A stretch of 64,000 nucleotides of DNA from NCBI GenBank assembly GCA_022695795.1, contig MU404200.1:1-64000 (forward strand). The letters run 5' to 3'. Position 1 is the stretch's first letter. The number at the start of each line of letters is the position of its first letter. Shown here piece by piece: positions 1-64,000 of the stretch. The DNA comes from Biscogniauxia marginata. Lineage: Eukaryota > Ascomycota > Sordariomycetes > Xylariales > Xylariaceae. A program made the position numbers and the translations under genes. Below the pieces are notes generated by a model. That model was not told the origin of the DNA. It searched no databases and saw only the letters and a program-made list of their open reading frames with translations.

Positions 1-96
1 GCCTTTAAACTTAAATATACCTTTTTTAAAAAGGTTTGTTGGTTATGGTTCTTTTGCTTTCCCGTCCGTGGGGTTTTCGAATATCTATTTACCACA

Positions 97-116
97 CCCC
101 CCCCCCCCCCCCCCCC
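97..116 (+). repeat. Poly-C homopolymer (20 C)
   Basis: An uninterrupted run of 20 C. A second run of 15 C lies at 474-488. Runs of this length are prone to sequencing and assembly length errors, so exact lengths are uncertain. Confidence 0.9.
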
Positions 117-473
117 ACCTCCCCTTTTTTTTCTTGAGCATAAGTTATTGAATTACGGACTCGGCAAGTATAGGTAGGTAGGCACCTAAGGTTATATAAA
201 AATCAGCCACTTGTTGGCTATGTTGAATAAGAGGGGAAGTCTTAACCTATGTAACTAGAGTCATGAAGTTTATGTTAGGTACCTACATATATCGTGTACT
301 ATGTAAAGTAGGTACCTAAATCAAATTGACCTCTAGGTGAAGTGTTGTTGTTTTAATCCGTCTTGCCTAATCCGATTGATCGCCAAGGAAAGGCGATCGA
401 TGGATCTATAGACCTAGGTACCTACCTAAGCCCCGTTTATCTGTTTGTTTTTGCTTGACAGCTCCAGTACCTA

Positions 474-488
474 CCCCCCCCCCCCCCC
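474..488 (+). repeat. Poly-C homopolymer (15 C)
   Basis: Fifteen consecutive C residues directly after a CTACCTA-type motif, the second long C run within 500 bp. Confidence 0.9.
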
Positions 489-1471
489 GGCTCTCGGGGC
501 TTTTGGGAAAACGATCGGATCCACGTGGGGTCGAAGCGTCGCCCTCGAAGTTTAGTGTAAGTTGCCGGTTTTGCCGGTATACATACAGTATCTACCTAGC
601 CTAGGTATACCGTCTCGTCTTCTCGCTTCCGGTGGGATCGTACGATAGATGGGTAGGTAGGTAGGTAACGTAAGTGCTGTCGGTTGGATCTGGTTTGTTG
701 ATATATATATAGGGGGAGTGATTTGCAGAGACTTGGACTTGTTTATCCTTAATGTAGGTCAAAGGTGCGAGCGATGGTTTGGGGTTGTCGTATATTCCGT
801 AAGCATAAACTACCAACCTGTATCGAGCTAAAGCGTGCAAGGTATGTCAAGCTACGTGTAGGTAGGTACCTAGATTTAGTGGTTGATAAGGTAGTGTAAG
901 CTAAAGCTGGAGCTGACTCATCATTTGGGTCTTCGTATCACCGTCGCCGTCTTCCAACCCAGCGATTCGCCGACTTCGATGTATGTACATAGTTACCTAG
1001 TTGGCTTTCCTCCCCGGCCCCGTCGTATACTATGCACGTACCTATCACGGCGGAGGAAGTTGTCAGAGAGAGTGAGTTGTCTACATAGCCATGGACTGAC
1101 TTCTCGGGGTCGGGGTTCTTGATATGTGCCGTTCGGAGTAATACCACAGATCAAATATGTATGTATAAAACACCTCCTCCGTGGTGTAAGCCACACCGCA
1201 CACCTGATTCGTTCTGCTCGCTACACTACCTGTCATGTCCTACTAAACTTCCCGTCGGGTGCGACCATAAGGTGGATTGATTCAATGCGCCACAACGTCC
1301 CTGAGCCTACCGTAGGTTAGTTACCATTCCATCGATTCTGGGGACGGGAGTATCCTGCCCCAGGCAATGTGACGGGCTACCTGGTTAGGACCTCAGGTAG
1401 GTAATTATCGGAATTCGGAATGCAAGACACACCGCACTCTAGTGTAGCCTAGCCACACAAAGCGGCTGTTA

Positions 1472-1512
1472 TTGTAGGTAGGTAGGTACCTACACTAGTT
1501 GGTTGGTAGGTA
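1472..1512. repeat. TAGGTA/TACCTA motif cluster
   Basis: Three head-to-tail GTAGGTAGGTAGGTACC units followed by the inverted form TACCTA, then another GGTAGGTACC unit. Similar palindrome-containing clusters occur at 2041-2086, 12500-12520 and around 58145-58170, always outside coding sequence. Function unknown. Confidence 0.8.
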
Positions 1513-2556
1513 CCAACGGCTATTCCGGCAGTTGGCTGTTTATCGGGTGGTATCTGCTGCAGGTGTTAAATTTCTTGGGAATAAAAAGAAAAACCCCAGT
1601 CCAGCTGAATGAATTGGATCCAATCCGAGTCAGCACGTTCAAAGGGTCCAGTCTGCCTGTATGTACATACGTATGTAAACCTGGGTGGCTGGCTGGCTGG
1701 CTACAATCAATAGTGCGTGTAAGACGTATGGCACAGGTTGGTATAAGTCCCAATCCAAGGTAAACAGAGGCTGGATGGTGCCTATGGAATCATCGGGAAA
1801 GGATGTATGCAAGCTCCCCTTTTCCTTTCTTTTCTCTTTTTCTCTTTTTCTCCTATGTAGTAGGTGCTCAGTAATTTTCACGATTTATTTGGAATCTTTT
1901 ACTCTGCTTTTGTTAACGCATGATGTCAAGTACTTGTTTGATTAGAGAGTTATTAGATCGATTGATGGGAATATCTCATGTAAATATAGCCCTGATGGAC
2001 TTATGCCGGATTCAACTTAGCTGCATCAGCTAGGGCGCAGTGAGGTAGGTACATATGAATGTAGGTACCTTCGGTAGGTACCTACCTTGGTTGGGAGCTC
2101 CCGTAAGCCAATGCATGCGGGTTGTGTGGAATCTCCCCAGCTAAAGAAGGCGGGCAGGGGCAAGAATGGCAACCTGTTCCCTTCCATCGGTGCGGCTCAG
2201 TCGGCCCAGCTCAGCTGTACACACCAGAGGTACCTACTACGTAAGATACCTACTACGTTGGGTAAGATAGGAAGTACGGCATCATCCGCCCACTTTTGGA
2301 CTTGTTCCCTAGTCCATAAATACATTTTTCCCTGCCTTGATGGCTTTAAGTGCCTGCGTTAGGGCCGTACTTATAATTGAAACCCGGTTGGCCTCGCCCT
2401 CCCTTTAATCAAATCCTCACTTGTTTTATCACCTCTACCCTTATCTGGTGTTTACATCCATCCCTCTTTCTTCCATTACTCTTTTTCTTTTCCCTTTTTC
2501 TTATTTTAGGTAATCAGCTAGAGGACACGCTCTTCCTCTCCGCTGCTAGTAAGAAG

Positions 2557-4521
2557 ATGCATCTCTCCGATGTATTCCTTCCGCTCCCGTTGCTCTCGTT
2601 GATCTCCGTCGCCGTCGCGGCCCCGAGCGGCGGATCGCCCGGCCATGGCCTCGCACTGGATATTCTGCGTCGCGCGGCGGCGGACAGCCCCTCCGGCAAT
2701 TACGCCCCCGGCACCGTGGACTGCCCCCAGCAGAAGCCCACTATCCGGAGCGCCGGGACCTTGTCGCAATCTGAGCAGGACTGGCTGGAGGTTCGCAGGG
2801 CGAAGACCATTGACCCCATGGTCCAGTTCCTGAGGCAGGCCAACATCCCCGACTTCGACGCCCCGGCCTTCATCAATTCCAACGCGCAGAACTTCTCCGT
2901 CGTGCCCAACATCGGCATTGCCATCTCTGGAGGTGGCTATCGCGCCTTGATGAACGGTGCCGGTTTCGTCGCTGCTGCAGACAGCCGTGTCCCGGGATCG
3001 ACGGATGCCGGAGGAATTGGTGATCTCCTGCAGGCCACTACCTACCTTGCCGGACTATCCGGGGGCGGTTGGCTAGTTGGCTCCATCTTCGCCAACAACT
3101 TCTCGGATGTGGTACAGCTTCGCGACGGGTACGAGGGCTCCTCGCTGTGGAAGTTCTCCAATTCTATCTTCCAAGGCCCGCAGAGTCGCGGTATCTCGCT
3201 ACTGAACTCGGCCGACTATTGGAGGAACGTGGTCGATCAGGTCGACGACAAGCGATCAGCCGGCTACGAAGTTTCCCTCACCGACACTTGGGGGCGAACC
3301 TTGTCTTACCAGCTCATCAATGCACTCGATGGCGGCCCTGGTTACACTTTCTCGTCTATTGCCTACGCAGACAATTTCCAATCTGGCGATACGCCCATGC
3401 CGATCCTAGTAGCCGACGAGCGCAGCCCCGGCACCGCGGTTATCTCGCTTAACTCAACCGTCATTGAGTTTAACCCCTGGGAGATGGGTTCATTCGACCC
3501 TACCATCTTTGGATTTGCCCCGACGCGATACGTCGGCTCCAACTTCAGCGACGGCATCGTCCCAGACGATGGCCACTGCGTACGCGGCTTCGACCAATTT
3601 AGTTTCGTCATGGGCACTTCCAGCTCTCTCTTCAACGCCTTCCTCACGCAGGATCTCTCGTCGTATGGCGTCCCCAGCTTCGTCAGCGACGCGGTCCAGT
3701 CTGCCCTCAGCGGTATCAGCCGAGACGACGACGACATTGCCGTATGGAGGCCAAACCCGTTCTACAACTACAACTCGGGCTCGAACGGCAACGCGGGCGA
3801 GCAGCAGCTCACGCTCGCGGACGGCGGCCTCGACCTCCAGAACATCCCCCTGCACCCGCTAATCCAGCCCGAGCGCGCCGTCGACGTCATCTTCGCCGTG
3901 GACTCGTCGGCCGACACGACGTACAACTGGCCGAACGGCACGGCCCTGCGCGCGAGCTACGACCGCAGCAGGGAGGCCATCGCCAACGGCACGGCGTTCC
4001 CGCGGGTGCCGGACGCCGAGACCTTCATCAACCTGGGGCTGAACCGGCGGCCGACGTTCTTCGGGTGCGACATGTCCGAGTTCTCGTCGTCGTCGCACGT
4101 GCCGCCGCTGATCGTGTACGTGCCGAACACGCCGTACACGACGTACAGCAACGCGTCAACGCTGGACCCGTCGTACACGGACGAGGAGCGCAACCTTATC
4201 ATCGAGAACGGCTTCAACGTCGCGACCATGGGCAACGCCACCGTCGACGCCGAGTGGCCCCGCTGCGCCGCCTGCGCTGTGCTCTCGCGCAGCCTCGAAC
4301 GCACTGCGACCGCCGTCCCCGCCGCCTGCCAGGCCTGCTTCGATCGGTACTGCTGGAACGGCACGACCGACAGCACGCCCGTCGGCTCCTTCGAGCCGGA
4401 GCCCGTCATCGGCATCAATGCCCTGAGCGCCGCCGTTGGACGGCCCCGCGCCGGGGCCGGGGCCGGGGCCGGTCTGGTCTGGGGGGTCGTCGGGTTGGCC
4501 GGGTTGGCCTTGGTGCTGTGA
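2557..4521 (+). CDS. Secreted GPI-anchored lysophospholipase (phospholipase B)
   Basis: A single-exon gene of 654 residues. Phospholipase B hydrolyses acyl chains of (lyso)phospholipids at the cell surface. The start at 2557 is chosen because it gives a signal peptide (LPLLSLISVAVAAPSG, cleavage near residue 22); the frame is open upstream to 2377, but that part reads as leader DNA. Family motifs visible: SGGGYRALMNG near residue 123, the nucleophile-elbow serine in GLSGGGW near residue 167, and the catalytic-Asp region DGGLDLQNIPLHPLIQ followed by VDVIFAVDSSAD near residues 430-455. There are many NxS/T sites. The tail runs through Gly/Ala into a short hydrophobic C-terminal segment (GVVGLAGLALVL), as expected for a GPI-anchor signal. 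The length matches fungal Plb proteins. It stands alone with no functional neighbours. A pyrimidine-rich tract ending in TTTTAG at about 2500 could be the acceptor of a 5'-UTR intron. Confidence 0.95.
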   Translation: MHLSDVFLPLPLLSLISVAVAAPSGGSPGHGLALDILRRAAADSPSGNYAPGTVDCPQQKPTIRSAGTLSQSEQDWLEVRRAKTIDPMVQFLRQANIPDFDAPAFINSNAQNFSVVPNIGIAISGGGYRALMNGAGFVAAADSRVPGSTDAGGIGDLLQATTYLAGLSGGGWLVGSIFANNFSDVVQLRDGYEGSSLWKFSNSIFQGPQSRGISLLNSADYWRNVVDQVDDKRSAGYEVSLTDTWGRTLSYQLINALDGGPGYTFSSIAYADNFQSGDTPMPILVADERSPGTAVISLNSTVIEFNPWEMGSFDPTIFGFAPTRYVGSNFSDGIVPDDGHCVRGFDQFSFVMGTSSSLFNAFLTQDLSSYGVPSFVSDAVQSALSGISRDDDDIAVWRPNPFYNYNSGSNGNAGEQQLTLADGGLDLQNIPLHPLIQPERAVDVIFAVDSSADTTYNWPNGTALRASYDRSREAIANGTAFPRVPDAETFINLGLNRRPTFFGCDMSEFSSSSHVPPLIVYVPNTPYTTYSNASTLDPSYTDEERNLIIENGFNVATMGNATVDAEWPRCAACAVLSRSLERTATAVPAACQACFDRYCWNGTTDSTPVGSFEPEPVIGINALSAAVGRPRAGAGAGAGLVWGVVGLAGLALVL

Positions 4522-6690
4522 TAGACGGTTGTTGGTTCATTTATGATATCTATCTATAATCACTTTTTTATTTATCATTTAGAAGACACGTTTCAGCGAG
4601 AAGAGACTGATCTACATAAACAAAACCTACTTGGGCAGGTAGAGGTTTCTCTGGTGGGGTCTGGGTCTGGTTGGCTAGGCACCTACATGTGGTTTCACGT
4701 AGGTAGCTCTTTAAGGGATCTCTGAGGCTTTATTAGCGGGCGTATAAGAGGTAGATTCGATGCTTTATGGCCGTTCTTTTTTTTTCAAGCAATATACCTG
4801 GTTTAATTGGAATTATAACATGCTTTAGTTATGAATCGACTTATCCAAGCTATGTATAGGACTTGTGGTTTTTAAGTGAAGGTATATTTTGGAGTGGAGT
4901 CGGGTTTACAGCTACCTAGCTTGGTATAAGGGGTCTTTGCGCAATACATTGCATGTGTCAACCCGAGGCTCGAGTGCTTATTAAGACTTGGCGCGAATAC
5001 TGGCGTGTGTGATAACATCGGGCTGTGAAAGGAGGAACATAGTAAACAAGAATAAGAGAAGGGGAGAAGGGGATGATTAATATGTACACAGAATGCAAAT
5101 CTGAAGACAATAAGAGAAATGGTGCTACAGTTGGAATATTGCGTGAAAGAGTCTTAAGACGCTTTAAAAAAAGAAATATAGGTAGTTATAGGGAACTGGG
5201 CATTTTATATTTGCCGTTCCCGGTCGGCTCCGCATAGTACATGCATAGGTACTTTAGATTGGTAGGTTGTATAGATGACTAACTAACACTTACTACGCCC
5301 GTAACTGTCTTGCCTCATACATCTAGATTCTTCTTTTTTTCAACCCCAGATCGTACGAACATCTGATCCAATGCTGTGCGATGAAACAAAAGCGCCTTCC
5401 GTTTGTACGCGCCTCTAGCCATTTTTACAACCTCGTAAACAGGCTTTCTTCTTCTTCAATTTGAAGACAGGCTACCTGGACGAAATTGTCTAAATATTCT
5501 GTCACTATATTTAAATAGCGTCGTTCTGTCCCATTTTCGGTAACCCCCCAGGTTACTACCGCTGGAAACGGCTTCTTTTGATATCGCGGAGCACATCTTA
5601 TGGTGATACTGTTTGGCCCGTGTACCCCATTGCAATAAAACTAGGTCTTGGTGGATATATTACTCTAGTCAGCTTTGAAGCTCGGTAACGAAATCGTACC
5701 TTTGAGACGTGAGTATTTCTCGTGTATAATCAGAACTGATTTTCTTGATGCACTATCGTTCATGTATAGATTTACTTGTTCGGTCTGTGGTATGCATGGA
5801 CACTAGTTAAACAGAGTTGCTTATCACACACGAAACCTCAATCTCCCATCTCGACGTCAAAGCCAGATTGGACATATATTCTTTTTCTTTGTAGTACCAG
5901 GAGACGGCGGGAGAACGAGCATGGAGCGAAGTAAAATATATGTATGTCTAATCCTCAAGCCATCTCGCCACGAGTAAGGTATACTCGGATATCTAAGACT
6001 AGCGTCAAATTACCTAGGTTTATCCCGCTAGTTCTGAGGTACAAGTTTGAAACAATCCCCGCTTACAAATACTTAGGACCTTTCTTATGCGCGGCGAAAC
6101 TTAGACAAAATGCGTGCGTAGTAGGCATTGCAGAACACATACCAACGGCGCATTAGATAGATATGCAAGAAATTTTGTCAAACAAAGCCTGTTCCTCCTT
6201 TCCCTCCAGGTTGTTGTCGTCCGTTTTGTATTACTATACTCAAGCAGCGAGTAAGCAAGGGGAATCCGTCAGCTCGCTCGCTCGCTCGTACCCTGGGGAG
6301 GATACGCGGTCTGTCTCTCGCCGTACCCCAAAATAGAACTGATGAACCGATTTGCTAGGTCATATACCTCGCTGTTGGCCGTAGCTTTTTGCGTCTAGGT
6401 GAAGGTGGCTCGTGACCGTTAATCGGGTCTGAAAGGCCAAGTTAAAAGAAATCTGGCGTGCTGGTCCTATCTCACATCACTTATAAAAATTGTGCTCGAA
6501 CCTAAGGGTATCATTTTTCTGGCTGTCTCTTAATTCTTTAATATCCATCGTGCCATCCAAACTACCATCCGCTCGAAACCATATTTTTTCGCAAAACACG
6601 GATCCTCTATATCTAATCTACGTCGGCGTTTTCCTAGACCCTTCTCAATGACAACTTCCTCGCTATGTCAGGTGGAAGTGCGGCTGGCGG
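4522..6690. other. Intergenic region without recognisable gene
   Basis: The 3' flank of the phospholipase gene followed by AT-leaning DNA. No ORF has codon texture, splice signals or motifs that convince me. A short (CGCT)n run sits near 6275-6287. Confidence 0.6.
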
Positions 6691-6944
6691 GTAGCATGCA
6701 AGCACTTCCAATGATAATAACAAATATGTACTAGAGGACCAGATAATAGACAATATAGACGATATAAAATTGGAGCATATCAAGTGGGAAGAAGCCGAGT
6801 TTGAGTCTTCTTCTAAAGTTCAGGGTATGCGATGTGAAATCAAGAACCCAATATTGCTTCATAACAACCAAGAGGAGGCCTGCATACTGGATTCCGATGG
6901 AGGCGCCTCGCATTCCATGTCGCAGGGCCGGCCGCGGGAATGAT
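6690..6944 (+). pseudogene. Open, coding-like fragment of unknown origin
   Basis: A stop-free frame of about 80 codons with no start methionine. It is rich in acidic residues (YVLEDQIIDNIDDIKLEH) and contains ACILDSDGGASHSM. The last motif loosely resembles the ILDSGAS protease signature of Ty1/copia polyproteins, but the spacing is altered and nothing else of a polyprotein is visible. It ends in double stops at 6942-6947. I treat it as a possible decayed fragment; chance is not excluded. Confidence 0.25.
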
Positions 6945-7063
6945 GGCTCTAGAGCTACACCCTCTGCATGATCGGCTGTAATTACATCTCCAGGCCCGCT
7001 TGCAAAGAACTGTACATATGTGCAGAACCCCTCAGCGACCTCATGCGGGACGTCATCAGGCAG

Positions 7064-7123
7064 TGTTGGAATATAAGCCTCACTAAGCTAAGGCGCATAC
7101 CACTTTTCCCCCATAAAACAACA
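7064..7123 (+). mobile_element. 60-bp TGTTG...CAACA element, copy 1
   Basis: A 60-bp insertion starting TGTTGGAATATAAGCC and ending AAAACAACA. It is flanked by GGCAG (7059-7063) and GGTAG (7124-7128), a 4/5 match for a 5-bp target-site duplication. It is a close match, end to end and with equal length, to 25950-26009. TG...CA ends with the five-base inverted repeat TGTTG/CAACA are the hallmark of LTRs, but 60 bp is extremely short for one. It may be a miniature non-autonomous LTR or a trimmed solo LTR. Confidence 0.75.
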
Positions 7124-7299
7124 GGTAGTACGTATCGTACTACTGTTGTACAAATAAATAGCATGGATGACTGGGTACAAATGGCGATACAGGAGCCGTT
7201 CTATCCGCGTCGTCCTCAAACCGTCCCAAGCCTTCCGTCTTGAGCTCTTCGCGGTAATACAACAGCGGAGCCCACGGCCCAGCTAAACCCTACTCCCTA

Positions 7300-8560
7300 G
7301 GCTAGACCTAGGAAAGGCTCAAGCCCGACATCGAGGCCTTCGAGCGCTTTATCTCAGGCCCGGGGGATAGGGACCATTACGTTCCCGCACCCGTGGACGC
7401 TCTCCCCACCACGCACAATCGTGCAATCGAAGATAAGGGGGTTTGACTTTGCCGCCCGCGTGGTAAGCTGTGATTATAATCGTAGAGGAGTAGACCCTTT
7501 GACTAAGTACATCGACTGGGACGGCGACAAGGCTGGTGAGGTATGGGGGGGCACATGACTATCCCATATTAAGACGGGAGCCGAAGGCTGATTGAGCTCT
7601 ATGTCAAACCGCTTGACTTGATAGACAACGCCGACGGGGTGCGCGATCAGCTACGTGAGCGGGGGAGGTATCCCAGATTCTCGACGACAAGGAGTACCGC
7701 CGCGTGCTCAGACTCGGGGAGGCACTAGAGCGAAGGTCAGAAGGCCCCCACCAGCTATCAGAAGAAGAAGAAGAAGAAGAAGAAGAAGAAGCGATCCTGA
7801 CGAACCCGGTGCTCCGCAGGTCCGTGCTGATATCGTACCCGGCATCGGGCGCGTGGTCAACTACCCACACACCTTCTTCGTAGAACTGCATAAAGCCGGT
7901 CATGTGGGACGGACGACAGACTCGTGCTCGGAAACGACATCAAGACGCGGCCGCTGCGCGCGCTCGGGGCGAAGGCGCGGGCCCTACGGGGAAAGAAAGG
8001 GAGGGGAGGGGGGGGGCGGGGTCCGTGTGCGTTGTCGCCGGCCCCCCTCGGACATCGACGGCGATGTGACCGCCTTACGCGGTCTCGGCGCGGGGCTAGG
8101 AGAACCCGGCCCGAGTCGATCCCGAAGCTCGCTCACTGACCTTCACGGAGACCCATGGTCCGCGCGGGGCAGCACGGGTGGTACGCGGGGGCCCTGTTCC
8201 CGTTCGTGACCGCGACGCGCAACGGTCGGGATAGACGCCGGCTTGAATGATACGCGCGCTTGAATATCAAGCTGTCGAACCTGGGCGGATGGGCCGGCGT
8301 CGCTTCAGCTCTAGAGGAACGCCGTCGCGGGCGAGGGAATCACGCCAGTCCTCGCGGATAACCTCCCCGGGGGCACCTCGGCCGGGGAGTACCCGCACAA
8401 CGGCCGGGGAGTCCGGTTCACTCTCAGGGGAGCGCGTATCCTCGCCGACCGCCAGGGGTGGCCCACTGCTCTATTGGCCCTCGTTCATGTCATAGAGGCC
8501 TCCAAGGACTTATCTATTCCTCCAGATCCTCCGTCAATGCAAATAATGGTGCCCCGAATT
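7300..8560 (+). pseudogene. GC-rich decayed protein-coding remnant, family not recognised
   Basis: The base composition is much more GC-rich than the flanks. Several coding-like segments lie in shifting plus-strand frames and are broken by stops: about 7305-7557 (reads ...VVSCDYNRRGVDPLTKYIDW...), about 7663-7880 (ILDDKEYRRVLRLGEALERR), about 8170-8310 (YAGALFPFVTATRNGR, then IKLSNLGGWAGVASALEERR) and about 8315-8545 (GRGVRFTLRGARILADRQGW, then PTALLALVHVIEASKDL). A (GAA)10 tract interrupts it. The order and strand are consistent with one ancestral gene of at least 400 codons that has suffered frameshifts and stops. I do not recognise the family. The composition differs from the surrounding AT-leaning DNA, so a transferred or transposed origin is possible. 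Confidence 0.5.
7761..7791 (+). repeat. (GAA)10 microsatellite
   Basis: Ten GAA triplets plus one G, lying inside the decayed coding remnant, where it would encode a poly-Glu tract in the frame of the surrounding coding-like segment. Confidence 0.95.
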
Positions 8561-11120
8561 TGCTGACGATAGGAGTAAAATTGCCGCCATTCTCCGTCGA
8601 TTCTTCCCTTCCCTCAAAATTTGATAGGGGGAAAAAAAAAACCGAAAAAGAAAACAAATAACAGGAAGAGTAATAACAAAAAACGCCTCATCAGGATCGG
8701 CAAAGCATATAATAATGGTGACGATGTAATCGTATTCTCAAAAATTATCACCTCTCTCTTGAGATATTCCCGTAATGCCCAGTCCGTTCAGTCGGACTGT
8801 TTAAGTTTCCGCACGGTTCGGAATCAAGTCCGTCTGTGTTTATTTTTGTTGTCTACGCATACGGCAAGGGGGATTTCTATTGGGCATCGACCACGGACCA
8901 GATTAGATTAGATGGAGATTTGGATCTGATCAAACCCGCGAATGAGTGTGTGAGTATTATTCTTATTTCATCATGTTGCTTCCTTGGAGAGACCCAGTTT
9001 TGTGTGTGCCTCCCCTCCATTTTTATATATATGGATATACTTGGAGTAGGTTTTGTGAAAACACCTATTAATCCCTATAGAACGTCAGGTCAATTTGAGC
9101 CAAGCATAAGGCATTATTCATTTAAACTGGTCAAGCGAATATCCTCCACACAATGGAGGATAGGAGCAGAAAAAGGCAGATCCATCCACCTTCAACCGTA
9201 GATCCCGTTTCTTTTTCTAAGAAAATTTTTGGTTTTCATCCGAATGCAATAGGTCATTATCGTGTCTTCCTTCAGTGGCGCTTACAAGGTCAACGACTGG
9301 AGAGAGGTTGCGACTAGACTAGGTCATTGTCTGGCTGACAAGCAAATATGCAGCCTGTACCAAGGGAATATTTGGTCGGTATCAGCACGACATGTGATCC
9401 GCTCGCTAGCAAAATCAAGTTCATCACACACGTTTTTTTCGGTTCAGCATTTCACCAGAATGCAGCTGGTTGGTTGACATGGGGGGGCCACTTGTTGGTA
9501 TTGCTCTAGCACACAACCAAAGACCATTCAGCTATGTCGCGTTCATCTCATGACGGAAATGAACTTATCGAGGAATAAGCAGAAGAAAATGGAAGAAATT
9601 ATGCGTCTCGTAGCGCGCTTGTGCGCACTGTCTCTCGGTATAGCAAACGCGCTGTGAAACATACTGGAGCTACATTCTGCATCGTGGAGGGAAAAAAAGA
9701 CGTCATATTTCCGAGTCCCCGATGAAGAGTCTTGCATGGCACCAGCCCCACCTGTTTGGGTCAATAGCCATGATGCCTACCGAGGAGAGTTGTGCCCTGT
9801 CATGCTTCATTGTGGGAACTCTCTTGACTCTAGTGCGACAAGGCTGCAAGGTCAGCAGTGGCCGCTTGACTTGTTAGCTGGGCATTGGTCTGCCTATATG
9901 CCTCACTATGTATGTACCCTGAATTTACGGCCCGCAGATACCTGAAAAGGGCTTGTCAGGCTGGCGGCGGAACTCAGGACAACTAGGCATCGTGGGAACG
10001 AAAATTGGCATCTGAAAGAAATAGCGTAATTAAGCCGCCAGGGTTCGGAAGAGGACACGGGGGGTTAGCGGCGAATGCTCGGTTCCTCAATGCTTGATTT
10101 GCATATAAAATGGCCGGTCATGATGCCATCTCGCGGTGCCTCTCGACAGGGCCACTTGCTTGACCGTCCGGGGAGGAAGAGTTATTCCACAATTGGTCGG
10201 CCTATCCCAGCTCGGGCATTCGGTGAGCGGCATGCCGAGACGCATCCTCCAGTCACCTTCTGCCGACCTTCCAGAAGCGGCACGGTAGCCCCCCAGAAAC
10301 TTTGACCGAGGTAGCGCAGGATGGAACTTACACCCGCCGCCTTGAAGGATAGCACTTGAAACCCTGCACACTACGTTACGCAGAAGCCAGGCTACATTCG
10401 GCATATCCGTCAACGCCATCTCCGCCAAGGTGAAGGGTGAATGAAGCCTGACTAAAGGTAAGGAGGGGTGGGGAAGAAGGAAAAGGGGGGGGGGTAAGTA
10501 GGGAGGGAGAAGAGCCACATGAGGACGGTGGGAGTGCGTATCTGACCGAGGGAAAGCCCATTTACGCGCAGCCACCGAGAAAAATAGTGGGATGCTGGAA
10601 ATGCTCGAGATAGGTGAAAGCTGTCAGCGCAGGTTAAAACCGGAGACAACGAAGCAAGGTGTATAAAAATGAAGAGGATGGACGAAAAGTCGGGACGATC
10701 GCGCCTGAAGAGTTGGTATCAGATGACAGGCCAGATACAGGCTGCATGAATGAACGTATTATTATCGGGTGAACAAATTAGTCAAAAGCGGGCAGGATGT
10801 ATGGAATGGGAATGTGCGGACATGGGCGTGGGATGATGGGGATGGGGATTGGGGATTTAGGATGGGACGATCCCTCGTAGACCGAATGCAGCCTCTGGCT
10901 GTGACGGCTTTTGCATCGTCGTTCCGTCGGATGAGGGCGGCAGAGAACAAGAGACCTGAGAGCTAAGACTTCCAGACAACTCAGACTCAGCAACTCCGAC
11001 GCGCAGGCGGAGACGGCGGCAGAGAAAAAGAATACGGGAATAGGAGAGAGAGGCAAAAGTGACAAGACGAGAGACATAAGACGCAAGACACAGACACAAG
11101 CAGAAACAGAGGTAGAGACA

Positions 11121-11155
11121 GAGATACAGAGATACAGAGATACAGAGATACAGAG
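11121..11155 (+). repeat. GAGATACA tandem repeat
   Basis: About four head-to-tail copies of an 8-bp unit, inside a longer (GA)-rich stretch from roughly 11030 to 11200. Confidence 0.9.
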
Positions 11156-12265
11156 ACACGAGACAGAAATGGAGAAGGAGAGGGAGAGATAGAGAGATGA
11201 GGGATAAGTGCATATGCCTCGCAGCGACGTGTCTCGCCTCGCCTCGCCTCTTGACCGAGGGGGGTGATTGTTTATGGCTGTATGTGACGGTATGTCTGCG
11301 CTGGCGTTGAAGGTGATTGGGCGCAATTATGATTCAACAAGGAGGGGGGAAGGGTTGATGAAGAAATGGAGTAGTGATCGAATCAAATGTGACCACCACG
11401 TGTTTACCTGGGATCCGCCGTAGCCTCTGTTAAAAAACAAAGAGGGTTCATGTGCTAGGTGATCTCGATACCATCTTTATTGGTACTGTATATGTAGGTG
11501 ATGAATATTTTTGTTTGTTTGTTCTCGTCTTCTTGCCTCTTCCCCGTATTCTGCTCTTCGATGCCATACATTTGTTACGCATGTGGAGAGGTAGGGGGGT
11601 TGATTGATGTATGTACGTCGATGTAGTTGAAATATGAAGAAGAGTTGAAAGAAGGAAAAAATGGACATGATGGAAGAAATGGATTTACCTTTTTTTTGGT
11701 CTTACTTGCAACGTGCTCCATATTCCTGTGCCTACCTAAGCTAGTAAACTATAACTGCCATGTTAGTAAGTAACTAATGTTATTTTTACTCCATGTGTCC
11801 TTGTCGGTTTGGGCATAGCTGAGGGAGAATTGCCCCTCCGTAAGAAGAGAGGGAAGGAGAAGACAGAAAAAATACTAATCCATTAATAATAAATTTAAGG
11901 TGAACCAGCGGGATGGAAGAGGAGAAGCTTGGGCCTTTATGCGGCAGCCCCGCAGTCAGTACTGCGTTTTATGACTGGGCCCCCCCTCCCATGCTGCATC
12001 CAATTGGCAATCCACAACGCTGCTATGGGAAAAACATCTCAGCGATTGAATTGGTTGCAGTGGTAGGTAGTACCTAGGTACATGGATGCTACTACTTGAA
12101 CCCTGAAAACCCTGGACTCCATTCCATGTAGCTACCACGACAGCCTCTACCTAATGAAAAAGTTGAATTGCTGCATACAGTACAGGTTTAACTACGAAGA
12201 CGTGCGCTCAACATATGCATCTTGCACCACACGGCAACCTATACCCATCCAGCTCTAAGCTAGAT

Positions 12266-12358
12266 ACGTACATACACACATACGCACACATACATACCTA
12301 CATACCTACATACCTACTACTACTGCTACTACTACTACATACATACTTACTACATACC
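12266..12358 (+). repeat. CATA/CCTA/CTA-rich microsatellite array
   Basis: Mixed ACAT, ACCT and ACT repeat units running for about 90 bp. They are related in composition to the TAGGTA/TACCTA motifs elsewhere in the window. Confidence 0.85.
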
Positions 12359-12776
12359 GATCTGCTCTTGCCTACCTCGGCCTCTTTTTTTTTGGTCTGT
12401 GTTTATACCAATTTTATTTTTGTTTCGACCTGGCTACGCACATCATATATAAAACATTGTTCTGCTTGGATGAGGTATGTCCACTATGTAGGTATGCATG
12501 CGTGCATGTAGGTAGGTACTTAGTTCCCGGCTCGAGGTACCTATAAATGGGGACTAGATATTGTTCCACCTGCCAACTGCACGTAAAGCGCTATCGCAGG
12601 TTGAACAGGCGCTACCACGCTATCTCTAGCTAACTACATTACATACATAACCTCTCTATCCTACTCCGTACGACTACCTAACCATACCATGCCATGCCAT
12701 GAGGTCCCATGCCATACCTCCCGTACCTGCCATACCACCTATACCTATACCTACCTAACCTTACCTACCTACTTTA

Positions 12777-12810
12777 CCATACATACATACATACGTACAT
12801 ACATACATAC
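12777..12810 (+). repeat. (CATA)n microsatellite
   Basis: Tandem ACAT units with one ACGT interruption, preceded by several CATACC and CTACCTA units from 12665 onward. Confidence 0.9.
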
Positions 12811-13106
12811 CTAACCACCTTAGCCCAATCCACAACCACCTGCCAACCATCCCCATCCCATACCTTGCCATACCTGCCTACTATTCCCACCTCGTTGCCT
12901 CTCTTCCCTCTTCTCGGGCCCGCTCCATTTACCTTGACACTTACCATACCATTCTTCACCTACACGCAACCAAGCCGGCGAGAAACACTTCATGTATACT
13001 CCTTCCTGGTGAGAGAGAGCACATCTTGGTCACCTTGACCCCTTCATTATGAGGTAGCTATAGAATAGTATACCCATCCCACGAGCACGAGCGAGCGCCC
13101 AACGAC

Positions 13107-15001
13107 ATGCATCCCGCTCCTAGTTTATCGGAATCCTTCCCCAAAGCCTCCAAGACGGATGAGAGAGCCCAGCATATCGCCCGCCACCAGGAGCAGGATT
13201 CCTCCCAGCAGCCCCAGCCGCAGTCTGCTGCACAAGCTGCATCCCTGAAGCTCGACAGCCATTCGACTTCCGCCAGTCAGTCTTCGCCGCCCATGAGGAA
13301 AGATACGGCTTCGAGCACCTCGACAAATGCTACCGATGCCACCGCTGTCACCAATGCCTCAGCTGACACAAACGCGACAGGCTTTAGTGTAGAGTCCTCC
13401 CAGTCCATCTTCTCAGTCAAGGATGGCTCCGAGATCTCGAGCAACCGGCGAGCGAGCCGCCGACGCACCGGGCCTCTCTCTGCTCAACAGAGGGAGAAGG
13501 CTGCCCTGATCCGGAAATTGGGCGCGTGTGGAGATTGTCGAAGGCGCCGGGTTGCTGTAAGTCCGAGCCTCCCCCCCTATTTTCCTCCCCTTCTTGTGCC
13601 CCCCCTCCCCCCTTGTCTCAGTTGCTATGCCTCTCCAACACGGGCGCCGAACTCACATTAAGCTCCTTCAAGTGTCACCCTAACCATCACAATATGACCT
13701 GGGAAGACGCCGTGCGAAAGTATCGTTCTTCGAGTCCGCTGCAGGATCTCGCGCCCCTGGCTGGCCGACCAATTAGCCCGGCTCCGAAACGTGTCAGGAC
13801 CTCCTACACTCAGGATCACCAGGAGATGGATGTCGATGCTGCAGCTCCTGCAACTCCCCACGCTCAAGCGGTTCCTGGCCGCCAATCCATCCATGATTCG
13901 CGCATCAGAACGCCTCTGCCCTCTGGTCCGCGGCTAGAAAAATCCATTTCCATGCCAGCTTTACCCGCTACGCCATCGCCCTATCAAACAATGCCGAACC
14001 TCGACTCGGTCAAGGCCGATTTGGAGAGTACGGCTTCGAGTATCCTATCATCGCCACACAGGAATCGTTACGCTAGTGTCTCTGCTCTCCTCATAACGTG
14101 GCAGGATGACGATGATCCTAGCGTGATTGCTGCCGTGAATGAACTGGCCGAGGTCTTCGAAAAATACTACCATTTCAAATTGGAAATAATCAAGATTCCA
14201 GCGTCCGCATCGGATGGATGTACCAACCCCTGGAGGTGGCTATCGCGGATAATCAACGAATTCACCGATAAAAGCGACACGAGAGATGTCCTGAAGATTG
14301 TGTACTACAATGGGTACAGTTACCTGGATGAGAATAGGGAGATGGTTCTAGCAAGGCGAGTGGCCCATGGCCTGGATAAATCTTGCTAACGGCACTGACT
14401 TTGTTTCAGCTCTAGAGGACGGGAAAAGGCTTCGACGATTCGATGGAGCGGCATACAGCAGATCTTGGAGGAGGCTTGTTCCGATACGCTAATCATCATG
14501 GATTCCGCATATTACCCGTCGTCTAAGATGGTCCGTCAAAAGGGAGTCCTGGAGCTGATCGCAGCTTCAGCTTCCGAGGACTATTTCAGCATGCTTGATC
14601 GGGGCAGTTTCACTAGGACGCTTGCGGACCTTCTTCGCACCCGAGCCGCGCAACGTCTCCCCAACGCACTTACAGCCGCTGAATTACACTCGAAGCTCTT
14701 GTCCATCTATCCCAAGATAATCTACGACAGACACCCGGATAAGGATGCAATCATGAGGTTCCCGTCGCCGCTACATATGCAAATATCGGGCAATTCGAGA
14801 TTGCCCTCGATTACGTTATCCCCGCCACAACTTCCAAGAACACTGTCTAGTCCCGAGATGGCCCGCTGTCCTCAATTGACATTCTCAATACGAATGACCG
14901 AAGATGCTCTCAGCCTCGATAGCTGGACCGACTGGCTTCGCATGATGCCGGAAGGAATCAGGGATCTCAAGGTTGAAGGGCCATATCATACGTTTAGGTG
15001 A
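13107..15001 (+). CDS. Cys-cluster protein with degenerate caspase-like domain
   Basis: Predicted 574 residues from three exons: 13107-13556, 13673-14355 and 14410-15001. Intron 1 is GT-AG. Intron 2 fits only as GC-AG (donor GCGAGT at 14356, branch GCTAAC, acceptor TTTCAG), because the nearby GT donor gives an immediate stop. Residues 1-120 are Ser/Thr/Gln-rich and disordered. Residues 138-152 carry a basic cysteine motif (GACGDCRRRRVACHPNHHN) split across intron 1. From about residue 283 the pattern ASVSALLITWQDDDD, IVYYNGYSY and LIIMDSAYY follows the fungal caspase-like (peptidase C14-type) fold order. The usual catalytic His (YYGGHG) reads YNGYS and the catalytic Cys (DCC) reads DSA, so proteolytic activity is not expected. 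The family assignment is by motif order only; function is unknown, and a regulatory or scaffold role is inference. Confidence 0.85.
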
Positions 15002-18000
15002 CACTCTGTGTTCGTCCCGACCGATCATCCTACGTTATACACTCGCTCCCCGCCCGCCCTAAGAAATTCCTTTTGTTTTCACTTTTAAAAGGGGGAAAGA
15101 AAAAGGAGAAAAAAACAACAACATCAACATCAACAGCAACAAAAGATATACCACGAGACCATCATCTCAGACACTGCATTCGCTTTCACCACTTTCATTT
15201 CCTTACTATGATATCCATTCTTCACTAGAGTACCTCGGCCATCCCGTCCTTTAATATGCGTTAACAGCACGAAACAAAACAAAAAACATCTCCTTAAAAC
15301 CTCTCACTACTATGCCGGAATGTCAAGGCTGGAGCTATTATGCCGACTTTCCTTGGCCGTAGTATGGTCATTAACCTGCTCTTTACGTCGCTTTTCTTTT
15401 TTTTCTTTTTGCATCGACATGATGGAGGACGATGAGAGGCTTGGTCATTGGAGCTCTTTGCATTAAATATAGACTTCGAACCATTATGCTTGCCATATAT
15501 ATTGCAACCAAAAGCACAAACGACTAATCAGTCCCCAGGGATCTATCTATTGAAAAGTATATATTACCGATAAGATTATTTATTATGTTATGGGAGTTGG
15601 ATATAGTACCCTTATTTGTATTATTTTATAGCATATTTACTAACAGCATAGCCGCTTCGAGCTGCCTCTGGTTTCTACTTCTGGCATCAAACGAAGCATT
15701 CATTATATTATAGCTTGATACCCTCTTACAAATCGAAAAGAACAGGAAAAGGAGAAAAAATGTATTTCAAAATAAAAAAAGGGAGCGCGTTATTAGTTTC
15801 TACCTAACTTCACCTAGTTACTATAAATAAACCGGAAACTTTTCTCAATCACCTCACTTTTGTTGTAGTGACGGAAACAAACGGGACGGGCCGTCCAGGG
15901 CTTTTTTATTCCCCCCAATCCCTCTCCGCTCAGTGCCCAAACGAAACCCCCGTCCCAAACCGGTAATAGGGGGTGGGAAATGGAAAAGGAAAATTCCTGT
16001 AAAAGGTGATACAAAGCTGAATAAGGAGCGTCACATCGCGTCACCTCCCTGCCAACGCATCAAAACGTCAGCCATCTATACAGCTACCGTGGCACGCGCC
16101 TTGGTGATTTAATTTCGCATTATGTACAATTGCAGAAGAGAGGGGGATGGGATGAGATGGGGATGCCGCCTCGGCCGGTTGACTGGCTGGGCTGGCGCTA
16201 CATCATGCTGCTTTGCTGCTCTCACTACCTGAGGGCGCAAGCTTGGCGCGCGCTGCGCATCGAAATAACGTAACTTTCTTTCCAATGGCTCGTCAAATTT
16301 TTGCTTTTTCTTCTTTTGTTTTGGCCGGTCTTGTCCTGTTCCAAGGCGAAGAGGCAACAGAAAAACAAGGACAACAGTAACAACAACAGCGAAGGGATCG
16401 ACATAAAATAACACTTATGATTAGGTGACGACATGTAGTGCTATGGGAGATGCATGAACCGATACGGCAGCTATCGACAGGTACCTCGGCAGAGGTGCTC
16501 AGATACATATAGGATCTACACGTACAACTCGGCCTCAATCTCGTGGCATATGTACCCAATCCCTAAGATGGCGTTGTGTGTGTACTGTGTGCTGTTAATT
16601 GTCGTTGACGATGCCACCACATTTAGCTGGCTAGCTAGCTGAATGATTGACTAAATAGGTATAGGTAAGTGAACATCTATCTAGCCTTCCCTTTCCCCCT
16701 CTCTATCTATCTGTCTGTCTGTCCGTCCGTCTCTCCCTTGTATCTGGAGACTTTTTTTTGTTTCATTCGTGTCCTGAGATGACAGGAGCTGTCAGCCGTA
16801 GACGTCCCCGCTGGGCCTCGCCTCCTCTGACCTATACGGCCTGACCAGGCCGGGAACCAGGCCAGACTAATAAGACTAGTTGTAAGAAGACCACACACGG
16901 ATAGGGAGAGAAAGAGGGGGGGGACCCAACATTGGGAATCTTGCGAATAGAATACAAGCGCTTATTTTATTTTTCTCTCTCGCTTCTCTCTGTCTCGTTT
17001 CTTGTTATTTACTTTCCCGCGTCGTCTCACCGTGTGGAAGTGTAAAATAACATATCACATAGTGAGTCGCGTTGTCGTGATGGATGACCGCCACGCCATC
17101 GCCATCGCCCATACCCATACCCATACCAATGACCCGTGATAAGGCCAACCATAGTATCTAGCTAGCTAGTGATTCCAGTCAGCCTACCATAGGTTAAACC
17201 CCCTCTCCCCCCGAGTCTTACAGCCCAGCTCAGTACGTAATGAGAATAATGACCGGCAATGTACTATTGCTGTAAACACTCTCTCTTTCTTTTGCCCAAC
17301 CTCTCCTCCCCCTTTTTCTTGCCGGTCTACCCGTGAACGTGAGACCAAACACGGAGAGATTGGGAAATTGGAAGGCGAAGGAAAGGAGGAGAGGAGCAGG
17401 AAGTGAAAAGGATAGCTAATCAACGGATCGAATAGCTTTTGACATTACCAACACGAGATATGACTTACGGACTTACTAACAACCTGTTGTCCCAGCTCTT
17501 TCCGTGCTCACGCCCCCTATTTTCTCTCCCACCTATCATGCACCCCCCTCTCCTCTCCCCCCTTTGTTCTCCTTACTAAAAAACTCTACACCGAGAACCC
17601 CTACCCGATTCTCCCAGTCTCTTCTAATCTCCTTCCTGCCTACCCCTTCACTTACACCTGCAACCCCGGCAAATGTACCACATACACAACCCCCCCAAGT
17701 CTCTCCCCCTCCTCCTTCCCTCCTTCCGCGCCCTTTCAAGCTAAACCTCCGGATCAGCAACAACAATATCCTCCCCATACCTCCCTTCCGTTTCCCTCAG
17801 CGGCTTCCGCCATGAGCCGCGCGCTCATAGCCACACAGTCCCTCCAAACCCACATCTCCTCCTGGTTATTCCCATCCATATCATACCCATCCCCATCCCA
17901 ATCCTTCGGCACACAGGTAAGCCATGACATACCCAACCTCGCGGCCACTCCGTCCTGCCCTCCGCCGGTCGCTAATCCGACGACGCCGCTTCCCCCCCCC

Positions 18001-18535
18001 TTCTCTTTCCCTCCCCCACATCACACTACGGACCGGCGCCGCGCCGACGAGGCTAAGCTCAGCATGGAGTATGTGTGTGCTGCCCTGTGAGGTTGAGTAC
18101 ACGTTATGCGAATAGATCTTCCCCCGGGACGCCGGGGCGCGGGGGCGGGAACTAACTATGCTAGGTGGGTACCTATAGGATAGGTTGTAGATCGGGTGTC
18201 ATAATTAGACTTGGGACAAAAATGGAGAAGGAGAAGAAGAAGGAGAAGAAGGAGAAAAGGAGGGCTATACATATATTAGTATGCCGAGAGTCATTTGTTT
18301 CTTGATGCGGCTATTTTTTAATTCTAGAAATAGCATATCGGGAGAGTTGCGAGAGTATATAACGTTAAATGTTTCGAAGATTTTTAACAATAATTATAAT
18401 AAAGTTCATAATTATATAAAAACAGGATGATTAGGTAGGTATAGAAAATTTAATTATAACTTCGATCTCCCTTTTTGATTTTAATTCACCGTCTGACTTT
18501 AATATAGTAGGTTCTCGTAGGACGGCAATCCTCCC
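15002..18535. other. Intergenic region, simple repeats
   Basis: The 3' flank of the caspase-like gene, then AT-leaning and pyrimidine-rich DNA. Microsatellite-like tracts include CTAT/CTGT/CCGT at 16703-16733, CCCATAC near 17107-17127 and (GGAGAA)n at 18226-18262. An AT-rich patch lies at 18310-18480. The Pro/Ser/Leu open frame at 17504-17815 is a product of C-rich DNA. No supported gene. Confidence 0.6.
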
Positions 18536-18619
18536 TTTCAGAAACAGATCCCATACATAAAACGCCGTTACGTCCCCCGATTACTAGCATGATACCCAGC
18601 CTCTCATAATCTTGTCTGC

Positions 18620-20090
18620 CTTATTACCCCCCCGGAGGACTAGACCGGAAAGCCGCGGCAACGTCTGTACCCGGCTGCGGCGCCTCAAGGAGAAGAAAGG
18701 CATCGCACCTCTCTATCCGATGCTGGACGTGGTCATCGCGTGGTAGCTCGATAAGACAATCTGGCACGAAGCTCTTTTCGAGTCTATCGTGACCACTCTT
18801 CAACCTAGACATTTCAATTAATAGCCTATTGCTCGTACACCCTTAAGAATTTCTAGCACTGGGCCGACAACGGGGGGCTGAGATTGTCAGGCTCGCAGAC
18901 TTGATTCTACCCGTGAGATCCGGGCCCGCTGGCTCACAAGCTGCTTTCGCTGAGGTTGCGAACATCCTGGCTATTTTGGCGTGCACGTGTGGCCACCACG
19001 CTGGGCTGTCGACTGCGGTCCGGCTCCACGTAGGGGCTGCTCAGGTGGTCCATCGAGCCCTCAAGGGACGCGATGCACTCCAGCTTAGGCCAATACGTAG
19101 TTCGCTGTTCCAGAGGCCAGCAAACGTACTCGTCGCCGTCATGGAACTGACGGGATCGATGGGCAGTGCCCGAGAGAGCGGGGAATTTATCCTCCGAAAA
19201 TGTGAGCGGGAGCCTTGTGTATTCGTGCACCATCTCAAACTACTCCGGCAGCTTCTCGCTATGGTCCCGATACTACGTCTGTGTGCTGTGGAGAATGGCT
19301 CCCAGCAATACCTTGGAATTCGGGAAACGCTCGCCACCGTCCCGAAGCATTGGCAATCATGGCAGTAGAGACACTCCCAGACTACCTCGCTGGCTGCGAA
19401 GTGCACGGCGCGCCTCGAGAGGAGCCTCTCTTGGAGCACCCAGCCACGTCGGAGCAAAAGCGCAACTTCAATTGCCATGTTGTTGTGGGTCTCGCTGCCT
19501 TTGAAATGTAGTAGTGACCTCCTGTTGAATATAGGACTATACAGACTGTGATGTGAGTCCGGTGAATTAGTTGCCACCAGGGTGAGGGCAGCGCAGGAGT
19601 GATTAGACATCACACATGATCGTCCACTTCCCCGCCCAATCATCTGCATCATCCGGGATGATGCAGAGGCTATCAATTCATAGGTATCGGAAGCCCAGAT
19701 CCCGCATCGTCTCTATAACGCACTGAAAAGTGGGTAGAATAGTATCCCAGGCGATGCAGTCTCTATTCTGCCTCAGGGTTTTCCGGCAAACGTTAAGTAG
19801 TCAACATGGAGACTACGAAGATCGGTGCGACTTTCTAGAAGTCTAACCCCGAATGGACAACTCGGACTTTTGATTGCTGTAAGGGTACGTATATTACTTG
19901 CTGTTGTGCTGGAGAGGGAAAGCTCCTCTCTAGGTCTACTATCCATAATACTATATACATCACAATGCATGGGCCACATGTCCGTGACAATTGTCGAGGA
20001 GGCGTGAAGGCACGAAATCCGAGACTTCCGCTCGGCATCGGTCGTGAGACCTCACACATATTGAATGCCATTCCGGATTTGGTTTAAGGT
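18620..20090 (-). pseudogene. HET-domain (heterokaryon incompatibility) protein, pseudogene
   Basis: Read on the minus strand, the hallmarks of the HET domain appear in order: ILPTFQCVIETMRDLGFRYL (about 19680-19735), then IDSLCIIPDDADDWAG, then ALTLVATNSPDS, then RGWVLQERLLSRRAVHF with VVWEC (about 19380-19450). Between RYL and IDSLCII the conserved Trp codon is TGA (19678-19680), a TGG-to-TGA change. The frame then shifts again before ALTLVAT, and a C-terminal tail with further stops continues to about 18620. Upstream of 19800 the expected N-terminal part is only vaguely traceable. HET proteins trigger cell death on non-self fusion; this copy cannot make a full product. A G:C-to-A:T nonsense change is compatible with RIP, but one site proves nothing. 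Confidence 0.8.
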
Positions 20091-20957
20091 CACAGCATAT
20101 TTTGTTCTACTCGGGACCGGGTGACCAACATGAAATTCGGTTGGAACGTTCGGATCGGTAACAATTAGGTGTTTTGAATCTACCTATCACATAAATATCG
20201 ACCCCAAAGTTTGGAGGGGAAAAGGAGGGGCGGGGCGTTCGCTGGGGAAGCTCTAGATCGTACTTCTCGCTAGGATTCAGCCCCGGGCGTCAAGGGGGTT
20301 CCGTCCGGAGATAATGCTATAATCCCAGGACCACGTGATCGATTTAGGGCGAGCTGCCGGGGCACATTCTCAAGATTGCCTCGGAGAATAGCTCGCGTTT
20401 ACGGCACCCTTTCTTCCCCGCATTTTTCAACGCGACGAACGTGCTGTTCTGTCATGTGTTATTATGTCCACGTGGTGGGCATAAGGGGCATGCCGGAGGC
20501 AGCAGAAAAAGAGAACGATTCTCTACAGGACCTAAGGCAATACAACCTAGCATCTTAGAGTTGTGGGTACTGTTGAACTGTAGTTAGGTATCCAGTAAGT
20601 CTGCAAAGTTCACAGTCTGACTATCATATTGGTGATAAATGTGTATTGCATTGACGCAACCACATGATATTTTATATACAATTAGAAGGCTGCTATATAA
20701 TATAAGATTTGAATAGCGATCGTGTGACTGAAAAAAATGGCAGGAGAGAAAGAACCAATGTCTTTGACTCGCATTGTGGCTATATAGCAAGACTGCATGG
20801 AATCAAACCATATAGTATAGTGGTAAAGAATGGATTAAGTAGGAGGGTACGAGAATAATTAGTATAGTACCGAGTGACAAGTACGCCCTAAACGCTCCCT
20901 TTATATTAAATAGTTTTTTGACCGCGCAGCAAAAGCAGAATACAGCCCGGGTCATGC
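20091..20957. other. Intergenic region
   Basis: No gene recognised. It lies between the HET pseudogene and the DUF7587-like locus and becomes AT-rich toward 20880. Confidence 0.5.
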
Positions 20958-21522
20958 CTATGCTCCAAAGATCGATATTCTAGTAACTATTCTGCCGGGA
21001 ATATAATCCAAGGCAAACCACTCTGACCGTTGACTGACACGGACATCTACTCCTAAGTGCTGCTGAACAGCAAATGTCGAGATAAAGGTCGTAACGCCAC
21101 TGTCGTCATCGACGTGGAGCAAGGCCGGCAACCTTACGGTCTTTTCGCCGAAAACAATCTCCAGAGTCGAAGACTGTAGGCGAGGAACATGAATTTCCGC
21201 GATAAAGACGTCACGCTGCCCCCTATTCGCGAGGTGCCTAGCTCGCTCTTCTGCGTCTCCTATACATCGTGTTGTTATTAGTACTCTCTGAGTCGCGGCC
21301 ATCTCGTAGGCAATACGTACTCCTGTTATCGAATATCGATATGAATGGCGTGGGCTGCTCGGAGCGGTCTTTCCAGTTTAAATGGTGCTCGATTTTGTTC
21401 TTGTTGAGCCAGTGGCTATAGTCCATCCAATAATGGCCCCGTGCCGCAAAACCGTCTGGATTGTCATAAAAAGTGAAAGAATGACACCACTGCACACGGT
21501 AGAAATACTTGGGTTCCACCAT
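20958..21522 (-). pseudogene. DUF7587-like protein with a frameshift
   Basis: Starts at 21522 with FYRVQWCHSFTFYDNPDGF and HLNWKDRSEQPTPFISIFDN. Near 21325-21335 the reading frame must move by one base to continue as VRIAYEMAATQRVLITT, RGQRDVFIAEIHVPRL and so on to the stop at 20958. The pattern 'FYRV... HLxW..R...TPFIS... VFIAEI' matches a fungal domain of unknown function (DUF7587 type) as I know it. No plausible intron joins the two frames, because the protein sequence is continuous across the shift; so either a real frameshift or a single-base sequence error. Its 5' end and upstream DNA are duplicated at 22152-22470. About 187 codons in all. Confidence 0.6.
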
Positions 21523-21850
21523 TGTTCAGTGGGAATGACTAGGCTGATAGAGATGTCTCTGACTGGCGTTTTGTCGTGGCTGAACGTCGTCCTATGCGTT
21601 ACCGCAGCGCGACAAAAACAGGACTAATTATGCATCTAGGTATATAGTTACATCCTTCGGACGCTAACAATGTTATCATGTCGTAGCGGAACTATGCGGG
21701 GATTTTAGGCAAACCTCACCTGTGACCTGTCGGCACAACGGCAGTCAGCAGTGGCTATGTGTGTTGCATGATCTGATAAGTGATCCAAAAATAAAACAAA
21801 AATGGAACGACCACTTCTCATTAGGTGCGACTATATTACGAGGTACTTAT
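21430..21850. repeat. Segmental duplication, copy A
   Basis: Aligns with 22152-22470. It covers the first roughly 30 codons of the DUF7587-like gene (minus strand) and its upstream region. Shared blocks include CTGCACACGGTAGAAATACTT and a stretch around GACCTGTCGGCACAACGGCAG (21725-21745) against the matching stretch at 22360-22380. Copy A keeps about 90 bp (near 21598-21688) that copy B lacks. Many differences are transitions. Confidence 0.8.
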
Positions 21851-21999
21851 TCGTGTTACGGTTCTATATTATGTTATAATCTTTAATTAGTCAAGCATAT
21901 ACATTGTAGCTATTAGACTGTCAGGTTTTAGTAAATACGATGGTGTGCAGTTGACCCGAAAATCATTTCTTCCATTTCAGCTTTCTGGTTAACCGTAAT

Positions 22000-22161
22000 A
22001 GTGGCTATATCCGATATCACGTGTACGGGTATATATAAGAGGGGTAAGTCTCCCTAGAGAGGAGATGACAGGACTAGAAAGTGAGGTGTCAGACTGTGTC
22101 TCAATATACGGGTGCCCTATCACACTGCTTCTCTTTTATCTAATGCTATGGCCCATTTAAC
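22000..22161 (+). mobile_element. LTR relic, copy on plus strand
   Basis: A diverged copy of the LTR at 40238-40482, which lies on the opposite strand. Shared blocks in order: ATATCACGTGTA, GTATATATAAGAGGGGTAA, a GAG-rich stretch, CTCAATATA, GGGTGCC and TATCACRCTGC. The TATATAAG box would be the LTR promoter. The 5' end is eroded; the 3' part ends around CATTTAACA, directly next to duplication copy B. Confidence 0.65.
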
Positions 22162-22470
22162 AACGACCCCGTGCCACAAAATCGTCTGGACTGCCATAGA
22201 AAGTGAAAGAACGGCAACACTGCACACGGTAGAAATACTTGAGTTCCATCCTTATTCAGTGGGATGATCGGGTGAATAGGAGTTGTCTCTGACTCTCTAA
22301 CTGACATTTCATCGTGGGCGGGACTGTGCAGGGATTGTGGGATGACCTTACCTACCTGTAACCTGTCAGCACAACGGCAGCCATCAGTCGATGTGTGCTG
22401 CATTATCTGCCAAGTCGTCAAAAAACAGAGTGGCCGCTCCTTATTAGGTGCAACTATACGCGGTATAGGG
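22152..22470. repeat. Segmental duplication, copy B
   Basis: A shortened, diverged copy of 21430-21850. On the minus strand it still shows FYRVQ, SFTFYGSP and a stop where copy A reads HYWMDY, so it is a dead gene fragment. It abuts an LTR relic on one side and supplies the upstream DNA of the gene starting at 22638 on the other. Confidence 0.8.
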
Positions 22471-22637
22471 TATCCATACGGACGGTTCACCGGATGCAAC
22501 ACTGTGGCAGTACCTTTGCGACGCCAGATCCAGAAAGGTCACATGCGGACGTGTGAACGTGTTGGACTCGAGGCAAGGCAGTTTTCGTTTTTTTCTAAAA
22601 GGTTTTTGGTAGTCATCCGTCAAACGAAACGCGCAAC

Positions 22638-23918
22638 ATGGCACTAGCTTCAAATCACGAATATCAACGCCAGTCAAGATGGGTCGAGCTGTTTGATCCT
22701 GAGAAATACTATCCATTCGTGAGGTTGCTCTCTTCGTACCTGACTATAGCCGACTTTTTGCTGCTGTGTCAAGCATGCAAAGGACTTGACGTACTCAAGG
22801 GCTTCATGCTGAGGAAGTTTTCCAACATCAATGTCCGCCTGAGAGACTTCGTGGACGACCCTGTTATGTTCCGGTCTCAACTAGGGAACTATGGCGCATT
22901 AATATCGGGACCTTTTGCTCTCAATATCTTTGAGCTGGGTCGTCATCAGGTCCTATACCTGGATGTCTTTATCAAAGACGGGGCCAACGCAGATCAGTTC
23001 ACAGATTATATACAGGAAACCGAGAAATATCAGAACGACAACCAAAAAGTTGAAACGGTGAAGAGCCAATCCCCGAAAGACTCGAGTCTGTAGGCTAACT
23101 GCTTGCTAATTTCTTTACAGACTCCGACACGATGCATCTACAGTAGCTGTGTGCGGCCAGGCATGAAGCTTCGCATTACTCGTACGAACGGGTCTCCAAT
23201 TCGGGCCATCCTCACTTCCACGTACACCACAGCCTGCGTTAACTTCATCACGTGGAACAAGGCATATTCGATCTTTCCTCAGCAAACCCTCATAAATCAT
23301 CAATTTTATCCTCTGCGATCTCTAGATGATGGCTTTGGCTCTAACCTGAACGAGCTTGCCAGCCAAGGCTGGACCACTCGGAATATGATATGGCCCGATC
23401 TTGCAGGCGAAGAGGTTGGCAAAATCGAAGGCCTTCGGCGCGTTGGTGATAGTTCTACTTTGGTTATATTGCTGAACACCGACTCCATTCAAGCGCCGTC
23501 GACTCCGGATTTCGTGATTGATTATGCCCAGTTTGATATTTCGGGGAGTAACTGGCAGAATTTCTACCATCCGAATCGCTTCTCACAAAGCCAGTCTCAG
23601 CAGCTGTTGGGAAACACGGGCACCCGGAATCGGTTCCTAAAGATCCAAGCGGAAGATATGTCGTTATCCGCCGTGCGCCATAGCTACACCATTTCCTCTT
23701 CGTTCTGGAAAAGTTACGTAACAGAAAGACTGCGACGTTGGGCCTGGCTCGAATTGTATAAGTTGAAATCGGAGAATCGTCCCTTACAGTCTACGGACGT
23801 TTACCCGCTCATCTCTGATGTTTTCATTCCACAGGCTTTTAAGATGCCGCGATCTTGGGACTTTGCTGATGATCAGATCCCGCAGTGGTATCATGAATGG
23901 GAAGCCATGAATATGTGA
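22638..23918 (+). CDS. Fungal F-box-like hypothetical protein
   Basis: Predicted 405 residues from two exons, 22638-23057 and 23121-23918. The donor GTGAAG is the only one that keeps frame (KVET joined to TPTRCIYSS); the more canonical GTAGGC donor 40 bp downstream leads to an early stop. The N-terminal part (WVELFDPEKYYPFVRLLSSY, then LTIADFLLLCQACKGLDVL) has the leucine and hydrophobic spacing of a short F-box-like helix set. The rest (RWAWLELYKLKSENRP, SDVFIPQAFKMPRSWDF) has no domain that I can name. No signal peptide or membrane segment. Its promoter region consists of duplicated DNA (copy B). Function unknown; the F-box link is tentative. Confidence 0.7.
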
Positions 23919-25195
23919 AAGGGAGTGTTGTGAGGAAGAAAAGGGAGACCGCAGCCGGCATTCGTGAAACAAAGTCAGATTTCTCGCCGATACCTGTCTG
24001 GATTAGTAAATGCAATAGGATGAACAAGATTAATGAGGAATTGGAATATAGCTTGCGCGGTATCGTTGGTCTACTCTTGCGCTGAGGTATTCCACGAATT
24101 TCAATTTCTGCATCTATTGGAAAAAGCTATCAAAGATTTACACTTTCTTGACATATGCGAGAATAGCACTTGGTTCTCTCCGGTAGAAATGGAGAGCAGG
24201 ACGGCTTTTAGCATACATAGTGTGAGTCTGATCAGAGTGGAAAGCCACTAGGTTGGTTTTGGCCGCAGGAGAAATCTCAAGATCGATTGGCCTCGGACTG
24301 ACGGGTTAGAAGATCTCTTACCCTACGTACATAACAACGAATAATTTCCCATCATTAACGGTGGTAGCAATATATTATAATCGTCATGATGGATTTGCAT
24401 GAATTCAGATCGAGGCTTCCTAGACAACAGTGCCTAACGCAAAAGATAGATTATGCTGCATTACTCGGCACCGCCGACAAGTGGCTTGTTATGGGTAGAG
24501 CAATGGTGAACTGAGTGATTCTTCGCGTTTTAAGAAGCAGCCACTATGTTCACAACGGATAAAAATCAAGGATCCAGTTGTCAGGTTTTTGGGAGGCTGG
24601 TCCATTGCTCTCAACTAGGGGTTGTTCCGGTACCCCACTAGAATCCGCTCTTCGTGCCCTTTAGTAATTGTGCTAATATAACACCTACTCCCTTCTCTAA
24701 GTTTTATTTTATTTTATGTTAGTTCTGTTTCTGAAGACTTTCATAGGCACAAAGTCCCCGAAGAATAGTCACTGGAAAGCCTGAAAAGATGTTGGAGATG
24801 ACATGTTGGGTTTTCAATGTTACGGCCTCTTTGTTTCTCTATAAAGGTTTACAGTCATACAATTGCATTGATAAGTTATGTATAATGAAGAGGGAAACAA
24901 GGGCATTCACCAAAAACAACATTCAAGGGAATGAAAGAATTATCATAATGAAAATGAAAACAACACCATTCACAAAAATTTAGGGACAGGGAATGTGACA
25001 AACAACCAATGGAAGACAAATTGAGTAGTTGTTTTGGAAACACCACGAAGGCATCCAAGCTGGAATGAATATATTAATGGGCCCCAAGAGGCTTCTAATC
25101 GTGCTATCTATTTCTTCATCCTCAATACGGTGTTTACCACTAAAAAATAACCACAGAAACAACCAGAACCATAACAGACTTAGAATATCTCCATC
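23919..25195. other. Intergenic region
   Basis: No supported gene; AT-leaning DNA with short open frames only. Purine-rich AACAACC-type DNA directly precedes the small gene at 25196. Confidence 0.55.
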
Positions 25196-25444
25196 ATGGC
25201 CCCGGCTACAGCTTTACCTAGTCTCGAGCAGACGATTCGGGACCTGTTTCCCCAGTACGTATTTTCCTTTCTGCCCGAAGCGGTAGATGATGAGCGCGGA
25301 TGGTGCTGCTGCAGATGTAGGCAGTTGAACCGGATGTCGGCGGGCTCTTGCAGAGGGTGTCGCAGTCATCGTAAATGCTGCGACTGCATTGTAGACTCTA
25401 TTGAAGCTGACATGTCCGATGCGGATTCATCATGCGCAGAATGA
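25196..25444 (+). CDS. Small cysteine-rich protein, zinc-ribbon-like
   Basis: A single-exon ORF of 82 residues with ATG at 25196. Residues 36-66 have the dense metal-binding pattern WCCCRCRQLN, then CRGC, then HRKCCDC, i.e. two CxxC pairs followed by H and CxxC. This resembles the Trp-Cys-x2-Cys...Asn...Cys-x2-Cys layout of RanBP2-type zinc fingers, extended by an extra H/CxxC. No signal peptide, so probably intracellular. Small single-domain proteins of this look recur in filamentous fungi without known role. It lies in an accessory, transposon-scarred stretch. Confidence 0.6.
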   Translation: MAPATALPSLEQTIRDLFPQYVFSFLPEAVDDERGWCCCRCRQLNRMSAGSCRGCRSHRKCCDCIVDSIEADMSDADSSCAE

Positions 25445-25949
25445 GGTCGAGAACATTTTAGAAGCAATGGATTCCCGCCTGCTCACCTAACTATAAATAA
25501 AGTCCTGGAAACCTCGGCTATCACAACCACTCAATAGCTGGTTTATTGAGTAATAAGATGATCTGGAGGTCTTCGAGCCTTTTTAATCACGGTGTCATCG
25601 CCACGACATTATTTACCATAGGAAATGTAATAAATTACTAGTACCATTATTAATATTAATGCCACTGTTTATGTTAGAAGCCCTGAAAAATTGAAATACG
25701 TGTTAACTGTAATTATTTTCATTGTATTAAATAACTTAATTAAAAAGTTAAGTTCCTTTTTTAGAGAATTAATTAACAAGAATATCATTTAAAATGAGCG
25801 AAAATGAATATATCGAGAAAAAGAAATCTTTTGCCTAGTCACATTTCTCGTTCTGTAGGCTGCTAGTGGCACAATATAGAAGAGCCACGGATGTGCTTTT
25901 ACCAGGGAGATGGTGTTGCGCAGGACGCGTACTTTTCGCTGTTCATTAT
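25445..25949. other. AT-rich intergenic block
   Basis: Strongly AT-rich between about 25620 and 25850, with AATTAATTAA-type runs and no gene. The composition suggests decayed repeat DNA. Confidence 0.5.
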
Positions 25950-26009
25950 TGTTGAAATATAAGCCTCACTAAGCTAAGGCTCATAACGCATTTTTCCTAG
26001 AAAACAACA
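25950..26009 (+). mobile_element. 60-bp TGTTG...CAACA element, copy 2
   Basis: Begins TGTTGAAATATAAGCCTCAC and ends AAAACAACA; exactly as long as copy 1 at 7064-7123. The flanking 5 bp are ATTAT on both sides (25945-25949 and 26010-26014), a perfect target-site duplication. That marks a genuine integrase-type insertion of the whole 60-bp unit. Confidence 0.85.
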
Positions 26010-26126
26010 ATTATCTCAAGGCTGGATACTTTGTGGATAAATATAGAGGTATAGCTAGCGTCTGGCTATCTTTGATATAATAGAGCAATCGGTCTTGAAG
26101 ATCGTATACTTCATAGATATCCCCAT

Positions 26127-26257
26127 TGTTGAAATATGGGGCTATATGACCCCCGATGACATATATATATATAGATGGGCTTCGCTCATCTATCTCACAG
26201 ACTCACCTTGAACTAATACACTTGATCCTATACTCATATATTCGTCTCATCTCAACA
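26127..26257 (+). mobile_element. 131-bp solo LTR (TGTTG...CAACA)
   Basis: Starts TGTTGAAATATGGGGC and ends TCATCTCAACA. The flanks are CCCAT (26122-26126) and CCCCT (26258-26262), a 4/5 match for a target-site duplication. It carries an internal hairpin (ATAGATG...CATCTAT, about 26170-26192) preceded by an AT-repeat TATA-like tract. The first eleven bases equal those of the 60-bp element 177 bp upstream. The ends and size suit a Ty1/copia-type solo LTR. Confidence 0.75.
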
Positions 26258-27351
26258 CCCCTGTCCCCTTTCCTCCTCCCTTTAACCCATTACATTCCGA
26301 ATGTCTCACTCGAACCACGCCCGATTTCTTTTGTCGCTCCTTCGTGCTGTACTTATAGGCAATGCTCATTATTGGTGACTTCTACCATTTCGGGGCGATA
26401 TTTCCTGCGCGCCTCTAAAGCCTTGTCAGTTACTTAAAAGTGTATTGGCACTCGGCTCCTCAAACTCTGGGCTTATCATATTTAATTTATATCGCAGTCC
26501 CTTTGTAAGGTTGCTGTAATTTATCATTCTCCTTGTATGTCCGCTCGGAAGCTCGGGCCTGAGCCGGCACCCGACACCAAGATAGTGTTCTCTTGAAAAT
26601 ATAGACGAGATGGGGGTGGGTTCAGTTAGCGAGCTGTTAGATTTGCGAACGCTGCTTCTTTTAAGCAAAAGTTCGCGGTTTCAGAGAATGACATCGTATT
26701 ATAAGCTAAATATTTAGGATAAATGGCGGGCCTGTACAGTGGGAAATAGTTTATCTAGGATAGGGGTAACTATGCATTAGAGATCATTAAATGTTTGTAA
26801 TTTCGATTTTGCTTGTTTGGTTATAAGGTATCTGAGTTTTATCTGTGAGGAAACTAATTAGATAGTCATGTTTGTATTAGTAAATACTTAGAGTTGTATT
26901 TTGCCCTCTGTTTAAGAAGAGTGTTTCACATTCCAATTTATAGTGCGGCGCGGACTATTCGATTGTCTTAACTTACATCAATCCAATAGGTACGCGACCG
27001 GAACAAAAGGTGGGGTAAAAAAGTAAGTAATTGCTGTGATAGGATTGGTGGGAGGTAGAGTGGGGTTCCTGTAGAAATGGCGTATGCGGATTCACAGATG
27101 ATGCAATTGTCGAGGCGTGGAATTATTCGGCCGAAGACGGAGCCCCGGTAAACCGACTAAACCCCCGATCGAGGAAATTCTTCAGTTCAAAGTTGGAGAC
27201 GGCAGCTTCGAGCTCGTAGCTCCGCGATAACACCGACCATTACCCCTTATTCCTCGTTCCCTGTTCGTCTGCCACATGGGAAATCTTCCTTCCGCCTCCG
27301 CCCTCGCCATGACCCAAATATAGTTTCGCCAGTTAACAATAGTGCTTCTCA
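26258..27351. other. Intergenic region upstream of D-lactate dehydrogenase
   Basis: No gene recognised. The last 200 bp is pyrimidine-rich promoter-like DNA before the ATG at 27352. Confidence 0.55.
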
Positions 27352-29389
27352 ATGGCCATGTCGCGCATCGCGTCGCGATGCGCCCAAGCAGGGCTTCGGA
27401 ATCTGAGGGCCCCGCCCCCCGGCCGGACCACCTCGCGATGTCTCACGCTCGGTACAAGCGCTCGGTCGTATGCTACGGACAGGAAAGGCACACCTGCTTC
27501 TAGCTTCCAGGGGCAAATGCTCGAGAGCGTTAGCTCGCGTATCGCCCGCGAGAAGGCCGAGCGCGAAAAGTTTTCCAGGCAGAGCCAGCAGTCCGCTGGA
27601 ACGAGGCGATGGGCTACAACCTTTGGTAAGATCCTCTCGTGCAGATCCATATCCCGGAGGAGACTGACAGTTTCCCGAATCAGTTATACTAGGAACTGCA
27701 TTGGGTTCTTACCTTTTGGGCAAGGCAGCGCCCCGCGGCCCGGAGACGAGCTCGACCCTGCCTCTTGCACTGACTCGCGACCCGAAGCACAATAACGACA
27801 AAGCGAATCTCGAAGCTGCCTGGGCAGATTTTGCTGCCGTTGTGGGAGCAGAACATGTCAGCACTCTCGAGAATGACCTCCATACACATGCGAATTCCGA
27901 TTGGTCAAGCTACCGCAACGAGGATTCACAAAAGGCCTTCATGGTGGTGTACCCTGCTTCGACGGAGGAGGTTAGCAACATCATGAAGATCTGCCACCTG
28001 AGACGGATACCTGTTGTCGGCTACAGCGGCGGCACCAGTCTAGAAGGACACTTCACCCCGACCAGGGGAGGTATTTGTGTTGACTTCGGCAGGATGAACA
28101 AGATTCTCCAGCTACACAAGGATGATCTAGACGTTGTAGTCCAGCCTGCCGTTGGTTGGGAATTGCTTAATGAGCAACTGAGTAAAGATAATCTGTTTTT
28201 CCCGCCAGACCCAGGCCCAGGTGCTCAGATTGGAGGCATGATTGGAACTGGGTGCAGTGGTACAAACGCCTACCGATATGGTACTATGAGAGAATGGGTG
28301 CTCTCTCTCACGGTTGTGCTTGCTGATGGAACTGTAATCAAGACTAGGCAAAGGCCGCGCAAGAGCTCTGCTGGTTATGATCTGACCAAGCTGTTTATTG
28401 GGAGTGAAGGAACGCTAGGTCTAGTGACTGAGGCAACTTTGAAGGTCACAACGAAGCCTGTCAGTACAAGTGTGGCGGTCTGTAGCTTTGGCACAATCCG
28501 GCAGGCTGCTGATTGTGTTGCCAGGGTTGTTGGCGAAGGCGTGCCCGTCGCAGCGGTAGAAATCCTGGACGACGAGCAAATGAAATGTATCAACAAGGCC
28601 GGCATGACATCGAAGAATTGGAAGGAGGCACCTACGCTCTTCTTTAAATTCTCTGGCACCGTAAACGGCGTTAAGGAGCAGATCGGAATCGTTAAGAATA
28701 TGGCTAAGCAGAGTGGTAGCGAGAGCTTCGAGTTTGCTAAATCCGAAGCAGAGAAGGCCGAGTTGTGGAGTGCACGCAAAGAGGCACTATGGAGTACCCT
28801 GTCCGTTGCCAAGCCAGGCGAGAGAGTGTGGACTGGTGATGTGGCAGTACCCATGAGCAGATTGCCCCAACTGATTGAGGACACGAAAGATGACATGAAG
28901 AAGAGTGGCATGTACGGTACGATCGTTGGTCACGTAGGTGATGGAAACTTCCACAGTAAGTTGAAAGTCCGAGTCTAGGACAACAGTCGAGCGTGCTGAC
29001 AATTAATAGTTATACTGCTCTCAAATGATGAGCAGAGGCACGCTGCCGAGGAGTTGGTCCATCGCATGGTCAAGAAAGCTGTCGAGTTGGAGGGAACCGT
29101 AACGGTATGCTTTTAGCTCTTGTGACTAGAATACTTCCGAAGGCTAACGCGATAAAGGGCGAACATGGTGTTGGTCTCGTCAAGAGAGATTACCTACCAC
29201 ACGAGCTTGGTGAGAGCACTGTTGACACAATGCGGAAGGTGAGTTAACCTAGGATATATCCGATTTCAACTGCGTCGCTAATAATTCCGTACTTAGATCA
29301 AACAAGCACTCGACCCACTCTCCCTCCTTAACTGTGATAAGGTCATCCGGGTGCAGAAGCCGAAACCTGGCGAGGTTCCTGAATGGTGA
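27352..29389 (+). CDS. Mitochondrial D-lactate dehydrogenase (cytochrome)
   Basis: Predicted 604 residues from five exons: 27352-27625, 27684-28955, 29010-29104, 29158-29238 and 29297-29389. It oxidises D-lactate to pyruvate with FAD and passes electrons to cytochrome c. The N-terminus is Arg/Ser-rich without acidic residues (mitochondrial presequence), followed by a hydrophobic stretch (VILGTALGSYLLG) spanning intron 1, typical of the inner-membrane anchor. The FAD-binding PCMH domain shows VVGYSGGTSLEGH and PDPGPGAQIGGMIGTGCSG. The C-terminal FAD-oxidase domain shows VGHVGDGNFH, split by intron 2, and GEHGVGLVKRDYL. The splice joins restore FHIILLSNDEQRH and EGTVTGEHGVG without gaps. A second ATG two codons on (27358) is equally usable. 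It ends 150 bp from the convergent tyrosinase gene. Confidence 0.95.
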
Positions 29390-29538
29390 TGTGATTATGT
29401 CCTCTTACTATGCCCTGGGTCATATCGGTCCTATAAATAAATACAATAAACATATTTTCTGGATCTGACATAACAGAATAGATATTCATCTTCCCCCATA
29501 TCACCTAAGTTAGTTCACTACCATAGATCAGAGGAATT

Positions 29539-31013
29539 TCATTCGTAGACGAAGCAGAATGGCGAGCCTCCCACGGTGTCGAGCAGCTCGCGGTACGTGT
29601 ACGAATCCCCAACGGGACTGATGTCAAGAATATCATCGAGCGTACCGTTACGGCTTTCTGGCCGGTTCATCATGGTGATGGTCCCAGCCATGTCCTACGT
29701 GCGTTGATGAGTACGATTATCTTTGGGATTCCCCCCCGACGACTCACCTGTCTGTTCTCCCAGTTAAGGTTCTGCCAGATGAAGTACATGCGGTCGATCT
29801 GTCCGTGGTGGAGATAGAAAGCAGGCTCGAGCGGCGAGAAATAAAAGTCACCGCCAGGGTCACCGGCTTGGGGCAGGAAAAAAAAGAAACAGGGCGAATT
29901 AGTTCAGCCAACTTCATTTCATTACCTGAAGAACATACCGATGGAAAAGTGGCCCCCTCCATGCACAGCGAAGCCCCACTTCATGGCCGAAGGATACCGG
30001 GGGTCTCCTTGGATGTTGGCCTGGAAGAGCTCGATGTCGGGGCTCTCGAGGATTGTCTCGGTGGTGTTGCGGATAGATGCCCAGCGCGCGCAGATTTGCG
30101 TGTTGAGGTCGCGCTTCAGGCAGCGCGGGTTCGGCGCGAGGGGGTCCTCGGCCGTGTTGGGCCCGAAGTTGACGGTGTAGTTCTTGAACGGCCCGTCCGT
30201 CACGCACCCGCCGCCGGACCCGGAGGGGAAGAAGGAGGACGTCGAGTTCGAATCGACCTTCTCGCCGTTCGATCCCAGGGACGTTTCCGACCCGTCGAAA
30301 AGGGGCGAGCTCTCGACCGAGCCCGCGTCCAGCCCCCATTCCCAGTAGGGGAATGCGCCCGTGTACCCGCAGAGCTTCCGGAGCTTCTCCTCGTATGTCC
30401 AGATGTAGAGTCTGTGGAAGAGAAGGAAGTAGGCCTGCGTAAATAAATAAACTACGTTTAGTGGTTCGGGCTCTGTGTGAAGGGGATCGGACCTCCTGGC
30501 GCTTCCTCAACTTACTGAGTTATGAACGTATGGTGTGAGATGGTAGTGTAATACGCCGAAGCTGTCAAACATGGATCTTGGAGTGGGGGTCTCGTTAGCT
30601 CAATGCTGGTAACTAAACCTCTGAAGTGCCGGCTTACTTGGGGCCAGTGACGTTTGGATACACGTTTGGCTCCTCCATCAGGCACTCGACTGCTCTCACG
30701 AATGCAGTCCTTTCTGGGCCGGGGATGTTTCTCCTATTTTCCCAACGGTTAGATCTGAATACACGTGACAGTAAGAAGCGGGCTGGGTTCAAATTTACCA
30801 TTCTCTTCGAACCTTGACATTCTCTCTCGTACAGGTCGACGAGGCACTCTCGATCCGACTCAGTGCGTTATCATATGCTGTCTTGCTAATTTGTTGTAAC
30901 GCCTTTCCTGCCTCAATGTCGGCCTCTGTGAAGTTCTGGATTTGACCCAAGGCTAGTCCCTGAAGGGATGCTCCCACAAGGGCGAACGGCACCAGCTGCT
31001 TGAGGAAACCCAT
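29539..31013 (-). CDS. Secreted tyrosinase (type 3 copper monooxygenase)
   Basis: Predicted 380 residues from six exons (minus strand): 31013-30799, 30733-30638, 30576-30516, 30434-29939, 29866-29748 and 29694-29539. Tyrosinases hydroxylate phenols and oxidise catechols to quinones (melanin or defence chemistry). A signal peptide is visible (FALVGASLQGLALG). After the spliced NVKVRREW motif, the CuA site reads HYHLTPYVHNSAYF then LLFHRLYIW, and the CuB site reads HGGGHFSIAGDPGGDFYFS then AFYLHHGQIDR. The donor GTATGT at 29938 is chosen over the downstream one because it alone restores GHFSIAGDPGGD. It belongs to the short secreted fungal class without the large C-terminal lid domain. Substrate not deducible. 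Confidence 0.92.
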
Positions 31014-32542
31014 TGCAACCGAGCGTGAATATGAAAATCCCCCTTGAGGCCTTGGTTCTCAAACCGACTAGAAGATCCGGGACCTGTCTCCCATTTTCAA
31101 GTGCTCAGTAATAAGCCATGGCTTTCTATATGCCAAGACGCGCCAACTTGAATTATATGGCAGAATAGCGAAATGTGGAGACTAGTAGTCTAGGGGAGAT
31201 CAGCATATTCCATAAGGGAGGCAGTCGGAATTAAAAGTTACCTAAGAGAGCAATGTGAAGTGACAGTCATACGAATCAAGCTTCTTTTTTCATATTGCGC
31301 CCGCCTTAACGTGATTGGTTCGCCGTGCCGATCATGCTGCTTTCTGATGGGAAAGGGGAAGAATACAATCTGCCGAGCGGTGTCGCAGCCGCCCGACAAG
31401 GGCCTCCTCGTCCGGGCTAAATGGCGGGACAGGTCACGGAACTTGATTTGGCGAGGCTATTGCGGAGTCGCTTAGCAGGACAGTCACTTGATTTCTGCCG
31501 GGTTGGCTCAATAAAGACCAGACGCGCGTGGCATGAGCGAATTCTCACGGGATTTTCTATTAAGGTATCGCCTTATACAGCGGAACCATGGCCGGGCCGA
31601 GGGCAGCGTACACTGACAAAATCTCCCTATTTATGACCAATGGCATCGATACTAAATGAAATCCAATGAACTGATGGATGGTCCAAGGTGAGCAAGTAGC
31701 CATCCTGGGCGATGTGGGCCAGTAGCGCCAAGTGATCCTGTTAGATTCTTCCCAGATGGAAAAATTCACTTCATGCACGGCAGTTGGAAAGACAAACTTT
31801 TGTAGACCTCATATTAGGTTATTTTTCATTGTTTTCCTCTACATGCGTGTTTGAATGCTAGTACCAAGGACATCCTGAAGGTGGACGAATGGAAAGATTG
31901 GGACACTGCTATAACATGATTTCCCACCAGGTGTTCTAAAGTCAGGTTATATCGATACCTAATACACATAGCTCGTCAAACCGCGAGCACGAAACAATGA
32001 AATGGATACAATGAAATGGATGAGTATGTTTTGCACTATACATCACTAAGATATACTCATATTGCGCAAAGTCTCTGTACTCTTCTACAAAGACAATTGC
32101 TTAGAGTCTAACATTGTGAGCCTATCCAAACAGAAGAACACAATTTAATATAATAATGGCTTACCTAGGTAGTCTCTTAACTAAATCTAAACCAAGGCCT
32201 AGGTAAGTATACATGTATCATGAATAGTGGCTTATAAATGGGTACTTAGTTGCCACACCTTAACCCCAATGTAGCAGGCCGCGGCTTGTCCCTTTTTGGA
32301 ACCTCCCAAGAACCTAATTGGCTACAAGGAAGCGCTATTTAACAACTAGTTTAGTCTCCATAATGATTCATAATGATTCGCTCTTATTTGATATGCATCA
32401 AATAGGTAGCTAAAAAGACGTACATACGAAATGTTCTTTCAAAGATATTATAAACCATAGGCACTGTCGGCAAGTTTTCTGAGACAAAGTTTTTGCCTAC
32501 TCTTATACCTATTCTACATGATAAATTTTGTCTTTCTTCGAG
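31014..32542. other. Intergenic region
   Basis: Promoter of the tyrosinase gene (minus) and of the PRISE-like gene (plus). Short open frames only. Confidence 0.55.
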
Positions 32543-33959
32543 ATGGAAACGACGGATGGTAACTACCACGCGATAGTCTTCGGTGCTTCTGGTGTCATCG
32601 GATGGTCCGTCGTCGACCAACTCTTGTCAAATCATGGCGGGATAGACGTGTTCTCTAAAGTGACAGCTGTGACTAACCGTCAAGTTGATCTAACAGAGTC
32701 GCAATGGCCAATAAATCCCTTAGGTGGTCCAGAGGTACAACTTATATCCGGCATTGACCTCCGGCAAAGCGAGCCGAATGGAGTGGCTAAGGCCCTTAAA
32801 GAAAAGGTGAGGGGCGTTGATAAAGTCAGCCATATATACTACTTCGGTAAGAAACCATGGTTAAACTTGCTTTTCAGTGAAAATGGATTCAGTGCTAAAT
32901 ACGAACTTGAAGCTTTCACCCAGGTTGATGATCCAATCGAAGAGGTCGATGTCAATAAGCGCATGCTGAAGAATGTGCTTGGTGCTGTTACTTTCCTATT
33001 CCCAAGTTTAAAATTCGTCGTGTTCCCTGGAGGCACAAGAGTAAGTGGCAATCATGGCCATTGAACCAGATGAATACCCCAAGACTAACTGCCGCACTAG
33101 GGCTACGGCATATATATTCCTGGGGGGACGTTCAAGCCCCCGCTCACGGAACCCATGGTAGATAATCTACCGGCCGATTATGCCAAGACGGTAGTATATC
33201 CGGCCCATCGCGAGTTTCTCTCAGCTGCGTGTCGCGGAAAGGAGTGGACCTGGTGCGAAGTGTGCCCGGACGCTATCGTAGGTTACCACCCCTTCTTGAA
33301 TCACCGAAGCGAGAATCTAATGGGAGACGAAGATCGGCTTCACTCCGAACGGATCACAGTACTCGTTGGCTCTACACTGGGCCCAATACCTATCTCTCTA
33401 CGCTTACAACCACGGGATCGGGCTGCGGACTCAGTCCGGTGGCACATCAGAGCCCGTCGAGGTCCCCTTTCCTGGCAACGAAGCGGCATACAATGCGTTG
33501 AGCAGCCCCGTATCTGCGAGGACTCTTGCCCGCTTCTCGATCTACGCGTCACTTCATCCGGAGACTGGCGGGGGCGGTCAGATATTCAACGTCGCCGATC
33601 GTGAAGAGCCATCTAGCTTCAAAGACGTGTGGCCTGGATTGGCTGCCTGGTTTGGACTCCTGGGCGTAGGCCCCATAGGCGAGGTACCGGGCCCCGTAGC
33701 TAGCGGTGCTTCATTAAAACCCGGAGAGTATATCAGGCTCCATTCACATGTGTTTAGCGAGTTGGGTCTGCACAAGGCACTAATCAGCGGCGTGGGAGCC
33801 GGAAGAAATCAGTTAGATAGCGTGGGCTCGTGGCTGACGTTTGATCGGCAGCTGAGCTTGAAGAAACTCCGTGGCTCCGGCTTCGACGAGGAGAGAGATC
33901 CGATAGCCGGCTGGGTGGGGAGCTTTGAATTGTTCAGGAAAGCAGGACTGATATTGTGA
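32543..33959 (+). CDS. PRISE-like NAD(P)-dependent reductase/epimerase
   Basis: Predicted 433 residues from three exons: 32543-33040, 33101-33277 and 33333-33959. An extended short-chain dehydrogenase of the PRISE type (progesterone 5-beta-reductase / iridoid-synthase-like), which reduces enones with NAD(P)H. The Rossmann glycine motif is IVFGASGVIGW near residues 12-22. The PRISE-like segments are VVFPGGTRGYGIYIP across intron 1, WTWCEVCPDAIIGFTPNGS across intron 2, and ALHWAQYLSLYAYNHG. Both joins restore family sequence, with donors GTAAGT and GTAGGT. The codon at 32528 in the same frame is TTG, so the ATG at 32543 is the start. Such proteins occur in fungal secondary-metabolite clusters, but no PKS, NRPS or P450 is present here. 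Confidence 0.88.
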
Positions 33960-34912
33960 CATGTTATATCTTCAGAAATAGGCCACTGGAAGAGTTAGTA
34001 GACAATACGAAGACAGTGCCAAATAATCCTTTAGAGTCTCCGAATTCCGCCAGGTTTCAGAGTCGGTGCAACATGCAAGTTTCCCTCCCCATTGTCCCTT
34101 TGCGATATTTCAGAAAGTTTAGTGAGAGGTGCTAGATGACACGTCCGTAGGCTAATACTGTTACGACTAGGTCGCGGTTTATGTTCAGGAGGCTTCGTGG
34201 GGTTCAGGGGTCACGTAGTCGTAAGAGATAGTCCCCATACAAAGAGTGTGTCACGAACATTCTACAGCCGACCCACTAACTACAATAATCCCGGAGGAGG
34301 TGTATCAAATCTACTCACATCTATTCAATACGACCATCTTTCAATAGCTCTTGATAAGTTCGATTCCCAATTTAAAAAATCAAAAGAAATAAATATAATC
34401 ATAGATAAAAAGAGAAGGATTTAATTGACTCAATCATGGACTTTAAGCTTTTTAAGTTGCATGGTTAAGATGCTGTTGCTGGTATAAATAAAGGGTAGGC
34501 TGGCTGATGTGTGGCTGTCGGGTGTTTTTTTACGTCCTTCTGCCGCACAGGAGCGGCCCTTGCCGAATTGCATCAACCAATAGGTAAAGCGTAACCCGAC
34601 AGAGCGGGAGTTGGTCTAGGGAAAAGACATAGTGCGGAGTGAGAACAGAATCATGACACGTGCGCAAAGGTACCCTGGTTGATCTACACGAGGTAGAAAG
34701 AAAAGAGCGGATGCAGGGGTCTAAACCCTGTCGCCAATTTATAGAATAACCTAAAATAGGTAGTCGGTACGTACATAACTTGGCATAGCCCTATCTACCT
34801 AGACATCCACACTGAGATGACACACTGAGATGCCATCAACAAGAAGAGAAGATAAATGCGCACTCTCGTAGACGAAATGAAGCAGAGCTACTCATACGAC
34901 AACGTAACGAAA
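33960..34912. other. Intergenic region
   Basis: No gene supported. The stretch 34664-34735 shares a faint similarity (GTTGATCT..., GCAGGGGTCTA) with 36427-36475, possibly a decayed repeat. Confidence 0.45.
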
Positions 34913-35453
34913 TCATTGGTGATTTGCGAACCTCGACGCATGAACACTGATCTGGCCATTTGCGTTTCCGATATTAACGTTTTCTCTCGCTGTTGCGCCC
35001 GCGGGAACCTCATCCTCATTACTGCCGGCGGCCCAGTTCAGAGTGATGGTGATGGCGTGGTTCACTAGATTCTCCGTCTCAACCCGGAGGACGTTGGCGG
35101 CAGTCCGAATAAGCGTAATAGTAGCAATTCGCAGTGCGACGGTGACCCGCTCGTTAAGACCCGGGATATTGACATCGGCGCGTGGACGAAGAGCGCTCGA
35201 AGATTCCTTACCCAAGAGTTCGTAGTAATCCACTCCTGGGTTGTACGAGTAATCGAAAACAGCGCTGTTCTCTCCGTCGGAGGAGACTTTCATAAGAAGA
35301 TCGTGGAGCTCGGGTTGAGATTCCAAGCTGCCGCAGGTTAGTTACCAGTTCTCTTCACCGGATGGGGGACACATGCCTTGACGGGGTGCTATTGGTAGGG
35401 AGAGCAAGGACGGTGGCAGAAGCCAGCGCTGCGAGGACTGCGAATACCTTCAT
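34913..35453 (-). CDS. Small secreted protein of unknown function
   Basis: Predicted 163 residues from two exons, 35453-35377 and 35327-34913. The first exon gives a clean signal peptide (MKVFAVLAALASATVLALP). The best intron is GC-AG: donor GCATGT at 35376, branch GGTAACTAAC, acceptor GGCAG, 49 bp. A GT donor downstream would leave an intron of only about 31 bp. The mature part is rich in Val, Ile and Asn (LNERVTVALRIATITLIRTA, then NHAITITLNWAAG), suggesting a beta-sandwich, and contains no cysteine. I do not recognise the family. It could be an effector-like or surface protein; an alternative is that the donor mutation has disabled the gene. Confidence 0.6.
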
Positions 35454-36815
35454 GGTGAAGAGGAAAAGATAGAGAATCGTTATAGAAGATGTGATCTGTC
35501 GGCTGGGAGCGGTAAACAAAAGCGAAGTCTCGATCGAGGCTGTTCTTGTGATTGATGGTGTCTCACGCTGTTACTACTAGGCTGAGGGCATGAAGACGCC
35601 TATTTGTAGGCATCTTCATGTTGTGAACGGCAAGTTCGGAGTTTTCATCCCCTCGTTCAGGTCCTTGCATCCTCGTATTGAAAATATCGTCAGATGCAGC
35701 ATCTGCCCATGTTTGCGTTTGCCTCTTGAAGGATTTGCCAAGGGTCTTGTTATTCGTCCAAAGACTCTGCATGCTCACCCCGAGAGATGCCGAGTCCGCG
35801 GGTGTCGTTTCTACGTAACGGATCGGCAAGAATCATGGAAAGGCCGGACTAGTTGTCGCCGCCACGCTTGTATTAAGACAACGATGGAATACACTAGAAG
35901 CCATTTGATGCAATGAACATGCCATTACGGATGGCTCGTATACATGGTTATGCAATGTTTGGAACAGAATACATAATATATACATTTTGGGTTTAGATCC
36001 CTGTTCTGTTTCTGTCAGACGGTGAGCTAGGTCAAGGAGCACAAGTGATTACGTAACCTTAAGGAAACAAAGACAGTGTTCTCGTGTAAATATAATATAA
36101 CGGGTAATGCAAGTGGTTGTAGTTTTAATTTCCCTCGCAGCGATAGCCTGATTACCTAAGCCCTCGTGGCAGTTTCTCTGTAGATCAACCAACGTAGGTT
36201 TAAGCACGTACCAAAGGTAGCCCACCGACGGTAGGCCTATAGAAACTTTTAGCGAGCTCCATATAAATAACTGTTGGTATATGCTTAAAACTAGTGTGAT
36301 CTGCAAAGCATGGCTAATGCAGGTTTTATAGTGGGTGATAAAGTGGGCGACAAAGTGCCGAACAGCCCCAAATAGCCCCAAATAGGCGGCACTAGTGTAA
36401 ACTACGGGTACGTGTTTATTAAAGGCGCCCCGGTTGATCTGCAGAGAAACGGTGGTGGCAGGGGTCTAGACTCCCTCCACGGTAAGCGAACTGTCAAACA
36501 ACCCAAACAGGCGGTAAGTCATTGTAATAAGCAGCACGAAGCCGGGGCTTGGCGTGGAATTAAGTCCCGAATCCGGGGTACATTATCAGACACGAACTCG
36601 GTCCACATACAAGGCTACGACCACCCCTGACACATCGGCAAATTCAACGTCATGCTCAGTCTTGTCGAGTGCACAAATTCAATACGACAGAGAGGCATAG
36701 TGATAAGAGCAAGGTTTTAAGGACACCGTTTCTTGATTCTTGATGCTATATACGGAGTACACGACTAGCTAGCTGACGGCGTGGCGGAACCCAACGATCC
36801 GCTTGTCTTATTCCT
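35454..36815. other. Intergenic region with weak ORFs
   Basis: An 88-codon minus ORF (35563-35829) has a coding-like texture (SFKRQTQTWADAASDDIF), but no start context, domain or signal peptide that I can use. Otherwise no gene. Confidence 0.4.
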
Positions 36816-37207
36816 TTACCAAGGGCAGGCACTGTCCCCATTTTGGATGAACTGCCTGCAGCAGTTATAGAAAGAATTCCCATCGATGCCGTCCTTCAGG
36901 CACTGCGAGTTTCGCTGTTAGCCCGACTCAGTTGTTCAGCCTTCCAAGGGTAAACCTACATAGTCGCCAGCGAAGCGGACTTTCCCTGAAGTAGTCAAGT
37001 ACGAAGTTGTACCTCCGAACCTGCTGCAGCAGGTTCCCGTACTCTCGCTATCGATCGCGCCGTCCGTGTTGATTTGACAGCCGCACGCGCCGTGCTTCGC
37101 GGCGTTGACGCCCCTGCTGGCGGTTAACGGCTGTAGGTTTGATAGAAGAACCAACGGACTCACATGAGGACGCTGCTGAGAACGACGAGGATAGAGGCAG
37201 CCTTCAT
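36816..37207 (-). CDS. Small secreted 8-cysteine protein A
   Basis: Predicted 95 residues from three exons: 37207-37164, 37116-36960 and 36902-36816. The signal peptide (MKAASILVVLSSVL) is interrupted by a phase-2 intron with donor GTGAGT; the second intron (GTAGGT...CGCAG) is phase 0 and sits directly before the fifth cysteine. The Cys pattern is C-x-C-x15-CC-x22-C-x12-CC-x10-C, eight in total, enough for four disulfides. The paralogue at 37904-38355 shares the spacing, the motif CCSR.GG, the FAG.YC segment and the final Cys-Pro. It has two CC pairs like hydrophobins, but the order of single cysteines differs and there is no long hydrophobic stretch, so it is not a hydrophobin. A TATA-like element lies at 37344-37353. 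Family unrecognised; effector-like by size, secretion and Cys content. Confidence 0.8.
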
Positions 37208-37343
37208 ATTGAATTTGGTGATATTGTAGTCGAAACGTGATAATGTGATAGTATTGTAGTTGAGACGGGATGGTTTGCAAACTGAAAAAAGAGTTTGTGA
37301 TGGACCTTTCAACATGTATGGCGGAGGGGAATTCGACCTCCTC

Positions 37344-37353
37344 ATATATATAT
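37344..37353 (-). promoter_or_regulatory. TATA-like element of 8-Cys gene A
   Basis: An ATATATATAT tract about 140 bp upstream of the start codon of the minus-strand 8-Cys gene, in the shared intergenic region of the divergent pair. Confidence 0.35.
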
Positions 37354-37451
37354 TCGTTCTCCGTGGACACAGGCCGTTGATCAGTGCCGAGAAGAGAAGA
37401 CAAGGGGGCGAGTAAATTTCGGTCTCGCTATTTGGCACGTATACGGGCCCC

Positions 37452-37688
37452 CTAGCCTCTGGCAAACGAACACGAATTTACGGAAGTTCGTGGAAGTTCG
37501 TGGTTCAATGAATCGTCTGATGGAGCAAGGCTGCCATGCATCATTACGAGGTAGATCTTCTTGCCAATCCCAACGGAGTGTGGCTGGCTCCAAGAATCGT
37601 TCCATTCTAAGGATTCCAACACGGTATAGTATGCTTCCATGGCCTCTTGATCGTCGAAAATAATACGAAGGACAATCTCCGGGTTCAT
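37452..37688 (-). CDS. Possible small ORF between the 8-Cys genes
   Basis: A 78-codon frame with ATG at 37688, beginning MNPEIVLRIIFDDQEAMEAY and continuing with ESLEWNDSW. The start looks protein-like, the end looks random (ELPRTSVNSCSFARG). No domain recognised. It may be a fragment, a first exon or chance, and it lies inside the shared promoter region. Confidence 0.25.
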   Translation of the reverse strand: MNPEIVLRIIFDDQEAMEAYYTVLESLEWNDSWSQPHSVGIGKKIYLVMMHGSLAPSDDSLNHELPRTSVNSCSFARG

Positions 37689-37903
37689 GCAAACAGCCCG
37701 AAGATTCCGAGTTCACCGAAACACAACTCCTGGGCGCCGACTTGAAGTGTTCGGTTCGACTAGCATATAAGCCTGGCGAGTCATCCGTAGGTCTATCTAG
37801 TCAACCTCTAGAATAACTCACTTGAATCACTCTGAGTCACTCTACTCTGGATCACTTTGAATCACTTTGAATCATCTCTATTCTATATACCAAATCTCTC
37901 ACA

Positions 37904-38355
37904 ATGAAGTTCGCTCTTCTCTTCGCGGGTGCCTGGCTGCTCTCGTACGTTGCTCCTGTTATGGTTGAGATTTCCACAATAGGCTGACTTTGCTTCTATC
38001 AGACCAGTTCTGGGTGTTGGACACAGTCTTTGCGCTTGCCAGGTCAAGTCGGATAGTGACACCCTCGACGCGGCTACCCAAGCCTGCTGCAGCAGGGTCG
38101 GAGGCCAGCTTAGTATGCCACCTTTTGACGCTTCTCAACCTTAGACCCTCTCTAACTTCTAGCAGCCCAGGATCGACTCCCCGCTACAGGAGGCATCAAG
38201 TTTGCTGGACAATATGTAAGCCGGACTGACTTAAAACTTGAATACAATCAGAGATCTAACCCCTGCGGCAGTGTCAAGGCAACGACATCAGCGGCGACCA
38301 ATTCTACTCGTGCTGCAGAAACAACGGGGGCAAGGATTCTACTTGTCCCAAGTAG
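37904..38355 (+). CDS. Small secreted 8-cysteine protein B
   Basis: Predicted 94 residues from four exons: 37904-37944, 38003-38112, 38166-38215 and 38272-38355. The signal peptide is MKFALLFAGAWLLS with a phase-2 intron inside it (donor GTACGT). The Cys pattern is C-x-C-x15-CC-x24-C-x12-CC-x9-C. It matches protein A in CCSR.GG, in FAG.YC, and in the CC pair exactly 12 residues after the fifth Cys. The first intron and the phase-0 intron before the fifth Cys match those of protein A. An extra middle intron (GTATGC...CTAACTTCTAGCAG) is present only here; it ends in a tandem acceptor, so one residue may be optional. The gene is transcribed divergently from A, with starts about 700 bp apart. Confidence 0.8.
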
Positions 38356-38753
38356 ATCAAGGGCAATAAAGCGGTGGTACCAGGAACTCATCTCAACACG
38401 CGACCTACCTTGAGATGTTGCGCAGTACCGTTCAGGCAAGATTAAACGAGGGCAGAGGACCTAGCTAGTTGTTAGTTGCAGTGATGTAGTTAAGCCCAAT
38501 GTCAACGTGTTTACCCCCGTTCTCGACTTTACAAATATGTTTGTATGATGTGTATGCATGACCACGCCTGCTGCCTCAACCACACGTCGCTACGACCGCC
38601 GTTTCTGTGGCACCCAAAATATTGTTGATTAGCTAGTCTTCCTAAGTTTGGAGAGAGAAAAAGAGGACAAGGACTTCAAAATTGGGCGTGTAGGTAGAAG
38701 TATTCCGTACTCTTGGATGACACCTAGGCCGGCAGTAATGTCATCGTCTTCCC
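38356..38753. other. Intergenic region
   Basis: 3' flank of 8-Cys gene B; nothing recognised. Confidence 0.5.
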
Positions 38754-39034
38754 ATGCACCCCGCATCACTGCCTCTGTCGACTTTCTCAATGATGGTTCA
38801 TCATATTCGAGTTATTGGACTGTTGTTATCTCAAATGGGGGGCCTAGGAAGATGCGCTGAGAACTCCTACTGCAGCTGTACCGACTGGACCGCCGCCTCG
38901 GACTCCTACAGCGATGGCTGCGGCGCGTCTGTGGACGTCGACAGCGACAATAACCAGCTTACGTCAAGGTTGTCTTCACCACTCTTGGCAGTCCAGTAGA
39001 CTTCAAGGCCAAGCTCGAAACAAGTGCCGCCTAA
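38754..39034 (+). pseudogene. Broken small Cys-containing ORF
   Basis: The frame reads CAENSYCSCTDWTAASDSYS and DGCGASVDVDSDNN, then must shift near 38955 to continue as YVKVVFTTLGSPVDFKAKL and end at 39034. Both halves are GC-rich and look coding. No intron of reasonable length joins them (the only GT..AG pair spans 29 bp). Probably a disrupted small secreted-type gene; family unknown. Confidence 0.4.
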
Positions 39035-39384
39035 TTTCGGCATTTATGGTTCTTGGCAGCCCATATAACAACGTTATCGATCTCATCAACAGGGATTTAT
39101 ATTATGTAATTTAGCTGTAACCTCCGTACAAATCGTCATTTTCACTTGGCCAGACCACGAGCTGACAGAGATAGATTTGCAGCAAAAAAGAATGTCTGTG
39201 CGGAGGCTGGAACCAGTACGTGACTGGCTCGAGGGGGCGCAGTACAAAGATTATATGTAATGGTTATATGGGCTGCCAAGAGCCAAAGTTGCCAAAAATA
39301 GGTGGCACTTCGCGTTGTTCTCTGCGCGCGCCGTGTATCTCTATGTACATACTGCATTACTGACTCTTGTTGCCAATTCTCAGA

Positions 39385-39651
39385 CGAAAGCGGTGATGGG
39401 GAAATGCAACGTTGTACACGTACGTTTGGGACAACGGTGACTTGCTCCGCCGACGCTTTGATGGAGGGAACCCTTAGGATACCCCGGTGACGGTGATCTG
39501 GTGTATTGCTGGACCGACGGAGCCGCTTGCTCGTGTGCGAATGTGACAGCCATCTCTAAAGCGAACGGGCCACCGCCTACATTGATAGTGGCCGTGCTAG
39601 AGCATGCGTCCTTCTCCCTGCTAAGCTCGTCCGACGCCGTAGATTACTAGA
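39385..39651 (+). pseudogene. Second broken coding-like fragment
   Basis: Segments reading ATLYTYVWDNGDLLR and, in another frame, GDGDLVYCWTDGAACSCANV with a tail to the stop at 39649-39651. Separated by stops and a frame change near 39478. A faint Tyr-Cys / Cys-x-Cys resemblance to the fragment at 38860-38900 hints at a common origin, but this is weak. Confidence 0.3.
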
Positions 39652-39812
39652 ATTCGGTATTTTCGTGTTTGCAAGTTCTCGGGGGGTTATTAAAGATCAC
39701 ATTCCACTCTGTGGTGACACTGTAGTCACTATCCCCATCAGGCATTGGCATGCCATCCGGGAACATAATGGTGCTGCGCTTCGCGTGGAGTTCGTACTTG
39801 GTTTTTTCTATC

Positions 39813-40237
39813 CTATCTAGTCCCTATCATCCTCGTGCTGTAACTTGAGTCCAAATTTACGCTGCAGAACTTGGTCAGGGACAACTCAAAACCACTCATG
39901 TCGGGTATCTCCAAGTTGCCATACTCGTAGGCCTGGAGAGATGAATTTTCATCGACGAAACAATGGATGCCTCGGAGTTGGCTGCTGTTTGGAGGCATAG
40001 TAGGCTTCACGATTTGAACGAACCTATATCCCGGGACTAGAGCTTTGTCAAAAACCATGACTTCGCCCTTAGTTGTTGGTGTCAGAGTGCTTGTTTAGCA
40101 ACTGGCGGAGGTCTTGAAGATCTTAAGAATGTTCCTTGGGTGCCTCGGCAACTTGGCTAATTAAGGGCAAGGTGTTGTAAGTGCTAGAAAGCACGAAGGA
40201 ATCAATGAGGGCGGCTATTGTATTACTAGAGGACAAG
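39813..40237 (-). pseudogene. Unknown ORF fragments directly downstream of an LTR
   Basis: On the minus strand, SSSNTIAALIDSFVLSSTYN and DLQDLRQLLNKHSDT (with a stop between them), then an 81-codon frame from 40058 (MVFDKALVPGYRFVQIVKP). It starts right after the LTR end at 40238, where the 5' part of a retroelement would lie, but no gag or pol motif is visible. It could equally be a host gene remnant next to an LTR insertion. Confidence 0.35.
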
Positions 40238-40482
40238 TGTTAAGGGGATAATATTGTGTTATTAATGTTAGCAACTTAAAGAGTAAAGAAACTATTAATG
40301 GGATCTGAGGTGAATGCTAGGTTAAGAAGAGGCAGCGTGATAAGGCACCCATATATTGAGATTATATACAGCCTGAAACCTGACCTCCTAGTCTTACTCT
40401 CTAAGGCGATGTTACCCCTCTTATATACACCTATACACGTGATATCCCAGCTATAGGCACTATATCCGATAAAACACTAACA
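40238..40482 (-). mobile_element. 245-bp LTR (TGTTA...TAACA), minus strand
   Basis: Read on the minus strand from 40482: it starts TGTTAGTGTTTTATCGG, contains ATATCACGTGTA and GTATATATAAGAGGGGTAA (probable LTR promoter), and ends CCCCTTAACA at 40238. The inverted ends TGTTA/TAACA are intact. The flanking 5-mers (ACAAG and ATGAA) do not match, so it is not a clean solo LTR; either half of an element is lost or internal sequence follows toward lower coordinates. A diverged plus-strand copy lies at 22000-22161. Confidence 0.7.
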
Positions 40483-41946
40483 ATGAAATTCGTGTCAAAA
40501 AGGTAGGAGCAGCTATCTCGCCTCTTTTAAACCGTATCCGAAGCAGATCCATAGTTTATTAAGATCTATAGAGCTGCCTTTTATAAGTCGAGGCCATAGG
40601 CAGGATTATTTAATCACACTAATATATCTATAAACCATACTTTATAAGTTCTTTTTAAGACTTATAAGACTCACATGCTAACTATATAATGGTTAAAATC
40701 TGTAATAACTAAATCACAACTATGAATATAAGTTGTTATATGTAAATTAAGCTATTTTACTATGTTACATCATAAATGTCACGTTAAGAAGGCAAGCTAG
40801 GTGCAACCAGTGTATTCCTATGAGGGAGGGATAGAGCAAGACAAACGCTTGCCCTATCCCAATATAAGGGGAGGGAGTCTATCCTTATATACCTGCTACA
40901 GGTCAGGGACTGACTGTCACGGACTGCAATAAGACCCAGGGCGTGGAGGCTTGAGCGATCTCTGTATTACAATGAGAAAGAATTGCGTGAGGAAAGAAAG
41001 GTTCCTCACGCTACTAGCAAGCTACATACATTTTTAAGTACCAAAGTTGAGTCCTGGCAATAGGCGTTGTCATCCGAATAGCTTCACCACAGCAACGGCT
41101 GTGACACTGACCTGAAGCAGGTAAGGTACGTGCTAGTACCTGCTGTGACAAGTATGCACCCTGTATCAGGACTGCCTGTGACAATAAATTTTAAGTTAAA
41201 ATAAACATTTCTAGTTTTTTATACCTTTTTTATATTATTATATAATGGTTAACATTAATTAATATATAAATATTTATTATTAATTATATTAAACTTTGTT
41301 TTATAGTTTTTCTTTTTAAAAACATATTTATAATTTAATTATTTTAAATTAATTAATTAATTATATATTTTTATAATAATTATTTTATATATTAAATATA
41401 ATTAAATATAAACATATATTATTTTAAAAAGGTATATATATTTAATTTTTAACTTTTAAATTTTCTTTATAAAAAACCCTTTTTTAATTAGTTTTACGTT
41501 TTAATAACCCCTAGTTAGTTTTTGCTAGGATCTTCACGATGATTCCTTGGAGTTGTATAATTGACTGTATTATTGATTAAGGAAAGAGAGAGAGAATCTC
41601 CCAGCGAGAATCTCACAGATAGGCTATCTATCCTCATGAGATCACGTGATCTCCTAACAGTTTTAGTTCCAGGTTTAATTAAACTAACTATTTTCCATCC
41701 CTTCTAAGGCAACGCACCTTACACATTGGAGGTTAGGTACTGTCTAGTGGCATTGAGCTGCCCTTCCTCTCTTTTCTTTACATCACTCATTTTCATGTAC
41801 TACCCAATTCCAATTCCAACTACCCACCACCTTTCGCACTACACAACATAGATCTCGTAATATCAAATCAGCAACACCGGCTAGAGTTGTACGGCACTCG
41901 GTACCAGACCAGAATCCTTATACGACGACAATCCTCGTAGCACACA
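40483..41946. repeat. AT-rich, probably RIP-decayed repeat block
   Basis: No gene. Between about 41170 and 41510 the DNA is almost entirely A and T (runs of AATTAATTAATTAAT). The preceding 350 bp has repeat-like sequence (CCTATCCCAATATAAGGGG). This is the usual look of repeat-induced point-mutated transposon DNA in Pezizomycotina. The last 200 bp, rich in C/T and CAATTCC, is the promoter of the kinase gene. Confidence 0.6.
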
Positions 41947-43830
41947 ATGTGTTCCATTGGCCATGAAGAAGTACTTGGCGGTATAGCATCTACCAGTTCC
42001 ACGGCCTATGCGATGGACGTTACAGAAATCCTTAACGACATAGACGGCCACATGCACGGCCCCATGAGTGGATTTATCCAAAAATACTTCGGTACCTTTC
42101 GATATGTCCAAGATGCTTTATTTGCAAGCCAGGCAGCCGAGAGAGTTAGTGGTCGCTGTACTGTTCCAGCAGCTGCTCCGTCACCCGACAATTTCCTACA
42201 ATGGTTTTCTAGCTATGTATCGCAGGAGGTTAACGGAGCTCGAGGCTCGTGGCATATATATAGCGGCGGCAATGTAGCAGCCGAGCACGGGAGTGCTGAC
42301 GACGGTGCACGTCTCCTCTTGACCATTCCCACTTCGCCGGCCTCAAATCTACAGAAGATATGGGACCATGCCCAGGTTATTGGCCAGTTTTACCCCCGTG
42401 GTGGCGTTTGCTATCAGGATGGGCTATTACATCTCTGCCGGTCCGCACACCAGGTCTTCGCTAGTCAGCCTACACGGCTCTTCTTACATGGCTTCTACAT
42501 ACGCGGCTCACTGATCGAATTCTGGGTCTTTGATCGATCTGGCTTATATTGCAGCGACGTATTCGATCTTCGGGAAGACTTCATCCAATATCTCTCTATT
42601 ATTCTCAGCTACCAGCGGATGACGGACCAGGACCTGGGGAAAATCAACATTATTGAGACGGATAAGGACGGCAACTACGTCATGCTCGATAGTGCGGTGA
42701 TGCCCTCTCCGAGAAAACTCTATCTCGAAAGCAAGCCAATTGCGTGCCATGAATGCCTCGTTGGCAACGGGACAACTTGCTACAGAGCTAGAATGCCTGA
42801 TTCTGACCGATGGAATTACGTCTTGAAGTTCAAATGGCGTTGGGTCAGAACACGTCCGGAGAACGTGCTTCTAAAGCTAGCCAAGGAGAAATGTATCTGG
42901 GGTGCCGTCTCCCTTCATTATTATAAAGAAATTGAAAGCACAGCAAATCTACGTCGAGGTCTTCGGTGGGGGGCACACAGAGAATTTCGCCCCTGGAAGC
43001 ACTTTCACGAGAGCAATGAAAGTATCGAAGAGCAACGGCAGGAAGTTACTCGTAATGCCGACGGACTTGCCGAATATACAGAAGAAACCGACAACTTCTT
43101 TCAAAATCGTAGCCTTGCCTGTATGGTTACTTCTCCTGCCGGTAGACCTCTTCACACTTTTCGGTCTCTATTAGAGTTGCTTCAAGTGTTTCGTGATGCT
43201 ATCAAGTGCCACCGATCACTCTTCTATGACGCCAAGATTCTTCACCAAGATATATCATCGAGGAACATAATCATTTTAGATCGCCTAGATGCACGACAGC
43301 CGAAGGGGGTCCTGATAGACCTCGATTCTGCAATAGAGCTCACCGAACAGTATGAAATTGAGTTTGGAATTATTGGCACCAGACCATATATTGCTATTGG
43401 TGTTCTTAAGAGTGAACGTCATACTTATCGACACGACCTAGAGTCCTTCCTTTACGTTTTCCTGTGGACAATCATAACAAACCACACAGAGAATCTCCCA
43501 GAGACAAGCAAGCTTCGACAATGGAGCAATGGCGACTGGAACGAACTAGCGGTACGCAAGTCTCTTGACATGGTTCAGGATAGCTTTCAGAATATTTTAG
43601 AAGAATTTGTTCCCGAATACCACTCCCTCAAGCCGCTGGCTGAACGTCTACGCCAAATTCTATTTCCACTACGGGATGGGGTAATTTGGACAGGGACCGA
43701 TGACTCGCCCGAAGCTGGGAACGGGCTCTACGATGGGATGATCGGCGCGTTCGAAGAGGCCATTGCTTCTGAGGATAGACGACAGATTGAATTGGACGAA
43801 AAAGAGTACCACACATCGTTTTTCGCGTAA
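41947..43830 (+). CDS. FunK1 fungal-type protein kinase
   Basis: A single-exon ORF of 627 residues. FunK1 is a kinase-like family expanded in filamentous fungi with no settled role. The C-terminal lobe is clear: the catalytic loop ILHQDISSRNIII near residue 433 (HRD replaced by HQD), the metal-binding motif as LIDLDSA near residue 457 (DFG replaced by DLD), the activation-segment motif GTRPYIAIGVL, and the family motif YRHDLESFLYVFLW. These variants are normal for FunK1, so activity is not excluded. The N-terminal 190 residues show the less conserved lobe typical of the family. An in-frame ATG at 42013 (MDVTEIL) is an alternative start. The gene adjoins an AT-rich repeat block, a common setting for this family. 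Confidence 0.9.
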   Translation: MCSIGHEEVLGGIASTSSTAYAMDVTEILNDIDGHMHGPMSGFIQKYFGTFRYVQDALFASQAAERVSGRCTVPAAAPSPDNFLQWFSSYVSQEVNGARGSWHIYSGGNVAAEHGSADDGARLLLTIPTSPASNLQKIWDHAQVIGQFYPRGGVCYQDGLLHLCRSAHQVFASQPTRLFLHGFYIRGSLIEFWVFDRSGLYCSDVFDLREDFIQYLSIILSYQRMTDQDLGKINIIETDKDGNYVMLDSAVMPSPRKLYLESKPIACHECLVGNGTTCYRARMPDSDRWNYVLKFKWRWVRTRPENVLLKLAKEKCIWGAVSLHYYKEIESTANLRRGLRWGAHREFRPWKHFHESNESIEEQRQEVTRNADGLAEYTEETDNFFQNRSLACMVTSPAGRPLHTFRSLLELLQVFRDAIKCHRSLFYDAKILHQDISSRNIIILDRLDARQPKGVLIDLDSAIELTEQYEIEFGIIGTRPYIAIGVLKSERHTYRHDLESFLYVFLWTIITNHTENLPETSKLRQWSNGDWNELAVRKSLDMVQDSFQNILEEFVPEYHSLKPLAERLRQILFPLRDGVIWTGTDDSPEAGNGLYDGMIGAFEEAIASEDRRQIELDEKEYHTSFFA

Positions 43831-43959
43831 TATGTAAGCCCTAATTGCCATGTGCAATTAGCGGCGTCGCTTTTTCATGACAGCGTTTCATTGGTGTATT
43901 TTGAATATCCATACCCTAGGCAAAGTTGACACCGATAGCGACATCAGATATCTAGTTAT

Positions 43960-44965
43960 TCATCTTGAAAATTCGAGATCCTTCCTGAGAAAGACCGCAG
44001 TGATTCCACGAACTTTGCCCGTAGAATCAGTGTTAAACCACGCATCTTTCTTCCGAGCATAAATGGAATAGCCACGTCGTCCGTACCAGACTTGGTTCGT
44101 AACCTAGTTTTCAAACGGTTAGAGTGCCTGGAAAAAAAAATTAGAGTCGCCTACTTTTGGGATTGGCCGGTTCATTTCGATGCTATTGATAGTGCTGTCT
44201 TCATCTGCAATTGTTCCTAGAGTGATTGTCCTAGCGTTGAAGTCTTCCCTCGCCATCCTATAATCGTAGTTAGCCTTGCAATCGAAGTACAAATATCCAG
44301 GTAATAGGCCTCCTATGTATACCTCTCACAAGTATCCATAGCGGCCCCGCCTAGTCCGAAATTCTGCAACGGATTTGAGATATAGAAATTCATGAGTGAA
44401 TATACGCCTTTAGAGGGATCTGTGCCCAGTTCGACATCTGGCGTCACGCCATCGAGAGATATATGCCCAATTGGAAGGAAGGTTGAGAGATCCGCATTCG
44501 GGGTGTGAGGCCGAGAAAATACTGCCTCACAACTATCATGAAGAGGCTCCGCTTGAGTTGGATAAAATTCTGTGTGCATTTGTAGTCGGGAAGGTGTCTC
44601 CGGATGCGAAGGGTCCAATACCTGGTAAGTTGTTAGTATGACTGACTCATCAGCCGCTGGATCGAAAGCATGGAGACGTTAATAATTAACCATCCTAATT
44701 CGACATATTATAGCTAGACCAGACCCGACATCATTTAATGGCCCGTATAATCATCGGATAAACTTACAATCCAATGCATCCCTACATGGCCATCTCGTTG
44801 CAGACTCCTCCACTCTTCGACCATTTCTACTTTCCAGCCACATGCCACTCGTTGCTGTTTCATACGCTCGACATGTTCCGGGGAATCTGGATCCCAGGGG
44901 ACCAAGTGTATGGGAATTGGGTCGCGTTTGTAAGTCCTAGTGTTACCATCTTCCTCCGTATTCAT
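43960..44965 (-). CDS. GNAT-family N-acetyltransferase
   Basis: Predicted 247 residues from four exons (minus strand): 44965-44768, 44621-44323, 44257-44155 and 44103-43960. The introns have donors GTAAGT, GTATAC and GTAGGC and branch sites of CTAAC type; every join restores family sequence: HWIVLDPSHP, MDTCERMAREDFNARTITL, PKVTNQVWYGRRGYSIYAR. Family landmarks: IHLVPWDPDSPEHVERM near the N-terminus, PIGHISLD, the acetyl-CoA-binding turn QNFGLGGAAMD, and the C-terminal WYGRRGY with AVFLRKDL. GNAT enzymes move an acetyl group from acetyl-CoA to an amine; the substrate of this fungal subgroup is unknown. Only 130 bp separate it from the convergent FunK1 gene. Confidence 0.88.
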
Positions 44966-45968
44966 TGGTTTGACTGTGATTGACTATGTTGAGCTACTGA
45001 GCAAGTTAAAAGGGTACCGGTCGAAAAAAAGAAAATTTAGTGCAATTATGAACTGAAAAAGAAAATGAGACAAATATGTTCAGATGTGCCCCCATCGAAC
45101 GAGGGAAAAAAAGAAGAAAAGGAGGAAAAGAAATACAAGGGTGGTCACATGAGTCATCGGCGTATAACCTGAGTTAGGAAATGCGCATACATAGTATTTA
45201 TATCACGTGACGAATAAGACGTGCTACAACACTTCTATAGATCTTGAATTGATAGGGGACGAAAAAAAAGTAAATTTCCATTGACCATGAGATAGGCCAT
45301 AATAATCATCGAGATGTCAAGAAATTAGTCGACAATTTCGATATAAACATCCTGCCCCGGACTATTTCATATTCTTCTGATAAGCTAGCGGCTTGAACTA
45401 TGACTTGGCATCTTGCAGTATAATATTTTCCCATCTCGCTACCTAGGCATCACGCAGGTGTCTAACTTCAAGGGAGGAAACAGTGTCTTCAACGAATCAT
45501 AGCAAGTACGTATAAGTCGTATAAGAATTCGTCGGTAAAGGGGAGGAGGAGGAGGAGGAGTAGATGGTTTTACCGTCCGTGCGGCACGTGGATGATGAAT
45601 TCGTTTTACGTCCGAAAGACAAAAAATCTATTTACCTGAGTACATACTTTCCCATCGGCAATATCTATGGCGCGTAAGATGTCTAGAGTATCGAGGTAAA
45701 GCTAGAGTTCGCATGATATAAGAGATTTTCTATAATTTGTCATTGGATATATTACAATATATTATCGGATAAAAATAGTCAGTTGGCGTCCGCGCTAGCT
45801 AAATTTATATCGCGAAGCGAAAAGCCGGGTAATATTAGCTTAGTTAGGTGGCATTGAATAGTCTTATTAGTATCGCGTGTGGCTAAGTAAAGTGGCAAAG
45901 CCTACCTACTAAGCCACAAGTGGCGTGTACTTGCTATCAACTAATACAACCTAGCCGGGGAGGTTAGG
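44966..45968. other. Intergenic region
   Basis: Purine-rich tracts (45100-45140), a (GGA)n run at 45541-45560 and AT-leaning DNA. No gene. Confidence 0.55.
45541..45560 (+). repeat. (GGA)n microsatellite
   Basis: About six consecutive GGA triplets. Confidence 0.9.
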
Positions 45969-46072
45969 CGACCATAGTAGGATTCGAACCCACGAGGTAT
46001 GCTCGGTTCCCGTCCCACCCGAGCGCGATGGAAGCCAGCCCGACGCTACCTAAGCACTGCGCCATGTGGCCG
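45969..46072 (-). tRNA. tRNA-like sequence, possibly intron-containing or degenerate
   Basis: Read on the minus strand from 46072: acceptor CGGCCAC can pair with ATGGTCG at the 3' end (6 of 7, with one G-U), the D-arm is GCGC...GCGT, the A-box-like TGGCGCAGTGCTTAGG is present, and the T-arm GTGGGTTCGAATCCTAC contains a perfect B box. The anticodon arm is poor: between GGGCT and AGCAT lie about 33 nt, which would need an intron of about 26 nt, and loop position 33 is G instead of U. If read this way the anticodon would be CTT (Lys). It may be a tRNA pseudogene or a tRNA-derived fragment. Confidence 0.45.
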
Positions 46073-47175
46073 TGCGCACGTGGAGCTCGGGGCGGGGAGC
46101 CAATTCCCCAGACGCCAAAGAATGCTAGGTTCACTGGGTGGTCGACCTCGCGGGATATTTAAACCGCCCGGATCCCGACGAGCCGGCCCCGAAGGTGAGA
46201 GATCGACACTGCACGACGCTTTTTTCGTGACCGAGCTACTTAAAAAAAAAAAAAAAGCCTACAAAAAAAGACTTCGGGTACTATTAGATTTCGAGAAACG
46301 GGCGCACTTTGATTTACCCTCGTCGGGGCTAGACCTGGGATGGGATGGTGCGGTCACGCTTACGATGGACCGGAGGAGAGGAGGTATCGACAGCAGGTTT
46401 TGCGGGAAGGGGCCGGGGCTCAGGAAACGGTCGTAGCGATGGTAGCTGGAAATGCTGCCTCGGTTGACTCGACTTGACTCGGCATGGGTGATAGTTTTGT
46501 CAACCCGACAAGGGGTGGGAACGGCACTGCTGGTGCCCGGTTTGCCTTGGACCGGAAGAATACATCTGATGAATGCGCCATGGAAGCTGTCGTGGGAGAG
46601 TGGGATGACTACAGTTTATGATGAGCCGATGCGGGTGATTCTCGAGGGTGTTGAAAAATAACCATATTTGCTGAAATTTCAATAGGAATGTCCTCTTTAT
46701 AAAACATATACACAGATTAGAGACTTTCGTTATATTGTGTAATACGAACCTACCACTGCCGTCATACCCGGAAACCATATTATCGTAACCGGGACTTATA
46801 AGAAATCCAAATCGACAAAAGCACCAAGAAAGTACTGTTCTCGGCAACCTAGAGCGCAAAGAAAAGAAAAACCGTATACGAGAATCAACGATGCATTCCA
46901 AGAAGTCTCCGCAGTCGCGGTTATCATTCAAAGGAACGCGTCGTCAACTGCGTTCATCTGCAGGCTGCGATCTGCATATCCTGTCGCCTGGATAAGCCAA
47001 CAATCGCCGTCCTTGTATTCGAAAGTACAGCAACGAACGAAAATCCTTTCCAAAAAAGAAAAAAAAAACCCCCCGGGAGAACTAATGATCGCCCGATCCT
47101 ATTGGGAAATCGCGTGCGCCGTATTCAGCCGCGCGCGCGTCCTGCTTGGAGACGATCGACGGCCGACAGGATAAC
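46073..47175. other. Intergenic region, GC-rich then AT-leaning
   Basis: 46073-46440 is distinctly GC-rich with open frames in several phases and a 15-A run at 46239-46253, but no domain is recognisable. After that no gene. Confidence 0.5.
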
Positions 47176-48225
47176 TCAGTCATTTCGCACATACATACGT
47201 ATCGTAGGGCCCCACAGAGGACTCTTTACGTCCCAATCAGGGGACAGTGTGTTCTCGTTTCTTGCGGGAGGCCGCCCGGTCGTAGCTTTCCTATACTCGT
47301 CAGACCATCGCTCAAACGCGGCTTGGTCTTCAGCAGGGAATTTGCTGGACCGCGTGTACTTGTCGTTTAGGACGTGGTAAACCCGGTCTGGTAGGTAGGG
47401 ACTCCTGAACAAGTAGGGGTCAGCATTGGTTTGAGCAGGCAGGCACGCTGGGGAGAACGGCACTTACGGCGAGCCTGGGACTGAAACACCCGATCTTGCC
47501 CACTCGGAATCGCCTGGGGCTTCATCCAGCTTCCTGTCTTCCTCGTACCAGAGTATATTTCTGAGCTCCCAATCTCTCTCGTTCCCGTTTGGACCGGTAA
47601 GCTGTTCCCATTGCGATGGGATATGTTGTGCGGGCGCTGAGCAGATGATAGATACTGGACGCGCATACTCGCTTATAACATTGAGCTCATTCTTTGTGTA
47701 TTTAGAGAGGAAAGCTAGCGTGTAGTCATCTATGAAAGTGAAGGGTTCGTGCACTTGGTATGCTGGGTCGAGAATAGTAAATCCGAGGTCCAACAATGCC
47801 TTTTTATGGCTCTCGTCGTAATAAGGATCCGTTGCATATAGCTCAATGGATCGGCCCGTCCTTTCTCGTAACCGCTTGGCGATGGATAGAGCGACTACAT
47901 ATCTAGAAACGATCATATGATCTCCCGGGTTACAGAGGTGCCACTTTCCATCTTCGCTGGAGAATCTACATAGAATTTTACCAAGGTCGAAGCATACCAT
48001 TTTCCTGATACGCTGAGGCTGGGGGATATCATCGATAGCATCTTTGAGTTTTTGGATCTTGACATGGTCGCTTGAATCCCATTTCTGTTGGGCATAAGTG
48101 ATAATTCTTTTGATCTCATCGGTGCTTGCTTCGTCTATAGAGTAGTTGAAATCTGGCCTGTCATTTTCGGTTTCTGGCCCATGAAGATCGACATACCACC
48201 TAGCCGCAGTTAGGAATCCTGTCAT
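47176..48225 (-). CDS. SRR1-like domain protein
   Basis: Predicted 328 residues from two exons, 48225-47468 and 47404-47176, joined through GTAAGT...TTCAG to read VPGSPSPYLPDRVYHV. The central part fits the SRR1-like domain of fungi: KMVCFDLGKILCRFSS, then SRYVVALSIAKRLRERTG, then ELYATDPYYDESHKKALL, FTILDPAYQVHEPFTFIDDY and ARPVSIICSAP. The family is named after a plant clock/light-signalling protein; the fungal members are uncharacterised. No signal peptide; probably cytosolic or nuclear. A small unknown gene on the same strand lies upstream. Confidence 0.8.
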
Positions 48226-48335
48226 TTTGCTTTGCTATCATAAAGGAATGGGAGTATATATATAAGACAAGGTGGTCAAAAGACAAGCAGGGTGTTGACA
48301 AGAGGAATGTGAATAAGGAAAATTGTAGGCGAGAT

Positions 48336-48674
48336 TTACTGATTTGGCAGGGCCTTGAGCTCTAAGTTAACTTCGAGATAGTTTTTGGGAATTGGTTCAC
48401 CAAGGTGGGAATGCCTTCGCTTTCGCGATTGCCTTGCAACATCCATGTAGCCAAAGCGGTTCGCGAAGTTAGGCCCTCTGATACCATCTTTGAAAAACAG
48501 CCAATAGTTGCACCTGTCGATAATCTTGCGTTTGCGCTCTCTAATCTCAGCCTCGGCTTCTAAACTGTCTGATGGGAGTGGTCTCCGCATTCTTTCAAAG
48601 TCGAGAAAGTCAGGCTCGCTTCCAGTAGATCGAACTAGGTCGCTACGGGCAGGAGTGACTTCCTGGTTCGACAT
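48336..48674 (-). CDS. Hypothetical protein, 112 residues
   Basis: The frame is open to 48899, but the ATG at 48674 (MSNQEVTPARSDLVRS) fits best, since upstream residues read like leader DNA. It contains an acidic/basic helix (LEAEAEIRERKRKIIDRCNY) and the segment NFANRFGYMDVARQSRKRRH. No family recognised. It is codirectional with the SRR1-like gene 110 bp downstream, with its own short promoter between; fungal SRR1-like loci often carry such small neighbours, which is only a loose association. Confidence 0.55.
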   Translation of the reverse strand: MSNQEVTPARSDLVRSTGSEPDFLDFERMRRPLPSDSLEAEAEIRERKRKIIDRCNYWLFFKDGIRGPNFANRFGYMDVARQSRKRRHSHLGEPIPKNYLEVNLELKALPNQ

Positions 48675-49541
48675 CTTGTGGGATAGGTTGGGAGGTAACA
48701 GGCGGTGGCAGTTGAAACTGAAATGTGGCAAACCTAATATGGGCTCTATATGTATTATAAACAAGGTCGGAGACCAAAGTCTATGCGGAATGTGAAGAGC
48801 TCGCAATGTAAACCTGGGGAGACAGAAAGAATGAAGCGAAGGAGGAAAGGCAGGGATAAGATGGGTAATATTTATAGATGACCAAGAGGTCAAGCACAAG
48901 CCAGAGATTATTTTTGTCCCTGTGGAATATTACTTCTGTGTGACTTTCTTAAGGCCCAAACTGGACGTGGTATAATATTCACACGACTGTGCTACAGGGG
49001 TGACTCGAGACCCATGCTGCAGAAAGTCGTACAGCCAGGTTCATACAACGGTACAAATGTATGAGGTTAGGTATGACGACTAGTGGTTGTCGTATCAAGC
49101 TGGTCTTCTCACGACGGGCGTGGCCAGTTGTTGACTAAGAACGAGAGGACTAGGTACCTAGGGATGAGCCCGACAGATAAGGCTTATTCATGTAAACTTA
49201 GACCCCGAGGGTTGACGGAACGACTTGTTAATTGCTGAAACACACTGATAACCCCCGCTCTTCTAAAGATGGGTTAGCATATATGGCATTCTTTGGCAGC
49301 TTGGCCGTGTAACCAACAGTAATTATTATATGTTTACCACCACGGGTGAATCCCTTAAAGGCAGGTTCCGGGCAAAGGTCTAAACTCAGCCATCTAAAAG
49401 TTTGCCCTCGATATTTGGAGAGGACGTGTGCCTCATGCTTACAAGTTTTTGATATTAAGTGACTCATTGGTAAAACCAAAGGCCTTGGAAGAGCCCGTAG
49501 CACAATAATATCATTATGATAATTCTTGCATGTGTAAGGGC
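48675..49541. other. Intergenic region
   Basis: Promoter DNA of the small gene and 3' flank of the helicase gene; nothing else seen. Confidence 0.55.
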
Positions 49542-51599
49542 TTAATCTTCGATGCCGCCCCATTCACTCTCGCCTCCCCCATGGGTATCATCCCTAACCT
49601 CTTGGACTTTGCGCTTCTTGCTGCCTGCAATAGCACCGCGTCGATTATTCTCCTTGCGTCTCTCCCAGGCACTCTTGGACGTAATCTTAGCCTTGGCTCC
49701 TCTTCTCGACTCCACCCCGCGCTCTTTCAATTTCTTCCTCTCATCTTTACTAACCTTGGGTAATGAGTCAACTAGCCACTTTGGCATGCCCTCACCACCC
49801 TGCTTTCCCGCCTGCTTTTCACTCAAGGCAATAACGTTGGCGATGGTTTTAAGATGCGTGACATCTTCGGTAGTGTAGAAGGTAACTGCAACACCACCGT
49901 CATGCCCTGCTCGACCCGTCCGTCCAACTCTATGAACATACGCCGCTGCGGTGGCGGGAAGATCATAGTTGACCACGCCATTAACTCCGACTAAGTCTAT
50001 GCCTCTCATGAGAAGATCGGTTGTGATGAGAACAAAGATTTCCCCAGCCCGAAACCGAGCCATGACTTTAGAGCGTACTGCATCTGGCAGTGCTGAATGA
50101 AGAACTGCAATACGAGATGATCCTCCCGCCTCGACGGGAAAGTCAAATTTTAGTTCAGTATGGAGGGCGGTGGCTCGCTCAATGGTCTGCGTAAAAACAA
50201 GGAACGGTAGTCGCATGGATGGTAGTGAACCGCTAGATGATTTGGGATGTAGTAGTTGCCGAAGAGCGAATAACTTTCCTTGTTCGGTTGCGGTGTATAC
50301 TAGTTTGTGTTTTACAAGAGGTACGGCCGTGTCCTTTAATCCAACGACAAGTCGAATGAGAGGCACAGATGCATCAGACGATACTCTTGACTTGAGCTGT
50401 TCTGATATGAAACCCTCGATGTGAGACCCCATGGTCGCAGACCAGCATGTAATGCGCAGACTTGGATTTGTGCAGGCAGACCATATACTAACAGTCTGGG
50501 AACGGAATGCGTCGTCTAGGAGAACATCAACCTCATCTAGGATCAAAGATTTGACCGTCGGCAATGTTCTGGATTTTAAGAAGTTCTGCAGAACTAGAGG
50601 TGTTGTGACGAGGATGTTAGTCTTGGTAGTGGTCGTCCCTCTTGTTTCACCTTCACTGCTTTCGTCGCCATCGGAAGAGTTGGCCTTGCTGTCGCTGCTC
50701 GGCTTCTTTTCGAGATACGAGCCATCATCTACTAGGGTTTCTGTTGGAAGAGTTATGTTCTTCCGCATCTCCACGATTTTCACCCCCGTGCCCTGGGAAA
50801 TCTTTCGGCCTTCATTGACAATCTGGTGGCAGAGTTCCTTGGTTGGGGCGACTACGATCGCTTCCAGAATGTGGTCTTTCTGCTTTTCATCCTCGGCACG
50901 CCACCGCATTATGCTATTTATGGTTGGGATCAAGAAAGTCAGTGTCTTTCCAGACCCCGTTGGCGCAACGCCGAGAAAATCGATGCCATCGCTGGTACTG
51001 AAATTTAGCTCCTCTGCCTTTGACGTTTCTATAGCTCTGTCTGGCTGAATTAGAAGAGGAAGACTGCCCAGCTGAATCTCGGTAGGTATTCGGAATCCCT
51101 GGGCTGCTAGGTTGCTCTCTAGCCTGGGCGACACGTTGTAAGTCGCTCGGAGTTCGGAGAAGGAAGTTAACGGTTGTGGTAATAGTTGGATCTTTTTATC
51201 CTTTGCCTTCAGCTTTGAGCTCTCTTTCTTTTTTGCCTTTTTTACTCTAGCTGCTTTCTTATCGTGGGAGGACAGCAACGTAATTTTCAACCGATGGGAC
51301 CGAAGAATTTGGCGCACTTGCTCCTCGTCCAACAATGGGCTTTGACGGTTCTTCTCGATCACCTCGGGGATGACGGGCTGTGTCGAGGGCTTTTTCGTGT
51401 CCCTGGGCGCAAAGAAGTCAATGTCGAGACCATCGTCTTCCTGAGCTGACTGAGGTTGTTCATCGTTGCGCTTGCGTTTCTGCCCCCTTGTCGGATCGTT
51501 AAACAGTTGTGGATTGACTGGCTTATTAAGGGGCTTTGGATCTAATTGTTGGTTCGAAGTTTTCTTTGTCCCGCGGGACAGCACCCTGAGTATGTCCAT
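49542..51599 (-). CDS. rok1: ROK1-type DEAD-box ATP-dependent RNA helicase
   Basis: A single-exon gene of 685 residues starting at the ATG at 51599 (MDILRVLSRG), the usual start in this family; the frame is open upstream only from a TTG. ROK1 (DDX52) works in nucleolar 18S rRNA processing and small-subunit assembly. Motifs in order: APTGSGKT (motif I), APTKELCHQ (Ia), TTPLVLQNF, LILDEVDVLLD (motif II, DEVD instead of DEAD), WSATMGS (III), TDLLMRGIDL, VNYDLPATAAAYVHR and VGRTGRAGHDGG (V/VI). The N-terminus is Lys-rich with acidic patches and the C-terminus ends in a basic tail (KSAWERRKENNRRG), both typical. An acidic insert (SSDGDESSEGETRG) separates motifs Ib and II. Confidence 0.93.
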   Translation of the reverse strand: MDILRVLSRGTKKTSNQQLDPKPLNKPVNPQLFNDPTRGQKRKRNDEQPQSAQEDDGLDIDFFAPRDTKKPSTQPVIPEVIEKNRQSPLLDEEQVRQILRSHRLKITLLSSHDKKAARVKKAKKKESSKLKAKDKKIQLLPQPLTSFSELRATYNVSPRLESNLAAQGFRIPTEIQLGSLPLLIQPDRAIETSKAEELNFSTSDGIDFLGVAPTGSGKTLTFLIPTINSIMRWRAEDEKQKDHILEAIVVAPTKELCHQIVNEGRKISQGTGVKIVEMRKNITLPTETLVDDGSYLEKKPSSDSKANSSDGDESSEGETRGTTTTKTNILVTTPLVLQNFLKSRTLPTVKSLILDEVDVLLDDAFRSQTVSIWSACTNPSLRITCWSATMGSHIEGFISEQLKSRVSSDASVPLIRLVVGLKDTAVPLVKHKLVYTATEQGKLFALRQLLHPKSSSGSLPSMRLPFLVFTQTIERATALHTELKFDFPVEAGGSSRIAVLHSALPDAVRSKVMARFRAGEIFVLITTDLLMRGIDLVGVNGVVNYDLPATAAAYVHRVGRTGRAGHDGGVAVTFYTTEDVTHLKTIANVIALSEKQAGKQGGEGMPKWLVDSLPKVSKDERKKLKERGVESRRGAKAKITSKSAWERRKENNRRGAIAGSKKRKVQEVRDDTHGGGESEWGGIED

Positions 51600-52616
51600 T
51601 ATGTGCGCCGGTCCAACATCACCCACTCTCAATTTGTTTCCTATGGCTGATTGGAGATGTTCCAATGAAAAAGTACCTAAGCTGTAAAGTAATTAGAGCA
51701 GCTGAAGGCGGTGTAGGGGAAATTTCTGGGCGGTCAAAATTTCTTTTTGCCCGGCAGAAAATCGGCGACATCCACCCCGAAACCCCCCACCGTCCTATTT
51801 CAGTTAGCATGGATTCTATTCCACCTTAGGTAAGCATGCACCTAAATAGTTTAGAACACTAACTTGATCAATGAGATCACGTTAACAAGAACATCGATGG
51901 AATCATAAATCAAAGCCTCTTAATCAATCTAAGAATGCCGTGACCTAGTTCTTAACTGAGGATATTAATATTGTAACTTTTGTATGTCTTCTTGTTTAGT
52001 TTTTTAATCTGCCCAGCATATGTACTTACCTGGTACTTCAATGTCATCGACAAGGAAATATCCTAACCTAGGCAGTGTGGACATCGATCTTGTTCACATT
52101 AATTGGTGCGGGTAAAACGATGGCAAAAGTATAACTGCCCAGCTTTTTGAACCCACTTCGTCTGGGCAAGTCTGGGGAGGTATGTGCTTCACAACGCAGC
52201 AAAACAGTCTGTTCGCATGGACTTTACAGTTGCCGGGCGCATGCAATTACAACATTTTTCTCTGGAGACATGTTGCCCCGCTATCGTGTAGGTAAGAGTC
52301 CATTAATACAACTCATAGAAACCTAAGTTCCCTCCGAATACGGTACAAGAGAGGAGATGGTTTTTTTTTTTCCCTCTTGGCTCTGGAGTTGTTTATGTCT
52401 TCCTGTAGTTTCATCTGCCCCGTCCGCAGATTAAAATACAACCCCGTCTGTCAAATCCCCTTAGCAATCCATAATTAGGACTCTTTCAACTGGTCAGATG
52501 AGAAAGCTTGACGATAAATACCTCCCTCCCTACTTATTACACAATACCCCGCTATCATATCTTGAGACCTGCGAGACTCGAATTATAGCAATCACCATCT
52601 TGAATATCTAAACATA
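51600..52616. other. Intergenic region, divergent promoters
   Basis: Promoter region between the helicase (minus) and the xylitol dehydrogenase (plus). No gene seen. Confidence 0.6.
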
Positions 52617-53760
52617 ATGGGTCCAAAGTCAGCAAGCGTACGCGCTTCACTTACCTATTTCTGCATAACCGTGTCTAAGCAAACTAATTCGTCGGTAGAA
52701 TCTCTCATTCATCCTGAACAAGCCCCACGATGTCCAGTTCTCAGACAGACCGGTGCCGACTCTTAAAGACCCGCACGACGTCCTCGTCGCCGTGAACTAC
52801 ACCGGAATCTGCGGCTCGGACGTCCACTACTGGGACCACGGCGCCATCGGCCACTTCGTCGTGAAGGACCCCATGGTCCTAGGCCACGAGTCGGCCGGCA
52901 CCGTCGTCGAGGTCGGGCCCACCGTCAAGTCCCTGAAGGTCGGCGACCGCATCGCCCTCGAGCCCGGGTACCCGTGCCGTCGCTGCGCGCCCTGCCTCGG
53001 CGGGCACTACAACCTCTGCCCGGACATGAAGTTCGCCGCGACGCCGCCCTACGACGGGACGCTCACGGGGTTCTGGCTCGCGCCGGCCGACTTCTGCTAC
53101 AAGCTCCCCGACAACGTGTCCCTGCAGGAGGGCGCGCTGGTCGAGCCCCTAGCCGTCGCCGTCCACATCGTCCGGCAGGCCGCCGTGTCGCCCGGCCAAT
53201 CCGTCGTGGTGATGGGCGCCGGCCCGGTGGGGCTCCTCTGCGCGGCCGTGGCGCGCGCCTTCGGTGCCACCAAGGTGGTCTCGGTCGACATCGTCCAGTC
53301 CAAGCTCGAGTTCGCCAAGGCCTTCTGCTCGACGCACGTGTACGCGAGCCAGCGGATCGCGGCGGAGGAGAACGCGGCCAACATCAAGCGCGAGGCCGGG
53401 CTGCTCGAGGCCGGCGGCGCCGACGTCGTCATCGACGCGAGTGGTGCCGAGCCGAGCATCCAGACGAGCCTGCACACCGTTCGCATGGGCGGTACCTACG
53501 TACAGGGCGGAATGGGCAAGTCGGACATCACCTTCCCCATAATGGCCCTGTGCCTAAAGGAGGTCACGGCTAAGGGCAGCTTCCGCTACGGCAGCGGCGA
53601 CTACCAGCTGGCCGTCGAGCTGGTTGCCAGCGGCAAGGTCAACGTCAAGGCGCTTATCAGCGGCGTCGTGCCGTTCAGCGATGCCGAGGACGCCTTCAAG
53701 AAGGTCAAGCAGGGCGAGGTCATCAAGATGCTGATCGCGGGCCCCAACGAGAAGCTTTAA
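52617..53760 (+). CDS. D-xylulose reductase (xylitol dehydrogenase)
   Basis: Predicted 360 residues from two exons, 52617-52637 (MGPKSAS) and 52699-53760, the intron running from GTACGC to TCGGTAG. The join gives [20 protein letters not shown], matching the family N-terminus. It oxidises xylitol to D-xylulose with NAD+ in the pentose catabolic pathway. A zinc-dependent medium-chain dehydrogenase: [10 protein letters not shown] with the catalytic-zinc Cys near residue 45, LGHESAG, the structural-zinc cluster [16 protein letters not shown] near 99-113, and the Rossmann motif GAGPVG near 180. [13 protein letters not shown] supplies the acidic residue expected for NAD. Exon 2 is much more GC-rich than the flanks. 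The near-relative L-arabitol dehydrogenase is less likely because the residue pattern follows XDH. Confidence 0.9.
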
Positions 53761-54432
53761 GGATAAGACACGAACAGTCTGGTTTCTTGGATATATGGCA
53801 TGAGACATGAAACGAACAATTAGAATATAAACATTTGTAGGTGATCAATTGCATTGACTAGAAGCGTGGGAGGCGATGGGTTATCGTGAGGCTTGAATAG
53901 AGTTGCATATACAGATAACCTACCTAGTTTAGTGAACGATTTATTATCACACGAATTTTTCTTCATTTTGTAACATATATCCGCCAAGATGTCAGCATAA
54001 AATGGATCAATCCCGCCGCATCCTACACAACTCACCACGAGGAGGGCAAATTCTGAATGCCACGAAGGGAATATAATCAAGACATCTCACGAACCGATAA
54101 ATACTTAAAACACTCGTCGATCTCTTAGAAAACAGAGAGAGCCTATGAAATTTAAACAGCCAATGTCTCCACATTGTCAAATCACAAAATGGTCAGCAGG
54201 TAAATCGAAAGAATCGTCGAGTGTTTTTCAGCTGAAGCCTACCCCCCTCATAACCCCCCCACCCCCCCTTTTTTGGTTTGTTTTTATAATTCTTCGCTCC
54301 TAGATTCAGCACATCGCATCACGGGGATACCAATCTCTATTTCCCCTCTCCATCTAGACAGCCACCCTCCGAATACATGCCTAGACACATGTATATAGGT
54401 ATATAGCCCCTTACCAGCTCTCACCCCCTCTC
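53761..54432. other. Convergent 3' region
   Basis: 3' flanks of xylitol dehydrogenase and beta-mannosidase, with C-rich and T-rich runs near 54243-54285. No gene. Confidence 0.6.
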
Positions 54433-57124
54433 CTAGACCATCCCCAAGTACCTCGTCGAGAAAACCGCCCCCGCCCTCGCGCCCCGTACCCCGATCCGCA
54501 CCGTCTCCCCGGGCACGATATCGACGAGGTTATCCTCGAACCGCACGCCGTTGTCGTCGTCGTCATCCGTGCTCTCGACCGCGACGCCCTTGACGGGGAC
54601 CTCGGCGCTGACCTCGACGTGCGTCGCGTCGGCGCTCAGCACGGCCTTCAGCTCCCGCGGCCGCGGCAGGTGTAGGTACTTGAGGGGCTCGGGCCAGTTG
54701 ACGTAGCGCGCGAGCTGTTTCCCTTCTTCTTGCCCTTGTCCTTGTCCCTCTCCTTCTTCGCCGGGCTCGACCAGGTACACGGCGACGACGGTGCGGGCCT
54801 CGTCGCCCTTCTCCCGCGCGGGCACGTCGAGGGCGGCGACCTCGGTGGACCGGTTGGGCGGGAGCACGAGCCGGGCGGCGAGGGTGCGCTCCGCCGTCAG
54901 CTCGCCCGTCTCGACGTCCCAGGCGCGGAGCACGCAGTCGACGGGGCGGTCCCCCGCGGGCGCGAGGTTGCAGGCCCAGACCTCGAGCGTCGTGCGCACG
55001 TCGACGTGGGCGCGCGTGTAGCGGTCGCGCGGGGCGCGGTGCTCGCGCCGCGCCGCGCCGACCGAGAGGGCCGCCATCTCGCGCTTGACGGCGAAGTAGG
55101 CGTGCTTCGGCCGCAGGTAGTAGTCGCAGACGGCCCAGCTCGTGACGGGCCAGCAGTCGTTGATCTGCCACGCGAGCGCGCCGCCGCAGTACTCGCGCCC
55201 GGGCCCCTTCCACTGCCGCTTCCAGAGCCGGTACGCCGACGCCAGGCACTCGGCCTGCATCAGCTGCGTGCAGTAGACGAACTGCTCGAGCGGGTCCGGC
55301 GCGTACCGCATGTTCTCCACCAGGTACAGCGCGATGCGCCGCTCGTGGCCCTCCGCCTTGTTGTGGAAATCGATCGTCGACGACTGCGGGTACCGGTCCG
55401 GGTCGTCCCTGCCCAGCGGCAGGAACGCGTCGATCGTCTTGACCGAGGGGAACGCCTCCATGCCGAACTCGGACACGAACCGGCCCACGAGCTTGTCGAA
55501 GTTCTGGTATTTCTCCTGCGTCCCGTGCCACACGTTCCACTGGTGTATGTCGCCCACCGTCGGGTCGTGCGTGTCGACGCCTCCCCAGGGGCTTCCCGGG
55601 TGGTAGTATACCGACGGGCAGAGCTCTCGGCACGCATCGGGCAGGATCTTCTCGTAGATATAGCGTGCCGGAAAGTCGGTCTTCAGCCAGCTCTCCGCGT
55701 CCTTGTTGTCCTGCTCCCAAGTAAGGCTGGCGCTCTCGGCGTACTGGTAGTCCTCGTTGTTGCCGGCGAAGATGACGATGCTCGGGTGGTGTCGCAGCAA
55801 TTTGACGTTCTCCTCCGCCTCTCGCTTGATGGACGCGAGAAGTTCCGGCCATGCGGGATAGTTGCCGCAGCCAAACATGAAATCCTGCCACACGAGGATC
55901 CCAAGCTCGTCACAGGCGTCGTAAAACGCCTGCTCCTCATAGATGCCACCACCCCACACCCGAATCATGAACTGGTTACCGTCGGCTACTAACTTGACCC
56001 AGTCGTAGTACCTCTCCTTGCTAATACGTGGGATGAAGTTGTCAGCGGGGATCCAATCACTACCACCGCAAAAGATAGGTATGCCGTTGACTTCGAAGAA
56101 GAACGAAGTGCCCGGCTGCTCCTTCAGTGGTCTCTGGACAAGCTCAGCTCGCCGCAGACCAATCCTTTTCGATATGCTGTCAATGTCCTTTCCGTCTTGC
56201 TCGATGGTCGCCTTTACGGTATATAACGGCTGCTTGCCATATCGCACAGGGTACCACAACTTGGGATCAGGAATCCTGAAGGTAGCGCTCGAGTTGGCAT
56301 CGATGTGTTGACTTGCCACTGGTTTGCCGTCCAGTGAGATGTCCAAGCGGATTTTCGAGGCATCACCCTCGACTGGGGCATGTACAATCACATTGGCCGT
56401 CTTGAGAGACTTCTCGACATCAATGTCACACCAGAGATCCGTGATTCGCGATTCGTAGACCTCGAGGTTGATGGGTCTCCATGGACCGCACGTCAGAAGG
56501 GTCGGGCCCCAATCCCACCCCTGCATACATATTGTTAGAGTTTCCCGGCGATGATAATAAATCTACAATGTCTTCCACAGTCGTTCAACCTACCCAGTGA
56601 TACTGCGTCTTGCGCACAGCCAGTCTCGAGTTGTCCCCGTTCCAGCATCCCCACTTATGATCGGGATATTTCTCGACCAACTTCCACCCTCTTAAGTACG
56701 CGCTATCGAATGTGATGACCAGCTCGTTATCCTCACCTTCGCCTTTCTTCAATACATCGGTGACGTCGACCCGCTCTGGGATGAACATGTTCTCCGTCTC
56801 TAGTATGGTCTTGCCGTTCAGAACGACTGTGGCAAAAGTGTCTAGGCCATCGAAAGCCAATACAGCCTTCGCCGCCCCATTGCTATTTCGGCTCACGGCA
56901 GCAGGCGACGTGAAGCTCGTCTTATACACCCAGACGGTCTCGCCGATCCATTGCACGTCGAGCTCGTTCTTCCCGATGTACGGGTCGGGGATTAATTTGT
57001 GTGAAAGAAGATCCAAGTGCACGTTAGTAGGGAATTGGCCTACCGACAGGTATGTGCTGTCTTCCTTATCGGCCTGCTTGAACTCCCAGTTCTTGTCGAT
57101 GGGGATCACGATGCGGGGCTCCAT
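54433..57124 (-). CDS. GH2 beta-mannosidase (B-type, intracellular)
   Basis: Predicted 872 residues from two exons, 57124-56594 and 56520-54433; the intron (GTAGGT...ATGCAG) splits the conserved QYHWGWDWGP motif and splicing restores it. It removes beta-1,4-linked mannose from the non-reducing ends of manno-oligosaccharides. The N-terminus (MEPRIVIPIDKNWEFKQ) has no signal peptide, pointing to the cytosolic B type. The Gly/Asn motif FAGNNEDYQYAE holds the acid/base Glu near residue 432, and the nucleophile Glu lies in FVSEFGMEAFPS near residue 527. Exon 2 from about 55500 to the end is markedly GC-rich. Near the C-terminus a low-complexity Glu/Gly/Gln insert (GEEGEGQGQGQEEGKQ) breaks the last beta-domain. 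It is tail to tail with xylitol dehydrogenase. Confidence 0.95.
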
Positions 57125-59379
57125 GGCGGGGTTGGAACCGAATTGGAGAGAATAAGTGAGGGTTTCGAGAGAGTTTGAGACGGGTGGTTTGATGTGTCGG
57201 GTAGAGAAATTCTTACTTCCAATTAAAAGGCACACTCCAGTTCTTAAATTTAAGAAATAGAGAGCTCTTACCTCGTCTACACCGCATGAGGCATACGAGG
57301 TGAGCTGGTTATCTAGCAAATGTAGCAAACACTAAGGGGGCGTGTTGTATAAGACGAAATGAGTCAATTGGAAATGTATGACATGATAGGTTTCCCCTTT
57401 ATTTATTCACCTGTTACATTTATTCGGGTATTTATTTCAACGCAAGAGCTCCCGACGACAATGAAGCTACCGGTATGCCATGCATGCATGTGTGTACCTA
57501 GTAAGTTGGTTAAGTGGTTGGCGGCGGGATGACACCCGCCGAGATCGATCATGGGTTACATAGCTGTGGATATTCTTTAGCTCGCTAACGAGACACGATC
57601 GTGGAGATACAGCCGTAGCAGAAAGTCGTACGCCTTGGAGAAAAGTAGCTATTGCCACCACCGCTAGTCGAGAGCCGCGCCAATTATCGCGATCTTAATG
57701 TTCTCGAAAAAGGGGGAACAAGAAAGCTTCCAATGTCATAACATATTTCGGCTATCGGCGCGAAAAGCACACCATCGGGTAGACCATAGACAATTGAAGG
57801 TTTGAAAAGATGACATGTCTCACTTGACAGATTAATCCAAATTCTTCAATAAATTTACTCATCTCGAAGAAAGCCCACAATACGATACCAAAAAGCGATC
57901 CCTGGCCATCGACGGGAGGTAGCACTCCGCATCCTCAATCGAGCTAGTAGACCTAAATTAAGTAGTTTAGGGACGTATTACATAGTATTGATAGTAAGGA
58001 TTGGATAGTCGATCCGCTACTAGACAAGGGTTATCTACTTATACCTACACTATTCCTTCAAAGAAGACAAGTATACTTGAAACTAAAAGTGAAAATAAAA
58101 AATAAGATAAAATAAAGGGGGGAGAAGGAAGAAAGTGTAAATCCTTGACTACCTACCTAGGTACGTTGCCTAGGTTTCCAACTCTTGGGTAAAACGATAA
58201 AATAAATCTCATATGTACAAGAGCGATACGAAACCCGGGTAAGCTGAGTCCGAGAAGGATCTCCAAATGTCAAATACTCAAATAGTCCGGCCGACCGACC
58301 GACCGACGGGGGCGGCGACTTGCGCCGGCCTACAGTTATTTTTATCGTACGCTTCGGTTCGGCACATGTGCTGGCATCGGCAATACTTATATGCTAGTTG
58401 CACCAGATGTAGTAGACAGATAGAAAGACATCCCATCCTCACTACCTATCCTCACTACCTATACTTAGGTAAGTGTCCATCCCACTATAGGAATCATCGT
58501 GTATACATGGGTAAGCACGTAAACCTGATAGCAAAGACTTTTATATACCAGGTAGGTATGCAGAGATATAAAAGAAGGGTAACCTAGGTAGTACACAAGA
58601 CCCTACAAAGTGTACCTTAGGTGTTTATACTAGAAAAGAAATACCGGAACAACCAAGAGAAAATACAATAAAATCTCCTATTATTCTATTCGTAGCCATT
58701 CCTCTTCCTCTTCTTCTCGCCTTTACCTCATCTCACCTCATCCCATCTCATCTGATCTTGTCTTGTCTTGTCTTGTCTCTCGCAAATCATCATCGTCGCT
58801 AAAAGCGTCCGTAGAAAAACCGTACAAAAGTCCGAAAAAAAAAAAAAGAGGCAAGTCATCTTGCCTCCATCCCTCTCCTGCCTCCTCAAAAACGACAAAA
58901 GATAAATCTCGCTGTCAAAGGGAAGAAAAAAAATATCAACATAAAAATCAGTACATGTAAATAACTAGGTAGGTATCATTGCCACGCCATTACCACGCGT
59001 TCCTCCACTTCCACCACCCCAACCCAACCCTCCCTACTCTACCCTCTCCCTTCCACGATCCTGATCCATCCATCCATCCATCCATCCATCGCCTCGTAAC
59101 TCCCGACACAGATTCCCTCACCACCTACCGCGAGGAACCCCCTTCCTAGTCAAGGCATTGCCCGGCTCTGCTACCGGGACAGATTTCCATCGCGCCGTTC
59201 GAAGCTTCCTCTTCCCGTCAACCACAGTCATTGCTTTTGTTTCATTAGATAGATGGGTAGATAAACTTCGGAATAGCCCCCGTCCCCGCCGGCAGCCACC
59301 ACCATCACCAACCAAACAACCAATCAACAGTCCTAGGTATGGTACGGTAGCTTCTCGCTCACACACACATACAAATGCC
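57125..59379. other. Intergenic region with TAGGTA motifs and simple repeats
   Basis: TAGGTA/CCTAGG motifs at 58148-58170 and 58555-58590, CCGACCGACC at 58289-58305, a CTTGT tandem at 58756-58778 and (CCAT)n at 59064-59090. No gene supported; the open frame from 59158 is an antisense shadow of the Rab gene extended by C-rich DNA. Confidence 0.6.
59064..59090 (+). repeat. (ATCC)n microsatellite
   Basis: Six to seven tandem ATCC units. Confidence 0.9.
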
Positions 59380-60644
<1,265 letters not shown>

Positions 60645-61348
60645 GCTCCCCAGCTCCTAATATTCCGTCAGCCTGCGCATATCCTCGAAGAAGGTCTAGA
60701 CCAGAAGTTGTCGCATGCGTACTTGGTCCCCCGCCGTCCCCGTGCTCTCCTCGCTGGCGGCCGACGAGCGTCGCGGCCGCGTCATCATGTATTGATTGTC
60801 GTTTCGGTGTCGCTTACCAAATCAAATTTGGAGTCTCGCGAGAGCGTAGTAAGTGGTATTCTGGAAGTACAAGAAAACAGACACCGAATCTAAAGGAAAA
60901 CAAAAGCCACGAAGTTACCGAATGATGTAGCGTTGCTGACAAGAGATCGGCTTGGTTGGCTTTGGTTGGTACGTAAGCGTGGGAAATCTGTAACCAGTTC
61001 CATAATTAGTAAAGCCAGAAAGGCCGCTATGCTGAAATGCGACTAGTTTCACCCGCGCTTATCAGTGAACAAGCAGTGACGAAACGAGGCAGGGAACGTG
61101 CCGTCCTAGTTACAGGGATTAGGTAAGTTGACCAACTACCTAACGTCTCAAAGCCGAGGCTTGTGCATCGTACAGCATCTATCTAGGTATTTATTACTAG
61201 TGGTATAAGTCAGCACTCTAATTGGGAGGTTCATCCTTCAAGTTATATAGACGCATGTAAATCATCCTCCTCATCCTCCTCCTCCTCCTTCAAACCCACC
61301 TGTATTATCCCCACAGGCGTACAGCACCTAGGTGCATCTTCAGCGTGA
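60645..61348. other. Divergent promoter region
   Basis: Between the Rab4-type gene (minus) and the SDR gene (plus). A CTCCT-type tract at 61264-61290 and a CACCTAGGTGC palindrome near 61327 lie close to the SDR start. No gene. Confidence 0.6.
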
Positions 61349-62428
61349 TGAAGATCGAAGGCAGGACATTCGTCGTCTCCGGCGGGTCAGTGAAACCCCC
61401 TTCCCCTTTTCAGAAGTCACATGCCAGAAATCCAATGCACCAAGGTCAATCCATACAAAAATACAGCTACCCACATTGGCTCACTCCCACTACCTATTAA
61501 ATTTTTTTATTAATGTTCCTTTTTGCACAGCGCCTCGGGGCTAGGCCAAGCATGTGTCGAGGAGATCTGCCGACACGGTGGCAACGTCGCAGTGCTAGAC
61601 CTGAACGAGGAGCTCGGTGCCGCGGTGATCGGGGGCATTCCGCAACCGGGCGCGGCCAAGTTCTTCGTCTGTGATGTGCTCGACACCAACAGCATCGCAG
61701 CCGCCGTCGCCGGAACCGTGGAGTGGATCCGACAGACGGGGAAGCCACTTGGTGGCGTGATCCCCGCCGCGGGCGTGGGCAATCCCGCTACGGTAAGCAC
61801 ATACACACCGCAAGAAAAGGAGAGATGGGGAAGTGGGAGAGGACTGTTATTCCCTTCGATGTCCCCTTGCTCTGAAGGATAGGCGGAGAAAATGAGAACG
61901 ACTGCTAAATAGTTATTGGTACGTCCTCTGTAGATCCTAGACCGTGATGGGAATGCCTTCAGCATGGATACCTTCGACTTCGTGGTCAACGTGAATCTAC
62001 GAGGTACCATCGACTTAGTTCGACAGTGCCTAGTCCACTTGGCCAAGTTGGAGCCCGTGGGTGACGATAAGGAGCGCGGAGTAGTTGTCATGGTAGCTTC
62101 GGTTGCTGCCTTTGATGGTCAAAAGGGCCAGGTTGCTTACGCTGCCAGCAAAGGGGCGGTGGCGGCCATGACACTACCGATGACAAGAGATCTAGCCCGG
62201 TATGGTATCCGCTGCTTAACAATTGCTCCTGGTGTATTCGAGTCGAAGATGACGGCAATGATGTCTAAGAAGGTGATGAGCGGATTGGAGGCGGTCATGG
62301 AATTCCCGCGCCGAGCAGGAAAGCCGGAAGAGTTCGCCCAGTTAGTTCGGCAGGTTATCGAGAATGTGATGCTGAATGGTACTGTTTTGAGGTTAGATGG
62401 AGGTTTGCGGATGCCTAGTAAGATCTGA
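61349..62428 (+). CDS. Short-chain dehydrogenase, HSD10-like
   Basis: Predicted 264 residues from three exons: 61349-61386, 61531-61792 and 61934-62428. It closely follows the layout of type-2 3-hydroxyacyl-CoA dehydrogenases (HSD10), which oxidise 3-hydroxyacyl-CoA with NAD in fatty-acid and branched-chain amino-acid breakdown. The splice of exon 1 to exon 2 restores the cofactor motif VVSGGASGLGQA; the later join gives NPATILDRDGNAFSM. Catalytic residues: Ser in MVASVAAFDGQ and the YAASK motif. The PG motif is IAPGVFESKM and the C-terminal motif is LRLDGGLRMPSKI. The donor of intron 1 is the less common GTCAGT. No clear mitochondrial presequence is visible in MKIEGRTF. Substrate assignment is by family only. 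Confidence 0.88.
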
Positions 62429-62695
62429 AAACAACCCCATCAAATCAAACTATCCCCAGCGAACGCGATCACATTGCGCATAATTAAGTCTCTGCATACT
62501 TCCATGTGCATATACTACGAACCACTCTAGTGATCCAGCCACCATGGAACCGAGATACAAGTAATCAACGTGTTCTTGCCAATCATAAAGCCTGAAATCC
62601 TGCCTTAACCATTCCCTGCCTCACTATACTAACCATAATGCAGTTATGTGGCTTGAGTCCAAGCCTTATCTCTCATTTATAGGCTCGATTCTTTC
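62429..62695. other. Convergent 3' region
   Basis: 3' flanks of the SDR and of the dsRBM-like gene. No feature seen. Confidence 0.6.
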
Positions 62696-64000
62696 CTATG
62701 GGCCATTATACCCCAGAGTTGGGCGGTGTCGAAGAGGGGAACGCTCCCGATGGACACGGTTAGGGAGCGACGCTGGGGACCGCTCTCTGTGCTGGTAGGT
62801 ATAAGCGTAGGTACGCTCCACAGGGGCCGGGGGCGCTTGTGGGTGACCAAAGTCGGCATGCTGACGGCGTGCCGACTCGTGCAGTCTGCTACCCAGCGCG
62901 AAGCCCTCCAAGAATGCCTGCGAGGCCAAAGGATCTTTGAGTATGGGCGAGCTGGGACCACCAGATCGGCCATAGAGTGACTGAACACGGTCAACGAGGA
63001 AGCTTTGCTCCTCGCGACGGTCGTAACCAAGATCGTATCCACGGCCAAGTCTGAGGTCATATCCCATGGGGTTGTACCCATGGGCAAAGCCAGGATCATA
63101 TCCATTATATGGCTGCATCTGGTTATGGTTGGCTACAACTGGCCGCGCAACAGGAACACCAGCGGTGGCTGGATATATATGGGGAGCGGTACGAGGCTCA
63201 TACAACCTCTGAACAGGCTCCTTGGCCGGACCGCCTTCGTTTCGGTTGCGCACGGCGTCAAGTCTGGTTGCCTCGTACTTGACTTTCTCGAAAGCCTTAG
63301 TGTTTGGGCTTTGACATGGCATCTTACGGACGCGTGCTACAGCTTGTCTTGCCAGAGCCTGTTTCGCCTCGGCGGCTGTAGGAAAGCTGCGGTTGCTACG
63401 CATGACAATGCCATTTAGTCTGACAGAGTATGTGAACTCGCCATTTTCCGTAACATGCTCAGTGAATGCCGGGTTGAAACTGCGTTTCTGGCACTCCAAA
63501 CTCAATGTTGCCGTAGCCGTGGGACGCCATTCGCCGCCAATGAGGCCTTTGCTACCAGGAGGTCCTTTGCCGTTGCCATTGGCGTTAGCATCCCCATTAG
63601 CAAACCCACTACGCTGGGTAGGTATGAGAGGCTCAATTTTGACCCCAGGCGGCATAGTGTCTGTGCTATTCTTGTCCACAGTGGCAACCTTCGTAGTAGA
63701 TGTAGTTCTCAGGGTGAAAGGGGGAGCGACGACAGAGGGGAGCCCAGGAGCTGTGATGGAGTACCAGGATTAGCAAGTGCCGGTCTCATACGCAAAACAA
63801 TCCACAGGTATTGGCCTACAGTAATGCGGAATGCTGCTCTGTGTCGCTTTGCAAGGAGTGACCGAAGGTAGCTGTTTGGTGGATGCGGCGGGCGTTGACA
63901 TGGGATCCTTGTTGTCTCTGAAGGAAGTAAGGTCACGCGAGGCCTCGATCATCTTTCGAAAGCGATCCTGGCCGGAACCTTTCTCGGGACTAGGACCGCG
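62696..64000 (-). CDS. dsRBM-like domain protein, 5' end outside window
   Basis: Partial gene: a 3' exon at 63750-62696 and an exon from 63820 through the window edge at 64000, joined by GTAGGC...CATCACAG (branch GCTAAT) to read SSIPHYSPGLPSVV. The frame is open to the edge, so more N-terminal sequence lies outside. The segment ATLSLECQKRSFNPAFTEH, FTYSVRLNGIVMRSNRSF and PTAAEAKQALARQAVARV has the alpha-beta-beta-beta-alpha pattern of a double-stranded RNA-binding motif, including the late Ala/Lys-rich helix. The tail is Tyr/Gly/Pro/Arg-rich (GYDPGFAHGYNPMGYDLRLG; RERSPASLPNRVHRERSP), typical of RNA-binding proteins. Role unknown. Confidence 0.75.

Follow-up and report, generated by a model that had tools for sequence, protein, structure and literature searches.

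A divergent pair of paralogous genes for small, putatively secreted proteins with a predicted KP6 fold in Biscogniauxia marginata

Two divergent genes with matching introns

Two small spliced genes, A and B, fill exactly positions 36816-38355 of the window (the 64,000-nucleotide stretch of Biscogniauxia marginata contig MU404200.1 that was analysed) and point apart across 696 bases. Gene A (type A) lies on the minus strand in three exons and gene B (type B) on the plus strand in four; each encodes 94 amino acids. The features are as follows:

37164-37207, minus strand: gene A exon 1, with the signal peptide; 3′ boundary in phase 2 (protein identical to F5X99DRAFT_414392)
37114-37163, minus strand: gene A intron 1, 50 bases, GTGAGT...CAG
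36960-37113, minus strand: gene A exon 2, cysteines 1-4, CCSRFGG, ...FAGDY
36903-36959, minus strand: gene A intron 2, 57 bases, phase 0, directly 5′ of the codon for cysteine 5
36816-36902, minus strand: gene A exon 3, cysteines 5-8 and stop
37208-37903, no strand: region between the ATGs, 696 bases, presumed shared two-way promoter
37904-37944, plus strand: gene B exon 1, with the signal peptide; 3′ boundary in phase 2 (protein identical to F5X99DRAFT_414393)
37945-38002, plus strand: gene B intron 1, 58 bases, site and phase as gene A intron 1
38003-38112, plus strand: gene B exon 2, cysteines 1-4, CCSRVGG
38113-38165, plus strand: gene B intron 2, phase 1, no counterpart in gene A, double acceptor TAG 38162 / CAG 38165
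38166-38215, plus strand: gene B exon 3, ...FAGQY
38216-38271, plus strand: gene B intron 3, 56 bases, phase 0, at the position of gene A intron 2
38272-38355, plus strand: gene B exon 4, cysteines 5-8 and stop

A first-pass annotation of this DNA had proposed two spliced, back-to-back genes with seven exons, diverging around a region of about 700 bp. Both points hold: 696 bases separate the two ATGs, and the spliced models equal the annotated B. marginata proteins F5X99DRAFT_414392 (gene A) and F5X99DRAFT_414393 (gene B) at 100% over 94 amino acids. This equality, together with full-length relatives in other species (66–82% identity to the window protein of the same type), excludes a chance origin of both models. 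The five introns are all of the GT...AG kind, measure 50–58 bases and carry, close to their 3′ ends, a branch-site-like motif of the CTNAY or TTNAY type. The equivalent introns that the first-pass annotation had reported fall at alignment column 16 in phase 2 (first intron of both genes) and after column 69 in phase 0, just before the fifth cysteine (last intron). The extra intron of gene B adjoins the spot where gene A is two residues shorter, and the annotated protein takes the second of its acceptors, at 38165.

The two window proteins share 39% identity, with cysteines spaced C-1-C-15-CC-22-C-12-CC-10-C in gene A and C-1-C-15-CC-24-C-12-CC-9-C in gene B, the same spacing (including x22/24 and x9/10) that had been read from the DNA at first. 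Genes A and B are of common descent, as proposed then and as borne out by the matching intron sites and by homology. Signal peptides, again seen by eye, suggest that both proteins are secreted, in agreement with the earlier reading.

The neighbouring genes are unremarkable (FAD-linked oxidase, tyrosinase, PRISE-like reductase and fungal protein kinase), and an SRR1-like protein nearby scores just under its cut-off. On the minus strand, positions 34913-35570 hold a possible two-exon secreted-protein gene with a signal-peptide-like start; neither of its two translated pieces matched a Pfam family at E up to 0.1. Directly downstream of gene B, short open frames on the plus strand (38739-39114) include a cysteine-rich stretch; the Pfam scan gave no convincing match for these frames, which may be remnants of a gene for a small secreted protein or have arisen by chance. 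An interspersed repeat island occupies 40308-41476, and GC is low at 41-42 kb. Pieces of 38400-41900 recur at dozens of places in the genome, with at least 65 matches (224 candidates, of which 40 were scored); outside the window the top 40 matches have 78–92% identity, and weaker ones lower. A transposon origin of the pair was rejected: a genome search that skips very common words found 35850-38400 nowhere else, and the repeats start only near 40.3 kb.

A two-type family in Biscogniauxia and Fusarium

In a set of about 5.8 billion proteins (90% identity clusters), a profile search that scored 998 candidates yielded 17 family members at E up to 0.1, of which 6 are from Biscogniauxia (B. marginata, B. 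mediterranea and Biscogniauxia sp. FL1348) and 11 from Fusarium; the search depends on shared five-residue words and may miss remote relatives or other genera. Bacterial, archaeal and viral contigs gave 26 and 56 pattern matches, with none confirmed as a relative. Eight cysteines occur in 12 of 13 family proteins, the thirteenth being a partial entry with seven. The proteins are neutral to acidic, which makes a simple cationic membrane peptide unlikely.

No named sequence family accommodates these proteins. Pfam DUF5948 (PF19373), the sole Pfam family to match with any regularity, was hit by 12 of the 13 members scanned; the hits fall between residues 24 and 91 and always stay below the cut-off (best score 20.9 bits, for P0014, against a curated cut-off of 23.7), and P0002 had no DUF5948 match at all in that scan. 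DUF5437 gave a single match among the 13, at E 0.11. Judged by sequence, DUF5948 would be at most a distant relative of the A/B family. The cluster of P0004 (F. euwallaceae) is named ‘Cyanovirin-N domain-containing’, yet Pfam gives just a weak DUF5948 match, and the name looks wrong or taken from another cluster member. Hydrophobins had been set aside at first on cysteine order, which in them is C-CC-C-C-CC-C as against C-C-CC-C-CC-C in genes A and B; the Pfam scans up to E 10 gave no hydrophobin match either.

Searching the B. marginata genome with both proteins returned the pair itself only. DUF5948 had one match there, covering 25 model positions on a different contig (15.3 bits, E 0.95), which lies below the cut-off and was rejected as a family copy; this search is weak evidence of absence, because it missed the pair itself, the exons being scored apart. 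A codon pattern for CCSR-like motifs was uninformative in this genome (34 matches, against 34 in a reversed control).

Types A and B form separate clades (100/100), each containing both genera, in a tree built from 13 family members; of the 17, P0006, P0015, P0016 and P0017, which are partial or oddly ended, were left out. Three of these, P0015 (F. avenaceum), P0016 (F. oxysporum II5) and P0017 (F. euwallaceae), run from family sequence into unrelated letters roughly at the B. marginata intron sites and are probably mis-spliced gene models. Over the mature region, identity is 38–49% between the types and 67–82% across Biscogniauxia and Fusarium within one type. From the two mixed clades it follows that the A/B duplication predates the split between these copies in Biscogniauxia and in Fusarium, and the tree rules out a duplication private to the B. 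marginata genome. The local inverted duplication suggested by the first-pass annotation thus survives only as a possible origin of the pair at an older date.

Both types lie on contigs of equal size, presumably the same contig, in all four genomes that have both (77,969, 16,535, 156,994 and 3,140 bases). The last of these belongs to F. euwallaceae, a beetle-associated Fusarium, in which the pair carries the consecutive locus tags 017446 and 017447; divergent orientation is established in B. marginata alone. Only type A turned up in F. equiseti, F. kuroshium and F. avenaceum, and only type B in F. oxysporum and Fusarium sp. MPI-SDFR-AT-0072. These five taxa, and at least one additional B-type protein in F. 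euwallaceae, weaken the case for an obligatory pair.

B. marginata is an ascomycete of the order Xylariales. Biscogniauxia and Fusarium belong to different fungal subclasses and orders, and the drop in identity between them appears small for that distance, as judged without yardstick genes: mean identity is 76.9% within Biscogniauxia compared with 74.2% between the genera for type A, and 81.6% compared with 73.1% for type B. These values, the appearance of only the two genera among the proteins searched and the grouping of the paired B protein of F. euwallaceae with Biscogniauxia (92/97) suggest that the pair may have moved horizontally as a unit, in either direction or from an unsampled source, an event that would fit any function. 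However, the AU test tolerates a single clade for all Fusarium B proteins (p 0.164) and for Fusarium A (p 0.382), identities may be flattened by saturation in a 75-residue domain, and relatives in other genera may have escaped a search by five-residue words. Since vertical descent withstands the clade tests, we keep transfer as a rival, a distinct possibility at rather less than even chances, and do not adopt it.

A predicted KP6 fold

Structure models resting on alignments A1 and A2 (P0001-P0014, 14 of the 17 proteins) predict one fold for A and B, with the order beta-alpha-beta-beta-alpha-beta and two helices packed on a beta sheet, superposable on KP6; the middle strands are assigned in part only in model B. 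KP6-fold entries are the top three structural matches for both models, and KP6 is the best for each, although Foldseek taken alone is weak evidence for this assignment. The shared fold for which the first-pass annotation had suggested looking is thus predicted, and the family that it could not place, although outside every named sequence family, can be placed by its predicted fold. On these models, A and B very probably each contain just one domain of the KP6 (killer-toxin) fold, some 75 residues long, in which the eight cysteines could form up to four disulfides. KP6-like proteins of Venturia are described as small and secreted, with two to four disulfides, in the available part of PMC9632046.

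At the level of sequence, neither phmmer with gene B nor the 14-protein profile matched KP6 or Zt-KP6-1 at E up to 10. Against solved structures, gene B gave TAL-effector rows (E down to 1.7e-11) that were discarded as spurious, since they cover a stretch of 24-25 residues, no stretch passes alone and TALEs are repeat proteins; its other rows were alanine-tRNA-ligase and aminomethyltransferase. The profile, within which alone gene A was searched, gave three methyltransferase rows at E 1.2. That the models mislead, and that the real fold is another disulfide-rich one unrelated to KP6, such as a generic ferredoxin-like fold, we regard as quite improbable.

Small uncharacterised proteins of invertebrate iridescent viruses in BFVD also match the KP6-fold models. 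Two of them, W8W1F8 of IIV22 and A0A068QK58 (Armadillidium vulgare), match both (probability 0.96-1.00, E 5e-3 to 0.065), as does A0A7G7S0H7, and Wiseana G0T528 matches model A only (probability 1.00, E 1.8e-3). To go by these models, invertebrate viruses may carry a KP6-like protein. The scan of viral contigs with the fungal profile confirmed no relative, and no iridescent virus paper was among the matches listed in a literature search.

A possible joint role of A and B

Killing of sensitive fungi by the KP6 toxin needs both of its chains. As is predicted for A and B, KP6 of Ustilago maydis virus P6 (PDB 1kp6, 4gvb) consists of two small secreted KP6-fold chains. The accessible text of PMC11119588 describes it as neutral and as two polypeptides released from a pre-protoxin by Kex2p cleavage, and the title of PDB 4gvb presents it as a heterodimer. 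KP6 comes from one virus-encoded precursor, whereas A and B are not cut by Kex2p from a common precursor; their genes lie separately in the nuclear genome, on opposite strands, contain introns and each encode a signal peptide. Zt-KP6-1 (Zymoseptoria tritici), AvrLm6, BAS4 and Ecp28 are likewise nuclear, small and secreted, with a KP6 fold solved or predicted. Zt-KP6-1, the sole KP6-like effector compared by sequence, is without a match to A or B, and the available parts of the sources describe no conserved divergent pair of KP6-fold paralogues for any of the four.

The gene layout has its counterpart in the AVR2-SIX5 and SIX8-PSL1 pairs of F. oxysporum, in each of which two small secreted proteins are likewise encoded side by side and transcribed divergently; according to the portion of PMC10942635 at hand, these genes have common promoters and function as pairs, the partners within each pair interact, and SIX5 and PSL1 are predicted to be KP6-like. 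The B. marginata genes share this layout, with 696 bases of upstream region in common. In contrast to the F. oxysporum partners, which differ in fold (one ToxA-like, one KP6-like), A and B are paralogues of one fold and both match KP6 best. No prior report of a divergent pair of two KP6-fold paralogues was found in a limited literature search of partly available sources. As far as that search goes, what is novel is the combination: a divergent KP6-fold paralogue pair, with both types on presumably the same contig in a second order too.

We tentatively propose, at somewhat short of even confidence, that A and B form a conserved divergent pair of KP6-fold paralogues that are secreted and act together against competing microbes. 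Each protein would be made with a signal peptide and one KP6-fold domain, and the shared 696-base region would drive expression of both. The two would then be secreted together and act jointly, like the two KP6-fold chains of Ustilago KP6, with competing microbes in bark and wood, other fungi first, as the putative target. The two precedents, the KP6 toxin and the F. oxysporum pairs, argue for joint action, and by this analogy some joint function of A and B has about as much for it as against it. KP6 itself and the title, as cited elsewhere, of a 2025 paper by de Guillen et al. speak for antimicrobial action, and the many KP6-like plant effectors for host-directed action; between the two we hold the scales level. 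A putative effector or antimicrobial role is plausible.

A host-directed effector pair, in which divergently encoded KP6-fold proteins would act jointly on tree cells or plant immunity, is a serious but not a probable alternative. It is suggested by the paired action of AVR2-SIX5 and SIX8-PSL1, by the wide occurrence of KP6-like as a predicted effector fold, for example in AvrLm6, BAS4 and Ecp28 (PMC9632046, available text), and by the habits of the family of Biscogniauxia, described in the accessible part of PMC12783183 as mainly endophytic, with some members that turn opportunistic pathogens. Yet the known F. oxysporum pairs have a ToxA-like partner where both partners here are KP6-like, and with family members also in F. 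euwallaceae a single host is not evident.

It is unlikely that A and B are two paralogues with separate ordinary roles, their adjacency a mere relic of duplication. The Fusarium taxa with one type only, the additional B-type protein of F. euwallaceae, the extra intron of B. marginata type B and the low identity of the window proteins would all fit such a history; however, both types remain on equal-size contigs in four of four genomes, across two fungal subclasses, despite the age of the duplication. A fuller version of joint action, a nuclear KP6-type killer toxin in which head-to-head genes encode two subunits, both needed to kill rival fungi, as a cassette transferred between bark and wood Biscogniauxia and Fusarium, is decidedly unlikely.

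KP6-like is a widespread and often abundant fold in the secreted proteins of plant-pathogenic fungi, according to the available text of PMC9632046. A and B are a compact pair of predicted KP6-fold paralogues, with no other copy found in their own genome and with relatives in a second order. This makes the pair a clean system, suited to asking whether KP6-like proteins target plants or rival microbes, and why KP6 has two chains.
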